Notes under the pieces: generated by a model
Databases searched by the model: none
Told to the model about the DNA's origin: nothing
Seen by the model: the letters and a program-made list of their open reading frames with translations, nothing else
Translations under genes and position numbers: made by a program
Shown: positions 1-64,000 of the stretch, in pieces
Position numbering within the stretch: position 1 is the stretch's first letter
How the letters are laid out: every line of letters begins with the position of its first letter
From: Scytolyngbya sp. HA4215-MV1
GTDB lineage: Bacteria > Cyanobacteriota > Cyanobacteriia > Leptolyngbyales > Leptolyngbyaceae
DNA: 64,000 bases
Direction of reading: 5' to 3'
Assembly: GCA_019359045.1 (NCBI GenBank)
Contig: JAHHIA010000015.1
Coordinates: forward strand, 1-64,000

Positions 1-415
1 TCAGCGGGTTGCCATCCACATCGATGTCGTTGCTCAACACTCCACTGACTGGAATCGTCAGAGGCGTGTCTTCATCGGTGCTGTAGGTGTCGCTCAGGGC
101 TACAGGCGCATCGTTGACTGGATTCACCGTAATCGCCACTGTTACCGGGTTAGAGTAAACCGTGCCATCGAAGGCTCGATAGGTGAAGGTATCGGTGCCG
201 TTGAAGTTAGCGCTGGGCGTATAGACGAAGGAGCCGTTGCTGTTGAGGGTCAAGCTGCCGTTGGAGGGTCCATTGACAAGGTTTGCCGTCAGCGGGTTGC
301 CATCCACATCGATGTCGTTGCTCAACACTCCACTGACTGGAATCGTCAGAGGCGTGTCTTCATCGGTGCTGTAGGTGTCGCTCAGGGCTACAGGCGCATC
401 GTTGACTGGATTCAC
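1..415. repeat. Tandem 288-bp repeat inside the large secreted protein gene
   Basis: Bases 1-127 recur identically at 289-415, giving a 288-bp period that equals one 96-residue cadherin-like repeat. A third, diverged unit lies further upstream in the gene (about 416-700). Identity at DNA level, including synonymous sites, points to recent duplication or gene conversion rather than ancient domain accretion. More copies probably lie beyond position 1. Confidence 0.9.
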
Positions 416-2104
416 TGTGAGGGTAACAATCGCCACATTGGAACTGACAGATCCATCAAACGCGCGGTAGGTGAAGGTATCCGTACCATAGAAATTGGCA
501 CTGGGTGTGTAGAGGAAAGTGCCATTACTGTTGAGAGTCAAAGTGCCATGGCTAGGATTAGAAACCAAAATGGCAGTCAGGAGATTGCCGTCAACATCGA
601 TGTCGTTACTGAGAATGCCCGATAGAGTGACATTGAGTGGGACATCTTCTGCCGTATTGTAGTTGTTGTCAAAGGCGATCGGGGCGTCATTGATTGGGTT
701 AACCGTGAGATTGAAGACTTGAATCGTGGTTGCAGAGCCATCATTCACCGTAACGGTAATCGTTGCAATGCCGTACTGGTTGGGATTAGGAGTCAAAATC
801 AGCGTACGGTTGGTTGCACTGCCGCCCAAAACGATATTGTTGTTCGAGATCAGATTGAGGTTAGAAGAAGTCGCTGTCAAATTCAGCAGCGCAATCGGCG
901 TGTCCAAGTCATCAATTGTAAACGCGATCGCCCCCGTGGAAGTATCTTCGTTGATTACTTGGTTTGGGATGAAACTGATGTTGGGTGCTCCATTGGTCGG
1001 AGTAATGGCAATCGATGAGGTTGCGATCGTGCTAAATGTTGTCCCATCCGTCACGGTGAAGGTGATGTCGCGAGTCGCCAGCTTCGGCTGTTGGGAAGTG
1101 TTGTTATAAACAATGCTTCGCAAGACTTTCTGGTAGTTTGTGACAGTATCCGTGCCGCCCAACCTCAATTCTCCGGTAACAGCGTTATAGCTAGTCTGGA
1201 TATTGGTGCCACTCGTATCGGCTGCCAAGCTTTCAGCTGCACCATCTTGAAGATTGGTAATCTTGACGATCGCCATCGTGAGATGGGTACTATCCACATC
1301 TGATAGGGTTAGCTGTTGACTATCCACGATCGAGACAGCACCAAACCCCTCCTTAAAACTGGCGCTGAAGCTAGTCCCATTAACATTGGCACCATTTAAG
1401 TCCAGAACAGGAGTTGCGTGGATAGCAGTACTCAGGGAATAGTTAGCAACGGTGCCCGCCGCTGCACTCACCCGAATGTAATACATGCCGGGAGTCAACG
1501 TACGATTGATCCAGTCCAGCGTCCCGCCACTATTTGCCGAAGTCTGTAACACATCTCCTGTCCCATTGAGAAGCTGGAGATCTGCGTTGCCAACCAAACT
1601 ATTCAAGGACAGGGCAATACTCCCGGCATAGTTGAGACTGACCCGATAGTAATCATTGCTATCCGTGCCACCGACAGAATCACGATAGCGACCGCTACCA
1701 TTCAACGACCCAATATTCAATGCGCTAGCCAGGGTGTTGCCTACCAAATCGGTTGGATTGGCACTCGCAGCGACACTTAACTGATAGTTGGTGTCGCTGT
1801 TATCGACCGAAAAGACCCGTATGTAGTAGGTTCCGGCATCCAGCACCTGATTAATGGTTTCTGCCAAGCTACCAGAGTTAGAAGAATCTTGAATCAGGTT
1901 GCCCTGGCTATTGAGCAACTGGACATCCGCATTCGCTCTCAGTCCTGTAATTGCCAGACTCAGACTACTACGACCGCTGAGCTGAATACGATAATAATCA
2001 TTTGTATCAGTAAATCCAACGCTTTCTATGTAAGATTGTGTACTTGTGTTTATACTGAGTGCGCGAGCAGTACTCAGGGTATTTCCGGTATAATCGACTG
2101 GCAT
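1..2104 (-). CDS. Large secreted repeat protein, N-terminal part (PPC domains plus tandem-95/cadherin-like repeats), cut by window edge
   Basis: The open frame runs from ATG at 2104, with AAGGA about 8 nt upstream, through position 1 without a stop, so about 701 codons are visible and the C-terminus is missing. Residues about 1-105 and 110-220 are two bacterial pre-peptidase C-terminal (PPC) domains, each with a DYYR start and a (T/M)YYIRV strand. A VCBS/cadherin-type module follows (about 225-355). From about residue 450 onward come repeats of the tandem-95 kind, with NDAPVA, AEDVPL or DEDTPL, SNDIDVDGN, LNSNGSFVYTP and GTDTFTYRAFDG landmarks and a 96-residue period. There is no signal peptide, which is usual for type I secretion substrates whose signal is C-terminal. 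A role as surface adhesin or exoprotein is inferred. The orphan HlyD gene at 17.2-18.6 kb could belong to its export route, but nothing links them directly. Confidence 0.85.
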   Translation of the reverse strand, partial: MPVDYTGNTLSTARALSINTSTQSYIESVGFTDTNDYYRIQLSGRSSLSLAITGLRANADVQLLNSQGNLIQDSSNSGSLAETINQVLDAGTYYIRVFSVDNSDTNYQLSVAASANPTDLVGNTLASALNIGSLNGSGRYRDSVGGTDSNDYYRVSLNYAGSIALSLNSLVGNADLQLLNGTGDVLQTSANSGGTLDWINRTLTPGMYYIRVSAAAGTVANYSLSTAIHATPVLDLNGANVNGTSFSASFKEGFGAVSIVDSQQLTLSDVDSTHLTMAIVKITNLQDGAAESLAADTSGTNIQTSYNAVTGELRLGGTDTVTNYQKVLRSIVYNNTSQQPKLATRDITFTVTDGTTFSTIATSSIAITPTNGAPNISFIPNQVINEDTSTGAIAFTIDDLDTPIALLNLTATSSNLNLISNNNIVLGGSATNRTLILTPNPNQYGIATITVTVNDGSATTIQVFNLTVNPINDAPIAFDNNYNTAEDVPLNVTLSGILSNDIDVDGNLLTAILVSNPSHGTLTLNSNGTFLYTPSANFYGTDTFTYRAFDGSVSSNVAIVTLTVNPVNDAPVALSDTYSTDEDTPLTIPVSGVLSNDIDVDGNPLTANLVNGPSNGSLTLNSNGSFVYTPSANFNGTDTFTYRAFDGTVYSNPVTVAITVNPVNDAPVALSDTYSTDEDTPLTIPVSGVLSNDIDVDGNPL

Positions 2105-2536
2105 CACAAGGTTCCTTAGCTCATGATCCGATTATGGGGCTGTTAAGCATAAGGATATATAGAACACCTCAGGGTCTTTACACAAAAATTAGGGTTCGCT
2201 TATCAAGCAATCTGCTACAAGAACGGTGAAAAGCCGATAGAACAATCACTGAGACCAAAAGAAGGGGTTGTATCCCATATCACAAATTTTTCATCAAATT
2301 CACTGCTTCTTTATCCGGATTTTTCTGAACCATCTGGGAGCAATACACTTTAATTCACTCAGCGTTGTTATGATTGCGTGGATTTCTGGTTGCGATCGCC
2401 AATTTTCTGGAGTTTCTCGAGGGATGTTTTTCCACTCCCTCATTTATCCAGTTCCCATCGTTCCAACGGGAATTTAGAGACTGCGATTGGGTGAGGACTG
2501 CTATAAAATAGAAAAAGTCTGAACCCAGCATGGGAT
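2105..2536. other. Intergenic region between the large repeat protein and tRNA-Ser
   Basis: No credible gene is present. Short open frames on both strands lack ribosome sites and family resemblance. The left end should carry the promoter and leader of the repeat protein, reading leftward; I see no convincing -35/-10 pair. Confidence 0.5.
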
Positions 2537-2621
2537 GGAGAGGTGGCAGAGTGGTCGAATGCGCTCGACTTGAAATCGAGTGAATCGAAAGATTCCGAGG
2601 GTTCGAATCCCTCCCTCTCCG
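2537..2621 (+). tRNA. tRNA-Ser (anticodon UGA)
   Basis: An 85-nt class II tRNA. Acceptor strands GGAGAGG (2537-2543) and CCTCTCC (2614-2620) pair perfectly, with discriminator G at 2621. The anticodon stem CTCGA/TCGAG encloses a 7-nt loop with TGA at 2571-2573, read as serine. A long variable arm precedes the T-arm GGTTCGAATCC. CCA is not encoded; GTTG follows. The variable arm and the discriminator G agree with tRNA-Ser identity. Confidence 0.97.
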
Positions 2622-2695
2622 TTGAATCAGAATTACCAAAACAGGGTTGATGCTGCCCAAAACATCCATACCTGTTGTCATTCAAAAAGCTTGTT

Positions 2696-3835
2696 TTATT
2701 GCAGCAATTGGCGAATCAGCTTTGCTAGACGTTCAGCACTATCGGTCATTGCCAGCGTCGCAGCTTGCTGCGCCATCGTCTGTAAGGTGTTTGAGGATTC
2801 GTCCGCATCTACTCCTGTTGGGGCTGCGATCGCCTGATGATACGATCGTAGTAACTGCAAAACTTCCGTCGTTAACCACTCTGGGGTTAAATCTACTTGT
2901 TGGCAAACGATCGCGGCTCCTGCCGTTTCAAACACCGCTGCATTATAGGTTTGGTGATCTTCAGCAGCATAGGGATAGGGAATCAAAATAGCCGGGGTAT
3001 GGGTTGCCGCCAATTCGGTTAAGGAACCAGACCCAGCTCGGCTAATGGCAAGATTGGCTCGATTCAACAATGCCGCCATATCGTCATAAAACGACAAAAC
3101 CAAATAATGCGGGTGCATCAAACTTTTGGCATCGGGATCATTCTCGCCCGTCAGATGAACCACCCAAGCACCCGCCTCTAGCCAGGCTGGGACAGCTTGG
3201 CGTACCAATCGATTGACTGCAACAGCCCCCTGGCTACCTCCCACCACCACAATGAGCGGCACTCCATCAGGAATGGGCAGTTCAAGTGGTGACGCTTTGT
3301 CTAGGTTTTGAAAAGTGTGACGCACTGGCGTGCCCACATGCACTGTTTTAACGCGAGGTAGATAACGAGCCGTTTCAGCAAACCCGATCGCAGTTGCGCT
3401 ACACCAGGGGCTAAACCAGCGGGTGACCTTACCCGGAATGGCATTGGATTCATGCAAAACAACAGGGAGTCCCAGCGATCGTGCTGCCAAAATGGCTGGA
3501 GCCGCAATATATCCCCCCGTCGTCAGAACCCCGTCAAACTTTCCTGCTTTTAACAACTGCCGGACTTTCCAAATCGCACCGATCTGCTGCCACAAAATTC
3601 GAATAGTTCCCAACCCAAACCGTTGCTGAAACCCCGCTAGTGGAATCGTGTGTAGTGGATAGTGAGCAGGTACTAACTTAGTTTCTAGCCGATCGGGAAC
3701 ACCTAACCACTCAATCTGGTAGTCGGGTAATTGTTCCGCCACCGCGATCGCCGGAAAAACATGCCCCCCTGTACCACTGGCAGCCACCAGTAACCGGACT
3801 AAGCTAGACTGAGACGAACTATGGGTAGATTTCAT
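2696..3835 (-). CDS. murG: UDP-GlcNAc:lipid I N-acetylglucosaminyltransferase MurG
   Basis: 379 codons from ATG at 3835. MurG transfers GlcNAc from UDP-GlcNAc to lipid I to make lipid II, on the cytoplasmic face of the membrane. The N-terminal nucleotide-fold loop SGTGGHVFPA (about residues 21-30) is the MurG signature, followed by an N-domain with TTGGYIAAP and HESNAIPG. The C-domain holds the UDP-GlcNAc site with GGSQGA and the SRAGSGSLTELAA segment. Length is slightly above the usual 355-365 residues because of a longer Ser-rich N-terminus and a tail. It stands apart from other mur or fts genes, as is common in cyanobacteria, between a tRNA gene and a divergently read NTF2-like gene. Confidence 0.96.
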   Translation of the reverse strand: MKSTHSSSQSSLVRLLVAASGTGGHVFPAIAVAEQLPDYQIEWLGVPDRLETKLVPAHYPLHTIPLAGFQQRFGLGTIRILWQQIGAIWKVRQLLKAGKFDGVLTTGGYIAAPAILAARSLGLPVVLHESNAIPGKVTRWFSPWCSATAIGFAETARYLPRVKTVHVGTPVRHTFQNLDKASPLELPIPDGVPLIVVVGGSQGAVAVNRLVRQAVPAWLEAGAWVVHLTGENDPDAKSLMHPHYLVLSFYDDMAALLNRANLAISRAGSGSLTELAATHTPAILIPYPYAAEDHQTYNAAVFETAGAAIVCQQVDLTPEWLTTEVLQLLRSYHQAIAAPTGVDADESSNTLQTMAQQAATLAMTDSAERLAKLIRQLLQ

Positions 3836-4001
3836 CAGGTTGCTCTCAATACCGGACGATCGCCCAATTCTCGATAAAATCGGCTAAAAATAGACAGGAG
3901 ATTGCATCGTTTCAGCCGAAGCGTTAGCCGAAGCCATTTAAGCCGAGCCTTCAAAATTCCTCCCATTCCACCTCTATACTGACCGCTATTTAGAGCTATT
4001 G

Positions 4002-4856
4002 ATGATGCGTAACCCCTTGATTTTACTGCGGAGTGCCCGCTCACTTGCCCCTATTCAAACAAAGTTGCGGCGGAGTCGCCACGCAATTCTTTTTTCTTTG
4101 ACTTTAGGATTTTTGATTTATTGGGGAGGGCTCTCACCTAAGCAGACTCAGGCAGCCAGTCCAAACACCGCCCCATCCCAACTGAAAGATGAGATCGCAC
4201 AAATTGACGCCGCTGCCAATCATAAAAACATTCAATCGGTTCTAAAATTTTACAGCCAAAATTTTACTCATTCCGATGGTCTGACTCGGCAGACATTGCA
4301 ACAGTCTCTTTCTAGTCTTTGGCAGCGCTATCCCAATCTTAAATATCGTACAGAACTGACTGACTGGAAATCGGATGGTAAAGGGCTGATTGCCGATACG
4401 GTGACTTATATTACTGGCGTGCAGACCGTTGATGGCAGAGAAATCAACTTCAGTGCCATGCTCAAATCTCGCCAACACTTTGAAGGACAAAAAATTACTC
4501 GGCAAGATATTTTGTCAGAACAAGTCCAAATGACTTCTGGCGCAAAGCCGCCCACCGTTAAGTTAACCTTGCCAGAGCAAGTGCGACCGGGACAAGAATA
4601 TTCCCTGGATGCAGTCGTACAAGAGCCGTTGGGAAATGATCTTCTCTTAGGTGCCGCGATCGAAGAACCTGTGAGAGTCGATGGCTATAACAAACCAGCT
4701 CCGGTCAATTTAGAACTCTTGACGGCAGGCGGTATTTTCAAAGTGGGTCGCGCTCCCTCGATTGCAGATAGTCGCTGGATTTCAGCCGTTTTGGTGCGGG
4801 GCGATGGCATGACCATCATCACCCGACGTTTACGCATCGTAGGCAAAAACAAATAA
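4002..4856 (+). CDS. Secreted or membrane-anchored NTF2/SnoaL-like protein
   Basis: A TTG at 3999 lies directly before ATG codons at 4002 and 4005; one of the ATGs is the likely start. Residues about 28-46 form one hydrophobic segment (FSLTLGFLIYWGG), followed by a TQAAS site that could be cleaved by signal peptidase. Residues about 60-165 look like a cone-shaped NTF2-like fold (DAAANHKNIQSVLKFYSQNFTHSDGLT). The remaining part, to about 284, is beta-rich. NTF2-like folds serve many functions and no catalytic residues can be named. It reads divergently from murG across about 160 bp. Specific role unknown. Confidence 0.75.
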   Translation: MMRNPLILLRSARSLAPIQTKLRRSRHAILFSLTLGFLIYWGGLSPKQTQAASPNTAPSQLKDEIAQIDAAANHKNIQSVLKFYSQNFTHSDGLTRQTLQQSLSSLWQRYPNLKYRTELTDWKSDGKGLIADTVTYITGVQTVDGREINFSAMLKSRQHFEGQKITRQDILSEQVQMTSGAKPPTVKLTLPEQVRPGQEYSLDAVVQEPLGNDLLLGAAIEEPVRVDGYNKPAPVNLELLTAGGIFKVGRAPSIADSRWISAVLVRGDGMTIITRRLRIVGKNK

Positions 4857-4909
4857 ACGAGGCCTTAGAGTCAAATCAAATTTGTTATATCAACATCACT
4901 ACCTCAATC

Positions 4910-5026
4910 TTTTTTTAAGCTGAAAGGGATGACAGCTTAAAAAAACAGCGTGGTTAGTCAAGCAAATTAGAACGATAGGGCAGTGAAGTCTCTCGACGCT
5001 CCTAGAAGTCTGAGATACTTCACTGC
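4910..5026. repeat. Two perfect inverted repeats in an intergenic region
   Basis: The first repeat has 13-bp arms at 4910-4922 and 4933-4945: a run of T, then AAGCTG, a 10-nt loop, CAGCTT and a run of A. The T run precedes the stem on either strand, so it is not a normal intrinsic terminator. The second has 10-bp arms GCAGTGAAGT (4980-4989) and ACTTCACTGC (5017-5026), with CTC/GAG pairing inside the loop. The 294-bp gap has no other recognisable content. Candidates are a small RNA, an mRNA-processing hairpin or remains of a small mobile repeat. Confidence 0.6.
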
Positions 5027-5150
5027 GCTCAAAATGCCAGTCAACTAAGCAGGATTGCACCAGAGCAGTGCGAATCCCTGAGAGAATGTGTTCTGAATGG
5101 GAATACTCAGACAATCACCCAGTTAGGACAAGGCTGGTGGCTTAAGGCAT

Positions 5151-5576
5151 ATGTGGCGAAGGCTCAAAAATATCTTGCTTAGCTTTAGGTCATATCCTGA
5201 TCTGAGTCCAGATCAGGAACTAAGGCGCAAAATCAATCGTGCACTGGCACACCGTCAAGCATTACCACCGAATGCCTGGTTTGAAACTTTTTGGCAAACA
5301 CGCAACATTTCCGAAGATATAGCGCTGTTTGTCTATACTCAGCTCACAACCTATTCCGGGATTTCATTTGCCAAAGTATTACCCAGCGATCGCTTAGATC
5401 AAGATCTCCACCTGACACTTGTTTGCTGGTTCAATTGGCAACTGGAATTGTGTGAAGACTTTTCTCAGCGCTTTCATGTGGATATTAGCGATCGACTGGA
5501 TTTTCACACCCTAGTCACCGTCGAGGATTTTGTAGTTTTCCTCAATCTGCAACTGGTTTCAGTGAATCGCTCCTGA
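5151..5576 (+). CDS. Conserved-looking hypothetical protein with possible ACP-like C-terminal half
   Basis: 141 codons from ATG at 5151, with AAGG just upstream. No family is recognised with certainty. The second half contains LPSDRLDQDLHL near residue 80, then a helix ending in FSQRFHVDI, then TLVTVEDFVVFL. This order resembles acyl-carrier proteins: a (D)SL motif, a helix leading to an FxVDI-like turn, then TVxDFVxxI. The phosphopantetheine serine is absent, replaced by arginine in DRL. No signal peptide or membrane segment is seen. It may be a carrier-like adaptor or simply a small helical protein; function is unknown. Confidence 0.65.
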   Translation: MWRRLKNILLSFRSYPDLSPDQELRRKINRALAHRQALPPNAWFETFWQTRNISEDIALFVYTQLTTYSGISFAKVLPSDRLDQDLHLTLVCWFNWQLELCEDFSQRFHVDISDRLDFHTLVTVEDFVVFLNLQLVSVNRS

Positions 5577-5656
5577 CGGTCATCGAACCCTCTCCAATTA
5601 TCAATTCCAATGCGATAAAAGAAGTCAGTGTCACCTTCATCTATCAATAAAGAATG

Positions 5657-5687
5657 GGGAGCATCTCTATTGTGTAGAAATGCTCCC
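5657..5687. terminator. Hairpin downstream of glnB
   Basis: Arms GGGAGCAT (5657-5664) and ATGCTCCC (5680-5687) with a 15-nt loop. On the minus strand the stem is followed by CATTCTTTATTG, only loosely U-rich. It lies between convergent genes and may help end the glnB transcript. Confidence 0.35.
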
Positions 5688-5713
5688 GGCTTCACTTAGA
5701 GATGAAACTTCAT

Positions 5714-5742
5714 AAGATTGCCACCCGCGTAGCAATCTTTTT
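5714..5742 (+). terminator. Intrinsic terminator, plus strand
   Basis: Stem AAGATTGC (5714-5721) and GCAATCTT (5732-5739) around a 10-nt loop, ending in a T5 run at 5738-5742. It probably ends transcription from the 5151-5576 gene before it enters glnB, which reads the opposite way. Confidence 0.55.
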
Positions 5743-5762
5743 CACGACCACTAGAAAATAGA

Positions 5763-6113
<351 letters not shown>

Positions 6114-6177
6114 TTATTAGTGCTGCACACTGTCAAATAGCATGACACTATCTATCATCGTCAATGAGGAAGTTTTT

Positions 6178-6191
6178 GTAGCTTTTAATAC
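6178..6191 (-). promoter_or_regulatory. Candidate NtcA-binding site upstream of glnB
   Basis: GTA, eight bases, TAC at 6178-6191 matches the NtcA consensus GTA-N8-TAC exactly. Its near edge is 77 bp from the glnB start codon. About 23-27 nt further towards the gene are weak -10 candidates TAGATA and TAGTGT (TAN3T form). NtcA activation of glnB under nitrogen limitation is established in other cyanobacteria; its use here is inferred. Confidence 0.65.
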
Positions 6192-6328
6192 GTTTCATCA
6201 TCTATGCCTGCATTCTACTAAAACGTTACCTCGTTTGGGTCGCAAGCCTGAACTGCATGGAGATGGCTTATTCAAGAAAAAGCAGTCCGCTCAACAATTT
6301 GCGGATCAATCTTTAATATTTAACGATT

Positions 6329-6369
6329 TTAACGATTTCGTAGCAAAGATTAACGATTTCGTAGCAAAG
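6329..6369. repeat. 21-bp tandem duplication at the end of the coiled-coil protein gene
   Basis: TTAACGATTTCGTAGCAAAG occurs at 6329-6348 and again at 6350-6369, with a further partial AACGATT at 6322-6328. The second copy contains the stop and last codons of the minus-strand gene ending at 6350; the first lies just after the stop. The duplication therefore copied the gene's 3' end. Confidence 0.85.
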
Positions 6370-6931
6370 GGCTAACGATCGCAAAACCCAAGCCAAAAAA
6401 GGTAACGATAATTAACATCACCACTAAGGTCAATTTCCAGCCTGCCAAATCAGACGATCTTTCTGGCTTAGGTGGGCGACGTGGACGACTTTCTTGCCCA
6501 GTCAATAACTCATCCGCGATTGGTGCGGGACGCATGGGGTCAAAAGTAAAGGGGGCGACCTGGTCTTTTGCAGCAGATCCAGCCGATCGCCGCGTCGTAT
6601 CCGTGGGTTCAGGCAGCAGATCGGGCTGAGCTGCCTCTGGCAAGGGCTCTGGCGGAGTTAACTGGAAGGATTGAGCAACCTGATGTAGACTCAAAGCTGA
6701 CTGTACAACTTTCTCAACTGCCGATCGCAACTGTTGATTTTGTTGAGCCAGCTGTTGGTTTTCTACCTTGAGCGAATCAAGCAATGCCTGAGTTGCTTGA
6801 AGCTCTGCTGCGACTTGCCGATAGAGTGAAATCGGTACGGAGGCAGAGTAGCCTCCTGATGGTGCTCCGGTTGGTCGATTTGTGGATGAACCACCCCGCA
6901 TCGGTGAATTGTTATTCAGTTTGGATGTCAT
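6350..6931 (-). CDS. Tail-anchored coiled-coil membrane protein, hypothetical
   Basis: 193 codons from ATG at 6931. The N-terminus is Ser/Gly/Pro-rich and disordered-looking. Residues about 35-85 form a coiled coil rich in Leu, Gln and Glu (YRQVAAELQATQALLDSLKVENQQLAQQ). A Pro-rich linker follows, and residues about 165-190 form a single hydrophobic segment (LTLVVMLIIVTFFGLGFAIV) close to the C-terminus. This suggests a protein anchored by its tail, with the bulk in the cytoplasm. No family is recognised. The gene reads in the same direction as glnB, about 250 bp upstream of it. Confidence 0.8.
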   Translation of the reverse strand: MTSKLNNNSPMRGGSSTNRPTGAPSGGYSASVPISLYRQVAAELQATQALLDSLKVENQQLAQQNQQLRSAVEKVVQSALSLHQVAQSFQLTPPEPLPEAAQPDLLPEPTDTTRRSAGSAAKDQVAPFTFDPMRPAPIADELLTGQESRPRRPPKPERSSDLAGWKLTLVVMLIIVTFFGLGFAIVSPLLRNR

Positions 6932-7059
6932 AGTTCAATTTACAGACCTGGGAATTCCCAAATTGACAAAACTAAGCCCCAGAATAGTCGAAGTTCGAGG
7001 AATCTAAACAAAATTCGCCAAAAAGTTTGCGAAGAATCCAAAAATCGATGGAGCATCTT

Positions 7060-7491
7060 ATGAGTCAGTCTTCTACCCAACCCAGTCCACCTTCCGAATT
7101 TGGCATTTCCGAATCAGAGACCCCCACAAAATACGGTGAACGCCTGATCACTGAAGGGCATCTCATCACGTTTCCCAACCCTCGAATTGGACGACGTTAC
7201 ACCATTCATATCAGCCTGCCGGAATTTACCTGTAAATGTCCGTTCTCAGGATATCCAGACTTTGCCACTATTGACGTCAGTTATGTGCCTGACCAAAAAG
7301 TCGTCGAGTTGAAGGCGCTTAAGCTCTACATCAATAGCTATCGAGATCGCTACATCTCTCACGAAGAGTCTGTGAACCAAATTTTGGATGATTTCGTCAC
7401 CGCCTGTGAGCCGTTAGAAGTCACCATCAAAGGTGATTTTACGCCACGAGGCAATGTACATACTGTGATCGAGGTTTTTCATCAAAAATAG
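7060..7491 (+). CDS. queF: NADPH-dependent 7-cyano-7-deazaguanine (preQ0) reductase QueF
   Basis: QueF reduces preQ0 to preQ1 for queuosine in tRNA. Start chosen at ATG 7060 because GGAG lies 6 nt upstream; TTG 7027 and ATG 7048 are also in frame. That gives 143 residues, the short unimodular QueF type. The nucleophilic cysteine is in TCKCPFSGYPDFA (Cys60, with Asp67 as proton donor). The QueF motif ELKALKLYINSYRDR (about residues 83-97) is intact, as is the HEESVNQILDD segment. No other queuosine genes are nearby, and I do not see a preQ1 riboswitch upstream. Confidence 0.96.
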   Translation: MSQSSTQPSPPSEFGISESETPTKYGERLITEGHLITFPNPRIGRRYTIHISLPEFTCKCPFSGYPDFATIDVSYVPDQKVVELKALKLYINSYRDRYISHEESVNQILDDFVTACEPLEVTIKGDFTPRGNVHTVIEVFHQK

Positions 7492-7549
7492 GTGCTTTCA
7501 GCTAGCAAAGATACAACCCGTCGTGATCCCTCTTGCCAAAGCGAGTCGT

Positions 7550-7583
7550 TCGTCAAAGATTAGTTGACGAGGAATCGAATTCC
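7550..7583 (+). terminator. Tandem small hairpins after queF
   Basis: TCGTCAA/TTGACGA (7550-7556 and 7564-7570) is followed immediately by GGAAT/ATTCC (7571-7583). There is no direct T run, so termination is only a possibility; an mRNA 3'-end stabilising structure is an alternative. Confidence 0.35.
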
Positions 7584-7737
7584 CAGGATTTTGACTAAAT
7601 TAAATTTTTAAGTCTTCGCTCTACCAAAGTTTTCCTGGCGGAACCCTATCTCCCTGAAAAATCCCTTGCGAACAAATTGTTAACATTTTTGAAGATTCCC
7701 GTTAGTCCTTTAAAAAAATTAACAATACTTTTGTCAT

Positions 7738-7753
7738 ATTGCAGCGCTGCAAT
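7738..7753. promoter_or_regulatory. Perfect 16-bp palindrome
   Basis: ATTGCAGCGCTGCAAT is fully self-complementary. It lies 250 bp after queF and 450 bp before the TPR gene, and could be an operator for a dimeric regulator. No known consensus is recognised. Confidence 0.4.
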
Positions 7754-8202
7754 CAGGAAACCCTTGTGCGGTGAAATCGGGGTGAAGATTACTTTCCAGT
7801 GGGGGCTTCACTCCAACCTTCAGCGCAACACTGAAGCTGGCATTTTTTCCCCTTACGAATGTTCTATATTTTTCACAGGCGTTTTGCAAAAAAAAATTGA
7901 GCATTTGGAACCTCTCAAAACATTAAGCCCTCTACAAGATTTTTGTCTGACCCTGACTTTGACAAGATTTTTGCCCGACAATTGAAGGGATGACAGAATG
8001 TTCTGCAAAAATGAAACCATTCTGTATCCATGTAAGCGTTTAGACCCATGACTCAGAGTGGTTTAGGCATGACTTATATTTTCATGGCTCTCAGTCAAGT
8101 GGCTTGGGTGCATCCGGGTTTCCTGACCTATCTGAAACAACGTGAAAAGGTTTATATACACCGGACAATTCGGTTGCTCCAATGCCGCAAAACTTTTAAG
8201 GA

Positions 8203-11079
8203 ATGTGGCAAACGGGCGGCGTTTTTATTTTTAGCATCACCGTGACAGACACTGCTTCTCACCACAACTCAGGCTTAAACCAGCAAATCTACCAGCGGTT
8301 AAGGGCAGCACTAGAGCTAAATCTGCGACGACAGATTTTTGTCGCAGTGTGCGATGACCTATCGCTACGAAATCAGTTGGCAACGAAGCTACACGCAGAA
8401 TTGGCATACCCTGCCCAGATTGTTGCAGCCCAGCGAACCGAAGAATTACCGTATCCTCGCTTGGTGAGTCTGAACCTCAGCCTGGAAAACCCTGATCCGA
8501 TGGATCAAGTTGCTTTCTGGCTAGAGCAAAATCCGCCGCCTCAAGGGAGTCATCTTCTACAAGCACCCGGATTTCAACTTTTGGGAGTTGAGCGTTTGAC
8601 TCGGCAACCGCCAACCGTACAGCGGTTGTTTTTAAGCAACCTACAAAGAATTGAGCAGATGTTGCCGACGCTGGAATCCAGCTTGTTGCTCTGGATTCCT
8701 CGCCCTTGGAGCCGAGTCATTCAACAATCTGCGCCGGAGTTCTGGCGCTGGCATACAGGAGTGTTTGAGTTTGAAGGAGAGCCGACCCCTGTACCGACGG
8801 AAGCCAAGGGTGGTTCTCTGGAAGGTAACTCAATGGAACCTGCTGTGGCTTTGCCAACAGCTGCTGCAACTCAGGCACCTGCGGCGTCACAACCGCCTCT
8901 TGCTCAGCAGTCGCCTGTACCCGCCAAAGTCGCAGCACCTGCAAAACCCCCTGTGTTATCGGAGACGATCGCCGTTGCCGATATATTGACAACAGCAACA
9001 GGGACGGATGTACTACTCCTGTCATCGCTGCCCTCACCAGCAAACAGTCAGCATCCTGTGCACCGCCCCTCTGCTGTCCAGAATACTGAGTGCACAAACC
9101 AACCCGCCTCAGAGAAACAAACGGCTGATCCCGTCACTGCTGCGATCGCATCACAGCCAGGAAGGCTTACCCCAGCCCAAAAAGAATCTTTATGGAACAT
9201 TTTGACCCATGATTTGTCCCAGCTGGACGAGCCAGAAAGCCAGGCACAGCAATCGATCGCCCCGCCACCGCCACCAGTTGTCCCACCCCCTCCCGTCCAA
9301 CCAACCAATCTGCATACGTTAGAAACGAAAAAGCTAGAAGTCCAAAAACAGGATCAGAGCCCGCAGAAGTCCTTGAAGACTGCGTTTACTGTTCCCCAAC
9401 CCCAACAGCAGCTTCGCCGAACCGAGTCAGCCTCTCCAGCCCCCTTAGCAACGCCTCCGAACCAAGCTGCTAAACTGCTTGGAGCGCCCAGCGCTCCTGC
9501 CAAGCCCAGTCCATCTGTTCCCCCTACTCGCCCCCTCAAAGCTCCAGACACGGCTGCTCCAGTGGCTGCCAAAGGTTCGGCTACTGCAAAAAGCACAGAC
9601 ACAACCCAGACTTCAGATCACGCGCTTAAGAAAGAGAAGCCTCGACCAGCCTTCACTCAATCTCAATCAGCGCTTGATCTAGCAGATTTTGTCTTAGCTA
9701 GCATTACTCAAGAAAACCAGACGGAACCCGTTTCAAACAATGGGTATGGGGCGGTAGGACCCGTCGCAACGAATGCGACCAACGGACATAAAACCAGTCT
9801 TCAGCCGCTCCAAGCACTTGAAAATATTGAACAACTGCACCTGAAACAAGCACCCCCTGCTGCACTGGCAGCTGCTTATCGCAATTTAGGCAACCTGTAT
9901 CGCGATCGCATTGAACAGGGTCATGCCTCTCAACAAAACTTGATGATTAGTATCCGCTCGTATGAGCAGGCACTGGATTGGCTTGATGAGTCTTCTTCAC
10001 TGTGGTCAGATATTTTGAACGATATTGGCAACCTGTATTGGATGTTGTCTCATAGCCCAAATCGTGGGGATAATGCACTCCGCTATCTGGAAAAAGGGAT
10101 TCAGGCTTATCAAACTGCGTTGTCTAAGACGAATCCTGACACTCGTTCTCATTCCTACGCTATGATCCAAAACAATTTAGGATCAGCCTATGGTGATCTG
10201 GCGAGGTACAGAGATTCCAGTGAACACTTGCAGCGATCGATTCAAGCATATCAAGAAGCTTTACGATATCGCGACGCGAATAGTGAACCTCAGCGCTATG
10301 CTGCCACTCAAAACAATTTGGGCACTGCCTATTGGAACCTGGCACAGCATGAAAAGCCAATCGTCAACCTGAGTCAGGCGATCGCAGCTTATAACCAGGC
10401 ATTGCATCATTACGATCCCGATCGGGAACCGCTGAGTTACGCCATGATCCAGAACAACCTAGGGACTGCCTACTGGAATTTGGCGCAATTTGAGCAAAAT
10501 ACTCCTGAACTAGCAGGAGCGCTGGATGCCTCCTCCGAAGACTTTCTCAGGTTAGCGATCGGGGCTTATCGAGTCGCACTGATCTACCGCACTGCCGAGG
10601 TTAACCCTACCGCTTACGCCGCAACCCAAAATAATCTCGGCACTGCCTACTGGCATTTGGCAAATCAGCCAACTCTACATTACGAAGAATGTGGAGAGTG
10701 TTTGCAAGCTGCGATCGTGGCTTATAAAGCTGCCCTGGAAACGGTCCAGCAAATAAGTACCAAAAATTCGTCCCTCAGTCTATCCTTCGATCGCTTCGCC
10801 ACACACAATAATTTGGGGTTAGCTCTGCACCAACTCGCCATCGACAAACACATTGAGTGGGAGGACAGCATCCGCACCACTTATCTGGAAGAAGCCCTCC
10901 AGCATCACGTACAGGCACTTCAAGGCTGGCAAGGAAAACCGGACTTCTACCAAACTGCCCTGGGCTACATCGTCCAAACGATTCGCACCTTCTACAATCT
11001 CTACGGCATCAGTGGTCAAACGTCCGCGCTTTCCAAAGTGCCTGGCTCTTTACTGTCTGAAATCTTAAGCAAATTATAG
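8203..11079 (+). CDS. Large TPR protein with N-terminal alpha/beta domain and Pro-rich linker
   Basis: 958 codons from ATG at 8203; AAGGA sits only one base before it, so GTG at 8242 is an equally possible start. Residues about 25-185 look like a degenerate nucleotide-binding-type alpha/beta domain (RQIFVAVCDDLSLRNQLATKL, LLLWIPRPW) without a P-loop. Residues about 190-500 are Pro/Ala/Gln-rich linker. From about 540 to 940 there are at least six tetratricopeptide-like repeats, with recurring NNLGTAYWNLA and AYNQAL segments. Such proteins act as protein-interaction scaffolds. There is no signal peptide or transmembrane segment. The gene stands alone and meets the stress-protein gene end-to-end. 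Partner and role unknown. Confidence 0.85.
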   Translation: MWQTGGVFIFSITVTDTASHHNSGLNQQIYQRLRAALELNLRRQIFVAVCDDLSLRNQLATKLHAELAYPAQIVAAQRTEELPYPRLVSLNLSLENPDPMDQVAFWLEQNPPPQGSHLLQAPGFQLLGVERLTRQPPTVQRLFLSNLQRIEQMLPTLESSLLLWIPRPWSRVIQQSAPEFWRWHTGVFEFEGEPTPVPTEAKGGSLEGNSMEPAVALPTAAATQAPAASQPPLAQQSPVPAKVAAPAKPPVLSETIAVADILTTATGTDVLLLSSLPSPANSQHPVHRPSAVQNTECTNQPASEKQTADPVTAAIASQPGRLTPAQKESLWNILTHDLSQLDEPESQAQQSIAPPPPPVVPPPPVQPTNLHTLETKKLEVQKQDQSPQKSLKTAFTVPQPQQQLRRTESASPAPLATPPNQAAKLLGAPSAPAKPSPSVPPTRPLKAPDTAAPVAAKGSATAKSTDTTQTSDHALKKEKPRPAFTQSQSALDLADFVLASITQENQTEPVSNNGYGAVGPVATNATNGHKTSLQPLQALENIEQLHLKQAPPAALAAAYRNLGNLYRDRIEQGHASQQNLMISIRSYEQALDWLDESSSLWSDILNDIGNLYWMLSHSPNRGDNALRYLEKGIQAYQTALSKTNPDTRSHSYAMIQNNLGSAYGDLARYRDSSEHLQRSIQAYQEALRYRDANSEPQRYAATQNNLGTAYWNLAQHEKPIVNLSQAIAAYNQALHHYDPDREPLSYAMIQNNLGTAYWNLAQFEQNTPELAGALDASSEDFLRLAIGAYRVALIYRTAEVNPTAYAATQNNLGTAYWHLANQPTLHYEECGECLQAAIVAYKAALETVQQISTKNSSLSLSFDRFATHNNLGLALHQLAIDKHIEWEDSIRTTYLEEALQHHVQALQGWQGKPDFYQTALGYIVQTIRTFYNLYGISGQTSALSKVPGSLLSEILSKL

Positions 11080-11111
11080 TCAACCAACGCTAGCAGAAGG
11101 CGAGATAAGGC

Positions 11112-11846
11112 TTAAGTCGCAGGTAGAAAGACAGGAATTCCTAAAACTGGGCAGGGGAAATCATTCCCTAATGCCTTAACCAGCGAATGATTAGCAGAAG
11201 AACATCCTAAAACCAGGAGACTGGCGGATTCGACTTCTGCCACTGCTCGCAATTCTTCGGCAACCCCCCCAAAGCGCAGATGAGTTTTAAGCGAACCGCG
11301 CCATTCTTCAGCTAAATGGCGCGCTTGCCACAAGATGCGATCAGCTTCTTCAAATTGTTCGATTGGGGGTGTGCCAGCAGTTGTTTGGTCTGAGGAAAAC
11401 CGGGGTAACCGTGTTTCAACTACAGCACTCGTCCCTAAACGACGGGAACCCATTGACTCCAGGTTGGCTGATTTCAACGATCGCCGATGCCGTTTGGCAG
11501 AAAAATCTTTTGATAAGGTTTGATTACCCCAAGAATTGAGATCAGGTAAAACAAGGGGTGTATCTACAACGTAAACCACTTGAACATTCACGGCTTGTCG
11601 AGTTGCCATGCGGGTCTGGTAAGCAATCCACAACGTCACGTCTAATGCGGCAAGGCTCTGAGGAGAACTGTTAAACCCAACCAGCAAATTAATTTCCGGG
11701 TTCGCCATTTCCGGTTCAGCATCACAAGGGGTAGAGTTGCCTGATAAACCCATGTGCGCCTTACCAGGCAATAGCACGATTTGATCCGCCAGGTCATCCC
11801 TACCGAGTGCGCCTTGCAGCCGCACCAGCATTGACATAATATTCAC
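11112..11846 (-). CDS. Universal stress protein (UspA-like)
   Basis: 244 codons; start GTG at 11846 with GAGAGG about 8 nt upstream, or ATG at 11837. The core has the Usp pattern: NLLVGFNSSPQSLAALDVTLWIA early and LLVLGCSSANHSLVKALGNDFPCPVLGIPV at the end. The ATP-binding G-2x-G-9x-G motif is incomplete here (LGCSS rather than GSRG), so nucleotide binding is doubtful. A basic low-complexity stretch of about 60 residues is inserted in the middle. The role is probably stress-related signalling or chaperoning, as for the family; the specific job is unknown. Confidence 0.8.
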   Translation of the reverse strand: MNIMSMLVRLQGALGRDDLADQIVLLPGKAHMGLSGNSTPCDAEPEMANPEINLLVGFNSSPQSLAALDVTLWIAYQTRMATRQAVNVQVVYVVDTPLVLPDLNSWGNQTLSKDFSAKRHRRSLKSANLESMGSRRLGTSAVVETRLPRFSSDQTTAGTPPIEQFEEADRILWQARHLAEEWRGSLKTHLRFGGVAEELRAVAEVESASLLVLGCSSANHSLVKALGNDFPCPVLGIPVFLPAT

Positions 11847-12320
11847 AAATTGCGCCTCTCAACATAAGGGTTTGCAAGCATTGCCAGGATGGTGGAAAAT
11901 CTTGCTAGAAATCAGACCTACAAAATCTACACAAAACGCTGGGTCATTTCCAGGTTATGTTTTGAGTAGATTATGAATATTTTTGAAGACCTCACTGAAA
12001 AGTTTTGCAAAATATCGGTCACACTTGTGATCTGCAATAGCAATCTTCAACCACTGATTTTTTCCAGTTTTTTTTTTCAAACTTCAAACTAGAGCAGACG
12101 ATTTCAGGTGAAAATGTCCTCTGCCACTATAGCTCACCCCCTTTCCATCTCCTACTTCCCAAGGAGGGGATCGCTTTCCTAGAAAAGATCATAGCGGGAT
12201 CAAAATCTGAAATTGCCTGAAACATGCAACCCGCTCGTGCGTGCAACTGGGCGAAGATGTGGATGCTTAACAAGCTTGTGGTAGAAAATTTTGCGTAAAA
12301 TTGTCCATTCTTAAGTTGCG
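11847..12320. other. Intergenic region between the Usp gene and the transglutaminase-like gene
   Basis: 474 bp holding divergent upstream regions. It is AT-rich with a long T run near 12070 and a small symmetric TCACA-CT-TGTGA at 12019-12030. No gene is supported. Confidence 0.45.
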
Positions 12321-14288
12321 ATGCCCCAATTTCGGCTGCTTCTTTTATTAATTCTGGCCTATACAGCGTTGCTAAGTGGAGCATCGAGACCCGCCTTTGC
12401 CAAAGCATCAAAATTAGGCGATCGGTTCTCCCATCAAATGCTCCACCGGTTTGCCCTGCCGATTTTGACAAGGAGTCTCGCCCAGTCAGTCGTCTCCGAG
12501 CCAACTCCAACCTCCCTTGAATCGATTCGGTATGACAACCTCACCAGCGTTTACCAGATCAATTCGGATTACACCTACACCTTAACTTTGTCAGAACGAA
12601 AAACCCTACTCAGTGTAAAAGGCGTACAGGAGGGGCAGCGTTCAGCACTTAGCTTTTATCCCGATTCTCAATCGCTGGAACTGGTCGAAGCCTATGTAAT
12701 TCAGCCAGATGGGCAAAAAGTTTTGGTTTCTCAAGAGAATATTTTTACTCGCTCCAGCCCAGAAGCGGAGGATGCCCCCGGTTTTACCAACAGTATGACG
12801 ACGACTGTGGTCTTTCCTCAGTTGGGTTTAGGCAGCCAAACCTTTGTGAAGTGGAAATTGATTCAGAAAAAACCTTCTGTTATTGGCTTCAGTAGTATCG
12901 ACAGTCCCGCTTTCAAAGACGCAACCGTCCGGCAATCGGTTCAGCTCATCTTACCTGCAGGACTTCCCCTGAAATGGCAAAAGCGGGGAGATTATCGCGT
13001 CACCGATCGTACCCACGGAAAGCAGCGAGTGATTACAGCCACAATTGAACACCAACCCGGACAAGCCGCTGAAAAAGGCATGGTGGACGAATGGGATGTG
13101 CAACCCTTATTTGTCTTCTCCAACCTGAACAGTTGGGAAGAAATCGGTAAGCTTTACTGGCAACAATCGCAGGACAAGGTGCAAGTTACCCCTGAGATCA
13201 AAGCGTTAGCGAATCAAATCGCGGGCAATCAGCAAGGCTTAGAGGCTGCCCAAGCAATCCACAACTGGGTTGCTCAGAATATCGATTATGTAGCAGTTTA
13301 TTTAAACGAATCCGCAGGTTATGTCCCCCATTCGGCGACTGAAGTTCTCAAAAATGGCTATGGCGACTGCAAAGATCATGTCGTGTTGATGCAATCCTTG
13401 TTAGCAGCCAAAGGGATTGAATCTTACCCGGTTCTGGTCGATTGGGGCAGTCTTTTTACGTCATTGCCACTGCCCACAACTGACCAGTTCAATCATGCCA
13501 TGATTTATCTTCCTGCTTATCAAAAATTTGCCAATCCGACCGATCAATATGCGGCATTGGGAGAATTGGATGTCTCTTTACGCAATAAGTTTGTCGTCAT
13601 CGCCTCCAAACAAGGGGCAATCGCCCAGACGCCTCCCATCAACGCAGCCGAAAATCGCTACATGCTGACTCAGAACATCACCATTGCCAACGATGGCACC
13701 GTTGATGGAACGGGCGAGATCACTGTTATTGGCACAATCAACCACTCCATTCGGAGTCTCTTTGTTTCGGATAGTGCAGAGAAAATTGCCAACGAGATCC
13801 TTGCACAAACGCCAGAAGGAGGATTTGGTCGCATTATTCCCCTGAAATTGGATAATCTCGCACAATCGCCTATCTTGAAGACTCAGTGGAGCAGTCCCTA
13901 TGCCATTACATTGAGAAATTGGACTAGCTTCAGTGTGCCGATCGGCGTTGATCTAGAAAATCCCCATCATCTACGCGGTTACATTACGCCAGGACAGCGT
14001 CGCTATCCCCTGATCGCAGAAGCCATGACCTGGATATGGAACTATCGGATAACCATCCCCGAGGGCTATCAAATTAACCGCTTGCCTGAAGCGACTCAAT
14101 TTTCTAATGCGGCGGGAGAATATAACAGTCACTATCAAGCTGATCCCGATGCTCGATATATTATGGTTCAACGAAATTTAGTTTTGAAACAAGATGTTTA
14201 CAATGCTAACGAGTATCCAGCCCTCAGGGCGTTGATCTATCAACCTGTAAATGATGCCCGCAGTGCGATTGTGTTGAAGAAACGTTAA
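12321..14288 (+). CDS. Secreted DUF3857 / transglutaminase-like protein
   Basis: 655 codons from ATG at 12321. Residues 1-27 are a signal peptide (RLLLLLILAYTALLSGASRPAFA). A DUF3857 domain follows (about 65-235), then a transglutaminase-like core. The Cys-His-Asp triad is visible: Cys in GYGDCKDHVVLM (about 350), His in NHAMIYLP (about 391) and Asp in NPTDQYAALGE (about 409). The C-terminal 200 residues are beta-rich (DUF3858-like position). Proteins with this pairing sit outside the cytoplasmic membrane; their substrates are mostly unknown, and protease or amidase activity is as likely as crosslinking. It is followed 48 bp later by the helicase gene on the same strand. Confidence 0.9.
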   Translation: MPQFRLLLLLILAYTALLSGASRPAFAKASKLGDRFSHQMLHRFALPILTRSLAQSVVSEPTPTSLESIRYDNLTSVYQINSDYTYTLTLSERKTLLSVKGVQEGQRSALSFYPDSQSLELVEAYVIQPDGQKVLVSQENIFTRSSPEAEDAPGFTNSMTTTVVFPQLGLGSQTFVKWKLIQKKPSVIGFSSIDSPAFKDATVRQSVQLILPAGLPLKWQKRGDYRVTDRTHGKQRVITATIEHQPGQAAEKGMVDEWDVQPLFVFSNLNSWEEIGKLYWQQSQDKVQVTPEIKALANQIAGNQQGLEAAQAIHNWVAQNIDYVAVYLNESAGYVPHSATEVLKNGYGDCKDHVVLMQSLLAAKGIESYPVLVDWGSLFTSLPLPTTDQFNHAMIYLPAYQKFANPTDQYAALGELDVSLRNKFVVIASKQGAIAQTPPINAAENRYMLTQNITIANDGTVDGTGEITVIGTINHSIRSLFVSDSAEKIANEILAQTPEGGFGRIIPLKLDNLAQSPILKTQWSSPYAITLRNWTSFSVPIGVDLENPHHLRGYITPGQRRYPLIAEAMTWIWNYRITIPEGYQINRLPEATQFSNAAGEYNSHYQADPDARYIMVQRNLVLKQDVYNANEYPALRALIYQPVNDARSAIVLKKR

Positions 14289-14336
14289 AAGGCATGTCCG
14301 CAGTTTAAGATCAAGAGTGCAAGCTTTTGACCGTCA

Positions 14337-17084
14337 GTGGTCTCTTTAAATGAAATTTTTCACGATCCAACTGCATTACAACCGGAAGTTTGGGGTGTGA
14401 CTGTGCCTCCCACTGCATCAGGGCTCGATATCAAGACGCTATTTCCGTTTGAATTAGATGATTTCCAACGGCAAGCGATCGACGCTTTGGAGGCTTCACG
14501 ATCGGTCGTTGTCTGCGCTCCCACCGGTTCAGGTAAAACACTGATCGGCGAATATGCCATTTATCGAGCACTCAAACGGGGACGGCGCGTATTTTACACC
14601 ACACCCCTCAAAGCGCTCTCCAACCAAAAACTCCGAGATTTTCGCGACCTCTTTGGAGCTGAGCAGGTGGGGCTATTAACTGGAGACCTCTCGATCAACC
14701 GAGATGCACCCGTTCTAGTCATGACCACTGAAATTTTTCGCAATATGCTCTACGGTACTCCGATCGGAGAAGTTGGCATCTCGCTAACTGGGGTAGAAGC
14801 CGTCGTTCTGGACGAGTGTCATTATATGAACGATCGGCAACGGGGCACTGTTTGGGAAGAGTCCATCATCTATTGCCCTCGTGAGATTCAATTGCTGGCA
14901 CTCTCTGCCACAGTTGCCAATAGTGAGCAACTCACCGATTGGATTCAACGAGTCCATGGTCCGACAGAGCTGATTTATTCAGATTTTCGTCCCGTTCCTC
15001 TGCAATTTCACTTTTGCAATCCCAAAGGCCTATTTCCTCTACTAGATGATAGCCAACGCCAGATCAACCCCCGATTGAAGCTGCGTGGCGGGCAAAAACA
15101 AAAAGGGGACAATCGTCGCCATCCCCGTCAAGATAGTCCCAGTTTGCCTTACGTTTTGAGCCAGTTGCATCAGCGGGATATGCTACCCGCAATCTACTTT
15201 ATCTTTAGCCGAAAAGGCTGTGACCAAGCCGTAATCCAAGTTGAAGGGATGTCTCTGGTCAACGAAGCCGAGGCAAAAACGCTGAGCCAGCAGATCGATG
15301 CTTTTTTGGCACGCAATCCAGAAGCCGGACGAGTTGGACACATTGACGCCTTGAAGCGAGGGGTTGCATCCCACCATGCTGGGGTACTGCCTGCCTGGAA
15401 AGGGTTAATTGAGGAGTTATTTCAACAAGGTCTGATTAAGGTGGTCTTTGCGACTGAAACGCTCGCTGCAGGAATCAACATGCCGGCTCGCACAACGGTG
15501 ATTTCTAGCCTTTCCAAGCGAACCGATCGTGGACATCGCCTGCTCACAGCATCCGAATTTTTGCAAATGGCAGGTCGCGCTGGGCGGCGAGGCATGGATA
15601 GTCTGGGACATGTCGTCACTGTACAAACCCCATTTGAAGGGGCAAAAGATGCTGCCTACCTGGCAACTGCAGGGGCAGATCCGCTTGTGAGCCAGTTTAC
15701 CCCTAGTTATGGTATGGTGCTGAACCTGTTGCAAACCCATACCCTTGAAGAAGCCAAAAATCTGATTGAGCGGAGCTTTGGTCAATATCTGGCAATGTTG
15801 TCCCTTAAACCGCAACAACAAGAAATTGATCGGTTGATGGCTGAATGGGAACAACTGCAAGGAACGCTAGCCAATGTTGATACATCCTTGTTGGCTCGCT
15901 ATGAAAAGCTGCAAGAGCGACTGAAAGAAGAACGCCGATTGTTGAAGATTTTGCAGCACCAGGCAGAGGAGGTGAAGTCACATGATCTGGCAGTCGCACT
16001 GGCTTTTGCTGTGGCAGGAACTATCCTGCAAGTGAAAGGAGACAATGTGCCAGTTTCAAACCCACTTCCAGCAGTTTTGGTGACCAAAGTCCCCGGCTCT
16101 GGGCAATTTCCTTACCTGGTCTGCTTGGGACAAAATAATCGCTGGTATGTGTTGACGGTGGGCGATGTGGTAGACCTCCGGGGAGACATCCCGCGTCTAG
16201 CAAGAGTAGATGCGCTCAATCCCCCTGTAGAAATGCCCCTCAAACCTGGACAATCACGCAGTGGTGACGAGACCACAGCAGCGATCGTCCAGCAAATCCC
16301 GCGCTTGCCTAGCGTGCAGGAAGCAGCACCCGAAGTGAATGTCCAACTGGAACGGGTGAAAGCATTGGAAGAAGAAGTGATGGCTCATCCAGTTCACCGC
16401 TGGGGCGATCGGGTGGCAGTTTTGAAACGACAAAAGCGATTAGCCGTTGTTGAAACAGAACTACATAGCCGCCAGAGCAAATTAGAAGCCTTAGCCCAAC
16501 GTCATTGGGAAGAATTTTTGCATCTTATTGAAATCTTGCAACGGTTTGACTGTCTAGAAAAGGCAGATGGACAGTTTAAACCCACCCAAATGGGACAGAC
16601 GATCGCAGCCATCCGAGGCGATAACGAACTTTGGCTAGGATTGGCTGTGCAATCGGGCGAATTGGATGCTCTAGCACCTCATCATTTGGTTGCTGCCTGT
16701 GCCGCATTGGTCACCGAAGTGTCTCGCCCCGACATTTGGACCCGCTATGACATCTCCAGTGAGGTTGAAGAAGCCTTGGCAGGGTTACGGGGCATCCGCC
16801 GACAACTGTTTCAGCTTCAGCGTCGTTATGAGGTCATGTTACCCGTCTGGTTGGAATATGACCTGATTGCGATGGTAGAACAGTGGGCTTTGGGCACCGA
16901 GTGGAAGGAACTTTGCAGCAATATCAGTCTAGATGAGGGGGATGTCGTGCGGGTATTACGCCGTACTCTGGATTTCCTCTCTCAATTACCCCATACTCCT
17001 CATCTTTCTGATTCACTACGTCAAAACACCTATCGAGCGATTCAGTTGATCGATCGCTTCCCAGTCAATGAGACGATCGACTAA
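14337..17084 (+). CDS. Ski2/Mtr4-like DExH-box RNA helicase
   Basis: 915 codons, apparently from GTG at 14337. The Q-like region FELDDFQRQAIDAL precedes motif I APTGSGKT (about residue 60). Motif II is DECHYMND (about 158) and motif III is SATVANS. Motifs V and VI appear as ATETLAAGINMPARTTV and QMAGRAGRRGMD. The C-terminal 170 residues match the DSHCT domain of Ski2/Mtr4-type helicases. Related cyanobacterial proteins are annotated as DEAD/DEAH helicases; a role in RNA turnover or rRNA processing is inferred from the eukaryotic relatives. The gene meets the HlyD gene tail-to-tail, with two hairpins between. Confidence 0.93.
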   Translation: MVSLNEIFHDPTALQPEVWGVTVPPTASGLDIKTLFPFELDDFQRQAIDALEASRSVVVCAPTGSGKTLIGEYAIYRALKRGRRVFYTTPLKALSNQKLRDFRDLFGAEQVGLLTGDLSINRDAPVLVMTTEIFRNMLYGTPIGEVGISLTGVEAVVLDECHYMNDRQRGTVWEESIIYCPREIQLLALSATVANSEQLTDWIQRVHGPTELIYSDFRPVPLQFHFCNPKGLFPLLDDSQRQINPRLKLRGGQKQKGDNRRHPRQDSPSLPYVLSQLHQRDMLPAIYFIFSRKGCDQAVIQVEGMSLVNEAEAKTLSQQIDAFLARNPEAGRVGHIDALKRGVASHHAGVLPAWKGLIEELFQQGLIKVVFATETLAAGINMPARTTVISSLSKRTDRGHRLLTASEFLQMAGRAGRRGMDSLGHVVTVQTPFEGAKDAAYLATAGADPLVSQFTPSYGMVLNLLQTHTLEEAKNLIERSFGQYLAMLSLKPQQQEIDRLMAEWEQLQGTLANVDTSLLARYEKLQERLKEERRLLKILQHQAEEVKSHDLAVALAFAVAGTILQVKGDNVPVSNPLPAVLVTKVPGSGQFPYLVCLGQNNRWYVLTVGDVVDLRGDIPRLARVDALNPPVEMPLKPGQSRSGDETTAAIVQQIPRLPSVQEAAPEVNVQLERVKALEEEVMAHPVHRWGDRVAVLKRQKRLAVVETELHSRQSKLEALAQRHWEEFLHLIEILQRFDCLEKADGQFKPTQMGQTIAAIRGDNELWLGLAVQSGELDALAPHHLVAACAALVTEVSRPDIWTRYDISSEVEEALAGLRGIRRQLFQLQRRYEVMLPVWLEYDLIAMVEQWALGTEWKELCSNISLDEGDVVRVLRRTLDFLSQLPHTPHLSDSLRQNTYRAIQLIDRFPVNETID

Positions 17085-17099
17085 TAGTCCGTCAGAATA

Positions 17100-17169
17100 G
17101 ATTTGAGGGGTGACTCAAATCTACAAAAAACATTTTTGAGATGTTTTGAGGGTTTTCAACCCCTCAAAA
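17100..17169. terminator. Two hairpins between convergent helicase and HlyD genes
   Basis: GATTTGAG/CTCAAATC (17100-17107 and 17114-17121) is followed by TTTTGAGGG/CCCTCAAAA (17144-17152 and 17161-17169). Both are perfect stems. A-rich and T-rich runs flank them but no clean T run follows on either strand, so bidirectional termination is plausible rather than certain. Confidence 0.5.
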
Positions 17170-17241
17170 CAGTCTTGACAGAACACTAGAGGTTCAAGAC
17201 TTTTCAATCCCCCATCTTGAACCTTCCATTTAAAATCTTAT

Positions 17242-18612
17242 CTACCGGACTGAAAAGGCTTCACTAAATCGGCGAGTAATCGGTTCCATCAAGAACGTCA
17301 AGATAGATTTTTTACGGGTGACAATTTCAGCCGTTGCCGCCATCCCTGGCGTCAGATCCACAGATTTGCCTCGCACCTCGATCGCAGCTTTGCTCAACTT
17401 AATGCGAGTTGGAAAGACTAGTCCTAAATCTTTATCGACGATCGCATTGGGACTGACCTGAACGACTTCCCCTTCCACAATGCCAAACTCTTGATAAGGA
17501 AAAGTAGCCAGTTTCACTTTGGCACGCATCTTTTCTCGCACAAAACCGATATCCCGGTTGAGCACCTTGACCTCTAAGAGCAAGTCTTCACCCTCTGGTA
17601 AAACAGACAACAACTCTTCACCGCCTTGCACAGGACCACGAGTGGCTTTCATGCTATATACTGTGCCGTTCACAGGCGCTTCTACCGTTTCTCGCTCTCG
17701 TTCTTTTTTAGCCTGTGCCAGTTGTCCTTCTACCGTAGCCAATTCTTCCCGGCGTTTGGTGAGTTGGGTCAATACCTCGCTCTGCCGCTGAGAGCTTAAC
17801 CCTCCCGATTTACTGCTAGCTGCCTGATATGACTGTTTCGCTTGCTGAATGCGATCCTGTTGGGCATCCATTTCTTTCTCGATCGAGACAATCTTATCTT
17901 CCGCATTCGTCACATTATCCTTCGCTCGGATATATTCAAGTCGCGGAATCGCCTTGTCTGCCAGCAATGTTCTCAAACCAGCTTCCTGGTCTTGGGCGTT
18001 CTTCAGGTTTTCTCTGGCATTAATCAGGTTCTCTTGCAAGCGGGATAGACGGGCTTCCGCTTCACTGATGGTGGCAAATTGCTGATTGGCTTCAGCGTTT
18101 GCCGCTGCTTGTTGTTCATTAAAAGCTCTCAAGCGCGCTTCTAACAACTCATCCTGTAGAGTAGAACCTGCCGTAACCGAGCCTGCCCGTTCTGCTTCCA
18201 GGCGAGCAAGATCTTGTCGAATCAAGCGAGCAGAGTTGGCAAGGCGATCGATAGCAGTTTGAGGCAAGCCTGAGTCCAATTCAATCAGAACTTCCCCTTT
18301 GGTAATTTGCTCACCTTCTCGTACTTTAATTTCTTTAATCGTGCCTGCCCCTAAAGCTCTCACGGGTCGAACCTGCACAGAAGGGATTAACTCACCCGGA
18401 GCAGTTGCCACTTCGTCAATCTTGCTGAAATGCGCCCAAGCGATCGTGCCGAATACCATCAAACTAATGCCACTTGCCAAGATACGAGTGTAGAGAGGAG
18501 GTAACTCTTGGACAGCCTTCCCCAACTCATAAGAAAGAGAATGCTCTGGATTAGCAAGCTGTTGGCGAATCTGACGAGATTGGGCAGGACTCGAAGAAAT
18601 GGAGACTCGCAT
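17242..18612 (-). CDS. HlyD-family membrane fusion (periplasmic adaptor) protein
   Basis: 456 codons from ATG at 18612. A short cytoplasmic N-terminus leads to one membrane segment at about 43-63. The first barrel-sandwich/lipoyl half follows (TIKEIKVREGEQITKGEVLIELDS, about 93-115). A long coiled coil spans about 120-300, and the second lipoyl half has VEAPVNGTVYSMKA (about 312). HlyD adaptors link an inner-membrane ABC exporter to an outer-membrane TolC-like pore in type I secretion. No ABC-transporter gene is next to it, so it is an orphan here. Candidate substrates include the repeat protein at the left end of the window. Confidence 0.92.
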   Translation of the reverse strand: MRVSISSSPAQSRQIRQQLANPEHSLSYELGKAVQELPPLYTRILASGISLMVFGTIAWAHFSKIDEVATAPGELIPSVQVRPVRALGAGTIKEIKVREGEQITKGEVLIELDSGLPQTAIDRLANSARLIRQDLARLEAERAGSVTAGSTLQDELLEARLRAFNEQQAAANAEANQQFATISEAEARLSRLQENLINARENLKNAQDQEAGLRTLLADKAIPRLEYIRAKDNVTNAEDKIVSIEKEMDAQQDRIQQAKQSYQAASSKSGGLSSQRQSEVLTQLTKRREELATVEGQLAQAKKERERETVEAPVNGTVYSMKATRGPVQGGEELLSVLPEGEDLLLEVKVLNRDIGFVREKMRAKVKLATFPYQEFGIVEGEVVQVSPNAIVDKDLGLVFPTRIKLSKAAIEVRGKSVDLTPGMAATAEIVTRKKSILTFLMEPITRRFSEAFSVR

Positions 18613-18871
18613 AGGCAGAAAGTCAACGCGCTGTGAGGAATGTTAGTTAAACCATGGATCGTCAGTCCGATCCAAATACCAGCCTAGAAAGTTCTCAAGG
18701 TTTCAGGTAGGGTCGGTTACTTTTTCTTAACAACTCTTAAACTCAATTCGTGCATAGAACCCTTCCAACTCGTATTAACGTTGAGTCAGGTTGAAAGCCA
18801 GAGCATCTTACCCCTGCTCTAAGCTATCCAGGTTCCAAATATTCTGTGTCCTTCTACCCCCTTTTTTACTC

Positions 18872-19144
18872 GTGTTTCAACTTCTGCACCCCCTGGTTAA
18901 AGCGATTCAACCTTTTTTAGTCCCGGTTTGCTTTGTGCTTGCCTGGCTGCTGATTGGTGGCGCAATTTGGAGCCTGATGAGTGCATTTCGAGACAGTGTT
19001 AAGACTGCACAACGCTTGCATCAGATTCCCTGCGCTGATTGCCAATTTTTTACGAGAGATTATCACCTTAAGTGCGCAGTTCACCCTTCGCGTGCTCTAT
19101 CTGAACAAGCGATCGATTGCCCCGACTATCGAGCGCATCCCTAA
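18872..19144 (+). CDS. Small membrane protein with C-terminal cysteine motif, cyanobacterial
   Basis: The frame opens at TTG 18791, but GTG 18872 gives a protein beginning just before the membrane segment and is preferred. Two hydrophobic stretches (LLHPLVKAIQPFLVPVCFVLAWLL and following) form one or two membrane helices. The tail carries CADCQFFTRDYHLKCAVHP and a final CPDYR, with four cysteines spaced like a small metal or redox site. The pattern resembles a conserved cyanobacterial family without assigned function. Its stop codon overlaps that of the DUF6679 gene on the other strand. Confidence 0.75.
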   Translation: MFQLLHPLVKAIQPFLVPVCFVLAWLLIGGAIWSLMSAFRDSVKTAQRLHQIPCADCQFFTRDYHLKCAVHPSRALSEQAIDCPDYRAHP

Positions 19145-19455
19145 TCTGGGTTAGATTCTGGAGAGCGGCGGTTGGGAATTTGCTCTGCCTCTGGGCATTC
19201 GTCGGAAACCAAGGGTTCGGCATTGCCTTTGGGAACGGATGCCAGCTTTTGCGTTACAGCACCAATGCTTTCAAGACGAACCATCTCTTCCCAAGAACAA
19301 TTTTCGTCTTCTTCTTCCGTTTCGTAGCGGAGGGTCACCAAATCGCCCTCAATATCAAGGATGCGTGCCCGTTCGATCCATCTTTGCTGATCCCGCAAGA
19401 AGATCCAGACTTCACGACCATCACAACAAAGTTGGTAGATCTTGCGATGTAACAT
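19141..19455 (-). CDS. DUF6679-family protein
   Basis: 104 codons from ATG at 19455, with AGGAGA about 8 nt upstream. The first 70 residues (MLHRKIYQLCCDGREVWIFL ... RYETEEEDENCSWEEMVRLESIGAV) are strongly conserved among cyanobacteria and look like a small beta-barrel rich in charged residues. The C-terminal 30 residues are variable. There is no membrane segment or signal. Function unknown. It overlaps the preceding plus-strand gene tail-to-tail by four bases. Confidence 0.88.
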   Translation of the reverse strand: MLHRKIYQLCCDGREVWIFLRDQQRWIERARILDIEGDLVTLRYETEEEDENCSWEEMVRLESIGAVTQKLASVPKGNAEPLVSDECPEAEQIPNRRSPESNPD

Positions 19456-20488
19456 GTCTTATTTCTCCTGAGCAGGGACTCTATAAATGCTTGAACAATC
19501 TGCAATTTGAGGGGATGCAGAGAGAGATAATCTGAAGCTGATTCGAGCAAAATTAAATAACTCTACCCAGTTCCAGTCAGAGTCTCTGCGACGATCAACT
19601 AGCTGGAATAATTCAGCCATAGACTGACTGTTCATGAGAGATGACGTTCTGACACAAAGCTTTTTTGGTGAAGCCCAGAACCCTGGCTCCAACGAGGAAG
19701 CAGGTAGTCTTGCTGGACTGCACCTGAAGCATAAGGAGAACTGCTAAATTCATGTATTCAAAGCAGGTAATAGATTTTAGAAAACCTTAGTTCAGCAATG
19801 GGGAAACAAATCTGAATTAGGCGTGGGTCTTAATTTAAGGGCGATAAAAACCAAACACGAACATTTACGGGGATAGACGCATCAGAGAGTTCATGAATCC
19901 GACCATTGCTCTCACTTCCCGGTTGACCCAATCGACTCAGTCATTTGATACAACACAATATTCAAGTTTGGAAGCTTACCCCCTATTTTAGCGACAGTTG
20001 GACAAAGTTGCTCAACCGATAGGTCATTTGATCCCAAAAAAACTATCTCAGCGGGTCATACTGCCTCGATCTCATCAGATCAGCCCAACAGGCTGGGATG
20101 TTCTAGATATGCTGTTGGTATTTTTGAAAGCTTTGCTCAGCAAAGCTTTCAAAAATACCAACAACACCTTTGAAACACTACCCAACAGGCTTTGCATTAA
20201 ATTTTACCGGACTGTTGTGGATAATATGGAAATTTGTCCTCCTTGATTCGAGTCGAAGGATGAAAAGTCAGGATGAGAGGACGTCAAAAAAAGCATTTCG
20301 CCTAAACAGGTGCTTATCATTTTATTTTGCTCACTTCCAGACCCCTGATCGCCCTACAAAAATCTTCTCAAAAAAGATTCTCTGTGACATGGGTCAAAAG
20401 TCCCATCTTCTTTCTGCTTTGCGCTAAACCACGATCGTCGATCCTTGGGGCAAGATGTGAATAGGACAAACCTTCAAGGATGATTGGC
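19456..20488. other. 1-kb intergenic region with a large palindrome
   Basis: No gene is supported; an open frame at 19459-19692 (minus) lacks recognisable features. The right-hand half carries the 51-bp palindrome and further short symmetries near 20358-20400 (AATCTT/AAGATT and ATGGG/CCCAT). The AT-rich stretch before 20489 should contain the creatininase-family promoter. Confidence 0.5.
20113..20163. repeat. 51-bp perfect palindrome (25-bp arms, 1-nt centre)
   Basis: Left arm 20113-20137 and right arm 20139-20163 are exact reverse complements around a single C at 20138. The arms start TGTTGGTATTTTTGAAAGC and end in a GCTTTGCT/AGCAAAGC core. As RNA it would fold into a very long hairpin; as DNA it could extrude as a cruciform. 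No T run follows directly. No flanking target duplication is evident. Confidence 0.9.
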
Positions 20489-21235
20489 ATGTTACTGCAT
20501 CTGTGTACGTGGACTGAAGTAGAAGCCTATCTGGAACAATCGCAGGGAATTATTTTGCCGATCGGTTCCACAGAACAGCATGGACCCACGGGCTTAATTG
20601 GCACCGATGCGATTTGTGCGGAGACGATCGCGCACGGGGTCGGCGAAGCAACTCATGCGCTGGTTGCTCCCACCATTAATGTGGGCATGGCACTGCATCA
20701 TCTAGCGTTTCCAGGCAGTATGAGCTTACGTCCCAGCACCTTAATTTTGGTCATCCGAGATTATTTGACGGCGTTGAGCAGGGCTGGCTTCACTCGTTTT
20801 TTCTTTATTAATGGGCATGGAGGCAATGTTGCAACCCTCAAAGCCGCCTTTTCAGAAGTCTATGCCCATCTGGTAGACCTCAATGTGCCGCGTGCCGATC
20901 GGGTGCAATGTCAGGTCAACAATTGGTATCTGTGCAGCACCGTCAACAAATTGGCAAAAGAACTTTATGGCAATCAGGAAGGCTCTCATGCCACTCCAAG
21001 CGAAGTGGCATTAACTCAATATGTTTACCCCGACGCAATCAAACAGGCTCCTTTATCCACCTCTGTTTCTCAGGAGCACAAGATTTTTGGTGCCGCAGAT
21101 TTTCGGCGACGCTATCCCGATGGACGCATGGGGTCCAATCCAGCCCTGGCAACCCCAGAACATGGGCAGCAATTTTACGAGTTAGCTGTCAAAGAGTTGA
21201 GCGGAGCCTATTTGCAGTTCTTAGCAGGAGAATAA
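20489..21235 (+). CDS. Creatininase-family amidohydrolase
   Basis: Start ATG 20489 is preferred over 20480 because AGGA lies 8 nt upstream; 248 residues. The family hydrolyses amide bonds in small cyclic or formylated compounds using two metal ions (creatininase, FAPy deformylase, mycofactocin MftE). The metal-binding residues are visible: Glu29 and His31 in GSTEQHGP, Asp40 in IGTDA, and the FINGHGGN segment near 110. The terminal Glu is in NQEGSHATPSE. The exact substrate cannot be read from the sequence. It stands alone and converges with the M61 peptidase gene. Confidence 0.9.
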   Translation: MLLHLCTWTEVEAYLEQSQGIILPIGSTEQHGPTGLIGTDAICAETIAHGVGEATHALVAPTINVGMALHHLAFPGSMSLRPSTLILVIRDYLTALSRAGFTRFFFINGHGGNVATLKAAFSEVYAHLVDLNVPRADRVQCQVNNWYLCSTVNKLAKELYGNQEGSHATPSEVALTQYVYPDAIKQAPLSTSVSQEHKIFGAADFRRRYPDGRMGSNPALATPEHGQQFYELAVKELSGAYLQFLAGE

Positions 21236-21269
21236 CAAGTCAGGGCGAGAGGGATAGCGCAGCAAATTG

Positions 21270-23540
21270 TTACAGCAAGTCTTTGAGATTAACGCCTAAC
21301 CATCCCCTGAAGTTTTGTATCTGGGTGGGGTTGGGATCTTCCACTTTGAGTAATCGATATTGACTGGGTTTGGCAGCTGCGAGAGTCACGGAACAAGTTT
21401 TAAGTTCGTCCTGGTGGAAGAGGCTGATTTGAATGCGATCGCCAGCTCGATAATCTTTCAAGCGATCGGTTAGGGTATCGGCAGCTACCCGCAGCCCGTC
21501 GATCGCTAGCAACTCATCCCCCGCATCAATTCCTGCCATTTGAGCAGGGGTATTTACCTCCACAAACTTGACCAGTTCGCGTCCATGTTCAGCCTTAACA
21601 GTAATGCCCAGGCAAGGAGGCGCATCGGGAGGAATATCGGTTTGCAACCGCAACCCAAACGGACTCAAATACTGATCAAAGGGCAATTCTTCGGTACTGT
21701 GCAGGAAACGCTGGAAAAAGTCGCTGAGGTCAGTAGCAGCAACCATCTCAATCACAGCTTGCAACTGCGCTGGATTAAACCCAATTTCGTCTTTGCCAAA
21801 TTGCTCCCACATTTGGCGCATCACATCATCCAGCGATCTCTGATTGTCATGTTGCGCCCGGATCAGCAGATCCAGTAGCAGCGAAATCATTTCTCCCTTC
21901 AAGTAATAAGAAATTTGGGAATTGGCACTATTCGCATCGGGACGATAGAGCTTGATCCAGGCATCCAGGCTGGATTCGCTCAAGGGCTGCACCTGCCGAC
22001 CCGGGGTGTTGAGAAAGCGATTGATTTCCTTGCTTAAGTTATTCAGACAAGTTTCGACATCGTAGATCCCTGCCCGGAACGGCAGGATGACATCGTAATA
22101 ACTGGTGGTGCCTTCGCTAAACCAGAGCGAAGGGGTGTAATTTTCTTGCTCGTAATCAAAAACCTCTAATGCTTGGGGGCGAATGCGTTTGACATTCCAG
22201 AGGTGAAAGAATTCGTGGGCAACCAGTTGCATGAAGCGATCGTATTTCTCCTTGGCTCGAAAGCCTAACCGGGGGTAGTTGAGTGAACAACAATCCTTGT
22301 GCTCCAAGCCACCAAAGCCCTGAGCCGAGAGATGGAGCAAGAACAGATAGCGATCGTAGGGCAAACCGCCAAATAGATCGGCTTCTACTTGAATGATCTT
22401 TTGCGTATCGTGGATGATTTGCTCTGGGTTCGCATTGCCTTGTCCCCAAATCGCGAGTTGATGGGGTTTGCCCAAAACTTCAAAATCGTGTAAGGAATGG
22501 GTACCAATTTCAAAAGGACTATCAACCAGGGTGTCAAAGTCCGCAGCAAGAAAGGTATTAGGTTCCTCTACCACAGCGGGTAGGGAGGTACTGATCTGCC
22601 AGGTTGATTGGGGCGGGACGATCGTCACGGTCATAGGCGATCGTTGAAACCCTGGTATGTAGAAAAAGAGCGCTGCTCCATTGAAATAACCATGGGTGGC
22701 ATCTAGATGATTGGTTCTTACCGACACCTCATTGGCAAAAATGCGGTAGCGCACCATCAATTCAGGGTTGCCTTGAGTATCCACCTGCCAGCAATTTTTA
22801 CCGAGCTTTTGCCAGGGCAGGGCTTCTCCGGTGCCATCTTCGCCTGCAAAGGCAGCAAAATCTTGTAGATGTCTGGCATATTCTCGCACCAGGTAGGAGC
22901 CAGGGGTCCAGACAGGCATTTTAAGGGCGATCTCTGACGAAGTTTCGCTGTGCCAACGCGTAATGCTGAGTGTTACCTGAAACAAATGGGTTTGAGGATT
23001 GGGCATTTCTACCCAATAGTGCAGTCGAGGCGAGGTAGCCAAGGGTTGAGACGCATCTTGCGGTGGAGTGGCAGAAACAGGTACGGTCACCCCTGTGGCG
23101 ATCGGTGACGCCTGACTCTCCTGAGCAAACAAAGCGCCATTCTTAAGCATTGGCACCGCTTCTCGAACAGACTTTGTTTCTTGAACAGGCTGAGATTCGG
23201 GTGCAGGTTGCGTTGCAACAAAAGGCTCAGAAGCCAGAACAGGCTCAGATTTGTGTGCAGACTCGATTGGCAAATCGGGTTTGGTATCTATGACCGGTTC
23301 AATTGCCAGAGCAGGCTCGATTTCCGGCATTGGTTCTGCTTCTAAAATCGACTCAGCCACAGTTGGGGTCGGTTGACTCGGCGAAGAAGAAGTTTCAGAA
23401 ACTTCAAGATTGGCTGGAACCAGCGCATCCTTTTCCAAAGAGAATTGCACCTCAGGGGAGATTTTTGGAATCGGCTCAACGATTTGTGACGCAGAGTCGA
23501 TCGCGGCGTTCTGAACGGGTTCCAAGCTTTCCTGAATCAT
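21270..23540 (-). CDS. M61-family metallopeptidase with PDZ domain and low-complexity N-terminal extension
   Basis: 756 codons from ATG at 23540. The catalytic motif is VAHEFFHLWNVKRIRP (HExxH at about 444-448), with the third ligand Glu in WFSEGTTSYYD. A beta-sandwich N-domain (from about 172, RLHYWVEMPNPQTHLFQVTLSI) precedes the catalytic domain. A PDZ domain occupies about 640-730. Family members are glycyl or broad aminopeptidases. The first 170 residues are unusual: a Glu/Pro/Ser-rich stretch of repeating EP pairs, with no signal peptide. A start nearer the conserved part is possible, but the reading frame is open throughout. Confidence 0.9.
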   Translation of the reverse strand: MIQESLEPVQNAAIDSASQIVEPIPKISPEVQFSLEKDALVPANLEVSETSSSPSQPTPTVAESILEAEPMPEIEPALAIEPVIDTKPDLPIESAHKSEPVLASEPFVATQPAPESQPVQETKSVREAVPMLKNGALFAQESQASPIATGVTVPVSATPPQDASQPLATSPRLHYWVEMPNPQTHLFQVTLSITRWHSETSSEIALKMPVWTPGSYLVREYARHLQDFAAFAGEDGTGEALPWQKLGKNCWQVDTQGNPELMVRYRIFANEVSVRTNHLDATHGYFNGAALFFYIPGFQRSPMTVTIVPPQSTWQISTSLPAVVEEPNTFLAADFDTLVDSPFEIGTHSLHDFEVLGKPHQLAIWGQGNANPEQIIHDTQKIIQVEADLFGGLPYDRYLFLLHLSAQGFGGLEHKDCCSLNYPRLGFRAKEKYDRFMQLVAHEFFHLWNVKRIRPQALEVFDYEQENYTPSLWFSEGTTSYYDVILPFRAGIYDVETCLNNLSKEINRFLNTPGRQVQPLSESSLDAWIKLYRPDANSANSQISYYLKGEMISLLLDLLIRAQHDNQRSLDDVMRQMWEQFGKDEIGFNPAQLQAVIEMVAATDLSDFFQRFLHSTEELPFDQYLSPFGLRLQTDIPPDAPPCLGITVKAEHGRELVKFVEVNTPAQMAGIDAGDELLAIDGLRVAADTLTDRLKDYRAGDRIQISLFHQDELKTCSVTLAAAKPSQYRLLKVEDPNPTQIQNFRGWLGVNLKDLL

Positions 23541-23794
23541 TCTCTATCCTCAATGCAAATCTTCAATTAACCTCACCTCAATCTCTACGGTGCTCCATCC
23601 CAGCGCCCAGAAAATTGTTGCTAACCTTTATTGATTTTCAGTTCAGCCAGGCATGATCGCCCCTCACTGGCAAGCATTCGGACACCCAAATCCAGCTTTC
23701 AGAAACGCTGTGTCCTCCCCACCGAGTTTCTAACCAGCTAACCTAGCAATCAACAGGTTCTACCTCAGGGGTACGCTTTCGGGCTATCCGACTT

Positions 23795-24517
23795 TTATAT
23801 CTTGCCCGCCAGTTGCACCATTTGTTTAAAGTTGACCAGATGGATGGCCTGATTGGCAGCATCAATCTTGATCCAGCCCTTACTATCTAGCTTTTCCAAA
23901 ATCTTGACCGTATCTTCCTCGCGAATATCCGTCACATCGGCAAGATCTTTGGCTGGAATATTAAAAATTTCAACCCCATTCGCAGTTTCGCTGCCGTAAT
24001 TTTCTCCCAACGAAACCAACGTATTCGCCAATTTGACAGCTGGCGGTTGATTTCGCAGTTGAAATCTGAGATTGGTTTGCCGTAGGCGTCGCACCATCAG
24101 TTGCAGCATTCGATGATGTAACTGAGAGTCTTTGAAGAGTGTTTGAATAAACCGTTGAGCAGAGATACTGATCAATTTAACAGCTGAGAGGGCAATGACG
24201 TCGGTGGAACGCGGCGATTCGTCCAAAATCGCCATTTCCCCAAAAAAATCACCTCGCCCCAAAATTGCCAGCGTGGCTACATTTTCTCCAGAGTGACGTC
24301 GGACCTTGACCCAACCTGACACCACGAAGTAAACAGCGTTCCCCCAGGCATCTTCCATCAAAACAGCCCGATTGGCTGGATACTCGTGTTCAACCGCCAC
24401 TGACATTAACCATTCCAGGGTTTCGGGATTGGCAGCGGTCAAAAGAGGAAAAAGCTCACTAAAAGCTTCAGTCTGCATGAAGGATTTGAGGGTAATGTGT
24501 AAATCGGTATTCATCAT
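23795..24517 (-). CDS. Crp/Fnr-family transcriptional regulator
   Basis: Start ATG 24517 is preferred; TTG 24538 extends it by seven residues. About 240 residues. Residues about 30-140 are a cyclic-nucleotide-binding beta-roll (GNAVYFVVSGWVKVRR, LGRGDFFGEMAILDESPRSTDVIAL). The FFGEMA-x5-PRST phosphate-binding cassette is well kept, so cAMP or a similar ligand is plausible. A dimerisation helix and a winged helix-turn-helix follow (NIPAKDLADVTDIREEDTVKILEKL, about 190-215). A 9-bp inverted repeat with 6-bp spacer overlaps the start codon and could be an autoregulatory operator. Regulon unknown. Confidence 0.93.
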   Translation of the reverse strand: MMNTDLHITLKSFMQTEAFSELFPLLTAANPETLEWLMSVAVEHEYPANRAVLMEDAWGNAVYFVVSGWVKVRRHSGENVATLAILGRGDFFGEMAILDESPRSTDVIALSAVKLISISAQRFIQTLFKDSQLHHRMLQLMVRRLRQTNLRFQLRNQPPAVKLANTLVSLGENYGSETANGVEIFNIPAKDLADVTDIREEDTVKILEKLDSKGWIKIDAANQAIHLVNFKQMVQLAGKI

Positions 24518-24539
24518 TGAGCAGATAAACCTGCTCAAT
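24516..24539. promoter_or_regulatory. Inverted repeat overlapping the Crp/Fnr gene start
   Basis: ATTGAGCAG (24516-24524), a 6-bp spacer ATAAAC, then CTGCTCAAT (24531-24539). The half-site spacing of six equals that of Crp-type operators (TGTGA-N6-TCACA) but the bases differ. As RNA it would form a hairpin that hides the start codon at 24515-24517. It may act as an operator, a translational switch or both. Confidence 0.6.
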
Positions 24540-24663
24540 TAATATTCTCTTTGATTTGATGCCCTTGTTCTCAGAGGGGATTCACGGATTGTATAAGATT
24601 TACGGATTTTAACTGGTATTGGCAGAGGATACCATTGGGGAAAAACACCCAAATTTTCACAAA

Positions 24664-26685
24664 TTAGGCAGGATAAATCCGTAGACGGCGGTTAGGTTCT
24701 TCACCAAAACTCCGAGACTTGAGGTGGTAGTGTTCGACTAACTCATGTTGCATTTTGCGAACGTAAGCGGAACGGGGGAGCAGCTCAACGGGTTGTCCTT
24801 TGGGAATCACAATTTGTTCAACTGCCAGTCTGGCTTCTTCGAGGGCTTCGATTTCATCGTCGTTGCCGTCACTGGTAAAGAGAGTTAAGTCGGCAATATC
24901 GGGAGTGGCGGGGTCGTCCATATCCAACATTCGTCGCAGAGCACGGGCGATTTGAGAAATCGTACTGGCTTTGATGGTATGAATGGGTACTTGCCGCGTT
25001 CTAGCCAGATGCCGTAGTTTCGAGTGGTTTTTAACGTGCGATCGCAGCGCCAAAACTACATCTGCACTATCCATCTCTTTAGTCAGGACAACAGGCAAAT
25101 TGAGAGTTTGGATGACCTGCTCTAACTGGTGGCGACTCACTGCATATGGATAAATCCTGAGAATGGACTCGTCGTCTGCAAACTTGGCTTGGGGGAAGGA
25201 AATCGAAGCGGAGGCAAAAGGAGTATCAAGGTTGAACACTTCAGGTTCTGTGCCAGCCAGCCCTCCAGTATCTTGAACGAAGGAGGCATCTAGCAGTTTT
25301 TCAAAGTCTTGTTCTTCTGCATCGTCGGCGATCGCTGGCGGGATGGGCAAGGGGGGCATTTGTCCCGAAGATCGCCATCCCTGAACTGAGGGCATAGCGT
25401 AGTCTTCCCAGGGGGCACTGCGTCGCGATCTTCGTCCCCCATAAGTGCGCCCCGACGAGTAAACCGGAGCCTGTGGCGGCGCGATCTCTGAAGCGGCACT
25501 GGACAGTTCGTGCGTGATCAAAACTTTACCCGTTTCACTGAGCGTTCGCACCTGCGGATTGGGTTGCCGTCCCCGCAACAGGCTATCGACCGTTTCAGCA
25601 ACATGTTCGTGCACCACCCATTTCTGCCGTTCTGCCATCTCCACGGCAATGTCGAACGTGGGGGGAGCCTTGCGTTCTAGTACACTCTTTTGGCTACCTC
25701 GGCGTCGGGCTTCGTCATCTCCCAGCGTGACCGATTGAATGCCGCCGATCAGATCTGAAAGGGTGGGATTTTTGATCAGGTTTTCCAGGCGATTACCGTG
25801 CGCAGTTCCCACGAGTTGCACCCCTCGCTCTGCGATCGTTCGGGCTGCCAGGGCTTCCAGTTCAGTGCCAATTTCATCAATCACGATGACTTCAGGCATA
25901 TGGTTTTCGACTGCTTCGATCATGACCTGATGCTGAAGTTCAGGGCGAGCGACCTGCATTCGCCGAGCCCGCCCGATCGCTGGGTGCGGCACATCCCCAT
26001 CCCCCGCAATTTCATTGGACGTATCGATAATGACGACACGTTTTTCCAATTCGTCGGCTAGAACCCGTGCAATCTCTCGCAGCGCAGTCGTTTTACCGAC
26101 CCCCGGACGACCCAACATGAGAATGGACTTACCACTTTCGACTAAATCTCGGATCATGCCGATCGTGCCATAAATTGCTCGACCCACCCGACAGGTCAGA
26201 CCAATAATTTCTCCCCGTCGATTGCGCATAGCGCTAATCCGATGCAGGGTGCGTTCAATGCCCGCTCGATTATCTTCACCAAAACTGCCCACTCGTTCGA
26301 TACAATATTGCAAATCTTGCTGCGAGACGGGTTGCTCGGAGAGATATTCTGCCTTACCAGGAAATCGAGCTTCGGGTCGTCTGCCCAAATCCATCACCAC
26401 TTCAATGAGGACATTGTGTTGCGGGTGGTGCAGCGATCGCTCTCGAATTTCTTCTGGCAAGATGCTCAGCAACTCGTCTAAATTATCGGTTACTCGATGA
26501 TCGGTTGCTTGCATTGGGATCGGGCTACTATCTCGCTTGGATCGCACATCAGTTGCCATCGGCTGAGAAAAGCTGGGAGAAGATTCACCCAGCACAGGAG
26601 TAGATGATAAATCGGGGGGCGATTCTGCCAGAGGCTCAAAATTGGTTGGTTCTCCAGAAGAATCAAAACCGTTAGAACTGGTCAT
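24664..26685 (-). CDS. ycf45: Ycf45-like AAA ATPase with C-terminal R3H domain
   Basis: 673 codons from ATG at 26685. Related to plastid Ycf45 and to SpoIIIAA-type secretion ATPases. The N-terminal 65 residues are disordered. The ATPase domain has Walker [11 protein letters not shown] (about 193-202), a Walker B-like segment [13 protein letters not shown] and a conserved GTAHGN. A Pro/Arg/Ser-rich linker and an alpha/beta region follow (about 500-600). The final 50 residues form an R3H domain ([30 protein letters not shown]), which binds single-stranded nucleic acid. Function in cyanobacteria is not established. It reads in the same direction as ldpA, 158 bp downstream of it. Confidence 0.93.
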
Positions 26686-26843
26686 GTAAAATCTTGGGAA
26701 AAACGTCAGAATTTTGACAATGCAGCTTGAGCGAAGGAAAAGCTGAGAAATTTGAGCGCGAATCAGCCACTGAATAGGCTGGCTGGGGAAGCCTTTAACC
26801 TGTAATCAACCGGTTAAAGGACAAATTGAGCGGCATAGCAACT

Positions 26844-28058
26844 TTAATAGCATGACGACTTGAGTTGTGAGGTTAAGGAAAGGGCTAAGCTAACTGCGTG
26901 CCACAGTAAATCGGGCACAGACTCTAACCGACTGGACTCCAAGCCTGGTCGTGATCGCGGAGCCACTACCGTTGAAGTACCAGTCCCATCTGAGGTTTGC
27001 AACTGCAATTCATTCTGCGAGCAAAATAAGGTCTCGTGCGTGACCCCTTTTTCGAGTTGCTCCAGGAGCGGTGCTAGCAAAACACGGGCATAGCTGCCAT
27101 AGGCAATGCCTGCGATCACTGGATGGTTAGGTGAGGAAGCCACCGTTTTCAGCAACCCTATCTCTCTCAATTTGGCGACAGTATGTTGATTGGTACCGCC
27201 CGCCAATTGCACAAATCCTGGCAAACCTGCCGCCAATACTTTTTGCCCCAGTTTGACAGCCGCACGAGTTGTGCCAACACCGATATCGCCACTCATCGGT
27301 CGCCCATCTGTTTGCCAAACCAAGGCACAGGGCAACGGGGTCATGATGTTATACAGTGCCCACAAGTAATCAATTAGTCCCTCGCCATCTGGACAACTTA
27401 TGGCAATGAGTTTAAGTCGATTTAGCCAGGGAAGAATCGCCGACCACAAGCGTGCAAAGTCGGTTAGCCGTCCAACCTGAGTATGAATCTCTAGGGCATC
27501 AATCCCTTGTTGCAGTACAAGAGGTGCCACGGTTGCTGGCATAGAGACATAAGAGCGAGCATGGATATGCTGAACCGGGCACACAGGTAGACAACGACCA
27601 CAACCATAGCAGCGATCGCTTAAAACACCAGAAAATCCTTCCGCTGCTGTCTGATCGAACATTGCTTGGGCAGAAGCCTGGAACGTAATCGCCTGAGTTG
27701 GGCAAATCTGTTCACAAGGGCGATGGCATTCGATCGGGCAATCACTTGCACGAAACGCTGCCTTACGAAAGTGGGGATCTTCCCCATCGTTTAAGCTCAC
27801 CATTAACCATGGCACTCGTGGCTCAGCGAACCCTCTTGCCTGCGCCGCTTCAGCCAACACAGGTAAACTTTGCAATGCTTCGCGTGCGGATGCGATGACA
27901 GCAGGATCGGCTGCGACATCAATGCAGTCTGCTCCTGCCAGAGCATAAGCCAATGCCAAATTGCGAACGGCAGGGAGGTGTTGAAAGCTGGCTCCACAAA
28001 TCAACTTGAACCAGTGCCCTTCCCTTAGGGAGTTGAGGGGATCATATAAATCAGTCAC
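26844..28058 (-). CDS. ldpA: Circadian clock input iron-sulfur protein LdpA
   Basis: 404 codons, apparently from GTG at 28058, with GGAG unusually close. LdpA transmits light/redox state to the KaiABC clock in Synechococcus elongatus. Two [4Fe-4S] ligand sets are present: Cys107, 111, 115 and 119 in CPIECHRPCEQICP, and Cys150, 153, 156 and 160 in CYGCGRCLPVCP. The N-terminal domain and the C-terminal LdpA domain (about 200-345, AISCPDGEGLIDYL ... AGGTNQHTVAKLREIGLL) are complete. The last 50 residues are variable. No kai or cikA gene is in the window. The HD phosphodiesterase gene diverges from it. Confidence 0.92.
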   Translation of the reverse strand: MTDLYDPLNSLREGHWFKLICGASFQHLPAVRNLALAYALAGADCIDVAADPAVIASAREALQSLPVLAEAAQARGFAEPRVPWLMVSLNDGEDPHFRKAAFRASDCPIECHRPCEQICPTQAITFQASAQAMFDQTAAEGFSGVLSDRCYGCGRCLPVCPVQHIHARSYVSMPATVAPLVLQQGIDALEIHTQVGRLTDFARLWSAILPWLNRLKLIAISCPDGEGLIDYLWALYNIMTPLPCALVWQTDGRPMSGDIGVGTTRAAVKLGQKVLAAGLPGFVQLAGGTNQHTVAKLREIGLLKTVASSPNHPVIAGIAYGSYARVLLAPLLEQLEKGVTHETLFCSQNELQLQTSDGTGTSTVVAPRSRPGLESSRLESVPDLLWHAVSLALSLTSQLKSSCY

Positions 28059-28366
28059 TTCTCCATGCTAATGCGTTGCACGAGAAACGGGCGATCGAGC
28101 GCCAAAATTTTAATCTTGACAGGTTGCTAAAGTATAAATTTCCTAAGTGTCAGGGCAATCCAGCGATCCCCAAGTCGAGCGCCCAATCCGTCGCCATCGC
28201 ATAAAGCCAGCCATCTATTTTTTCGCCTCTTACAAAAGATTCCTGAGCGGGCATCGCTGCTTTTGGCGGGCATCTTCCTATAATGGAGCCAGTGAGTACT
28301 CTATAACTTTTAACAACATCCCCCTGGTTGGAATCGCTGCTGTCCAGATAGCTATCGCGTGTAGTG
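28059..28366. other. Divergent intergenic region between ldpA and the 7TM-HD gene
   Basis: About 308 bp that must hold promoters in both directions. TATAAATT near 28133 is a possible -10 for the right-hand gene. An open frame at 28147-28605 overlaps the next gene out of frame and is not credible. Confidence 0.4.
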
Positions 28367-30910
28367 ATGAAATCGCTTCAGTCCTTACCAAGGTGGGTCG
28401 AAAAGAACCTGATAGTTCAATACAATCGGGTTTGGTTGATGTATTGGCTTTGGATTTTGAAAAATACTTCTGCTTCCCATCCTTTATTGCGAAGCCTGTT
28501 GTTTCGTGGACAGGTTGGCTCCGCCAATCGGCATCAACCTTTAAGCTGGCGGGCTGTCTCCAAACCGCATTCCGGGCGAAAGGCGTCCTTACACCGTCTC
28601 TCTAAGCCTCCTGTGATCCTGGCATTCACCGTGATTACACTCACAGGAATTATGGGGCATCGCTTTTACAACGCGCCGACCCTAGATGTTGGCAAAACTG
28701 CACCGCAAACCTTTCATGCACCTGCCACAGTCAGCCTCGAAGATAAAGAGAGCACTGAGGAAAAACGCAAAGCTGCCCGTTCCGGAGCCGTTTCGGTTCT
28801 AATGCTCGATCAAACTGTAACGCAGCAGATCGAACAAAAACAGCAACGCGCACTAGAAATGGGGAGTCAATTGCGACAACTTGCAGGAGCATTCCCTTTT
28901 GTTAAAACTTCAATTTTATCTTTGTCTAGCCAGCAATATCTCCGAAGTGCGGAAGAGTGGCAATGGAGGACAGTGCTAGCTGTGGTTGAGGCGGCAGCAT
29001 CCCATCCAGAACTCCCTCAATCGTCTAGCTCCGACTTAGATAAACACTTCTCTGATAGTGGTATTCAGCTTTCGACCGACATACAAAAACAGGTGGTTGC
29101 AGAACTGCTGAAATATCGGCAGTCAATTGCTTCAGAGACATTCTCTAATCTGACTCAAGTGATTACTCAGGCACGATCGGATTATGCCGAAGCAATCAAA
29201 GGGTTGTCTCTCTCTACAGAGGCAAATTCCCCTCCGCTGTATGATGCCACCTTATTTGATCTACCCGACCCAGTCTGGAAAGAGACCCTGGTTACTTTAC
29301 CACGTGTCAGCCATCGAATTCTGAGCCAGGGCATTGCACCTGGGGTTCCTCCAGATTTATTGCAGACTGCGATCGTCATTCAGCTCCAGGGCGAAGTCCC
29401 TAAATTAGCTCAACCCCTGAGCCGCAATCTTCTGATGGCAACGCTTCAGCCCAATCTAGTAAAGAACGAAGAACAGACCCGGCTGCGGGCAGAACGTGCG
29501 GCAGAAGAGGTTAAACCTGAAATTGTTTCTATCCAGCAGGGGGAAGTGATTGTCCGGGCAGGCAAATCAATTACCCAAGCAGATTTCGTTTTGCTCGATC
29601 ACTTCAATCTCAGCCGTCGTGGCATTGATTGGTTGGGACTCATCGGCTTTGGGGCGATCGTGAGCAGCGCAGTAGGACTCTTTTGGGTAGTTGAACGCCG
29701 ATTTCATCCCGGTCTGCGCAGTAGAGATTATTTGCTCGTCGGTCTTTTGGCAGCGAGTACGCCATTGATGGTGTTACTGGGAGTACCTGCACCGAATCTC
29801 TCAGTCGTTGGACTGCTAGTGGGCAGTTTCTACGGCTCCGTATTGAGCATCACGGTCGTGGGGCTGCTAACCCTGCTCTTACCCATTGGCATTTCAGTGA
29901 GTTGGAGCGCTTTACTCTCCAGTGCTGCTGGGGGGATTTTGGGTGGGTTAATTGCTGGACGGCTACGATCGCGCGGCGAGTTTGCCCTTCTGGGTGGAGT
30001 GGTTGGCATCACTCAGGGCATCATTTATCTTCTCATTGGCGTACTCACCAGTCCTGCCTGGTATACGGTGTTGGGCACATCCGTGTTGCAGAGTTTGGCA
30101 GGTTTAATTTGGGGCATTGTGGCATTGGGTGTGAGTCCTTACCTGGAGCACCTTTTTGACTTGGTCACACCGATTCGCCTGATCGAACTCACCAGCCCCA
30201 ACTGTGAATTATTGAAGCGTTTAGCCGAAGAAGCACCCGGAACCTTTCAGCACACCCTGTTTGTTTCTACTCTGGCAGAAGCCGCCGCTAGAGCCTTAGG
30301 GTGCAATGTTGAATTAGTTCGGGCTGGAACGCTGTATCACGATATTGGCAAACTCCATGATCCCCTGGGATTTATTGAAAATCAGATGGGTGGACCCAAT
30401 AAACATGACCAGATCAATGATCCCTACAAGAGTGCTGACATCATTAAAAGACATGTCAGTGCAGGATTAGTCATGGCGCGACGCTATCGCTTACCCAAAG
30501 CAATTCGGGCTTTTATACCCGAACACCAAGGCACGATGTTGATTGCCTATTTCTATCATCAGGCGCAGCAAAAGGCTGAAGACACTAGGGAAGACTCCAC
30601 GGCAGGGGTTCAAGAAGCCGATTTTCGTTACGACGGCCCGATTCCACAATCGCGAGAAACGGGCATTTTAATGTTGGCAGATTCTTGCGAGGCAGCCCTG
30701 AGATCGCTCAAAGATGCTAATTCGGAAGAAGCTCTTGCCATGATCAACAAAATTTTGCGTGCCCGATGGCAAGACAACCAACTGGTGGATTCAGGGTTAA
30801 CACGAGAAGAAATGTCGCAAATTGCTGCAATTTTCGTTCAGGTCTGGCAACAGTTTAACCACCAGCGAATTGCCTATCCTAAACTCAAACCTGCCACATC
30901 TGCCTCCTGA
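28367..30910 (+). CDS. 7TM-HD (PgpH-type) phosphodiesterase, probably c-di-AMP
   Basis: ATG at 28367 is preferred over GTG 28364; 847 residues. One membrane segment lies near residue 85 (PVILAFTVITLTGIMG). An extracytoplasmic 7TMR-HDED domain follows (about 115-410), then a block of seven membrane helices (about 425-605). A cytoplasmic HD domain (about 615-800) has HTLFVSTLAEAAA, YHDIGKLHDP (HD at about 658), KHDQ, HVSAGLVMARRY and EHQGT. All metal-binding His/Asp residues are present. In Firmicutes this architecture (PgpH) degrades c-di-AMP, which controls potassium and osmotic balance; the same role is inferred. The gene stands alone between ldpA and a DinG-like gene. Confidence 0.93.
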   Translation: MKSLQSLPRWVEKNLIVQYNRVWLMYWLWILKNTSASHPLLRSLLFRGQVGSANRHQPLSWRAVSKPHSGRKASLHRLSKPPVILAFTVITLTGIMGHRFYNAPTLDVGKTAPQTFHAPATVSLEDKESTEEKRKAARSGAVSVLMLDQTVTQQIEQKQQRALEMGSQLRQLAGAFPFVKTSILSLSSQQYLRSAEEWQWRTVLAVVEAAASHPELPQSSSSDLDKHFSDSGIQLSTDIQKQVVAELLKYRQSIASETFSNLTQVITQARSDYAEAIKGLSLSTEANSPPLYDATLFDLPDPVWKETLVTLPRVSHRILSQGIAPGVPPDLLQTAIVIQLQGEVPKLAQPLSRNLLMATLQPNLVKNEEQTRLRAERAAEEVKPEIVSIQQGEVIVRAGKSITQADFVLLDHFNLSRRGIDWLGLIGFGAIVSSAVGLFWVVERRFHPGLRSRDYLLVGLLAASTPLMVLLGVPAPNLSVVGLLVGSFYGSVLSITVVGLLTLLLPIGISVSWSALLSSAAGGILGGLIAGRLRSRGEFALLGGVVGITQGIIYLLIGVLTSPAWYTVLGTSVLQSLAGLIWGIVALGVSPYLEHLFDLVTPIRLIELTSPNCELLKRLAEEAPGTFQHTLFVSTLAEAAARALGCNVELVRAGTLYHDIGKLHDPLGFIENQMGGPNKHDQINDPYKSADIIKRHVSAGLVMARRYRLPKAIRAFIPEHQGTMLIAYFYHQAQQKAEDTREDSTAGVQEADFRYDGPIPQSRETGILMLADSCEAALRSLKDANSEEALAMINKILRARWQDNQLVDSGLTREEMSQIAAIFVQVWQQFNHQRIAYPKLKPATSAS

Positions 30911-31217
30911 CAACCTAAGTTTGTGGTGAGAATCGATTACCAAATTCCAGCATTCGAGTGGCTGGGATTGCCATTGATGTTATTTTGCTCTTGTCAAACC
31001 AAAACTAGGCTTCCTGATCGGCGGTCCTAAGGTACAAAACCTCGCGCTTTGCCAGATCACCACACCTCAACAAGACAGACGCTCCCCACCCTGGTAAAAA
31101 CGCCCATCCTGGTAAATTAAGGATGCCTCCACGATCTAGACAACGGCAATCGCTCACTGGGATACCCAATGACTGTGCCACAATGAAGAGCATTGGCTGT
31201 TCACAGAGTTCAAGCTT
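30911..31217. other. Intergenic region before the DinG-like gene
   Basis: About 307 bp without a supported gene. An antisense open frame (31005-31292) runs into the start of the next gene and shows no family features. Confidence 0.4.
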
Positions 31218-32810
31218 GTGATTGAGGTAGAAGTCCACCAGCAATTGCGTACGTTTCTGCGAGAGCAGGGTGAACCCCAATGGCACCATCATCTGACGAT
31301 GGCGCGATTGGTAGCACGAGCCTTACGTCTGGGGCGAAGCGCCTTGATTCAAACAGGAGCATTTTCTGGGCACCATGGTTGCTATCGCTTAAGCTATCTG
31401 GTGCCAATTTTACTCTGGCATGATCCAGTGATTTTGGTTGCGACAGAAGCAGTGCAGCAGCGGTTACTTATGGTCGAGATTCCGCGCCTGCGCCAGTGGA
31501 TGAAAATCACGAAACCGATTCGTACAGGAGATCGCTGGATCAGCCCCGATTTTCAAGGATTGTTATTGACCACGCCCCAAGCCTGGTTAAGCGATCGCTT
31601 ACACAACCTCAACCATTTTCCATCAGGAATTCCGATCCTGATTGATGGGGTAGATGATTTGGAAACCTGGGCGCATGATGAATTGACCGCTTCCATTCAA
31701 CCAACGCATTGGGACGAATTGATGCTTGCCTATCCAGACCAAGCCGATACGATTCTCAATGCCCGTGTCCAACTAACCAAAATTCTCTTTCAGCATCCTG
31801 CTAACCCCTACGACTGTCATCTCATTGAGCCAGCCGAACAAGAGATTTTGCGGGAGCTGTATCTGTCCTTGCAGCAATCCGAATGCAACCCAGCCTACAC
31901 CGAAGTAGACGCGCCCCAACTCTCACCGCCGACCTGCCGCTTCCCCCCTATCTGGCAAAAATTTTGGCACCGCTTACACACGCCTGAAGCCCTGGTTTGG
32001 GCAGATATGAACCGTCGTCAGGGACAATTTTTATTACACTGCGGTGCGGTGGAAGTGGCATCAGCACTGGCAAAGATTTGGTCGCAGCAGCCAGTCGTGC
32101 TGGTTGGAAGTGCGCTGGATCTCGATGCAACCGCCACAATTTATCGACAACGAGTTGGTTTGGAAGATTTGACCTGCCTCAAATTTTCCCCCGATCGCCA
32201 GGCAGAAGCGATTCAGCTTTATTTACCCGATCGCATTCCCATGCCCAATACCCCTGAATTTCAGGCAGCCTTGCTCCAACAAATTCGGGCATTACTGAGC
32301 ATCAGCACGACAGTCCAGGGGCTAACAGTGATTTTGATTGGCGATGTTCCCCTGAAAGCGCAGATCGGTTCCATTCTGGCAGCTGAATTTGGCTCCCGTG
32401 TCCAGGTTGAAAAAACCTGCCTGGACGATAACGGCATTCTGGTCACAGGTTGGCAATTTTGGCGGCAACACCAGCCTGTTTTGCCCACCCCGCACTTGCT
32501 GGCAATCGCCACCTTGCCCATTCCCTCTTTAGAACATCCCCTGGTTGCTGGACGAGTCGCCTATTACAAACATCAGCGGCAAGACTGGTTTCGGCTCTAT
32601 TTGCTACCAGAAGCTTTGAGCGAACTGCAACGCGCGATCGCGCCGATTCGCGATCGGCAAGGCGTTGTTGCTTTATTCGATAGCCGCGTCATCCATCGCA
32701 GTTATGGACAACAAGTGCTCTCAGCGCTCAGCCCATTGGCAAGAATTAACTATTTAGATAAAGGCCTCTTTAGCCCAGTGAATGAATGGACGGTAAATCC
32801 GGGAGACTAA
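31218..32810 (+). CDS. DinG-like pseudo-helicase without Walker A or DEAH motif
   Basis: 530 codons from GTG at 31218. The overall plan follows XPD/DinG helicases. Where the P-loop should be is ALIQTGAFSGHHGCYRLSYL (about 35-54), with no GK(S/T). Where DEAH should be is ILIDGVDDLETW (about 143). The iron-sulfur cysteines of DinG are also missing. The C-terminal third still resembles the HELICc2 domain, with a short PIPSLEHPLVAGRVAYYKHQ stretch and VVALFDSRVIHRSYGQQVLSAL. It is therefore probably not an ATP-driven helicase but a nucleic-acid-binding or structural relative. Codon use and frame are intact, so it is not a recent pseudogene. Confidence 0.75.
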   Translation: MIEVEVHQQLRTFLREQGEPQWHHHLTMARLVARALRLGRSALIQTGAFSGHHGCYRLSYLVPILLWHDPVILVATEAVQQRLLMVEIPRLRQWMKITKPIRTGDRWISPDFQGLLLTTPQAWLSDRLHNLNHFPSGIPILIDGVDDLETWAHDELTASIQPTHWDELMLAYPDQADTILNARVQLTKILFQHPANPYDCHLIEPAEQEILRELYLSLQQSECNPAYTEVDAPQLSPPTCRFPPIWQKFWHRLHTPEALVWADMNRRQGQFLLHCGAVEVASALAKIWSQQPVVLVGSALDLDATATIYRQRVGLEDLTCLKFSPDRQAEAIQLYLPDRIPMPNTPEFQAALLQQIRALLSISTTVQGLTVILIGDVPLKAQIGSILAAEFGSRVQVEKTCLDDNGILVTGWQFWRQHQPVLPTPHLLAIATLPIPSLEHPLVAGRVAYYKHQRQDWFRLYLLPEALSELQRAIAPIRDRQGVVALFDSRVIHRSYGQQVLSALSPLARINYLDKGLFSPVNEWTVNPGD

Positions 32811-32874
32811 GTGACTGGATGCCTCAAACGGTATGATCAGATGAGTCGTCAACCTTATCCATGTCACAAAAATT

Positions 32875-33087
32875 ATGGGCGAATCGAAGCGGCGAAAAGA
32901 AACCTTAGGGGAAAAATATGGTCAGGAGCAAAACATTTTCCCCTGGCTACCCATTACGAAAAAACAAGGGGAACAATTTGTGATTTGGACCACCCGTGGA
33001 GCCTGGGCGGGGATCGGTCTCCTGGTCGTCACTTGGATTACGATTCGGTTCATTGGACCGGGATTTGGCTGGTGGCATGTCGATTAA
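32875..33087 (+). CDS. DUF2839-family small membrane protein
   Basis: 70 codons from ATG at 32875. The N-terminus MGESKRRKETLGEKYG is basic and typical of the family. One membrane helix spans about 42-62 (RGAWAGIGLLVVTWITIRFIG), ending with GFGWWHVD. The family is conserved in cyanobacteria, and its function is unknown. It lies 64 bp after the DinG-like gene and may share its transcript. Confidence 0.92.
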   Translation: MGESKRRKETLGEKYGQEQNIFPWLPITKKQGEQFVIWTTRGAWAGIGLLVVTWITIRFIGPGFGWWHVD

Positions 33088-33348
33088 ACACGCATAAAAC
33101 TTTACGTCAAAAAATTAAGATTTGGGTTAATATCCATTGGCTAAGTTAGACTTCGATCAAGTGATTCAAGGCTCACCTTTGGGAAAATAAATAAAGATAG
33201 AGCCAGAAGTTATTTGATAGCCTGAATCGTAGACTCTATAGGTGCTCTAGTCTGGACAGGCGAGTTTCTTTATCCGGGTGCAAGGACAAATAATCCCCCA
33301 ATAGGAGGAATGACGACCTCCTAAATTACTGCTAAGAAAGGGAGAGTA

Positions 33349-33409
33349 GAAAGACAGTTCCAAATTGCAATCGCCACTCTAGTGACTGTTGTATTTGATA
33401 CTGTCTTTC
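33349..33409 (+). ncRNA. Candidate structured RNA element (hairpin I)
   Basis: Outer stem GAAAGACAGT (33349-33358) and ACTGTCTTTC (33400-33409), a symmetric 2x2 internal loop, then CAAAT (33361-33365) and ATTTG (33393-33397). GCAA/TTGT and CAC/GTG pairing lie further in. It is about 61 nt and nearly fully paired. It could be part of a leader or a free small RNA. No known cyanobacterial RNA family (Yfr1, 6S) is recognised by sequence. Confidence 0.5.
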
Positions 33410-33480
33410 CCAAAGAGTCGGCTAACCTGCTATTAGGTTCGAATGAATCGATTGAAGGTTTAAACGATTAGATTCAAAAT

Positions 33481-33536
33481 AGCTCACAGATGTTGAGATT
33501 GCGTTCCCCCGAATCCTGAAGGGGCGTCTGGGAGCT
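33481..33536 (+). promoter_or_regulatory. Candidate leader hairpin II before the DUF1815 gene
   Basis: AGCTCACAGATG (33481-33492) pairs with CGTCTGGGAGCT (33525-33536), with one mismatch and one G-U. A CCCC/GGGG inner stem is stacked on one side. It ends 60 nt before the start codon at 33596, consistent with a 5' leader element. Confidence 0.45.
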
Positions 33537-33595
33537 AAATCATTAAAAAAATATAAAAAGGTCTAAAATGAGGTGTGGTGATTGGAGGACGTACC

Positions 33596-33946
33596 GTGTT
33601 CCTAAGACTTGCTGAGCAACACCGCCAATTTGTTCAGGATCTCGTTATGAATCTTCAGGCACTGGCGATTGTGCTGGAGAAGCGAGGTTATTTGGCTTCT
33701 TGTTACACCTGCGGTGGGCAGATGAACAGCGCTTCCTTTATGGTTAGCCTGGGAGATAATCACCTGATTCGCTTTCTCGTGTCCGACTATGGCATTACCT
33801 GGACTGAGATGCGAGACGATCGCGAACTCATGAAATTGGAAGGAGCTGAGGCAATTAACCAGCTTCAAGAGTTAGCCAATTTGGTGAAATATCAAATTAA
33901 GCCTGCGGACTATCGTCCAGTCGTTCTGACCGAAACCCTGATCTAA
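33596..33946 (+). CDS. DUF1815-family protein
   Basis: Start GTG 33596 is chosen because GGAGG lies 7 nt upstream and the family begins MFLRLAEQHRQFVQDL; upstream in-frame GTGs at 33575 and 33578 are unlikely. 116 residues. The sequence contains RGYLASCYTCGG, a CxxC-like pair, and GDNHLIRFLVSDYGITWTE. It is a small soluble cyanobacterial protein of unknown function. A hairpin begins at its stop codon and a structured region precedes it, so it may be under RNA-level control. Confidence 0.92.
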   Translation: MFLRLAEQHRQFVQDLVMNLQALAIVLEKRGYLASCYTCGGQMNSASFMVSLGDNHLIRFLVSDYGITWTEMRDDRELMKLEGAEAINQLQELANLVKYQIKPADYRPVVLTETLI

Positions 33947-33978
33947 CAACCGGAATTTCCGAAGTTTTCCGTTGTTAG
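33943..33978 (+). terminator. Hairpin at the stop codon of the DUF1815 gene
   Basis: CTAACAAC (33943-33950) pairs with GTTGTTAG (33971-33978), with further G-C and A-T pairs inside after one mismatch. The left arm contains the TAA stop. No strong T run follows, so termination strength is uncertain. Confidence 0.45.
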
Positions 33979-34000
33979 GTTAAAGTTTCCAGGCACCTTT

Positions 34001-34909
34001 GTGTTCGGGGGAAGATTGATATCACCACTGGTTAGTGTGATTGTCCTGAACTGGAATACGCCTCAGGACACGTTAGATTGCCTCAAAAGCTTGAAAGGGC
34101 TAAGTTACCCGAATTATCAAGTACTGGTCATTGATAATGGATCAAGTGATCATTCGGTCGAGTTTCTAACCGATTTTGTTCAATCCCATTCTCAGTTCAC
34201 CTTATTCTCAACCGGGGAAAATTTGGGTTTCTCTGGGGGGGTAAACTACGGGATCGATGCAGCCCAGCACCTAGGAGCGTGCTATATCTGGCTGCTCAAT
34301 AGCGATACGGAAGTCGCACCTGATTGTTTGGATGCCCTGGTAACTGCAATGGAGCGTGACCCAGCAGTTGCGATCGCCGGATCTCAAATTTTTCTACAAT
34401 CCCAACGAAATGTTATCTGGCACGCTGGAGCAACCTTTATTAGGGGGATCAATCAACCGCGTCATTTAGGGATGGGCGCGAACCAAAATGACCCGCGCTA
34501 TTCAAAGACTTCTCCAGTTGATTATGTGACGGGTTGCAGTTTACTGGTCAGAGCTAGGGTCATTCAGCAAATTGGCAAACTGGACGATCGATTTTATTTA
34601 TATTACGAAGAAGCCGATTTCTGTTATCGATCGCGTCGCCAGGGGTGGAAAATTTTGTACGTTGCAGAATCCCAACTTTGGCACAAAGTCGCAGGTTCAT
34701 CCACTGGATTTTATGCCAGAACCTATTACGAAGTGCGTAATCGACTATTGTTTACTGTAAAACATAAACCCCATGCCTTCCCCCTGGTATTGAGTTACCT
34801 CCTAGTTCAAGAAATATTAAAGCCCTTCTTGAAAGGTCACTGGAAAACTGCTCGATTTGGCTTACGGGGATGTATCGATTTTTTTAGGGCAAAGTTTGGC
34901 AAGCTTTAA
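34001..34909 (+). CDS. Family 2 glycosyltransferase
   Basis: 302 codons, apparently from GTG at 34001. The GT-A fold is clear: VSVIVLNWNTPQDTLDCLKSL at the start, VIDNGSSDHSV for nucleotide binding, and ENLGFSGGVNYGID. A DxD-type motif follows in WLLNSDTEVAPDCL. The acceptor side has GCSLLVRARVIQQIGKLDDRFYLYYEEADFCYRSRRQGW, as in rhamnosyl-type transferases (WbbL-like). The C-terminus has hydrophobic segments that may touch the membrane. Two bases separate it from the next glycosyltransferase gene, so they form an operon. A role in polysaccharide or O-antigen assembly is inferred. Confidence 0.93.
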   Translation: MFGGRLISPLVSVIVLNWNTPQDTLDCLKSLKGLSYPNYQVLVIDNGSSDHSVEFLTDFVQSHSQFTLFSTGENLGFSGGVNYGIDAAQHLGACYIWLLNSDTEVAPDCLDALVTAMERDPAVAIAGSQIFLQSQRNVIWHAGATFIRGINQPRHLGMGANQNDPRYSKTSPVDYVTGCSLLVRARVIQQIGKLDDRFYLYYEEADFCYRSRRQGWKILYVAESQLWHKVAGSSTGFYARTYYEVRNRLLFTVKHKPHAFPLVLSYLLVQEILKPFLKGHWKTARFGLRGCIDFFRAKFGKL

Positions 34910-34911
34910 TT

Positions 34912-36012
34912 ATGGCAAAAATCGCAATCTATACTCCTTTTCTTGCCCTGCCTGGCGGAGGAGAACGCTATTTATTGACTCTTGCGAGTGCACTTCAACT
35001 GGATTACCAGGTTGCCTTTTTAAGTTCTGATGCCAATGCATATCAAGAACTGTCGAGAAAGCTCAAGATTGATACAAAGCGCGTTGCATTTCTCGACTAT
35101 TCTTTTGTATCACCTCTCGCCCTGACAAAAATGAGTCATCAAGGAAATTATGACTTGTTAATTTGTCTTTCTAATCATTGTTATCCGCCGATTCCAGGCT
35201 TGGGAAAAGCAAATTTGATGATGATCCAGTTTCCCTATCCTTATGCGCTACGCGAAGTCGGAACAAAACTGCGAGAAAAGCAATATCTTGCTCAGTATCA
35301 ACTGGCGATCGTCAATTCTCAATTCACCCAAACCCATGTTCAGCAACAACTCGATCTGTCTACAGCCATTCTTTACCCGCCCGTAGAAACGACCCATTTT
35401 CAATGGATTCCTCAGGCAAAAAAGCACAACAAGATTCTGAGTGTGGGGCGGTTGATTGGAAATCAAGATAGCAAGCGCCAACTAGAAATGGTGCATTGTT
35501 TTAAGCAGTTTTGTGATACATTTCCAAACCTGAAATACGAATATATTTGTGCTGGCAGTACTCGTCCTGAACCGATTCACCAAACTTATTTAGAAAAACT
35601 CAAACAAGCAGCAATTGGATATCCCATTCAATTTAAATTTGATATTAGCTTTTCAGAACTGATTGACTTATATGCACAAAGTCGATTTTTTTGGCACGCT
35701 AAAGGCTATGGCGTCGCTTCGCACCGTCCCGAATTTACTGAACATTTTGGTATTGCCACTGTAGAAGCCATGGCTTCGGGCTGTATTCCGTTGGTTTTTG
35801 GGGCAGGAGGACAATTGGAAATTGTGCAAGAGGGCGTCAACGGGTTCTTATGGAAAACGGAATTAGAATTGATTCAAAAAACAGCCGGAATTGCAACCCA
35901 CGTGGATCAAGCTGAATCCCTTTGTCAAAACGCGCATCAAACCTCTAAACAATTTTCAGTCGAGCGGTTTAAGCAACAAACTCAGGAATTGGTCAAAACC
36001 ATTTTGAAATAA
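34912..36012 (+). CDS. Family 4 glycosyltransferase
   Basis: 366 codons from ATG at 34912. It has a GT-B fold. The N-terminal YTPFLALPGGGERYLLTLASAL is the sugar-acceptor-side glycine-rich loop. KILSVGRLIGNQDSKRQLEM opens the C-domain. The nucleotide-sugar-binding EX7E motif is in EHFGIATVEAMASGCIPLVFGAGGQLEIV. It resembles ALG11- or WcaC-type mannosyltransferases; the donor sugar cannot be read. It starts 2 bp after the family 2 enzyme and is followed by a methyltransferase 27 bp later, a compact glycan-building operon. Confidence 0.93.
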   Translation: MAKIAIYTPFLALPGGGERYLLTLASALQLDYQVAFLSSDANAYQELSRKLKIDTKRVAFLDYSFVSPLALTKMSHQGNYDLLICLSNHCYPPIPGLGKANLMMIQFPYPYALREVGTKLREKQYLAQYQLAIVNSQFTQTHVQQQLDLSTAILYPPVETTHFQWIPQAKKHNKILSVGRLIGNQDSKRQLEMVHCFKQFCDTFPNLKYEYICAGSTRPEPIHQTYLEKLKQAAIGYPIQFKFDISFSELIDLYAQSRFFWHAKGYGVASHRPEFTEHFGIATVEAMASGCIPLVFGAGGQLEIVQEGVNGFLWKTELELIQKTAGIATHVDQAESLCQNAHQTSKQFSVERFKQQTQELVKTILK

Positions 36013-36039
36013 TTGGAAGTCCTCAGTTAAGCCTTACCC

Positions 36040-36858
36040 ATGCTGCGCCACTATCAGTCTTACCCTATCCCGAGAGATGAAAAACTGCTCGATCGACTGA
36101 TCATGCGTTTGCAGTTCGGTGCAGGAATTTGTCCCATTTGTGGCAGTATCACAATTTTCTATAAATTTTCTGAAAATTTACGAGAAACAGGTACTTGCAT
36201 CGTTTGTCGATCGACCAATCGCCATCGACAAGTTGCACAGGTTTTGTTGAATGCGATCGCTGAAATGACAGGCACCTCATTTTCAAGTATTAAAGCGTTC
36301 GCGCAAAATCATCCAACTTCAAAATCCCTGATCATCTACAACACAGAAACTACCAACCCGCTGCATCATCAACTCAAAAACTATCCGGGTTACCTTGCCA
36401 GCGAATATCTCGAAGGGAAATATGTCAGTGGTGAGGTCGTCAATGGCGTTTTACATCAAGATTTGATGGCTCCTTCTTTTGCCAACAATTCCATTGATCT
36501 CATGTTGAGTAGTGATGTTTTTGAACATATCCCTGACCCTTATTTAGCATTTTCAGAAGTTCATCGCATCCTGAAACCGAGGGGTCGGCATATTTTTACC
36601 GTTCCGTTTTATCAAGAACGTTATCGAGATGAAATTAGAACCATTCTCGAAACCGATGGAACGATAAAATATCTCCTGCCACCGATCTATCATGGTGATC
36701 CCCTGAGACCGGAAGGAATTCTTGTGTATGTCATTTTCTCCCTGGAAATGCTACTTAAATTAAGTGATATGGGCTATCAGCTTAAAATGTACAAACTTCA
36801 CGATTTCTTAAGAGGAATTTTGGGCGCAAATGCGATCGTGTTCGAGAGCATCAAGTAG
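36040..36858 (+). CDS. SAM-dependent methyltransferase with N-terminal zinc ribbon-like motif
   Basis: 272 codons from ATG at 36040. The N-terminus has CPICG and, 25 residues on, CIVCRSTNRHRQ, which look like a CxxC...CxxC zinc site. The methyltransferase core is of class I type. SNDVFEHIP-like SSDVFEHIPDPYLAFSEVHRILKPRGRHIFTVPF is the post-motif region; the glycine-rich SAM loop is not obvious. The end, GYQLKMYKLHDFLRGILGANAIVFE, is characteristic of sugar or glycan methyltransferases. Part of the operon with two glycosyltransferases, so methylation of a surface sugar is plausible. Confidence 0.85.
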   Translation: MLRHYQSYPIPRDEKLLDRLIMRLQFGAGICPICGSITIFYKFSENLRETGTCIVCRSTNRHRQVAQVLLNAIAEMTGTSFSSIKAFAQNHPTSKSLIIYNTETTNPLHHQLKNYPGYLASEYLEGKYVSGEVVNGVLHQDLMAPSFANNSIDLMLSSDVFEHIPDPYLAFSEVHRILKPRGRHIFTVPFYQERYRDEIRTILETDGTIKYLLPPIYHGDPLRPEGILVYVIFSLEMLLKLSDMGYQLKMYKLHDFLRGILGANAIVFESIK

Positions 36859-37101
36859 CCTCTGTCGCTTTCCGAACTTCCTTTCTACAATCAAAATCGG
36901 GAGGCATTCAAGCGCAAGCGCAATCGAAAGAAATCCTTTTTCTTAACACGTGGGGATCACCATCCTTGCCAATCGATTGGAAAGAATCAGGACAAAACCG
37001 GAACCAATCCCCCCATAACTTTGAGTGCTAATCTAAACATAGGGGAATCCGATAAATACGGAAAGGATAGACTCCTGCACTAATGAGTTAAGTGAAATTC
37101 C

Positions 37102-37983
37102 ATGACTGTCTTGAATACTGAGTGGCAACATCGCTACATTGAGGTCAACCGGATTCGTTTGCACTATGTTACCCAAGGAGAAGGGGATCTGGTTTTGTTG
37201 CTGCATGGCTTTCCCGAATTTTGGTATTCCTGGCGATATCAAATTCCCGCCTTGTCTCGCTATTTCAAGGTTGTGGTTCCTGACTTGCGAGGCTACAATG
37301 AATCGGACAAACCTACCGATGGCTATGACCTGGATACGCTCACAGCAGATATTCAGGGCTTAATTAGCAGTTTGGGTTACAAAAGCGCCCACATCGTGGG
37401 ACATGATTGGGGCGGTGCGATCGCGTGGCATCTAGCACAAAAATTTCCCCAGTTGCTCAACCGTCTGGCAATTTTAAATGCCCCCCATCCCCAACGTTTT
37501 TTGCAAGAGTTGTCTACGAACCTGGATCAACTCCGTCGCAGTTGGTACATTCTGGCGTTTCAAGTGCCCGGTTTACCCGAATGGCTGATTCAGCAAAATA
37601 TGCGTGAGTTCGTCAAGAATATGTTCCAGGGGCAGGCAATTCGCAAAGGGGCATTTTCGACCGCCGATACTGAGGTATATCGCACCGCACTCGAAAAACC
37701 TGGTGCCTTGGCAGCCGCCCTCAACTACTACCGCCAAATGTTATCTCCCCAAAGTTGGTGGAACCATTGGGGACGATCGCCCGAACCGATTACCGTACCC
37801 ACTCTGGTGCTCTGGGGTGAGGAAGATTCTTTTCTCAGCCATACCCTCACAGAAGGACTCGAGCAACTGATCGAAGCCCCCTTTAAACTCAAGCTGGTGC
37901 CTCATTGCGGTCACTGGATTCAGCAAGAAGTGCCACAAACCGTCAACCGAGAGTTATTGAGTTTCCTGCGCCAAGGCAAATGA
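37102..37983 (+). CDS. Alpha/beta hydrolase, epoxide hydrolase/dehalogenase-like
   Basis: 293 codons from ATG at 37102. The oxyanion region is LLLHGFPEFWYSWRYQIPAL. The nucleophile elbow is VGHDWGGAIAWHLA with Asp as nucleophile, the residue used by epoxide hydrolases and haloalkane dehalogenases. The catalytic acid is in LVLWGEEDSFLS and the histidine in VPHCGHWIQQEVP. A cap domain occupies about 135-220. The HGFPE and HDWGG motifs favour an epoxide hydrolase-type enzyme; substrate unknown. It stands alone and converges with the DUF3288 gene. Confidence 0.93.
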   Translation: MTVLNTEWQHRYIEVNRIRLHYVTQGEGDLVLLLHGFPEFWYSWRYQIPALSRYFKVVVPDLRGYNESDKPTDGYDLDTLTADIQGLISSLGYKSAHIVGHDWGGAIAWHLAQKFPQLLNRLAILNAPHPQRFLQELSTNLDQLRRSWYILAFQVPGLPEWLIQQNMREFVKNMFQGQAIRKGAFSTADTEVYRTALEKPGALAAALNYYRQMLSPQSWWNHWGRSPEPITVPTLVLWGEEDSFLSHTLTEGLEQLIEAPFKLKLVPHCGHWIQQEVPQTVNRELLSFLRQGK

Positions 37984-38030
37984 GTGGATAGTCCTAGAAT
38001 TCTAGCCAGCCCATAGCAACGAATCGCCGC

Positions 38031-38053
38031 AAAAATTTCTCCTGGGAATTTTT
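38031..38053. terminator. Bidirectional terminator between convergent genes
   Basis: AAAAATTTCT (38031-38040), loop CCT, GGGAATTTTT (38044-38053). The A-run/T-run stem gives a T-rich end on both strands. It sits between the alpha/beta hydrolase (ends 37983) and the DUF3288 gene (ends 38081). Confidence 0.5.
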
Positions 38054-38080
38054 CTAGTGAATTTGGAACCTGATCGTCAT

Positions 38081-38371
38081 CTAGCTCCAGTCGTCTCGCT
38101 TTGCCCCGCGCCCTTTATAAACCTGAGCAGCGTGATGAATCTCGCGAGTTTTTTCGTATAGGGCGGTTTCGGTCAGTCCCCATTGTTTCAAAACCTTTGC
38201 CAGGTCTGTCTGGATATCTCTCGCTCCGGGAAAGCCCTGATAGCGAATGATTAAACGCGCCAGTTCCACCAGATTGTATTCGTTCGGTTCTCCAGCCAGC
38301 AAGCCGTTGATGATGTCACGATCGCTTTTCCAGAGGGGATGTTGTTGGTCTTTATTAGGTGCTTCAGCCAT
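38081..38371 (-). CDS. DUF3288-family protein
   Basis: 96 codons from ATG at 38371. The sequence KDQQHPLWKSDRDIINGLLAG and NLVELARLIIRYQGFPGARDIQ...LKQWGL is typical of the cyanobacterial family. It is small, soluble and mostly helical. Function unknown. It is separated from the Rpn-like pseudogene by a short divergent region. Confidence 0.9.
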   Translation of the reverse strand: MAEAPNKDQQHPLWKSDRDIINGLLAGEPNEYNLVELARLIIRYQGFPGARDIQTDLAKVLKQWGLTETALYEKTREIHHAAQVYKGRGAKRDDWS

Positions 38372-38467
38372 AAAAAATTAGGGTGGGAGATGATGGGGAA
38401 TTGAAGGCAGGCTAGGGGTCTGTCAAGACTGTTCTAAGGGATTGACAACCTTTCAAGCATCTCACAA

Positions 38468-39153
38468 ATGTTTTGTGTAGAGTTAAGTGCCCCTCAAATG
38501 TATCCAAGCTTCTCAGCCGACTTTGCCAGTTGGCTGCTGGGCAAATCTGTCACCCTGACAGAAATTCAACCCTCCGAACTTTCCCTCGATCCGATTCGCG
38601 CCGATGCGATGATTCTGGTCCAATCAGAGGAATCCATCTTGCACATCGAGTTCCAAACGCTGCCAAAGAAAAAAATTCCCTTCCGCATGGCAGATGATCG
38701 ACTGCGAGGCTATCGGTGCTACGAAGACAAACCGATGCGGCAAGTTGTGATCTACCTCAAATCAACCACCTCTAAACTGGTCTACCAAACCAGTTTTACG
38801 CTGGAAAACACCCGCCGCAATTTTGAGGTCATTCAATTATGGGAGCAACCTGCCTCACTTCTCCTGCAATATCCTGGATTACTACTATTCGCGGCATTGG
38901 GACAATGCAACAGTCCGGCAGAAATGTTGAGGCAAGCCACTCAACTTGTCGATCAGATTGAAGATCTAACCACACAAGCAAATCTACGGCAGCCTCAGCG
39001 ATTCTGGCTGGGTTTCGATTAGAGGAAGACGTTATTTATCATTTGGTACAAGGGGACATTATGCAAGAATCTGTAATTTACCGTTCAATTCAGAACGACC
39101 AGAGGCGGGAGATCGCACTCAATCTTCTCCGAGGTAGCGTAGACATTATTTGA
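38468..39153 (+). pseudogene. Rpn-family nuclease/transposase-like gene, frameshifted
   Basis: The middle part, to a TAG at 39020, encodes ADFASWLLGKSVTLTEIQPSELSLDPIRADAMILVQSE and LHIEFQTLP, the PD-(D/E)XK core of Rpn/YhgA-like recombination-promoting nucleases. The expected start (SNVSKLLS) is in a different frame, overlapping 38473-38520. The expected end (LAGFRLEEDVIYHLVQGDIMQESVIYRSIQ) is again in another frame, running from about 39001 to a stop at 39151. At least two frameshifts therefore break the gene, so it is inactive unless sequencing errors are responsible. A further coding-like fragment (LSMEDVRQLQQQL) follows near 39175-39230. Confidence 0.8.
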
Positions 39154-39374
39154 TTGTATCTTCAACAGGTCTGTCGATGGAAGATGTTCGACAACTTCAG
39201 CAACAACTCAACGGTTCCGCACAAAGCTGAAGTTGATCGATGTATTGATGAAAGTTGATCGTAAAAAACGGCCCAATCGGGTTGAAGAGGGCATTTAACC
39301 CTTCCCTCCCAAGCGGGTCCGCAACAGGCGGTTCATGAAGATGCGCAAACCATACTGATGGCTTAGACGTATCC

Positions 39375-40478
39375 TCAAACCTTTATCCAAAGATTGCGAA
39401 TGGATAACAATTCTTGTTGCTCCAACCACTCATTCGTCATTGCTGTATGCGTTGCTAACGTCTAAGCCTGCGGCAGGCTACGCCAATGACAAACGCCAAT
39501 AACCTTTGCGACTAATGCCCGTCAAAATTGCCTGAAGCTTTGTTGTCCCCAGTTTGAGCAGATTGGCAATGCGGGTTCTCGGTCTGCGCCACTGCTTCCA
39601 GTAACACATCCGTTCGCGTTCGCGTTGCGAAGCATTATCCACCGCCTTAGCCAACCGTCTAACTCCTCTATGGGACCGTAATGTTGGGAAATGCCGAAAG
39701 TAGTTCATCCACCCCCGTAGGTATCGGTTCAATCGCTCAATTCGTTCTGCCATTGAGACTCCCCAACTGCGGGAGGTTAACCCCTTGAGTCGGTGTTTGA
39801 AGTCTTACACGGCTTGGTAGGATGCGAAAATCCGAATGCCCCGGAAGGTAAACCCCAAGTATTCGAGGTCTTCGATCGACCCCCTGACTCTTCTCGCAAT
39901 TGACCTTGAGCTTCAGCTTCTGAGTCAGGTAACAACTGATTTTAGCCATCACCCGTCGCCCTGCCCGTCTACTTTTGACCAGGATCACCAGGTCATCCAT
40001 GTAGCGAACAAAGCGATGCCCTACTTCGCCTTCACAAAGGTCTTCACCTGCCGGGTGGCTCCGTGAGCAGAACGTTTGGGTAGGCTCCCATAACTGGACT
40101 CGGAAAATCCTGGGTCAAAGATGGGAGTGAGCACTTGCAGGATGGCTTATTGGATCACCCGGTCAACCACACAAGGCACACCCAACTTTCGCTCTCCTTT
40201 CCTGTGCGGCTTGGGAATCAGCACCTGTCGCACGGGGCGCGGTTGGTAGCTGCCATGCATCAGGGATTGGCGAATCTCACTCCAATGCTCGCGGGCATGT
40301 CTAAGGTCATCCCGTCACTGCCGGGTGTCCCTTGGTTCGATTTGACTCGTTCCCAAACTCGTTGCACATTGTCTCACTCTAAGATTCGCGCCATCAGGTT
40401 GTCTAAGGCTGGTTCTCTGTCATCGCGCCAAGCACCATCTCCCCCATCCAGGTTCATCAATGGGTCTGAGTTGTTCAT
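39375..40478 (-). pseudogene. ltrA: Group II intron reverse transcriptase/maturase, decayed
   Basis: From ATG at 40478 the frame gives MNNSDPLMNLDGGDGAWRDD and ALDNLMARILE, then a TGA. The RT part continues with DNVQRVWERVKSNQG-PGSDGMTLDM, a frameshift, then RQVLIPKP-RKGERKLGVPCVVDRVIQ followed by TAA, and AILQVLTPIFDP. The segment between QVKTFVK and RFVRYMDDLVILVKS is missing, deleting RT motifs 3-4. The YMDD catalytic motif and the maturase X domain (YLRGWMNYFRHF, GYWRLSLA) remain, ending AMTNEWLEQQELLSIRNLWIKV. A short palindromic insertion interrupts the end. Several independent lesions show long-standing decay. Confidence 0.88.
39459..39484. repeat. Short palindromic insertion in the maturase pseudogene
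   Basis: ACGTCTAAGCCTGCGGCAGG and the next bases hold the palindrome GCCTG-CGG-CAGGC. The bases fall exactly where the maturase reading frame is broken by about 23 extra nucleotides. ACGTCTAAGC (39459-39468) also occurs inverted at 39361-39370. It looks like a small interspersed palindromic element of the type common in cyanobacterial genomes. Confidence 0.5.
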
Positions 40479-41046
40479 GGCTTAGTTCGTTCATGTTCAG
40501 CCCTTCATCCTTGCGGGACTACTATGGCTTCTGCTGACTTCTGTCCGGCGTCCTATCTTGGGTTTCCCCTTGATGCGCTGCCCGCCAATGCCTTAGCCTT
40601 AGTTTTCTGTGGCTACCTGGTCGTTTCCCACCAGACTTCAGTTAGACTCCCATCACACCAGGAACTGCAACCGGACAGACCTCCCCAGATAAGAACGTGA
40701 TCTTTCCCGCCGCAACCGCGCCATTTACTGTGCCTCTTGAACCACGGGTTTCGTTGTGTTGTGCCAACTCGCCCAGGAGTCTCAGCCTTCTACAACGTTT
40801 CTGTTCATTGGCTCGTCGGTTTGCCGCTGGCTTCCTCCAGACACTCCCTCGCGAGAGCACCCTTGCCTTAAGCTAGGGGTTATCGTCACTCGGATCTTTG
40901 GGGTTCATTTAGACGTTGGTTCCATCACAGGGGACTTTCGTCCCATTAGATCACGCTCATGCTGGGCGTACACAATTCGAGTGCAGCGGACGGGCAAAGT
41001 CCTTGCGCTTCGTTTCTGGCTTTCTTGTCGCCGCTGATTGGGAACG

Positions 41047-41847
41047 TTATGCTTCTAATGCTTTATCCCACTCCAACTGATGGCTGAAACCATACTTGAT
41101 GAAGTCTTCAACTTGAGCTTTATCACTCTTACCAAAAACCCCCAGACTATAGGGATTTTCTTGCATGCGTTGCTCAACTAATTCCTGCTCCATGCGGAGC
41201 ACCTCTGCTCTCGGTTGATCTGTTTTGAAGAAATCGACCACTAAAACAGTCCGTTCGTACTCTGTGTAATTGTGCGGACAATGGGGATAGCTGTGGTCTA
41301 ACACCAAAAACTTACCTTCATACCAATAAAGCTGTTCATGGCATATTTTCATGGCCACATCTCCCTGAGGCACAATCAAGCCTAAATAGCCGCGATTCAT
41401 GTGCGGATTATAATTCACATGCAGTTTGACATCTAGCCCTGGATGGAAGGTGCCAAAATATGCATTTCTGAGGATGTTGTCGTTAATTGAATTGGTTGCC
41501 TGGATTGCCTCAGTTAACGTTGGAAAATATCTTTCTCTTAATTCAAGCGCTTTCTCGGTTACATTTTGTCCTGCATATTGAAGATATTGAATGTGATGCG
41601 TTTGAATATAGGTTTCAATCAACAATCCTTGAAATAAAATACCAAATGCACTGTATTTTGCATTACCTTTCGTTTTCACTGTTTTACTTTTTGGGCCCAT
41701 TACGTCATAGGCAAACGTCAACTCTTCCTCGGAGGCTTGATTCTTAAACAATGTAAATTCATCACGAATTGCCTGCCAGTTCTCTTGCAGTATGTTCAAA
41801 AAAGGGAACTGCTGGGGGTCTAAATGATACGCATTAAAATGATCCAT
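41047..41847 (-). CDS. Aspartyl/asparaginyl beta-hydroxylase-like dioxygenase
   Basis: 266 codons from ATG at 41847, with AGGAG about 8 nt upstream. The centre shows the double-stranded beta-helix fold of Fe(II)/2-oxoglutarate AspH-type enzymes: FGTFHPGLDVKLHVNYNPHMNRGYLGLIVPQGDVAMKI and FLVLDHSYPHCPHNYTEYERTVLVVDFF. The two histidines (in KLHVNYNPH and DHSYPH) are likely iron ligands, and the arginine in YERTVLVVDF is the usual 2-oxoglutarate anchor. The N-terminal 100 residues are helical. Related proteins hydroxylate Asp/Asn side chains in peptides or free amino acids. It diverges from the amidohydrolase gene over 132 bp and probably belongs to the same small-molecule locus. Confidence 0.85.
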   Translation of the reverse strand: MDHFNAYHLDPQQFPFLNILQENWQAIRDEFTLFKNQASEEELTFAYDVMGPKSKTVKTKGNAKYSAFGILFQGLLIETYIQTHHIQYLQYAGQNVTEKALELRERYFPTLTEAIQATNSINDNILRNAYFGTFHPGLDVKLHVNYNPHMNRGYLGLIVPQGDVAMKICHEQLYWYEGKFLVLDHSYPHCPHNYTEYERTVLVVDFFKTDQPRAEVLRMEQELVEQRMQENPYSLGVFGKSDKAQVEDFIKYGFSHQLEWDKALEA

Positions 41848-41883
41848 AACCTTTTCTCCTGAATTTGCTGGAATGTCAACCGC

Positions 41884-41889
41884 TATAAT
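41884..41889 (+). promoter_or_regulatory. Possible -10 element for the amidohydrolase operon
   Basis: TATAAT at 41884-41889 matches the consensus -10 and would start transcription about 85 nt before the ATG at 41980. No good -35 lies 17 bp upstream, so an activator may be needed. On the minus strand TAGAAT (41893-41898) could serve the hydroxylase gene. Confidence 0.3.
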
Positions 41890-41979
41890 TTCATTCTAAA
41901 AGTAGGGGCGGGTTTAGCCAGGATAACTGCTAGAAATCAGAGTCTTTGGAGAAAAACCACCTCTAGCAACGGTATTCTA

Positions 41980-43482
41980 ATGCTGGCAAGAGATCCTGTG
42001 GCTGAAGCTCCTACTCTGGATAGGTTAATCAAAAATGTGCGGGTAGTTCGTCCGCATCAATCATCCGTCGATCGCCTCGATGTCGGCATTAAGGATGGTA
42101 AATTCAGCAAAATTGCCCCAGAGATTGGCCCCGACCAGGCTAAAGAGGTATTTGATGCCCAGAACTTACTCGGTTTCCCAGGAGTGGTTGATGCCCACAT
42201 GCACATTGGCATTTATCAACCCTTGCAGCAGGACGCGATCGTCGAAACCAAAGCCGCTGCAATGGGGGGAGTCACCACCAGCCTGAACTATATCCGCACC
42301 GGGCGATATTATCTGAATAAAGGCGGCTCTTACCGAGATTTTTTTCCAGAGGTGCTGGCGTTATCCGAAGGCAATTTTTTTGTGGATTATGGCTACCACA
42401 TTGCCCCGATCTCCCCGCAGCATATCGACGAAATGCAGTGGTTGTTTGAAGAACACGGCGTCGCTTCCTTCAAGATCTTCATGTTCTATGGGGGGTATGG
42501 GCTGCATGGTCTTTCTAACCAACAGAATCTATTTTTGATGATTAATGAGGGCGATCGCTACGATTTTGCCCATTTTGAATTCATTATGCGGAGTCTGTCA
42601 CAGCTACGGGAACGCTATCCCATCCTGCAAGATTCACTTAGTCTCAGCCTTCACTGTGAAGTGGCAGATATTCTCAATGCCTATACCAAAATCGTCCAAC
42701 AAGACACCACTCTGACAGGTCTTAGTGCCTACAGTGCGGCTCGTCCGCCCCACTCCGAGGGATTAGCCGTTTGTATTGCCTCCTATTTGGCGCACGAAAC
42801 AAACTGTGTCAACATCAATTTGCTCCATCTCAGTTCCCGCAAGGCAGTCGAAGCCGCGCTGATGATGCAAACAACTTTCCCCCATATCAACTTCAAGCGG
42901 GAAGTCACCGTCGGTCATCTGCTGCTAGATGTGGAAGCGCCCACAGGTAAATGGGCCAAAGTAAATCCACCGATTCGACCTCGCGCCGATGTTGAATATT
43001 TATGGAATGCTGTTCTGCAAGATCAGGTGGACTGGATTGCCAGTGATCATGCCTGTTGTTCAGCGGAGCAAAAAGCTAGCCGCAGCGATCCAGATGATAT
43101 TTGGTTAGCAAAGGCTGGCTTTGGGGGGACGGAATACTTGCTTTCAGCGATCGTCAGCGAAGGCAGCAAACGAGGGATGTCCTATAACCACATGGCAAGG
43201 CTGCTGAGTTGGAATCCAGCTCAGCGGTTTGGGCTGTTTCAAAAGGGCGATATTGCGGTTGGCTACGATGCGGATCTGGTGCTGCTCGATCCAACTGAAA
43301 CCTTTGTGGTACGTGCGGTTGAATCCCTATCTCAACAGGGCTATACCCCGTTTGAAGGGATGGAGTTAGCGGGACGAGTTAAGCATACCTTTCTGCGGGG
43401 GAATTTGATTTACGATCGGGGACAAATATTAGGTTCTCCCCAGGGACGCTATTTGAAACGATCGCAGGCATTGAAGCGATGA
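41980..43482 (+). CDS. Cyclic amidohydrolase (dihydroorotase/hydantoinase-like)
   Basis: 500 codons from ATG at 41980. The metal-binding HxH is in GFPGVVDAHMHIG (about 75), the bridging Lys in ASFKIFMFYGG (about 164), His in SLSLHCEVAD (about 227), His in NLLHLSSRKA (about 283) and the catalytic Asp in WIASDHACC (about 353). All key residues of the D-hydantoinase/dihydroorotase/allantoinase group are present. Substrates would be cyclic amides or imides. It differs from housekeeping PyrC in length and context. It heads a two-gene unit with the DUF1838 gene 34 bp downstream, beside NTF2-like and VOC genes. Confidence 0.92.
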   Translation: MLARDPVAEAPTLDRLIKNVRVVRPHQSSVDRLDVGIKDGKFSKIAPEIGPDQAKEVFDAQNLLGFPGVVDAHMHIGIYQPLQQDAIVETKAAAMGGVTTSLNYIRTGRYYLNKGGSYRDFFPEVLALSEGNFFVDYGYHIAPISPQHIDEMQWLFEEHGVASFKIFMFYGGYGLHGLSNQQNLFLMINEGDRYDFAHFEFIMRSLSQLRERYPILQDSLSLSLHCEVADILNAYTKIVQQDTTLTGLSAYSAARPPHSEGLAVCIASYLAHETNCVNINLLHLSSRKAVEAALMMQTTFPHINFKREVTVGHLLLDVEAPTGKWAKVNPPIRPRADVEYLWNAVLQDQVDWIASDHACCSAEQKASRSDPDDIWLAKAGFGGTEYLLSAIVSEGSKRGMSYNHMARLLSWNPAQRFGLFQKGDIAVGYDADLVLLDPTETFVVRAVESLSQQGYTPFEGMELAGRVKHTFLRGNLIYDRGQILGSPQGRYLKRSQALKR

Positions 43483-43516
43483 ATATAATTGTCTAGATGC
43501 AATATCGAGGCTGTAG

Positions 43517-44332
43517 ATGACGATTGAAATTCAAGATTTTGATGCCCAGCAATGGGTCAAGACACGCTCATCCCTCGATTCAACCCAATCCACCTTCTTG
43601 ACGTGGGCAGGGGCAATTTATGCGTTTGAACCTGGTGAAAAGAGAAATCGCCTCTTCAAGATGGTCGGCATGAGTGTCAGTAGATGTATTCCGACAGAAG
43701 AGGGGAGTTGGGATTTCACTTCCAGAGAATTAACGTACTACCTTCACCCAGAAACGGGTGAAATTTTACGGCATTGGGAAAACCCTTGGACGGGAGAATT
43801 GCTGACCGTCATGCATGTTGCTAACAATCCAGTACAGGGGTGCTTTAAGGGCAAATTTCCTGCACGAGTCGATCGCGATAGTGCCACCTTCGTGTTTGAC
43901 CTATTTATTACGTACCCCAATCCGCTCGCGACAGACCCAAAATTTGCTGATTACAGCCCCAATCCTACGTATCAGGCAGCCGAGTTATTCAAAATAACCG
44001 CTCCGACTGAAGACCTATCAAATCCCGAAATTCTCTCTGTTTCGAAATTACAACTTTCTTGGGATCGGATCGGACCATGGGTGCCCTGGATGAAAATGGG
44101 CGATCGCCCAGGTCACCTGATCTACAGTGCTTATGGTTGCAAAGTTAATGATATTAATGACTTGCCACAGCTGCTGAGAGATGAAATCAATACTCGCGTC
44201 CCTCTCTATAAAAATGCACCCCAATCTTACGTGGAAGGAGAAGATATGACTTCGTGGGTGTATTTTCAAAATCACTTTGATGCTTACTTGGCTGGAGAGA
44301 CTTTTCCCTTGCCACAACCAGCGGAGAGTTAA
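43517..44332 (+). CDS. DUF1838-family protein
   Basis: 271 codons from ATG at 43517. The sequence matches the DUF1838 family (KTRSSLDSTQSTFLTWAGAIYAFEPGEKRNRLFKMVGMSVSRCIP, LTYYLHPETGEILRHWENPWTGE, WVPWMKMGDRPGHLIYSAYGCK). The WENPWTGE and YLHPETGEI segments are the most regular. No signal peptide or membrane segment. Function is not established; the compact beta-rich pattern with many Trp/Tyr suggests small-molecule binding. It is co-transcribed with the amidohydrolase and ends in a perfect palindrome shared with the convergent NTF2-like gene. Confidence 0.92.
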   Translation: MTIEIQDFDAQQWVKTRSSLDSTQSTFLTWAGAIYAFEPGEKRNRLFKMVGMSVSRCIPTEEGSWDFTSRELTYYLHPETGEILRHWENPWTGELLTVMHVANNPVQGCFKGKFPARVDRDSATFVFDLFITYPNPLATDPKFADYSPNPTYQAAELFKITAPTEDLSNPEILSVSKLQLSWDRIGPWVPWMKMGDRPGHLIYSAYGCKVNDINDLPQLLRDEINTRVPLYKNAPQSYVEGEDMTSWVYFQNHFDAYLAGETFPLPQPAES

Positions 44333-44341
44333 CTCTCCGCT
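44320..44341. terminator. 22-bp perfect palindrome between convergent genes
   Basis: AGCGGAGAGTT (44320-44330) is followed at once by its exact complement (44331-44341). The centre overlaps the DUF1838 stop codon TAA and the far end lies four bases from the stop of the convergent NTF2-like gene. It should form a strong hairpin in both transcripts. No T run follows, so it may limit read-through or stabilise 3' ends. Confidence 0.55.
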
Positions 44342-44344
44342 GTA

Positions 44345-44740
44345 TTAATTCGATTGCCCATCGCTGCCTAAATACTCTCGGTATCCACAAATTTTATCGT
44401 CGCGGACATCAAATGAAACAGCGACTCGATTTTTATAGGGTTTTCCCCACATGAGTCCTTCATCGCGGAACTCAAACACGACCGTTGTTTCGTTGCTGGT
44501 TACCCGATCGAGCGTCAAGTTTAACCCTTCGCTATAGACTTCAGAAACATAGTGAAAAAATTCGATCGCTCGTGCTTTTCCGATATTTAATCCACGAAAC
44601 TGACCTAGCGGAAACCAGAATGAAAAATCGTCAGTGAGCATATCAAAGAACGCTTGCCATGCTCCGGTCGCAAGTCCCTGCTCAAAATGGGCAAAGGCTT
44701 GTCGAGCAACCGCTACTGTATTGGCTGATTCTGTAGTCAT
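44345..44740 (-). CDS. NTF2/SnoaL-like enzyme or binding protein
   Basis: ATG at 44740 (MTTESANTVAVARQAFAHFEQG) is preferred; the frame is open to 44812. 131 residues. The pattern of three N-terminal helices and a curved beta-sheet fits the SnoaL-like NTF2 fold: FFDMLTDDFSFWFPLGQFRGLNIGKARAIEFFHYVSEVYSEGL and TTVVFEFRDEGLMWGKPYKNRVAVSFDVRDDKICGYREYLG. Such proteins act as isomerases, cyclases or hydrolases, or simply bind ligands. It lies 100 bp after the VOC gene on the same strand, likely one transcript. Confidence 0.85.
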   Translation of the reverse strand: MTTESANTVAVARQAFAHFEQGLATGAWQAFFDMLTDDFSFWFPLGQFRGLNIGKARAIEFFHYVSEVYSEGLNLTLDRVTSNETTVVFEFRDEGLMWGKPYKNRVAVSFDVRDDKICGYREYLGSDGQSN

Positions 44741-44797
44741 AATGAGTGCTTTGTCAGTGTTAAATTTTAGAACCGTCGGTCTCTGATTCTCCAAGAC

Positions 44798-44822
44798 CTC
44801 CAAGGTTTTCAAAACCTCGGAG
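44798..44822 (-). terminator. Hairpin between the VOC and NTF2-like genes
   Basis: CTCC (44798-44801) pairs with GGAG (44819-44822), then, after one A-C mismatch, AGGTTTT (44803-44809) pairs with AAAACCT (44811-44817). No T run follows, so it is more likely an RNA-processing or attenuation hairpin within the transcript than a full terminator. Confidence 0.4.
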
Positions 44823-44839
44823 ATCTGAGATCTTGAGAG

Positions 44840-45820
44840 TCAGCATCCTTCTTGTCCAACAATCACCCAACTTATTTCGTCAGGTGCTACTAAACCAAAA
44901 GAGCGTTCACTAAACTCATTCGACAGAATCGGGGTTACTGATCGGGCATCGCTGCGACTAACGCGATCGTGAAAATCTTGAATATCTTCAACCTGATAGG
45001 TGAAAAGGCATGGACCCAGAACTCCAGGTTGAGCAAACTCCAGCCTGTCAGGAGCTGAGTATAGCGGCGTGTAAACTTGTAAGACACCTACATCCGTTTT
45101 GGGTGACGTAAATGAAGATAAAAGAAACTCTTCTCCCTCTCCTAACATTAGAATTTGCCGAGTTGCGGGATTTTGATAGCCCGATCGCTTCCGGGTATTG
45201 TTAGCAGGAACTAAGCCAAAGACATCAGTGTAAAATGCAGCGGTATCATGATCAGCCGTGACAATACTGGAGTGGGTTCCCTCACTCACGCCTAAAGGAG
45301 AGGTTGGGTCAATCACGCCATACCCTGGACGAGTATAGTTGTAGCGTTGAAAGAAAGCTTGTCGCGTTTCTGATCCAATCACAAAAAACTCGCGCACCCC
45401 TGTAAATCGCTGGTAGAAGTTAGTGCCAGGTTGACCGATAAATTCGATCCCACGAATCGGTTCAGTGACAATCCAATCACCGCCATTGGCGTTGTCGTCG
45501 TTGAAGGCATCGGCAACTGCATAGATATCTTGCACTAGCGAAGCAAACCAGCGGCTGCCAATCACGAACGGATGGGATTTCTGCAGTCCTGCATTACGAG
45601 GTTGCTCCCAAGCCATGACGCGAACTAAGCCATGATCGGTGGAATTGCCATTTTGTAAACGGATTGATGTCAGGTTAGAGGCATGCCCATAAAGTGCATA
45701 AGCAGTTTCCGCTGACAACTGCCCGCGTTGAATTTCCCGATATCCTAACTCAGCCCAATACTGAAGCGTAGGCTGTGCTTGTTCGGAACCGATACAATTT
45801 TCGAAGATGCCACTGATCAT
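44840..45820 (-). CDS. VOC-superfamily (glyoxalase-like) protein, two-module
   Basis: 326 codons from ATG at 45820. The N-terminal half (FENCIGSEQAQPTLQYWAELGYREIQRG) and C-terminal half (GTHSSIVTADHDTAAFYTDVFGLVPANNTRKRSGY) each resemble a beta-alpha-beta-beta-beta VOC pair. The second half has the best metal-binding candidates (His in GTHSSIVTADHD, Glu in the LFTYQVEDIQDF region). Members include glyoxalases, extradiol dioxygenases and resistance proteins. The sequence does not say which. It is upstream of the NTF2-like gene; together with the amidohydrolase and DUF1838 genes it forms the cassette. Confidence 0.88.
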   Translation of the reverse strand: MISGIFENCIGSEQAQPTLQYWAELGYREIQRGQLSAETAYALYGHASNLTSIRLQNGNSTDHGLVRVMAWEQPRNAGLQKSHPFVIGSRWFASLVQDIYAVADAFNDDNANGGDWIVTEPIRGIEFIGQPGTNFYQRFTGVREFFVIGSETRQAFFQRYNYTRPGYGVIDPTSPLGVSEGTHSSIVTADHDTAAFYTDVFGLVPANNTRKRSGYQNPATRQILMLGEGEEFLLSSFTSPKTDVGVLQVYTPLYSAPDRLEFAQPGVLGPCLFTYQVEDIQDFHDRVSRSDARSVTPILSNEFSERSFGLVAPDEISWVIVGQEGC

Positions 45821-45986
45821 GATTTGCAGAACATGCTCCTATCAAAGGCAGCTTGCCTGAACATTATCGCTAATGTTAGCGCAAAATGCGCTCAGACTTT
45901 CCCCGCAGACCAGGGAGCGATCGTCAGGATTGCCGCCATAAACACGATGCGCAAAGGGCAATTAAACAGCATCAACCATGGACAAC

Positions 45987-46277
45987 TTAGTACTCGTCTA
46001 CAAAATCTGAATGAACCCAGAGGAACTCACGTCGCTTGTTCTGCACTTGCACTAACCCACCAAATCCTGGATCTTTTTCCTTCAACATTGCATGCAGTTC
46101 TCGTAGCATGGACCCTTGAGCACGAATGGCTTCACCCTGTTCAAATTCAGGGGCATCTTGTTTAAACTGCCAATCGATCGCCATATCACTGCTTTTGATA
46201 CCAAATTCAAGACTTTTTTGATTCAAATCTAATTCCTCGCTTTCTGCTGACTCTGTTATAGCCTCTTGCCCTGGCAA
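45987..46277 (-). CDS. Small hypothetical protein
   Basis: The frame is open from TTG at 46277 (96 residues), but ATG at 46187 (MAIDWQFKQDAPEF) may be the start, giving 66 residues. The C-terminal 60 residues (GSMLRELHAMLKEKDPGFGGLVQVQNKRREFLWVHSDFVDEY) have the even composition of a real protein and resemble conserved cyanobacterial hypotheticals. No ribosome site clearly decides the start. Function unknown. Confidence 0.6.
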   Translation of the reverse strand: MPGQEAITESAESEELDLNQKSLEFGIKSSDMAIDWQFKQDAPEFEQGEAIRAQGSMLRELHAMLKEKDPGFGGLVQVQNKRREFLWVHSDFVDEY

Positions 46278-46342
46278 TTCAGGTCAAGGCATAGAATAAA
46301 GGCAGAATGGCTGAACCACCTGCTAATCTGGGAGGCGAAATC

Positions 46343-46662
46343 ATGCTCACGCTCAACATTCAACTTCCTGAAGAAAAGCTGGTTGAATTCTGTCAACGCT
46401 GGAAGCTGAGTGAGCTTGCCATGTTTGGTTCTGTCCTGCGAGACGATTTTCGTCCGGATAGTGATATTGATGTCCTTATCACCTTTTTGCTTCAGATGCG
46501 AAACGGGGATTAATGACACTAGCCAGCATGAAGTACGAGCTAGAAGACTTACTAGGACGTAAAGTCGATCTGGTTAGTAAATACGCGATTGAAACGAGCC
46601 ATAACTGGATTCGGCGCAATGAAATTTTGGGAACGGCTCAGGTGGTTTATGTCGCGAGATAG
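46343..46662 (+). pseudogene. MNT-type nucleotidyltransferase antitoxin (MntA-like), frameshifted
   Basis: Start ATG 46343 with GGGAGG 7 nt upstream. The nucleotidyltransferase motif GSVLRDDFRPDSDIDVLI is intact. At a T5 run (46484-46488) the frame breaks and stops at 46511-46513. The homologous continuation, FASDAKRGLMTLASMKYELEDLLGRKVDLVSKYAIETSHNWIRRNEILGTAQVVYVAR, is in another frame and ends at 46662. T3 or T6 in place of T5 would restore one frame. In MntA/HepT modules this enzyme AMPylates the HEPN toxin. Its stop overlaps the toxin start by 14 bp, the usual layout. Confidence 0.88.
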
Positions 46663-46990
46663 TGCCTCATTGCTAGACATTGCCGGAGCTGCCCAGCTTA
46701 TCCTGGCATTTGCTCAGGGATTAGAAAAGACAGAACTGGCGGCAAATCTGGAAAAGCAGTCCGCTATTCTCTACCAAATCGTCATCATTGGTGAAGCCGT
46801 CAAGTGACTCTCTACCGACTTCCGTAATCAACATCCAGAGATCTCGTGGCGAGAAATTGCCGGAATGCGAGACACCCTTACCCACCAGTACGATCGCGTC
46901 GAAGTCGATGAAATCTGGGGAGTGATTCAAGACGATATTCCTCAACTGTTGTCTATGATTGAGCCTTTGCTACCTGTTCAAGGACCCTAA
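46649..46990 (+). pseudogene. HEPN-domain RNase toxin (HepT-like), nonsense-mutated
   Basis: ATG at 46649 opens MSRDSASLLDIAGAAQLILAF and runs to IVIIGEAVK, where TGA at 46805-46807 interrupts. The same frame then continues to 46990 with LSTDFRNQHPEISWREIAGMRDTLTHQYDRVEVDEIW. The catalytic R-x4-H motif (RDTLTH) lies after the stop. Relatives have Arg or another sense codon after GEAVK, so a CGA to TGA change is the simplest explanation. Both genes of the pair are therefore dead, the toxin before or with its antitoxin. Confidence 0.88.
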
Positions 46991-47018
46991 TTGTTTTGCA
47001 AGTATCTTTCCACAAATT

Positions 47019-47516
47019 TCAGCAACCTTCTGGAGATTGTTCACAAGCCCCAATGCTTACCCAACTACTAGAACCATCTGCCCAATGTTCTTTTTTCCAG
47101 ATCGGGGCATTGTGTTTTAGGGTGTCGATCGCATACTGGCACGCTGCAAACGCCTCCGATCGATGGGGGCATCCCACTGCCACCAGCACACTGATTTCTC
47201 CCACCTGCAACCGTCCGACCCGATGGTGGATTACCACATGGGTAGCTTCTGTCCAGGTTTGGCGAATCTCTGCTGCAATTTGCTGGAAGACTCGAATCGC
47301 CATCGGTTCGTATGCCTGATATTCCAGTGCCACCACTGCCTGACCTTCGGTATTGTTGCGTACCATGCCGCTCATTACCACCACTGCACCATTGGCAGCA
47401 TCATCTGCCAATTGATAGACCTCTGTCAGAGATAAGGGTGCAAATGTAATGGCAAAACTATCGTCCGGTAAGAGTGGTGCAGGTTTAGCGAGAAAAGCTG
47501 GAGTTGCTGAAATCAT
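47019..47516 (-). CDS. moaE: Molybdopterin synthase catalytic subunit MoaE
   Basis: 165 codons from ATG at 47516. MoaE, with MoaD thiocarboxylate, converts precursor Z (cPMP) to molybdopterin for molybdenum enzymes such as nitrate reductase. Conserved segments are GAVVVMSGMVRNNTEGQAVVALEYQAYEPMA, VVIHHRVGRLQVGEISVLVAVGCPHRSEAF and the catalytic lysines in DTLKHNAPIWKKE. The N-terminal 20 residues are an extension, and length is otherwise normal. No other moa gene is adjacent. Confidence 0.96.
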   Translation of the reverse strand: MISATPAFLAKPAPLLPDDSFAITFAPLSLTEVYQLADDAANGAVVVMSGMVRNNTEGQAVVALEYQAYEPMAIRVFQQIAAEIRQTWTEATHVVIHHRVGRLQVGEISVLVAVGCPHRSEAFAACQYAIDTLKHNAPIWKKEHWADGSSSWVSIGACEQSPEGC

Positions 47517-47689
47517 GAATGAGTAGAAGTGAGAGAGCCTCCTTTATTGTGAAGGATCTCTCTACTGGAATGGATAGGCTTTTCCCCAATAAAGGCGCTA
47601 AGTTGTGAGTAATGCCTAAATTTTGCGGTCAGGATCATGTATGACTAGACCCCAAAACTCAAAATTCAAAACCCTCACTACCCAATTCT

Positions 47690-48490
47690 TTGCTTGTGAC
47701 TCAGCCTGAAGTAATCAAGTCTTTGCTTAATGCCGTTGCGATCGGGGAAGTTAGCCCAGAAGCAGCCTTGGATAAGCTTAAATACCTCACCTTTGAACCT
47801 GTTGAGGATTTTGCTCGGATTGATCACCACCGTACTTTGCGGACAGGTTTCCCGGAGGTGATTTGGGGAGAGGGGAAAACCCCTGAGCAGATTGCCCAAA
47901 TTATGAATGTCATGCGACAACGCAGCCCGATCGTCATGGCAACCCGCATTCTCCCCAGCGTTTACGCCCAACTGCAAGCGCAAGTGTCTGACCTGAAATA
48001 CTACACCAGTGCCCGAATCTGCGCTGTTCAACCGCCCACTGCCTCTGTGACAGATCCCTCCCATCCCGGCACGATCAGCATTCTCTCTGCTGGAACTGCC
48101 GACCTGCCCGTTGCCGAAGAAGCGGCGGTGACGGCTGAATTGTGTGGCTTTCAGGTCAAACGCTTGTGGGATGTAGGAGTTGCAGGTATTCACCGCTTGC
48201 TCAGTAATCGCCACGTCATTACCGAAGCAAATGTGTTGATTGTGGTTGCAGGGATGGAGGGCGCATTGCCCAGCGTGGTTGCGGGCTTGGCAGATTGCCC
48301 AGTGATTGCAGTACCCACCAGTGTGGGCTATGGCGCAAATTTTGGCGGTTTGGCACCACTCTTGACCATGCTCAATTCCTGTGCAGCGGGAGTGGGGGTT
48401 GTCAATATTGATAATGGCTTTGGTGCGGCGGTTCTGGCTGGGCAGATTTTGAGGACGGCTTGGCGAGTGAGTGGAGAGGGGATGGGGTGA
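47690..48490 (+). CDS. larB: Nickel-pincer cofactor biosynthesis carboxylase LarB
   Basis: 266 codons from TTG 47690, or GTG 47696. LarB carboxylates and hydrolyses nicotinate adenine dinucleotide in the first step of nickel-pincer nucleotide synthesis. It belongs to the AIR-carboxylase family. Seen are ISILSAGTADLPVAEEAAVTAELCGFQV, VLIVVAGMEGALPSVVAGL and PTSVGYGANFGGLAPLLTMLNSC. Residues up to 100 are the LarB-specific N-domain (DHHRTLRTGFPEVIWGEGKTPEQI). larC, larE and the lactate racemase gene are not in the window. The gene's end lies in a G-rich tract. Confidence 0.93.
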   Translation: MLVTQPEVIKSLLNAVAIGEVSPEAALDKLKYLTFEPVEDFARIDHHRTLRTGFPEVIWGEGKTPEQIAQIMNVMRQRSPIVMATRILPSVYAQLQAQVSDLKYYTSARICAVQPPTASVTDPSHPGTISILSAGTADLPVAEEAAVTAELCGFQVKRLWDVGVAGIHRLLSNRHVITEANVLIVVAGMEGALPSVVAGLADCPVIAVPTSVGYGANFGGLAPLLTMLNSCAAGVGVVNIDNGFGAAVLAGQILRTAWRVSGEGMG

Positions 48491-48518
48491 TGGAGGGATG
48501 AGGGGATGGGTGATGGGG
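48478..48518 (+). repeat. G-rich tract with G-quadruplex potential at the end of larB
   Basis: Six runs of three to four G occur in 41 bases (48478-48481, 48484-48487, 48495-48497, 48502-48505, 48508-48510, 48515-48518), with loops of 2-7 nt. The larB stop (48488-48490) lies within. The runs arise from a short GATGGGG-like repeat. Confidence 0.6.
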
Positions 48519-48636
48519 TCGTCATCATTCCCAGACCTTTCCCTAGTTTGCTTCTCTATCTGTGCTCATTTTCCCCTTCTTCTGTCTGAATCTTCGTGCC
48601 CCCGTGTTCCTGGTTTTCCCGATGCCTCTTCTCTGC

Positions 48637-49485
48637 TCATTTCCCATTTCTTGCCAGTCCGGCTTGGCTGTAGAGCAGCAATGCCGATCTCCAGACCAGG
48701 TAACCATCTTCACTCAGATGTAAACCATCGGTGCTGAGTTTTGGGCGCAAATCGCCTTGGGGATTGGTAAAGAGGGGATGCAGATCCAGGTAGGTGACCT
48801 GTTCACGGGTGGCGATCGCTGCCAGTTCACGGTTGAGGGCACGAATGCGATCGTTGGGTAGATTTTGTAGGCGATCTCGTCCTTGCCAAGTAGCAGCCGC
48901 TCCAGCATGGGGCAAAATCGACTGCACCACAATTTGCGAGTTGGGATGCATTTGTCGCAGGTAGTGAATAATCTCTCGCTGGTTTTCTATCACCGTCTCA
49001 TCTGGCAAGCCCCGAATCAAGTCATTGATGCCAATCATGACAAAAATGATTTCTGGTTGGGTCTGATCGAACAGGTTCAACCGCTTCAGCAAACCGCCTG
49101 ATGTTTCTCCAGAAATTCCTTGATTCAGCCAGACTTGGTCAGAGGGGAGCAAATCATTGGGGAACCAGAGGCTGAGAGAATCGCCTGCCAACACAGCCAG
49201 ATGGGCGGGATGTTTTTCGGCAACAACTTTGGCTTCTTGGGCTAATAACCGCAACCAATCTGCATAATTTAACTGGTAACGGGTGCCTAAATGAGAAAGC
49301 GTTGCGGAGTCACCTGGGGCAGACTCTGGGGGCACCCCTGAAGCTTTGGCATTCCAGCCAGCCAAAAAATTGTGGTTCTGAAAAAACAGCAAAACCACTG
49401 CTACGATCAGAAATCCATTCGCAACCAGGGAGAAAAGCACCCAGGTAGGCAAGGAACTTGAGCGGTTAGACCGATAAGCAGGCAC
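48637..49485 (-). CDS. Membrane-anchored SGNH/GDSL hydrolase
   Basis: 282 codons from GTG at 49485. One membrane helix lies at about 14-36 (WVLFSLVANGFLIVAVVLLFF), with the enzyme outside the membrane. Block I is VLAGDSLSLW (Ser at about 100). Block II Gly is in WLNQGISGETSG and block III Asn in FVMIGINDLI. Block V is STDGLHLSEDG with Asp and His. All four SGNH residues are present. Such enzymes are esterases, lipases or acetylhydrolases, often on cell-wall glycans. It converges with larB. Confidence 0.92.
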   Translation of the reverse strand: MPAYRSNRSSSLPTWVLFSLVANGFLIVAVVLLFFQNHNFLAGWNAKASGVPPESAPGDSATLSHLGTRYQLNYADWLRLLAQEAKVVAEKHPAHLAVLAGDSLSLWFPNDLLPSDQVWLNQGISGETSGGLLKRLNLFDQTQPEIIFVMIGINDLIRGLPDETVIENQREIIHYLRQMHPNSQIVVQSILPHAGAAATWQGRDRLQNLPNDRIRALNRELAAIATREQVTYLDLHPLFTNPQGDLRPKLSTDGLHLSEDGYLVWRSALLLYSQAGLARNGK

Positions 49486-49652
49486 AGCGTCAGGTTCTCA
49501 GAATAGGTTGAATCAGATTTTAGTCGCACCTGGGCAAGCTGACTCATAAAATCACAAATCTCTTTACGGAGAGGCTTGCACTGGGGAGGTTGAACGTTGG
49601 ATAGACGTTAGACATTAGACTTGAGACGGGTTGCGTCATATCATCATCTGTT

Positions 49653-50039
49653 ATGGATTGCATTCACTTAAAGGAAATTCGCTGTTACGGCTACACTGGA
49701 GCATTGCCGGAAGAGCAAGTGCTGGGGCAATGGTTTGAGGTGGATGTGAGCCTCTGGTTGGATCTGTCGCTGGCAGGGCAGAGCGATCGCCTCAGTGACA
49801 CTCTGGATTACTGCAATGTCATCGCCGTTGTGAAGCAGCGGGTTCAGACAGCTCGGTACATGCTGTTAGAACGGTTGGCAAGTGCGATCGCGGAGGCTAT
49901 CCTGCAATTTCAGCCAGTGAATCAGGTGAATGTCCGGCTGACCAAATGTGCTGCGCCTATTCCTGACTTTGGCGGCAAAATTATCATTGAAATGACTCGC
50001 CAAAAAATTAATCTCTCACCTACTTCCGGGCGTGGGTGA
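49653..50039 (+). CDS. folB: Dihydroneopterin aldolase FolB
   Basis: 128 codons from ATG at 49653. FolB cleaves dihydroneopterin to 6-hydroxymethyl-dihydropterin in folate synthesis. Seen are CIHLKEIRCYGYTGALPEEQVLGQWFEVDVSLWLDL, SDTLDYCNV and ERLASAIAEAILQ. The general base/acid Lys is in VNVRLTKCAAPIPD. Length is normal. Its last 20 bases overlap the convergent large gene. Confidence 0.95.
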   Translation: MDCIHLKEIRCYGYTGALPEEQVLGQWFEVDVSLWLDLSLAGQSDRLSDTLDYCNVIAVVKQRVQTARYMLLERLASAIAEAILQFQPVNQVNVRLTKCAAPIPDFGGKIIIEMTRQKINLSPTSGRG

Positions 50040-52425
50040 GCAAGAATCGTGCTTCATCTGCCCGATCGCTCTGGGGATATCGCTCAATCAGTTGCTGAAG
50101 GTAGCGCGATTGTCCGCTCAGGTAGTAGCTCGAGAACAGTAAATCATCGATATAGATGCTCTTAGGAAACTTGACCTGCAATTCGGTGAGGATACTGTCG
50201 ATGCGGCTCTGATAGTCTTGCTGGATGCGATTTTGCAGCCGATCCCAATTGCGATAGTCGCGATCGAAATTCGTCTCAAGTGGTTGAGGACTGGTCGCTA
50301 CGCCGACCGGGGGATGAATCCGCATAGTTTCGCCTTCTGGATAATTCTCCCATTGATGCAGCAATGTCATCGCAACCATATAGAGGGTTTTTTCTCGTAG
50401 CTCTGGAGGCGTGCGAGTATCGGTTAATACGGCTTGATAGAGTGAAAGCGCGATCGCATTCTGACTGGCTGGTTGATAGGCAGCCCGGATCGACTCCGCT
50501 TCCCGCAGTTCGGTGTTGCAAGCCCAATACACCTGGCAATAGTAGGTGCTCCAGGAGCCTGTTGGCAGCAAACTGATGCGGAAATCATTCCATACAGGCA
50601 GATAGCCATTTTTCCAACCGCCGGAGTTTGCCCAGTGGGTTGCCATCTGGTAGCGATCGGTGGGGGTATTTTCTTGCTGCCAGTGCTGGAGTTGTTGCCA
50701 GCGTTGTCGCTGATCTTGCAAAAAGGCTTGCATTTGTTTTTGTAGTTCGGCAGGCTTGTTTTCTCGGAACCACCAGACCCATAGATTACTGTTGTAATAG
50801 CTGCCGAGAACCTGAGGTGACATCTGAGTCAGATCCAGGGTTTCAGAGATTTGTAAGGCTTGGGTATAGTCTTGCTTGCGGGCATAGCGGACTGCCAGCG
50901 TATATTGCAGTAGGGGCGCGATGCTAGCGGATTCCGGTTCTTTAAGTAGGGTTTGCAGTTGTTCGGATGTCAACCCCACATCTAGCATGGTGCGGACATG
51001 TCCCCATGCCAGGTAAAGTGCATCTCGATCGCCCATGGGATGGGTCATCATGTTAATCCACAGCCGCATTGCCCCCAGCACATCATTTTGGTCTTGCAGG
51101 CTACGTGCCAAGTGATAGGTGGCATCGTCTGCACCCGGATGATCAGGATAGCGACTGAGCCATGCTTGCCAATCTTTTACCCGTTCGGCGGCAGTCTTCT
51201 TGGCGTTACGGTCCAGGATCGCTTTATTGCGAGGTTCTTCACCAAAGTAGGATTTTCCCGTTAAATCACCATACTCTTTGCACCCCTGCACAAAGCGCGA
51301 CTGAGGATACTTCTGGACAATATTGACTAACAAATAGTACGCATGGCTGCCCCGATCGCTGTCGTCTTCATAACTGGCACTGCGAGTCAACGAATGGAGC
51401 TGACTCAGATCGCGATTGAGCATTTGAACCAGTTGGGTGGTGGCGTTGGCATCACCATGCCGTTCCAATTCTGCGATCGCCCAGGTTCGATTGGGCGAGT
51501 CTGGTTCTGCTGCCAGCGATCGCAACAGTTCCCGTCCCACGGGTGGAATTTTGCCAGCTTTGAAATCACCCAGGTGCTTGACCAACAAATATTCCTGAGA
51601 TTCGGAAGGCAACTTTCGATAGAAGGCGATTGCGGCATCGATGTCCTTACGAGCCGGTTGACTCATTCGCTCCCAGTTGAGCCATGGATTTAGCGGAATG
51701 AGCATCTGGGAATCGGAGGGAGAAGGCTGCCGGGTCTCAAGGGCTCCGTAGCCTAGCAGATTGGACAGAAACGCCAGATTAAATTGGTCATAGTAGGTCG
51801 GCGAGTTCTGGGGTTCCAAATTGCGCTTGGCAAGCTGGATCAGGTCTGACCGAGTTTTGGCATCATCCAAGCCAAACTCTTTTTCCCAAGTTTTGGCATC
51901 GTACTTGGGATCATAGCTGCCCTCCAATAGGCTTTTGGGATCGCTCGTCAGATAGTAAAAATCAGGATCATCCAGCGATCGCCGTTGCAACTGTTGCTTT
52001 AACCAGAGGGTGGTGTAGGGTTTGCCCAGGCTGCGAATGCCCACGATGCCGTATTGCTGACGTGTGGGATCACCCGAACGTGCATAGTAATTCAACAACG
52101 GATAGGCTTTTGCCCCATATTGTTTCCAGGCAGGATTTTCGAGCTTGCCATCGCCCCATTTAATCACCATCAGGTCTTGTCGGATGGCTCGCAGAATGGG
52201 TTGCCAATTAGGGTCAAAGCGCAGGCGATCGCGCGTCACCTCATCCACTTCTTGTCGGGTCAGTTCTTCAGGACTCAGACTCTCTGCCTGCTGGGCAGCG
52301 GCTTCGGGCGTAGGCAATTGTTCTGAGCGAGGCGGTAAACTTTTTGCCGCAGGCATTGCCAGGGTCAGCGCCAGAAACCCTAACCCCAAGCACAGCTGCT
52401 TTTGAATCCGTTTTTGAGTCCACAT
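50020..52425 (-). CDS. Large secreted helical-repeat protein (TPR-like), hypothetical
   Basis: 801 codons from ATG at 52425. Residues 1-30 form a signal peptide (LCLGLGFLALTLAMPAAKS). The rest is mostly helical, Trp/Tyr-rich and arranged like TPR or Sel1 solenoid repeats (YPQSRFVQGCKEY, YPDHPGADDATYHLARSLQDQNDVLGAMRLW, YPQSDRADEARFLLTHARK). The YPxxxxADxAxxxLA pattern resembles the outer-membrane-associated TPR proteins (YfiO/BamD-like). No catalytic motif is visible. Probably a periplasmic scaffold; function unknown. Its 3' end overlaps folB by 20 bp. Confidence 0.8.
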   Translation of the reverse strand: MWTQKRIQKQLCLGLGFLALTLAMPAAKSLPPRSEQLPTPEAAAQQAESLSPEELTRQEVDEVTRDRLRFDPNWQPILRAIRQDLMVIKWGDGKLENPAWKQYGAKAYPLLNYYARSGDPTRQQYGIVGIRSLGKPYTTLWLKQQLQRRSLDDPDFYYLTSDPKSLLEGSYDPKYDAKTWEKEFGLDDAKTRSDLIQLAKRNLEPQNSPTYYDQFNLAFLSNLLGYGALETRQPSPSDSQMLIPLNPWLNWERMSQPARKDIDAAIAFYRKLPSESQEYLLVKHLGDFKAGKIPPVGRELLRSLAAEPDSPNRTWAIAELERHGDANATTQLVQMLNRDLSQLHSLTRSASYEDDSDRGSHAYYLLVNIVQKYPQSRFVQGCKEYGDLTGKSYFGEEPRNKAILDRNAKKTAAERVKDWQAWLSRYPDHPGADDATYHLARSLQDQNDVLGAMRLWINMMTHPMGDRDALYLAWGHVRTMLDVGLTSEQLQTLLKEPESASIAPLLQYTLAVRYARKQDYTQALQISETLDLTQMSPQVLGSYYNSNLWVWWFRENKPAELQKQMQAFLQDQRQRWQQLQHWQQENTPTDRYQMATHWANSGGWKNGYLPVWNDFRISLLPTGSWSTYYCQVYWACNTELREAESIRAAYQPASQNAIALSLYQAVLTDTRTPPELREKTLYMVAMTLLHQWENYPEGETMRIHPPVGVATSPQPLETNFDRDYRNWDRLQNRIQQDYQSRIDSILTELQVKFPKSIYIDDLLFSSYYLSGQSRYLQQLIERYPQSDRADEARFLLTHARK

Positions 52426-53050
52426 ACACTAATCAACACCGCCCCATCAACGTTCACCCATCCAGATTAACCGATCAAAAGATAGAAGCCTCACGGATGC
52501 CAAAGCCAGAGCCATCCATGAGGCTAGAGACGCAGTTAGGAGGTATCTTTACAATCCAAGGTATCGAATGAAATTCTTTAATTGCAAGCTCTTAATAAGT
52601 TCTTAAGCTATTAGGCGTGATCTTGTCAGGATTTCCCATTTTCGCTGCCCTAGCATAAGATCGCTTCTATTTGTTTGATATAGCTTCCTCTATAAAAGGA
52701 TTTCGAGGCTTTGAGGAATCCCTGGGCAGGGTTGACTGACCTTCCCTTGACCAGAGTTTACTTTGCCCGATCGCCAACGCCAGCAGCTTACCTACAAGCA
52801 GGAAAACGGGAAGGTGAGAATATTTACTCAGGCGGAGAATCTCTTTCAGGATTTCTGTACTAGAACTATGGCAGCTGTAAGGAGTAACATAATGTTTTTT
52901 ACGACCGGACACTTTTTAGGTATTGAATGACCATGGCACTTGTGGTGACTTCAGGCGCTGTATCTATCTAGGCAGCGTGATGAAAGACAGCTTCAAGCAG
53001 TTGTCCTACAAGATTGTGTGCCAAAATCAGGATGATGAACGTAACTCTCC
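52426..53050. other. Intergenic region between divergent solenoid and kinase genes
   Basis: 625 bp containing the promoters of both genes. A small hairpin CCCT-GGGC-AGGG lies near 52714. The antisense open frame 52667-52912 is not credible. No operator is recognised. Confidence 0.45.
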
Positions 53051-55234
53051 ATGCTGGGAACACTGCTAAAAGGGCGCTACAAAATTATCCGGGTCCTGGG
53101 AGCAGGGGGATTTGGGCAAACATATGTTGCAGAAGATTTGCAACAACCGGATCAGTCTGTCTGTGTAGTCAAGCATCTCAAACCCTCTAGTCAAGACACT
53201 GCCTTTTTGCAAGTTGCTCGACGGCTGTTTGATACTGAAGTCGAAACATTGCGAAGACTGGGAAGCCATGACCAAATTCCGGGTTTGCTGGCTTCTTTTG
53301 AAGATAACCAGGAATTTTACTTTGTTCAGGATTTTATTGAAGGATGTCCTCTGAGTGAGGAATTGTCTCGCAATCGGCGGCTGAGTGAAGCGCAAGTGCT
53401 TGATTTGCTGCGCGATGTGCTGGAAATTTTGCAATTTGTCCATAGTAAGCAGGTCATTCATCGAGATATTAAGCCCAGTAATTTGATCCGGCGACAACCC
53501 GACAATAAGTTTGTACTAATCGATTTTGGTGCAGTAAAAGAAATTCAGACTCAAATTACGAATGAGTCAGGCAAAACAGGACTCACGGTAGGGATTGGCA
53601 CTCAGGGCTATGTTCCCAGTGAGCAGTTAGTGGGGAAGCCGCGCTTTAGTAGTGATCTCTATGCATTAGGAATGACTGCGATCCAGGCATTGACAGGGCT
53701 ACATCCCTCTCAACTGCCGACTCATCCTGATACTGCAGAGGTAATCTGGAAGGATCAGACGCGGATTAGTCGCCGACTGGAAATGATTCTTGAGAAAATG
53801 GTGCACTTCCATTTCACTCAGCGGTTTCAGTCAGCAACGGAAGTATTGCAAACACTGGATCGCATGGCTGATCCGTTCAATGATTTTACGTTATTGCCGC
53901 CCACTCAGTCCTACAACGATGAAACAGTGCTGACCGAGCAAGCGCTGGTTACACCAGAAGAATGGCATCGGGTGCCTGCTGGGGTCTGGCGAAAATTTAG
54001 CAAAACGGGCTGGCAAGCGATCGCGATCGCCAGTCTTGCGGTGACTGGGACATTGCTTGGAGCACGACAACTGTTAGTGCTGAAACCATTAGAAATGGCG
54101 CTGTTTGAGAAGCCAGAGATTGCTGCGCTCGATTGGATGATGCGACGCAAGCCCGATGCTGGCATCGATCCGCGGTTGCTGGTGGTAGAAATTACAGAAG
54201 CAGACCTACGCGAACAAAAGCGCTTCCCTTTATCGGATCAGGTGATTGCTCAGACGATCGCCAACCTAAATCGCTACCACCCGCGGGCGATCGGACTAGA
54301 CCTGTTGCGCGATATTCCCCAAGAACCGGGACGCGATGAACTGTTGAAGCAATTGCACCAGCCCAATGTGGTGGTAATTACTAAAATCGGCTCGAACGAG
54401 CTTGATAACACCCCTCCCCCCCCTGGCTTTACCCTCAACCATGATCAGGTTGGCTTCAATGATATTGTGATTGACCCGGATGATATTGTTCGGCGGTGTC
54501 TATTATTTGCCGACTACAAAAACTTTACCCTGCGCTCCTTCTCATTGCGATTGGCACAGATGTACCTCAAAGTGCAGGGAATTGTTCCGACCAGTGCGCC
54601 TCAAAACCCAGATATTTTGAAACTGGGGGCGGCAGTATTCCCGCCAATGGAAGCGAATGCCGGAGGGTACCAGTTGATGGATGCCCGGGGCTACCAGATC
54701 TTGTTGAACTATCGCTCTGCCAAGAATGCTGCCCGTCATGTGACGCTGGGGCAAGTGTTGAAGAATCAAGTCAATCCCGACTGGGTGAAGGACAAGGTGA
54801 TCCTGATCGGGACAACGGCTCCAAGTATTAAAGACCTGTTTGCGACGCCTTATGGTGCCATTCAACGAGATGATCCGAAGATGCCGGGCGTGGTAATTCA
54901 TGCTCAGATGGTGAGCATGATTTTGGATGCGGCGTTGAATAAGCAATCCCTGCTGTGGGTGTGGTCAGAACCGATCGAAATTCTATGGATTGCGGGTTGG
55001 ACAGTGGTGGCTGGTGTGCTTGCCTGGTATGTGCGTCGTCCCCTAATTTTGATTGCGGTGGAGTTTGGGGTTCTCGTGATTTTAGGTGGGTTCTGTTGGG
55101 GCATTTTTACCCAACATGGTTGGGTGCCGATTTTTGCCCCTGCTGTGGCGGTGGTGCTGGCGACAGCAGCAGTCTCTTCTTATGGGGTGTTGAACGATCG
55201 GCAAAAATCTTTGAGGCGTTCAAATTCCAAATAA
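53051..55234 (+). CDS. Ser/Thr protein kinase fused to CHASE2 sensor domain
   Basis: 727 codons from ATG at 53051. Residues about 10-275 form an STPK domain: glycine loop GAGGFGQTY, Lys in CVVKHLK, catalytic HRDIKPSN (about 137-144) and IDFGAVKE (about 158). A membrane helix follows (about 322-340), then an extracytoplasmic CHASE2 domain (about 345-620: LLVVEITEADLREQKRFPLSDQVIAQTI, IGLDLLRDIP, IVIDPDDIVRRCLLF, VILIGTTAPSIKDLFATP). Two or three further helices close the protein. The kinase would phosphorylate cytoplasmic targets in response to a signal outside. It overlaps the MscS-CNBD gene by 15 bp tail-to-tail. Confidence 0.95.
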   Translation: MLGTLLKGRYKIIRVLGAGGFGQTYVAEDLQQPDQSVCVVKHLKPSSQDTAFLQVARRLFDTEVETLRRLGSHDQIPGLLASFEDNQEFYFVQDFIEGCPLSEELSRNRRLSEAQVLDLLRDVLEILQFVHSKQVIHRDIKPSNLIRRQPDNKFVLIDFGAVKEIQTQITNESGKTGLTVGIGTQGYVPSEQLVGKPRFSSDLYALGMTAIQALTGLHPSQLPTHPDTAEVIWKDQTRISRRLEMILEKMVHFHFTQRFQSATEVLQTLDRMADPFNDFTLLPPTQSYNDETVLTEQALVTPEEWHRVPAGVWRKFSKTGWQAIAIASLAVTGTLLGARQLLVLKPLEMALFEKPEIAALDWMMRRKPDAGIDPRLLVVEITEADLREQKRFPLSDQVIAQTIANLNRYHPRAIGLDLLRDIPQEPGRDELLKQLHQPNVVVITKIGSNELDNTPPPPGFTLNHDQVGFNDIVIDPDDIVRRCLLFADYKNFTLRSFSLRLAQMYLKVQGIVPTSAPQNPDILKLGAAVFPPMEANAGGYQLMDARGYQILLNYRSAKNAARHVTLGQVLKNQVNPDWVKDKVILIGTTAPSIKDLFATPYGAIQRDDPKMPGVVIHAQMVSMILDAALNKQSLLWVWSEPIEILWIAGWTVVAGVLAWYVRRPLILIAVEFGVLVILGGFCWGIFTQHGWVPIFAPAVAVVLATAAVSSYGVLNDRQKSLRRSNSK

Positions 55235-56740
55235 CGTTTGTAAATGTTTGCGGATGCGAAATAAGGGCGTTTCTTCCGAGGGACCCGTAAATACTTTGAT
55301 TTCTTGTAACGTTTGCTGACGTTCCAATAACTTTTGAGCAATCTGGTCGGCGAGTTCCTGGTGATTTTTTAAGAGCCGCTGCAAATCCTTGTGATCGACA
55401 ACAAACAAGACGGTTTCCTCCAGGGATCTCACCGTTGCCGATCGCGGAATTCCTAGCAATAACGACATTTCCCCAAAAAATTCTCCCTCATTCAGCGTGG
55501 CGATATATTGCTCTGTTTTGCGAGAAAAAATTTCGACTGATCCACTCAAAATAATGTAAAAGGAATTGCCAGGTTCTCCTTCCTGACAGATGACCTGCCC
55601 CGCAGGAAACAGTTGACGGTAGCCATATTCGATTAATTGCAACAAATCAATATCGGTACATTGTTCAAAGTAGGTGATCCGTCGCAGCAAATCGCGCAGT
55701 CCCAGGTTACTAATTGAGGATTTGGTAGAAGCGCTGGATAGCTCCACCGGGGTCTCTAAGGGAGAAGGGGGATTTTTAATGTCTGCGGAGGTGGGATGAG
55801 GGTGGAAAAGCCCTGTCACTTCGTCAAGGTTGCGAATGTACAAATCTCGTTGAGGATGGGGAATTTCTAGCCCCCGATGCGTGATTTCTCGCTCAATTAG
55901 AAAATTTAAAGAACTTTTGATTGGGTCACTTTCTTGTGGTTGATCAATCCAAACCAGCAGTTCAAAACTCAGGTCGCTATCGCCAAATCCTCTTAACCAG
56001 ACCTTGGGGGAGGGGGTAGACAGCACTTTTGGCTCGGCTCGTGCCGCTGCCAAAAGTGCCTCGGTCACCGTGAACGGGTCGGTGCCATAGGAGATACTGA
56101 CTGGTAAATGCAATCGGCAGCGGGGGTCGCGGTGGCTCCAGTTGATGATGTTATTTTCGACCAGGCGGATATTGGGCACGATGACGAAAACGCCGTCTTG
56201 AGTCCGTACGGTGGTCGATCGAATGGAAATGCTCTCGACCGTACCCAATAAGTTATCAACTTCGATGAAATCTCCGACTCGCATCGGTTGCTCTAGCAAC
56301 AGAGTAATACCGCTGACAAAGTTGCTGGCAAAATTTTGGAGTCCGAACCCAAGCCCGATCCCCAGTGCGCCTGCCAGGACTGCTAAAGAACTCAGGTTGA
56401 CTCCAGCTGTCTGCAGCAGAATGGTGAATCCTAAAACAGTCAGTACATAACGGGTGAACGTCGCTACCACCTCGCGGTTGCCTCGATCCAGCCCCATGCG
56501 TGCCAATAGTCTACGCTTGAGCCACTCACTGAAGACGCGAGAGACCACAAAAACCGCGATCGTGGCAAAAATCAACCCCAGGATGAGGCCTAGAGAAAAG
56601 CGGTTGCCCCCTGACTCAAACAGGGTGGCAGAAAAGATGCGGGAGAGTGGATTCAGCACTTGCTGGATTGGAGGGGTGAGCCAATTCATGAGCGATCGTG
56701 ATGCAGTAGATGCAAGCTTACATTTCAACCAGGCTAGCAT
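55220..56740 (-). CDS. MscS-type mechanosensitive channel with C-terminal cyclic-nucleotide-binding domain
   Basis: 506 codons from ATG at 56740. Several membrane helices lie in about 45-145 (SLGLILGLIFATIAVFVVSRVF and FTRYVLTVLGFTILLQTAGV). The pore helix is GLGFGLQNFASNFVSGITLL, followed by the beta-domain (RVGDFIEVDNLLGTVESISIRSTTVRTQDGVFVIVPN). From about 355 a CNBD follows: FPAGQVICQEGEPGNSFYIILSGSVEIF and FFGEMSLLLGIPRSATVRSLEE, with the phosphate cassette intact. The protein would be an osmotic safety valve or ion channel whose gating responds to cAMP or cGMP. It sits tail-to-tail with the kinase-CHASE2 gene. Confidence 0.93.
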   Translation of the reverse strand: MLAWLKCKLASTASRSLMNWLTPPIQQVLNPLSRIFSATLFESGGNRFSLGLILGLIFATIAVFVVSRVFSEWLKRRLLARMGLDRGNREVVATFTRYVLTVLGFTILLQTAGVNLSSLAVLAGALGIGLGFGLQNFASNFVSGITLLLEQPMRVGDFIEVDNLLGTVESISIRSTTVRTQDGVFVIVPNIRLVENNIINWSHRDPRCRLHLPVSISYGTDPFTVTEALLAAARAEPKVLSTPSPKVWLRGFGDSDLSFELLVWIDQPQESDPIKSSLNFLIEREITHRGLEIPHPQRDLYIRNLDEVTGLFHPHPTSADIKNPPSPLETPVELSSASTKSSISNLGLRDLLRRITYFEQCTDIDLLQLIEYGYRQLFPAGQVICQEGEPGNSFYIILSGSVEIFSRKTEQYIATLNEGEFFGEMSLLLGIPRSATVRSLEETVLFVVDHKDLQRLLKNHQELADQIAQKLLERQQTLQEIKVFTGPSEETPLFRIRKHLQTLFGI

Positions 56741-56774
56741 CTCCCTTCTGCAGCAGTTGTGCTTCCTTCATTGC

Positions 56775-58175
56775 CTACCGCTTAAAATCCTTAAACCGTT
56801 CTTTTGCCAGAGCAAACGATTCTCGCATCGCTTGCTGAATCCGTTGGGGATCAGGCTTTTTGCCGCCCATCAAATCTCCAAAATAAACGCAGGCAGCCTC
56901 GCCCAGTGCCCAGGTATAAGCCGTTGCCCAAGAGGCAGCGATCACACTACCGACACCCGGCAGGAATTTGATCAGTTCTCGCCCGATCGTTTGCGCTAGA
57001 AAACCTCCTGCGATCGCACTCAGTACCCCCCCTGCCTGAGAAGGCGATAAGATCTGACCATATAATTGCCCCAAAAAACCCACCATGGAAACTTGAAGCG
57101 CAGTTAATACAGGCATGGTGGCAAAAGGGAGCGGAATTGCAGCTAAAGCACCTGCCATCAGCGCAAAGGGTAAGATGTAGCGTCGCCCTGCTTCGCGATA
57201 AAGGTTGCCAATCTGTGCTCCAGCTTCGCGACTATCCAACAGTTGATGAATGGTGCGAGATTCGGCATCGGGCAGCAACTCTGCCAGGTTTTCAATCAGG
57301 GCTGCCAGTCCGTAAAAAACGGGCGTATAGCCATCCTCTTCCAATGTGAAGTCAATCAAAACTGCCCGATCGTACAACCCACTAAAGTCTGACTGAATTG
57401 CTGCAAACGATCGCGGCACATCCCCAACCTCTGGCGGATAGGGAGGATGATCGCCAACCTCAGGGGGATAGGCTTCATGCAGACAGGTCACGGCTAGCAA
57501 GCAAGGTAAGGCTGGATGCGTTTGGCGGAGTTGGCGAGCAATTTGTGCCAGCGTTTCTGTAGCAAAGTCACCAATTTTGACCGTCAAAATCAGCACTTTG
57601 ACCCTGGGTTCGGGCTTGGGCTGTTCCATCGTCGGCTGTTCAGGCACAGACTGAACATCACTCATCAACTCCTGGATGACTTCGGCTGTTTCTTGGGTGC
57701 CATCGCCCAGTCCGATCGTATCGGTAAAAATCAGCAGGGGTAGGTCGGCGGTGGGATAGCTGTAGCGCTGGGTGTGGCGAGTATGAGGACGAAACCCCTG
57801 TCCAACAATTTCTGCCGAAACGCCGGTCATGCCGCGGACGAGAGAGCTTTTACCAGTCTGTGGCTTACCAACCAAAATCGCTTCTGTTGTAGGCAGTTCT
57901 TTGCGAATTGCCTGCAAAATCTCTGCAACTTCAGCTTCACTGAGGCTAAACCATTGCGTGATCGCCTGACTCACCTGGCGAAGCGGCGACCAGCCTAGCA
58001 ACGCAGTCGTACTGCCTGACCAGACCTTCTGCATCTGATCGAGCAGCGCTTGTTGCAAAGGCAAGCGATCGGAAAGCGGAAGGGGGTCTTCAGCCGACGA
58101 TTCAGGAACCTGTGAATTAGGCGCAGGGATTTCAGACGCTGGAGTGCGTGGTTCTGCTTCGGTTGGTTCAGTCAT
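56775..58175 (-). CDS. Membrane-associated GTPase (DUF697/YcjF-like C-terminus)
   Basis: 466 codons from ATG at 58175. A Pro/Glu/Ser-rich head (about 1-35) precedes a helix. The P-loop is ILVGKPQTGKSS (G103 to S110), G3 is DTIG at 152-155, and the G4 position reads LAVTCLHEAYP rather than NKxD or TKxD, so base specificity is uncertain. An imperfect repeat of PYPPEVGD follows at about 233-252. From about 320 to the end are hydrophobic helices with glycine-rich loops (ALMAGALAAIPLP, GGVLSAIAGGFLAQTIGRELIKFLPGVGSVIAASWATAYTWALGEAACVYF). Related proteins are called YcjF/DUF697 GTPases, of unknown role. It follows the MscS gene's upstream end by 34 bp. Confidence 0.85.
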   Translation of the reverse strand: MTEPTEAEPRTPASEIPAPNSQVPESSAEDPLPLSDRLPLQQALLDQMQKVWSGSTTALLGWSPLRQVSQAITQWFSLSEAEVAEILQAIRKELPTTEAILVGKPQTGKSSLVRGMTGVSAEIVGQGFRPHTRHTQRYSYPTADLPLLIFTDTIGLGDGTQETAEVIQELMSDVQSVPEQPTMEQPKPEPRVKVLILTVKIGDFATETLAQIARQLRQTHPALPCLLAVTCLHEAYPPEVGDHPPYPPEVGDVPRSFAAIQSDFSGLYDRAVLIDFTLEEDGYTPVFYGLAALIENLAELLPDAESRTIHQLLDSREAGAQIGNLYREAGRRYILPFALMAGALAAIPLPFATMPVLTALQVSMVGFLGQLYGQILSPSQAGGVLSAIAGGFLAQTIGRELIKFLPGVGSVIAASWATAYTWALGEAACVYFGDLMGGKKPDPQRIQQAMRESFALAKERFKDFKR

Positions 58176-58235
58176 GGTTCGCGGTCAGAGCGCAAAAGTC
58201 GCTAATGAGCAAAGCTCAAAGGCTTGGTTAGATAT

Positions 58236-58565
58236 TTACGCGTCGTCGCGAATGTCGCTACTGCCGCCTGGCGAGGAATCGTACAGGGCATCCAAGTGTT
58301 CACGAGCATCATCTACTGTCATCGAACGCATAACGAGCAATGGCTCATTAATTACCTTGCCTGTCTCATCCAGCAATTCTGGATGAGTGCCCAAAAGCGC
58401 GCGATTCATTTGGACTTGAGACGAATTTGAGCCGGGCTCAGATCGTCCCTGAGGACGGTAAGATCGTTGCGACTCTGTGCCCAGCGCCATCATGCTGCGA
58501 ATTAAATTCGCGATCGCCAAAAAAGCGAGGATTGTAAAAGCAAGAATGTAAAGCAAATGTAACAT
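58236..58565 (-). CDS. DUF2973-family small membrane protein
   Basis: 109 codons from ATG at 58565. The N-terminal helix MLHLLYILAFTILAFLAIANLIRSM spans the membrane. A variable, polar middle leads to HPELLDETGKVINEPLLVMRSMTVDDAREHLDALYDSSPG, the conserved DUF2973 core. Cyanobacterial, function unknown. It precedes the GTPase gene on the same strand by 60 bp and may share a transcript. Confidence 0.92.
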   Translation of the reverse strand: MLHLLYILAFTILAFLAIANLIRSMMALGTESQRSYRPQGRSEPGSNSSQVQMNRALLGTHPELLDETGKVINEPLLVMRSMTVDDAREHLDALYDSSPGGSSDIRDDA

Positions 58566-59084
58566 AATGTTTTGACTCCCAGCTGAATAGCCGCCACCCA
58601 GATTGACAGTTGGTTGAATTGAAAAATGTTTCGATTAGCGAAAAGCCGATCGGCAGAAACCCTACGCAACGATTTAGAAAAATGCTTGAAACCTAATGGA
58701 GAAATCCTACCTTAACAATCAATTCTCTACCGATTTGAAAACCAGATTAGACAATAAACCTAATAGAATCAACACACTTTTTCTGAAAGCTTGATAGTTG
58801 AAATGTTAGGAAATACCTTCTCACCTTCTATTCTATATTCTTAGACCGTATTTACGTTTTGTAATATCTCTTGATTCTGCTCAATGCTCAAAAATCGTTT
58901 TTCCATCCTATCCTGCTGTTTGCGATGAATTTAAATGAGTCACCTGATGAAAGAGGCAGAATCGGTAAGATAGAGGCGAGTGGTACGATCGCTACTCTTA
59001 TTGTCCTGAGGTGCAATCCATGCTCAGGCAAATTCTAAAACGCTGTTTCCGTTAAAATTGTATTCCTTGAAGCGAAGCCAACCG
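58566..59084. other. AT-rich intergenic region before thrS
   Basis: 519 bp. No gene or recognised RNA element is seen, and no T-box (not expected in cyanobacteria). It holds the divergent promoters of thrS and the DUF2973 gene. Confidence 0.45.
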
Positions 59085-60908
59085 ATGTCTGTTTCTGACG
59101 CTCCCAACTCTGAGCAATCTGCCAAAATTCACCTGCCTCGTATGAGTGAATCCGAAGCCCTTAAAAAGATTCGCCACACCACTTCTCATGTGATGGCGAT
59201 GGCAGTCCAAAAGCTCTTTCCCAAGGCTCAGGTGACGATCGGTCCCTGGATTGAGAATGGCTTCTATTATGATTTTGATAACCCTGAACCCTTTACTGAA
59301 AAGGATCTGAAGGCAATCAAGAAGGAGATGATCAAGATCATCAACCGCAAATTGCCCGTGATTCGTGAAGAGGTGAGTCGGGCAGAAGCTATAGCCCGTA
59401 TCCAGGCGATCGGGGAACCCTATAAATTGGAAATCTTGGCAGGATTGCAAGAACCCATCACCCTTTACCACTTGGGTGATCAATGGTGGGATCTGTGCGC
59501 TGGACCGCATGTCGAGAACACTGCCGAACTCGATCCAAAAGCGATCGAGTTAGAAAGCGTTGCCGGAGCCTACTGGCGGGGCGACGAAACCAAAGCCCAA
59601 CTCCAGCGCATTTACGGCACTGCCTGGGAAACCCCTGAACAACTGGCAGAATACAAGCGCCGCAAAGAAGAAGCCCTGAAGCGTGACCATCGCAGACTGG
59701 GGAAAGAACTGGGGCTTTTCATCTTTTCCGACCAGGTGGGTCCAGGGTTGCCCTTGTGGACGCCGAAAGGAACCGTCTTGCGATCGACCCTGGAAGATTT
59801 TCTCAAGCAGGAGCAACTCAAGCGGGGCTATTTGCCCGTAGTCACTCCTCACATCGCTCGAGTGGATCTGTTTAAAACGTCTGGGCACTGGCAAAAGTAC
59901 CAGGAAGACATGTTCCCAATGATGGCGGAGGATGAAAAAGCCAAAGCTCAAGAGCAGGGGTTTGTTCTGAAGCCGATGAACTGTCCCTTCCATATCCAGA
60001 TCTATAAGAGTGAGTTGCGTTCGTACCGCGAATTGCCGATGCGGTTGGCAGAATTTGGCACCGTTTATCGCTATGAACAGTCGGGAGAATTGGGCGGTCT
60101 CACCCGAGTGCGGGGCTTCACAGTGGATGACTCGCACCTGTTTGTAACGCCAGAGCAACTGGATGCAGAATTTCTCAATGTGGTCGATTTGATTCTGACT
60201 GTATTCAAGAGCCTGCAATTGAAAAATTTCCGCGCACGGCTCAGCTTCCGTGATCCGTCATCGGACAAATACATCGGCTCGAATGAAGCCTGGGAAAAAG
60301 CCGAGGGTGCCATTCGTCGGGCGGTTGAAACGCTGGGCATGAACTATTTTGAAGGGATTGGCGAAGCTGCGTTTTATGGTCCCAAACTGGACTTTATTTT
60401 TCAAGATGCGTTGGAACGAGAGTGGCAGTTGGGAACCGTGCAGGTAGACTACAATTTGCCAGAGCGGTTTGATCTGGAGTATGTGGCGGAAGATGGCACC
60501 CGCAGGCGTCCGGTGATGATTCACCGTGCTCCGTTTGGTTCTCTGGAGCGTTTGGTCGGTATTTTGATTGAGGAGTATGCGGGTGATTTTCCGCTCTGGC
60601 TGGCTCCGATTCAGGTGCGGTTGCTGCCGGTTGGGGAAGAGCAGTATCCCTTTGTTCAGCAGGTAGCGGCACAACTGCGATCGCTGGGGCTTCGGGTAGA
60701 AGCAGCAACCAGCGGCGATCGCCTGGGCAAGCTGATTCGGGATGCAGAAAAAGATAAGATTCCCGTGATGGCAGTGGTCGGTGCGAAAGAGGTGGAATCG
60801 AACGCGCTGAGCATTCGCACTCGGGCTTCCGGCGAATTAGGCGCGATTCCGGTTAGTGAAGTCCTGGAACGGTTACAATCTGCCAGCAAGCATTATTCCA
60901 ACTTTTAA
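59085..60908 (+). CDS. thrS: Threonyl-tRNA synthetase ThrS
   Basis: Start ATG 59085 is preferred over TTG 59058. 607 residues. There is no N-terminal TGS domain; the protein begins near the editing domain, with its His-rich HTTSHVMAMAVQKLFP and Cys in WDLCAGPHV. The class II catalytic core has motif 1 (about 225-245), motif 2 FGTVYRYEQSGELGGLTRVRGFTVDDSH, zinc ligand Cys in MNCPFH, and motif 3 IHRAPFGSLERLVGILIE. The anticodon-binding domain closes the protein. It charges tRNA-Thr. A 65-codon gene and the NIL ferredoxin follow on the same strand. Confidence 0.97.
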   Translation: MSVSDAPNSEQSAKIHLPRMSESEALKKIRHTTSHVMAMAVQKLFPKAQVTIGPWIENGFYYDFDNPEPFTEKDLKAIKKEMIKIINRKLPVIREEVSRAEAIARIQAIGEPYKLEILAGLQEPITLYHLGDQWWDLCAGPHVENTAELDPKAIELESVAGAYWRGDETKAQLQRIYGTAWETPEQLAEYKRRKEEALKRDHRRLGKELGLFIFSDQVGPGLPLWTPKGTVLRSTLEDFLKQEQLKRGYLPVVTPHIARVDLFKTSGHWQKYQEDMFPMMAEDEKAKAQEQGFVLKPMNCPFHIQIYKSELRSYRELPMRLAEFGTVYRYEQSGELGGLTRVRGFTVDDSHLFVTPEQLDAEFLNVVDLILTVFKSLQLKNFRARLSFRDPSSDKYIGSNEAWEKAEGAIRRAVETLGMNYFEGIGEAAFYGPKLDFIFQDALEREWQLGTVQVDYNLPERFDLEYVAEDGTRRRPVMIHRAPFGSLERLVGILIEEYAGDFPLWLAPIQVRLLPVGEEQYPFVQQVAAQLRSLGLRVEAATSGDRLGKLIRDAEKDKIPVMAVVGAKEVESNALSIRTRASGELGAIPVSEVLERLQSASKHYSNF

Positions 60909-60923
60909 GGGGCAGTCGAAGCG

Positions 60924-61121
60924 ATGGATGCACATGAGCGGTTGAAAAAGATTGAAACGGAAGTCCTGGAACGAGCGATCTCCCAGTGGATTTCAGAAAC
61001 GACGGGTTGGAAATATACCTGCAATATTGCGGGCATTGAGTATGGTGAATTGGGGCGGGCGCAGGTCAAACTGACGCTGGAAACCCTAGATTGGCTCAAT
61101 GTGAATGTCAAAGACGAATAA
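60924..61121 (+). CDS. Small hypothetical protein between thrS and a ferredoxin
   Basis: 65 codons from ATG at 60924, 15 bp after thrS. MDAHERLKKIETEVLERAISQWISETTGWKYTCNIAGIEYGELGRAQVKLTLETLDWLNVNVKDE combines one helix and a likely beta-hairpin. One cysteine, no membrane segment. I do not recognise a family. Close spacing suggests co-transcription with thrS and the ferredoxin gene that starts 26 bp later. Confidence 0.6.
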   Translation: MDAHERLKKIETEVLERAISQWISETTGWKYTCNIAGIEYGELGRAQVKLTLETLDWLNVNVKDE

Positions 61122-61147
61122 ACTCAAGTTGGAGCAGGCTTCCAGTT

Positions 61148-61552
61148 GTGAAAAAACGGCTGACGCTCACCTTTCCTAAGCGATCGATTCAGATGCCTGT
61201 CACCTATCGACTCGCAAAGGATTTCAACGTCGCGGCGAATATTATTCGTGCTCAAGTTGCTCCCAATCAGGTAGGCAAACTAGTCGTCGAGTTGTCGGGC
61301 GATATTGATCAACTGGATGCGGCGATCGACTGGATGAGATCGCAAGACATCGGCATTTCGTTAGTTGGTCGGGAAATCATCATTGATGAAGACGCTTGTG
61401 TTCATTGTGGATTATGTACAGGCGTTTGTCCGACTGAAGCTTTGACCCTGGAGCCTCAGACCTTTCGACTCCAATTCACGCGATCGCGCTGTATTGTGTG
61501 TGAGCAGTGCATCCCGACTTGTCCTGTGCAGGCGATTTCTACCAATCTTTGA
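61148..61552 (+). CDS. NIL-domain ferredoxin with two [4Fe-4S] clusters
   Basis: Start GTG 61148 (MKKRLTLTFPKRSIQMPVTYRLAKDF); upstream frame is open but unlikely. 134 residues. Residues 1-75 are a NIL domain, as in ABC-transporter MetN tails. Two clusters are bound by Cys84, 87, 90, 94 and Cys115, 118, 121, 125. Fusions of this type occur in cyanobacteria and may sense methionine or act in sulfur metabolism; the role is not established. It follows thrS and the 65-residue gene and ends before a strong terminator. Confidence 0.93.
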   Translation: MKKRLTLTFPKRSIQMPVTYRLAKDFNVAANIIRAQVAPNQVGKLVVELSGDIDQLDAAIDWMRSQDIGISLVGREIIIDEDACVHCGLCTGVCPTEALTLEPQTFRLQFTRSRCIVCEQCIPTCPVQAISTNL

Positions 61553-61697
61553 AGGTGAGAAATCTCAGCAGGGGCAGGGTTTTTATGACTCGATTAGGGG
61601 ATGTCTCGATCTAGACTTGATTGATGGTTTGCGATCGAGGCTGACCCGTGATTCAGATTTTTGTCTAAATCTATATGTGCAATCTGCTAAAAGCAGA

Positions 61698-61730
61698 AGA
61701 CCCCGGAGTTGCCAAAGCACTCCAGGGTCT
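61698..61730. terminator. Terminator after the NIL ferredoxin and GlsB-like genes
   Basis: AGACCCCGGAGT (61698-61709), loop TGCCAAAGC, ACTCCAGGGTCT (61719-61730), one mismatch. On the plus strand TAGTTTTCT follows, and on the minus strand TCTGCTTTT follows. It serves two convergent genes. Confidence 0.65.
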
Positions 61731-61767
61731 TAGTTTTCTAAACCTTTAAAGCTGGCTGTACAGTGCT

Positions 61768-62037
61768 CTAGGCAGCACGGCGAGTCATTAGCCCCCACAA
61801 GAAAATGGCGATCATGGCACCAATCACTGCCACGATCAAGCCGGGAATGCTTAAGCCAGTGGAAGTAAGTGCCAGAGACCCTGTGCTGAGCAGCGTGTAC
61901 AAGCTGCCCCCGATAAAAGCACCCACAATACCGAGGATAATTGTTGCTAGGATGCCGCCGCCCTGGTCACCTGGATAGATTGCTTTGGCGATCGCGCCTG
62001 CTAAAAGCCCTAAAACTAACCATGCAATAATGTTCAT
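61768..62037 (-). CDS. GlsB/YeaQ/YmgE-family stress membrane protein
   Basis: 89 codons from ATG at 62037. Three hydrophobic helices are rich in Gly and Ala (IIAWLVLGLLAGAIAKAIYPGDQGGGILATIILGIVGAFIGGSLY and LIVAVIGAMIAIFLWGLM). The AKAIYPGDQGGG loop is the transglycosylase-associated signature of the family. Members are small stress-induced membrane proteins of unclear function. It stands in a run of small stress genes reading leftward. Confidence 0.94.
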   Translation of the reverse strand: MNIIAWLVLGLLAGAIAKAIYPGDQGGGILATIILGIVGAFIGGSLYTLLSTGSLALTSTGLSIPGLIVAVIGAMIAIFLWGLMTRRAA

Positions 62038-62159
62038 TTTTTGTCTCCAAAATGCCTTGCTCTCGAACTATTAATCAGAATACAAACTTTAGGGAAAAAA
62101 ACCTTCCACCTAAAGGGATATCTACCCATTTGTATCAACTGAAAAATTAATTATTTTAT

Positions 62160-62187
62160 AAAAAAGAGTGCTCAAAAATGAACACTC
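62160..62187 (-). terminator. Strong intrinsic terminator after the holin-family gene
   Basis: On the minus strand GAGTGTTCA pairs with TGAGCACTC (one G-U) around a 4-nt T loop, followed immediately by T6. It ends the holin-family transcript before the GlsB-like gene. Confidence 0.75.
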
Positions 62188-62237
62188 AGCCTTTATAACT
62201 ATTATTGAACTTCTCAAACCTAGTCGCATGAAATTGA

Positions 62238-62612
62238 CTAGATTTCGGTTTTGGTATTGAAATCGTTTTTTCGAGCGACCAAATAGTTGCTCAAAAATGT
62301 ATTAACAAATGACAGGATGACGGGCCCAACGATGATCGCCAACCATCCTTGAACCGTAAACCCAGGCACCACGACAGCGGCAAGCCAGAAGCAAATACCA
62401 TTCACAATCAAAGAAAACAATCCTAAACTTAGAACGTTGAGTGGCAGGGAAAGAACTGACAAAATAGGTTTTACAGAAGCGTTCACCAGCCCTACAGAAA
62501 ATGCTGCAATGATGGCTGCGGGGAAAGTGGCAATGTCAACTCCAGGCACCACTAAATCAACTACAAGTAAGCTTAATGCAGTTGCCAAAGTGGTAAAAAG
62601 AATTCCCAACAT
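62238..62612 (-). CDS. Phage-holin-family (YvlD-like) four-helix membrane protein
   Basis: 124 codons from ATG at 62612. Four membrane helices are visible (ILFTTLATALSLLVVDLVVPGVDI, FPAAIIAAFSVGLVNASVKPIL, SLPLNVLSLGLFSLIVNGICFWLAAVVVPGF, WLAIIVGPVILSFVNTFLSNYLV). The VNASVKPIL and NxLSLGLFSLIVN motifs define the family. Chromosomal members such as YvlD in Bacillus are envelope-stress proteins, not phage lysis proteins; that is assumed here because no phage genes are near. Confidence 0.92.
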   Translation of the reverse strand: MLGILFTTLATALSLLVVDLVVPGVDIATFPAAIIAAFSVGLVNASVKPILSVLSLPLNVLSLGLFSLIVNGICFWLAAVVVPGFTVQGWLAIIVGPVILSFVNTFLSNYLVARKNDFNTKTEI

Positions 62613-62671
62613 CTTATCTCCTTAGTAAAAGTAATAATTGGCAGTAGAGCAAATTATCTACAGTGACTGAA

Positions 62672-63019
62672 CTAAATCAGACCCGTTCCTTTGCCCCGGT
62701 TATCTTCTTCAGCAGTCAATTTACCGGTCTCGTCAGTTTGGTTGATTTCTTGCAATTCCTGCTGTCTTTGGGCGACTTCAGCTTCTTTCTGAGCGCGGGC
62801 ATCACCCGGCACTTCATAATACATTTCAGGTTCGACGGCAAAGTTATCAACTAAGCCTTCTTTATCGACCGTATAGCCACCAGTGGTGTCTACACTATCT
62901 GGATCGGTGTTTTCAGGAATTTGCTTATAGCCTTCGCCTTCCCGTTCTTTACGGGCGGCAGTTTCGGCGGGAACAATTTCTCTATCGTAAGTGTCACTAG
63001 ACGCTTGTGGGTTAGTCAT
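62672..63019 (-). CDS. Acidic, disordered hypothetical protein
   Basis: 115 codons from ATG at 63019. Highly charged with many Glu, Asp and Lys and no hydrophobic core (AETAARKEREGEGYKQIPENTDPDSVDTTGGYTVDKEGLVDNFAVEPEMYYEVPGDARAQ). Composition resembles stress-induced, hydrophilic proteins. Its place between holin-family and CsbD genes fits a stress role. Family not recognised. Confidence 0.8.
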   Translation of the reverse strand: MTNPQASSDTYDREIVPAETAARKEREGEGYKQIPENTDPDSVDTTGGYTVDKEGLVDNFAVEPEMYYEVPGDARAQKEAEVAQRQQELQEINQTDETGKLTAEEDNRGKGTGLI

Positions 63020-63179
63020 AGCGGTGTTCCAAACTCTTTAAGACTGCATTGACAGCATAGGAAAGTTTTAGAAAAAGAACTTCTATCTGGGGCATTGCAT
63101 TGCATTAAAATCGCTACGTCTATTTATAGAGGTTCTCTAAAATTTGGGGGATGGTGCTCTTCGGTTTTCTAAGAAAAGA

Positions 63180-63203
63180 AGGTCTAACAATTTTGTTAGA
63201 CCT
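63180..63203 (-). terminator. Terminator after the CsbD gene
   Basis: Arms AGGTCTAACAA (63180-63190) and TTGTTAGACCT (63193-63203) pair perfectly around two bases. On the minus strand it is followed by TCTTTTCTT. It ends the CsbD transcript. Confidence 0.65.
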
Positions 63204-63260
63204 GCCGTTTTACTTGACTCAACTTTACGGATCAGCTGATACAGATGAATGGAAGGCTGC

Positions 63261-63449
63261 CTAATCGAGATCTTTCTTCAATTCATCTTTAATGTTCTCA
63301 GTGGTATGACGAATATTGGCTTCAACTTGTTTAGCCTTGCCTTCGATTTTTTGCTGAGGATCGCCTGTTACCTCTCCTACAGTTTCTTGAACTTTGCCTT
63401 CCAGGTTTTTAGCCGTTGCTTTTACTCTATCTTCAATGCTCATTTTCAT
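63261..63449 (-). CDS. CsbD-family general stress protein
   Basis: 62 codons from ATG at 63449. The sequence MSIEDRVKATAKNLEGKVQETVGEVTGDPQQKIEGKAKQVEANIRHTTENIKDEL shows the CsbD pattern of paired KxxEGKxQ repeats. CsbD-like proteins are small, abundant and induced by stress in many bacteria; biochemical function is unknown. A strong terminator follows. Confidence 0.95.
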   Translation of the reverse strand: MKMSIEDRVKATAKNLEGKVQETVGEVTGDPQQKIEGKAKQVEANIRHTTENIKDELKKDLD

Positions 63450-63875
63450 GACTCCTTTTTAATTTCTAACGCTTTTATTATTGAATTTTTAGTGCCTGAC
63501 CGAGCGTGCATCCCAGTTTTGCAAATTTGCCTTTGCGATCTATTTCCTTCTCTCATAATGAGACAAGGCGAACCAGATCAAGGTCACTCTCTGCACTCGA
63601 AATACATAGGGTGAGAGCTATAAAAGTGAGAGAACCCCCTCAATGAAAGCTTAATCTGCCTTTTTGAAATCACACTATACCTATCATAGTTTTGAGCTAT
63701 GAGATAAACATCTCTCGAATGAGAGAATACATTAAACGAATAACGGACTCAACCTATATCAAAAGGAGGAAGATGCGATCGCAAGTCGATAATCTTATTT
63801 CTTGAGGTGGAGTGATTTTACGACTTAATTCATCACAATAAAATGTATCCGTCTAGATTGTATCAAAGTAGAACA
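63450..63875. other. Intergenic region between CsbD and Pmp3-like genes
   Basis: 426 bp with divergent promoters. It holds a good Shine-Dalgarno sequence AAAGGAGG directly before ATG at 63773, but the frame is only ten codons. No other feature is seen. Confidence 0.4.
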
Positions 63876-64000
63876 ATGAAATTACTGCGATTGATTCTGG
63901 GTATTTTCTTACCGCCCGTTGGAGTATTTCTAACCTTTGGATTGGGTCCAACGTTAGTGATCAATATTCTGTTGACCTTGCTGGGTTGGGTTCCAGGCAG
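63876..64000 (+). CDS. Pmp3/YqaE-family membrane protein, partial
   Basis: Starts at ATG 63876 and runs off the window at 41 codons. MKLLRLILGIFLPPVGVFLTFGLGPTLVINILLTLLGWVPG matches the UPF0057/Pmp3 family: two membrane helices with an LPPVGVFL loop. Members limit membrane hyperpolarisation under salt or cold in fungi and plants, and similar roles are assumed here. It diverges from the CsbD gene and extends the stress-membrane gene group. Confidence 0.9.
   Translation, partial: MKLLRLILGIFLPPVGVFLTFGLGPTLVINILLTLLGWVPG

Follow-up and report, generated by a model that had tools for sequence, protein, structure and literature searches.

An AspH-amidohydrolase locus as one half of a split gene set, probably for ring-opening metabolism, in filamentous cyanobacteria

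Five genes and their surroundings

The window analysed here is a stretch of 64,000 nucleotides from Scytolyngbya sp. HA4215-MV1. Five open reading frames are found in it where the original prediction had placed them (Table 1): an AspH gene diverges from the gene for a cyclic amidohydrolase (AMH) and that for a DUF1838 protein, which in turn converges with genes for an NTF2-like and a VOC protein. All five are intact and under purifying selection, with dN/dS between 0.035 and 0.12 (AMH 0.035, AspH 0.06). A longer NTF2 reading from a TTG start at 44812 is without support from the orthologue in genome G148.

Table 1. Features of the locus and its flanks
Feature	Position	Strand	Remarks
Group II intron maturase domain remnant	39478-39753		
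AspH-type Fe(II)/2-oxoglutarate dioxygenase, PF05118	41047-41847	-	Pfam 3.5e-18; invariant AMH partner
Divergent AspH-AMH intergenic region	41848-41979		Presumed promoters of both genes
AMH, cyclic amidohydrolase, hydantoinase/allantoinase type, PF01979	41980-43482	+	Pfam 2.8e-13
DUF1838 protein, PF08894	43517-44332	+	Pfam 7e-110; predicted closed beta-barrel; optional accessory module
Palindrome, perfect, 12+12 bp	44319-44342		Spans DUF1838 stop, between convergent genes
SnoaL/NTF2-like protein, PF12680	44345-44740	-	Pfam 1e-11
VOC-superfamily protein, two-module length	44840-45820	-	PF00903 weak, E=0.034; clear for G029 orthologue
MNT fragment	46307-46513		
HepT fragment	46589-46807		

The neighbours described as a dead intron and a dead toxin-antitoxin pair are real remnants, recognisable by the maturase domain and the MNT and HepT fragments. 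The palindrome shared by the convergent genes exists as a repeat but is absent from the nearest relatives, G148 and G094; we reject it as a conserved element, and its role may be no more than that of a bidirectional terminator for this locus. Control of the AspH-AMH promoter by NtcA was likewise rejected, the site GTAN8TAC being not enriched in 67 homologous AspH-AMH intergenic regions (0 seen, 4.8 expected).

Distribution and composition of the gene set

We surveyed 341 cyanobacterial genomes, 24 with AMH and 317 without, and compared gene neighbourhoods in 80 GTDB AMH loci. Specifically, i) AspH lies within 3 kb of AMH in all 24 AMH-positive genomes; ii) a nitrilase-fold protein (NIT) is encoded in 23 of the 24, while the 317 AMH-negative genomes hold one AspH fragment and one NIT in total; iii) 10 of these 23 genomes carry NIT without linkage to AMH, so that the near-identical distribution of the two is not due to linkage; and iv) AMH-positive and AMH-negative states are both found inside genera g4, g7, g13, and g17. 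Co-occurrence of AMH and AspH with their partner genes is far above chance by Fisher p-values that ignore the kinship of the genomes, and, with both states present within genera, we reject chance adjacency. The invariant core of the gene set is AspH-AMH-NIT. The predicted non-random association is thus borne out, and the genes are not scattered without co-occurrence in relatives, an outcome that the original prediction had named as fatal to itself; its choice of five genes as the unit does not stand, however, given a core that includes NIT, an optional DUF1838 and VOC, and the presence of six or more other pathway genes on a different contig of this genome.

Clusters in relatives add genes for ALDH, a DUF3598-like protein, an alpha/beta hydrolase, RidA, an MDR reductase, a DUF4437 cupin, and NTF2 (present in 40/80 AMH loci; the window protein is closely related to an NTF2-like protein of solved structure, 3dmc), and sometimes BKACE, DUF1838, and VOC. 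ALDH and BKACE were both identified among the clustered genes, ALDH with its catalytic motifs present. In the window genome, the second half of the set, NIT-ALDH-DUF3598-alpha/beta hydrolase-RidA-MDR, lies intact and ordered at positions 3380-8861 of contig C25, adjoined by an integrase gene, and such a split arrangement is frequent among AMH-positive genomes. DUF1838 and VOC are an optional paired module, also found without AMH: 36 of 38 VOC-positive genomes have DUF1838, and among the 24 AMH-positive genomes 7 lack DUF1838 and 6 lack VOC, a point against the pathway reading. We conclude that the five genes appear to be one half of an enzyme pathway of about eleven genes, kept or lost as a unit in many filamentous cyanobacteria, with the other half elsewhere in the genome.

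No NRPS, PKS, terpene, or RiPP core enzyme is found among the recurrent cluster families. Nor does a transporter or dedicated regulator recur in the AMH loci; these are often present in catabolic operons, and their absence from the recurrent families speaks against a catabolic reading.

Active sites and folds

The amidohydrolase active site, predicted to be complete, is so: H73, H75, K165, H225, H283, D356, and Y170 are identical in 90/90 sequences. By its full set of predicted metal ligands, AMH is a binuclear cyclic amidohydrolase of the hydantoinase superfamily, and Tyr170, which follows the carboxylated Lys, is the hydantoinase-type Tyr. No curated family cut-off is reached: AMH scores 150 bits against 279 for dihydroorotase (genome search), 234 against 358 for the allantoinase AllB equivalog, and 201 against 393 for the dihydropyrimidinase/D-hydantoinase equivalog, although an enzyme carrying Tyr170 may still act like the last of these. 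Two other genes of the same genome exceed the dihydroorotase cut-off with 350 and 327 bits; we therefore reject identity with ordinary PyrC, the other outcome held at the outset to count against the cassette. For anabaenopeptins, it has been suggested that a cyclic amidohydrolase takes part in hydantoin formation and opening (PMC10381486), a route that we do not adopt for AMH since no NRPS recurs beside it.

AspH belongs to PF05118, and HPGLDxKLH ... DHSYPHCPHNYTxxxRT, which includes the His ligands and the C-terminal Arg region, is conserved in 75 sequences; the cut-offs for LpxO (38.6 bits against 500) and OlsC (50 against 450) are not reached, and no plasmid relatives of AspH were found. 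NIT keeps the Glu of the Glu-Lys-Cys triad, but Lys is replaced by Arg and Cys by Ser in 26/26 sequences, leaving the catalytic CN-hydrolase triad incomplete. In the alpha/beta hydrolase the usual catalytic residue is replaced by a conserved change (Thr-elbow). The RidA-like protein, whose best solved match is YjgH, has PTWTG in 12/12 sequences and lacks the Arg near the C-terminus that is an active-site residue of archetypal RidA deaminases, of which it is probably not one. Hydrolytic steps by these proteins are doubtful because all three are without canonical residues. That nucleophiles are replaced, in a conserved manner, in several members of a single pathway points to unusual chemistry.

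Structure prediction for DUF1838, as originally proposed, gave a calycin-like beta-barrel (model pLDDT 95), with a best Z against such barrels of 8.9 over 131 residues. The best Foldseek matches (PsbO, TM 0.24) were set aside as uninformative, and a search for sequence relatives in the PDB returned cholinesterase matches alone, insignificant at E 0.24 or worse. The VOC assignment, weak for the window protein, is clear for the G029 orthologue (Pfam 6e-8); its structure model is of low confidence (pLDDT 65.8), and His and Glu columns are conserved, from which metal ligands are not assignable. In the literature searched, no paper was found for DUF4437 or for DUF849 with cyanobacteria, and no description of the pathway's substrate. 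One peripheral mention places DUF1838 in the aurantimycin cluster (PMC5031334); as the original prediction had it, no pathway with DUF1838 in a setting like this one was found described.

Proposed pathway, its alternatives, and known systems

We favour ring-opening metabolism of a cyclic imide, ureide, or lactam, and think it likelier that a cyclic metabolite is broken down or recycled than that one is made; leaving direction aside, it is probable that the cyanobacterial pathway is conserved and split, with a ring-opening role for AMH. AspH would hydroxylate a cyclic nitrogen compound with Fe(II) and 2-oxoglutarate; AMH, with its binuclear centre and Tyr170, would hydrolyse the cyclic imide, ureide, or lactam bond; ALDH would then oxidise an aldehyde of the opened product, MDR reductase would carry out a further step on it, and in some strains BKACE would perform a beta-keto-acid cleavage. 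Altered active sites make textbook reactions improbable for NIT, the alpha/beta hydrolase, and RidA, and the small-molecule-binding folds of DUF1838, the DUF3598-like protein, NTF2, VOC, and the DUF4437 cupin probably serve isomerase, lyase, or carrier steps. The predicted small-molecule chemistry is thus supported; that it is typical of degradation is plausible yet unproven.

The same genes could instead build or tailor a specialised small metabolite, AMH closing a ring or processing an intermediate and SnoaL, VOC, DUF1838, and cupin acting as cyclases or isomerases. The many ligand-binding folds typical of tailoring, the patchy distribution (24/341 genomes), the hydrolase folds with replaced nucleophile, and recurrent families without transporter or regulator all fit, but no core biosynthetic enzyme recurs in the clusters, and ALDH and BKACE are commoner in breakdown; we regard biosynthesis as rather unlikely. 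Ordinary pyrimidine or hydantoin salvage, which would make AMH a dihydropyrimidinase, NIT a ureidopropionase or carbamoylase, and ALDH a semialdehyde dehydrogenase, draws on superfamily parallels (hydantoinase-type AMH, CN-hydrolase, ALDH), but it is quite improbable in view of the invariant NIT replacements, AMH scores far under the dihydropyrimidinase and dihydroorotase cut-offs, the lack of any recurrent dihydropyrimidine dehydrogenase family in the AMH loci surveyed, and four proteins (AspH, DUF1838, cupin, VOC) without a place in the route. That the five genes are functionless leftovers of a broken cluster might be read from the intron and MNT/HepT remnants flanking them, the split over two contigs, and the integrase gene, but is scarcely credible for intact genes under such selection, with an intact and ordered second half, a split common among AMH-positive genomes, and DUF1838-NTF2-VOC beside moaE shared at 88-94% identity with G148, a member of another family.

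Loose annotations (AspH, amidohydrolase, DUF1838, NTF2, VOC) thereby become a defined set of genes whose phyletic signature can be tested; DUF1838, DUF4437, and the DUF3598-like protein gain a common biochemical context; and AMH-positive and AMH-negative members of one genus, or the AspH-AMH pair, offer a precise metabolomics target. More tentatively, and with somewhat more doubt than belief, the pathway could be a new one of filamentous and related cyanobacteria. Its target would be a cyclic nitrogen compound whose metabolism has not been known before; a hydantoinase-type enzyme and a 2OG hydroxylase would work on it together with ligand-binding barrels (DUF1838, DUF3598-like) and three re-tooled hydrolase or deaminase folds (a nucleophile-replaced nitrilase fold, a Thr-elbow alpha/beta hydrolase, and a Rid protein lacking its Arg), and DUF1838 would be a new enzyme or carrier family.

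Outside cyanobacteria, Rhodococcus gordoniae plasmid pDND3A encodes a full-length AMH homologue, 57% identical and with the same active-site residues, but its neighbours are CoA transferases, MaoC, a CoA-ester lyase, MmgE/PrpD, and hydantoinase A/B, a group of catabolic look, which counts for the ring-opening reading, with no other cyanobacterial pathway genes. None of the other pathway genes is present in the Rhodococcus, Streptomyces, and Nonomuraea AMH loci, and in one Nonomuraea record NIT (50%), AMH (41%), and DUF1838 (32%) are far apart and form no cluster. This lack of further common genes between the actinobacterial loci and the cyanobacterial set speaks against the pathway proposed here.

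As in the Rut pathway, RidA stands beside an alpha/beta hydrolase, with weak matches to RutC (RidA-type) and RutD (alpha/beta hydrolase), but the scores fall well short of the cut-offs for both families, catalytic residues are altered, and RutA is not among the recurrent families. Reductive pyrimidine degradation also joins a cyclic amidohydrolase, a CN-hydrolase fold, and ALDH, whereas here the CN-hydrolase is without Cys and Lys and AspH, MDR, DUF1838, DUF3598-like, NTF2, VOC, and cupin are additional. Nitrobindin, the CpeS/CpcS bilin lyases, BFA1, and DUF3598 align to the predicted DUF1838 barrel at Z 7-9, but at 3-12% identity and partial coverage (about residues 9-212), so that Z reflects a common barrel arrangement only. 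Hydantoinase/dihydropyrimidinase and allantoinase (PDB 1nfg, 3hm7) resemble AMH over its full length, in the binuclear metal ligands and in the Tyr after the carboxylated Lys, but AMH lies under every curated cut-off and is encoded among AspH and NIT.

Window genes and the larger gene set

The five open reading frames of the original prediction all lie where it had placed them (see table) and, judged by selection, are functional genes: dN/dS against relatives is 0.06 for AspH (AspH-type dioxygenase), 0.035 for AMH (cyclic amidohydrolase), 0.10-0.12 for DUF1838, 0.10 for NTF2, and 0.07-0.09 for VOC, whose orthologue in genome G029 has a Pfam VOC match at 6e-8. The palindrome at 44319-44342 is present in the window as described but absent from relatives G148 and G094. 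Nearby lie a group II intron maturase remnant (39478-40000; GIIM domain 39478-39753, preceded on that strand by another ORF piece) and a broken HEPN/MNT pair (46307-46807) made up of MNT nucleotidyltransferase and HepT-like partner fragments.

Putative pathway genes of the window and of contig C25 in the same genome (G000)
Gene	Location	Strand	Pfam support
AspH	window 41047-41847	-	clear
AMH	window 41980-43482	+	clear
DUF1838	window 43517-44332	+	clear
NTF2/SnoaL	window 44345-44740	-	clear
VOC	window 44840-45820	-	weak for window protein (E 0.034)
NIT orthologue	C25 3380-4420
ALDH orthologue	C25 4473-5888
DUF3598-like gene	C25 5977-6432
Alpha/beta hydrolase	C25 6434-7258
RidA	C25 7285-7719	-
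MDR	C25 7848-8861

The five genes had been proposed to form a cassette; they do associate nonrandomly, but the true unit is larger than these five, with further families at AMH loci. AMH and AspH form a divergent pair in all nine AMH-carrying genomes among close relatives, and in G021, G029, G006, G016, and G030 the following genes, or a subset of them, lie at the AMH locus as well: NIT (a nitrilase-fold protein, PF00795), ALDH (aldehyde dehydrogenase), a DUF3598_N-like protein, an MDR oxidoreductase, NTF2, a DUF4437 cupin, an alpha/beta hydrolase, RidA, BKACE (beta-keto-acid cleavage enzyme), DUF1838, and VOC. In the GTDB genomes scanned, AMH has 132 relatives, and the 80 that were kept all come from cyanobacteria (Nostoc, Scytonema, Fischerella, Brasilonema, Symploca, Leptolyngbya, Xenococcus, Pleurocapsa, and others). 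Among these 80 loci, many interrupted by contig ends, we counted AspH in 69, the cupin in 45 and MDR in 41 (both including some distant matches, about 30% identical), NTF2 in 40, DUF3598-like in 34, alpha/beta hydrolase in 33, ALDH in 25, NIT in 24, RidA in 11, BKACE in 6, DUF1838 in 5, and VOC in 4.

Six Nostocales AMH loci carry a PaO-like Rieske oxygenase gene (L057:12091-13434, L060, L071, L074, L092, L115), and in seven (L085:11706-12167 and six others) a 153-aa ABM-domain protein of the antibiotic biosynthesis monooxygenase family adjoins the cupin. The AspH-AMH intergenic region has a stretch like CGCTATAATTTCATTCTAgAAG in several non-Nostocales genomes (the window at 41873-41908, L043, L047, L048, and L044), and TAGTGTGAGGTCTA in Nostocales ones.

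Co-occurrence and the proposed divided pathway

The co-occurrence check suggested with the original prediction was run in 341 cyanobacterial genomes, where AMH, AspH, and NIT nearly coincide. AMH is found in 24; window-type AspH in the same 24 (always within 3 kb of AMH) plus one fragment elsewhere; and NIT in 23 of these, with one further genome that carries NIT but not AMH (Fisher p = 6e-36 and 2e-33, phylogeny ignored). In 10 of 23 genomes NIT and AMH are unlinked, so their co-occurrence is no by-product of linkage. Genera g4, g7, g13, and g17 each hold both positive and negative genomes, and within them the three genes vary together except in AMH-positive G016, where NIT was not found. Some VOC or AspH orthologues in G175, G311, G216, G340, and G199 have one stop codon, possibly end-of-gene, inside the matched stretch.

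The window genome itself has eleven pathway genes, five in the window and six on contig C25. The C25 genes follow the order of the single G029 cluster, except for the position of MDR relative to RidA, and lack the BKACE gene of that cluster; on the window side the split cannot be put down to a contig end, since the genes there lie well within contig C8. Directly upstream of the C25 genes is a tyrosine recombinase (L165:2312-3289) with a Phage_int_SAM_4 N-terminal domain and an integron-integrase-like layout.

DUF1838, NTF2, and VOC are best regarded as an accessory arm of the pathway, because G148 and G094, from another family, carry this module 84-94% identical to the window, and AMH, AspH, and NIT were searched for and not found in either. 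DUF1838 occurs in 36 of 38 VOC-positive genomes of the cyanobacterial sample (p 4e-21), about 2 kb or less from VOC in 19 of the 36; the pair goes with AMH (VOC in 18 and DUF1838 in 17 of 24 AMH-positive genomes), yet is also found without it, and window-type VOC adjoins AMH in G154. Adjacent moaE in the window (47019-47516) and G148 (L145:6373-6870) is synteny shared across families. Two VOC subfamilies, only about 36% identical, both co-occur with DUF1838: one comprises the window, G148, G094, G154, G183, and G189, the other the remaining sequences. The AlphaFold2 model of DUF1838 (pLDDT 95.0) is a beta-barrel with C-terminal helices, whose best structural matches (Z 7.6-8.9 over 117-140 residues, which may reflect the common barrel only) include BFA1, nitrobindin-like Rv2717c, the CpeS bilin lyase, and a DUF3598 protein, the last notable in that the pathway holds another protein with a DUF3598 match.

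Active sites and proposed direction

AMH matches models of allantoinase, hydantoinase, and dihydropyrimidinase, but below every curated cut-off. The original prediction had allowed for an ordinary PyrC; this is ruled out, since two separate genes on contig C31 pass the dihydroorotase cut-off while AMH reaches about half of it. The metal ligands (H73, H75, K165, H225, H283, D356) and Tyr170 are invariant in 90 sequences; Tyr at this position is catalytic in hydantoinases, and is aligned in D-hydantoinase 1nfg but not in allantoinase 3hm7. Plain pyrimidine or hydantoin salvage is made less likely by the altered active sites of three proteins of the one pathway: i) NIT has Ser for the nucleophilic Cys and Arg for the catalytic Lys (26/26); ii) the alpha/beta hydrolase has Thr at the nucleophile position in a GNHTG-type elbow (38/44), with GxxSG in none of 44; and iii) RidA has PTWTG (12/12) at the site of the active-site Arg of archetypal RidA. 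The GQSC and ELGGK motifs are retained in ALDH.

To the observed gene composition, co-occurrence, selection, and residue conservation may be added a putative series of steps, in which AspH would hydroxylate, AMH open a ring, ALDH oxidize, MDR reduce, and BKACE, in strains having one, cleave. No paper on this gene set was found in the literature searched, which covers only a minority of subscription papers; the enzyme superfamilies are already known, and their combination and phyletic coherence appear undescribed. A biosynthetic role for the same genes seems to us less likely. Catabolism is favored because of ALDH and BKACE, and because a Rhodococcus AMH homologue (57% identical) lies amid CoA transferases, MaoC, a CoA-ester lyase, and hydantoinase A/B, a group which has AMH, and no other gene, in common with the cyanobacterial set.
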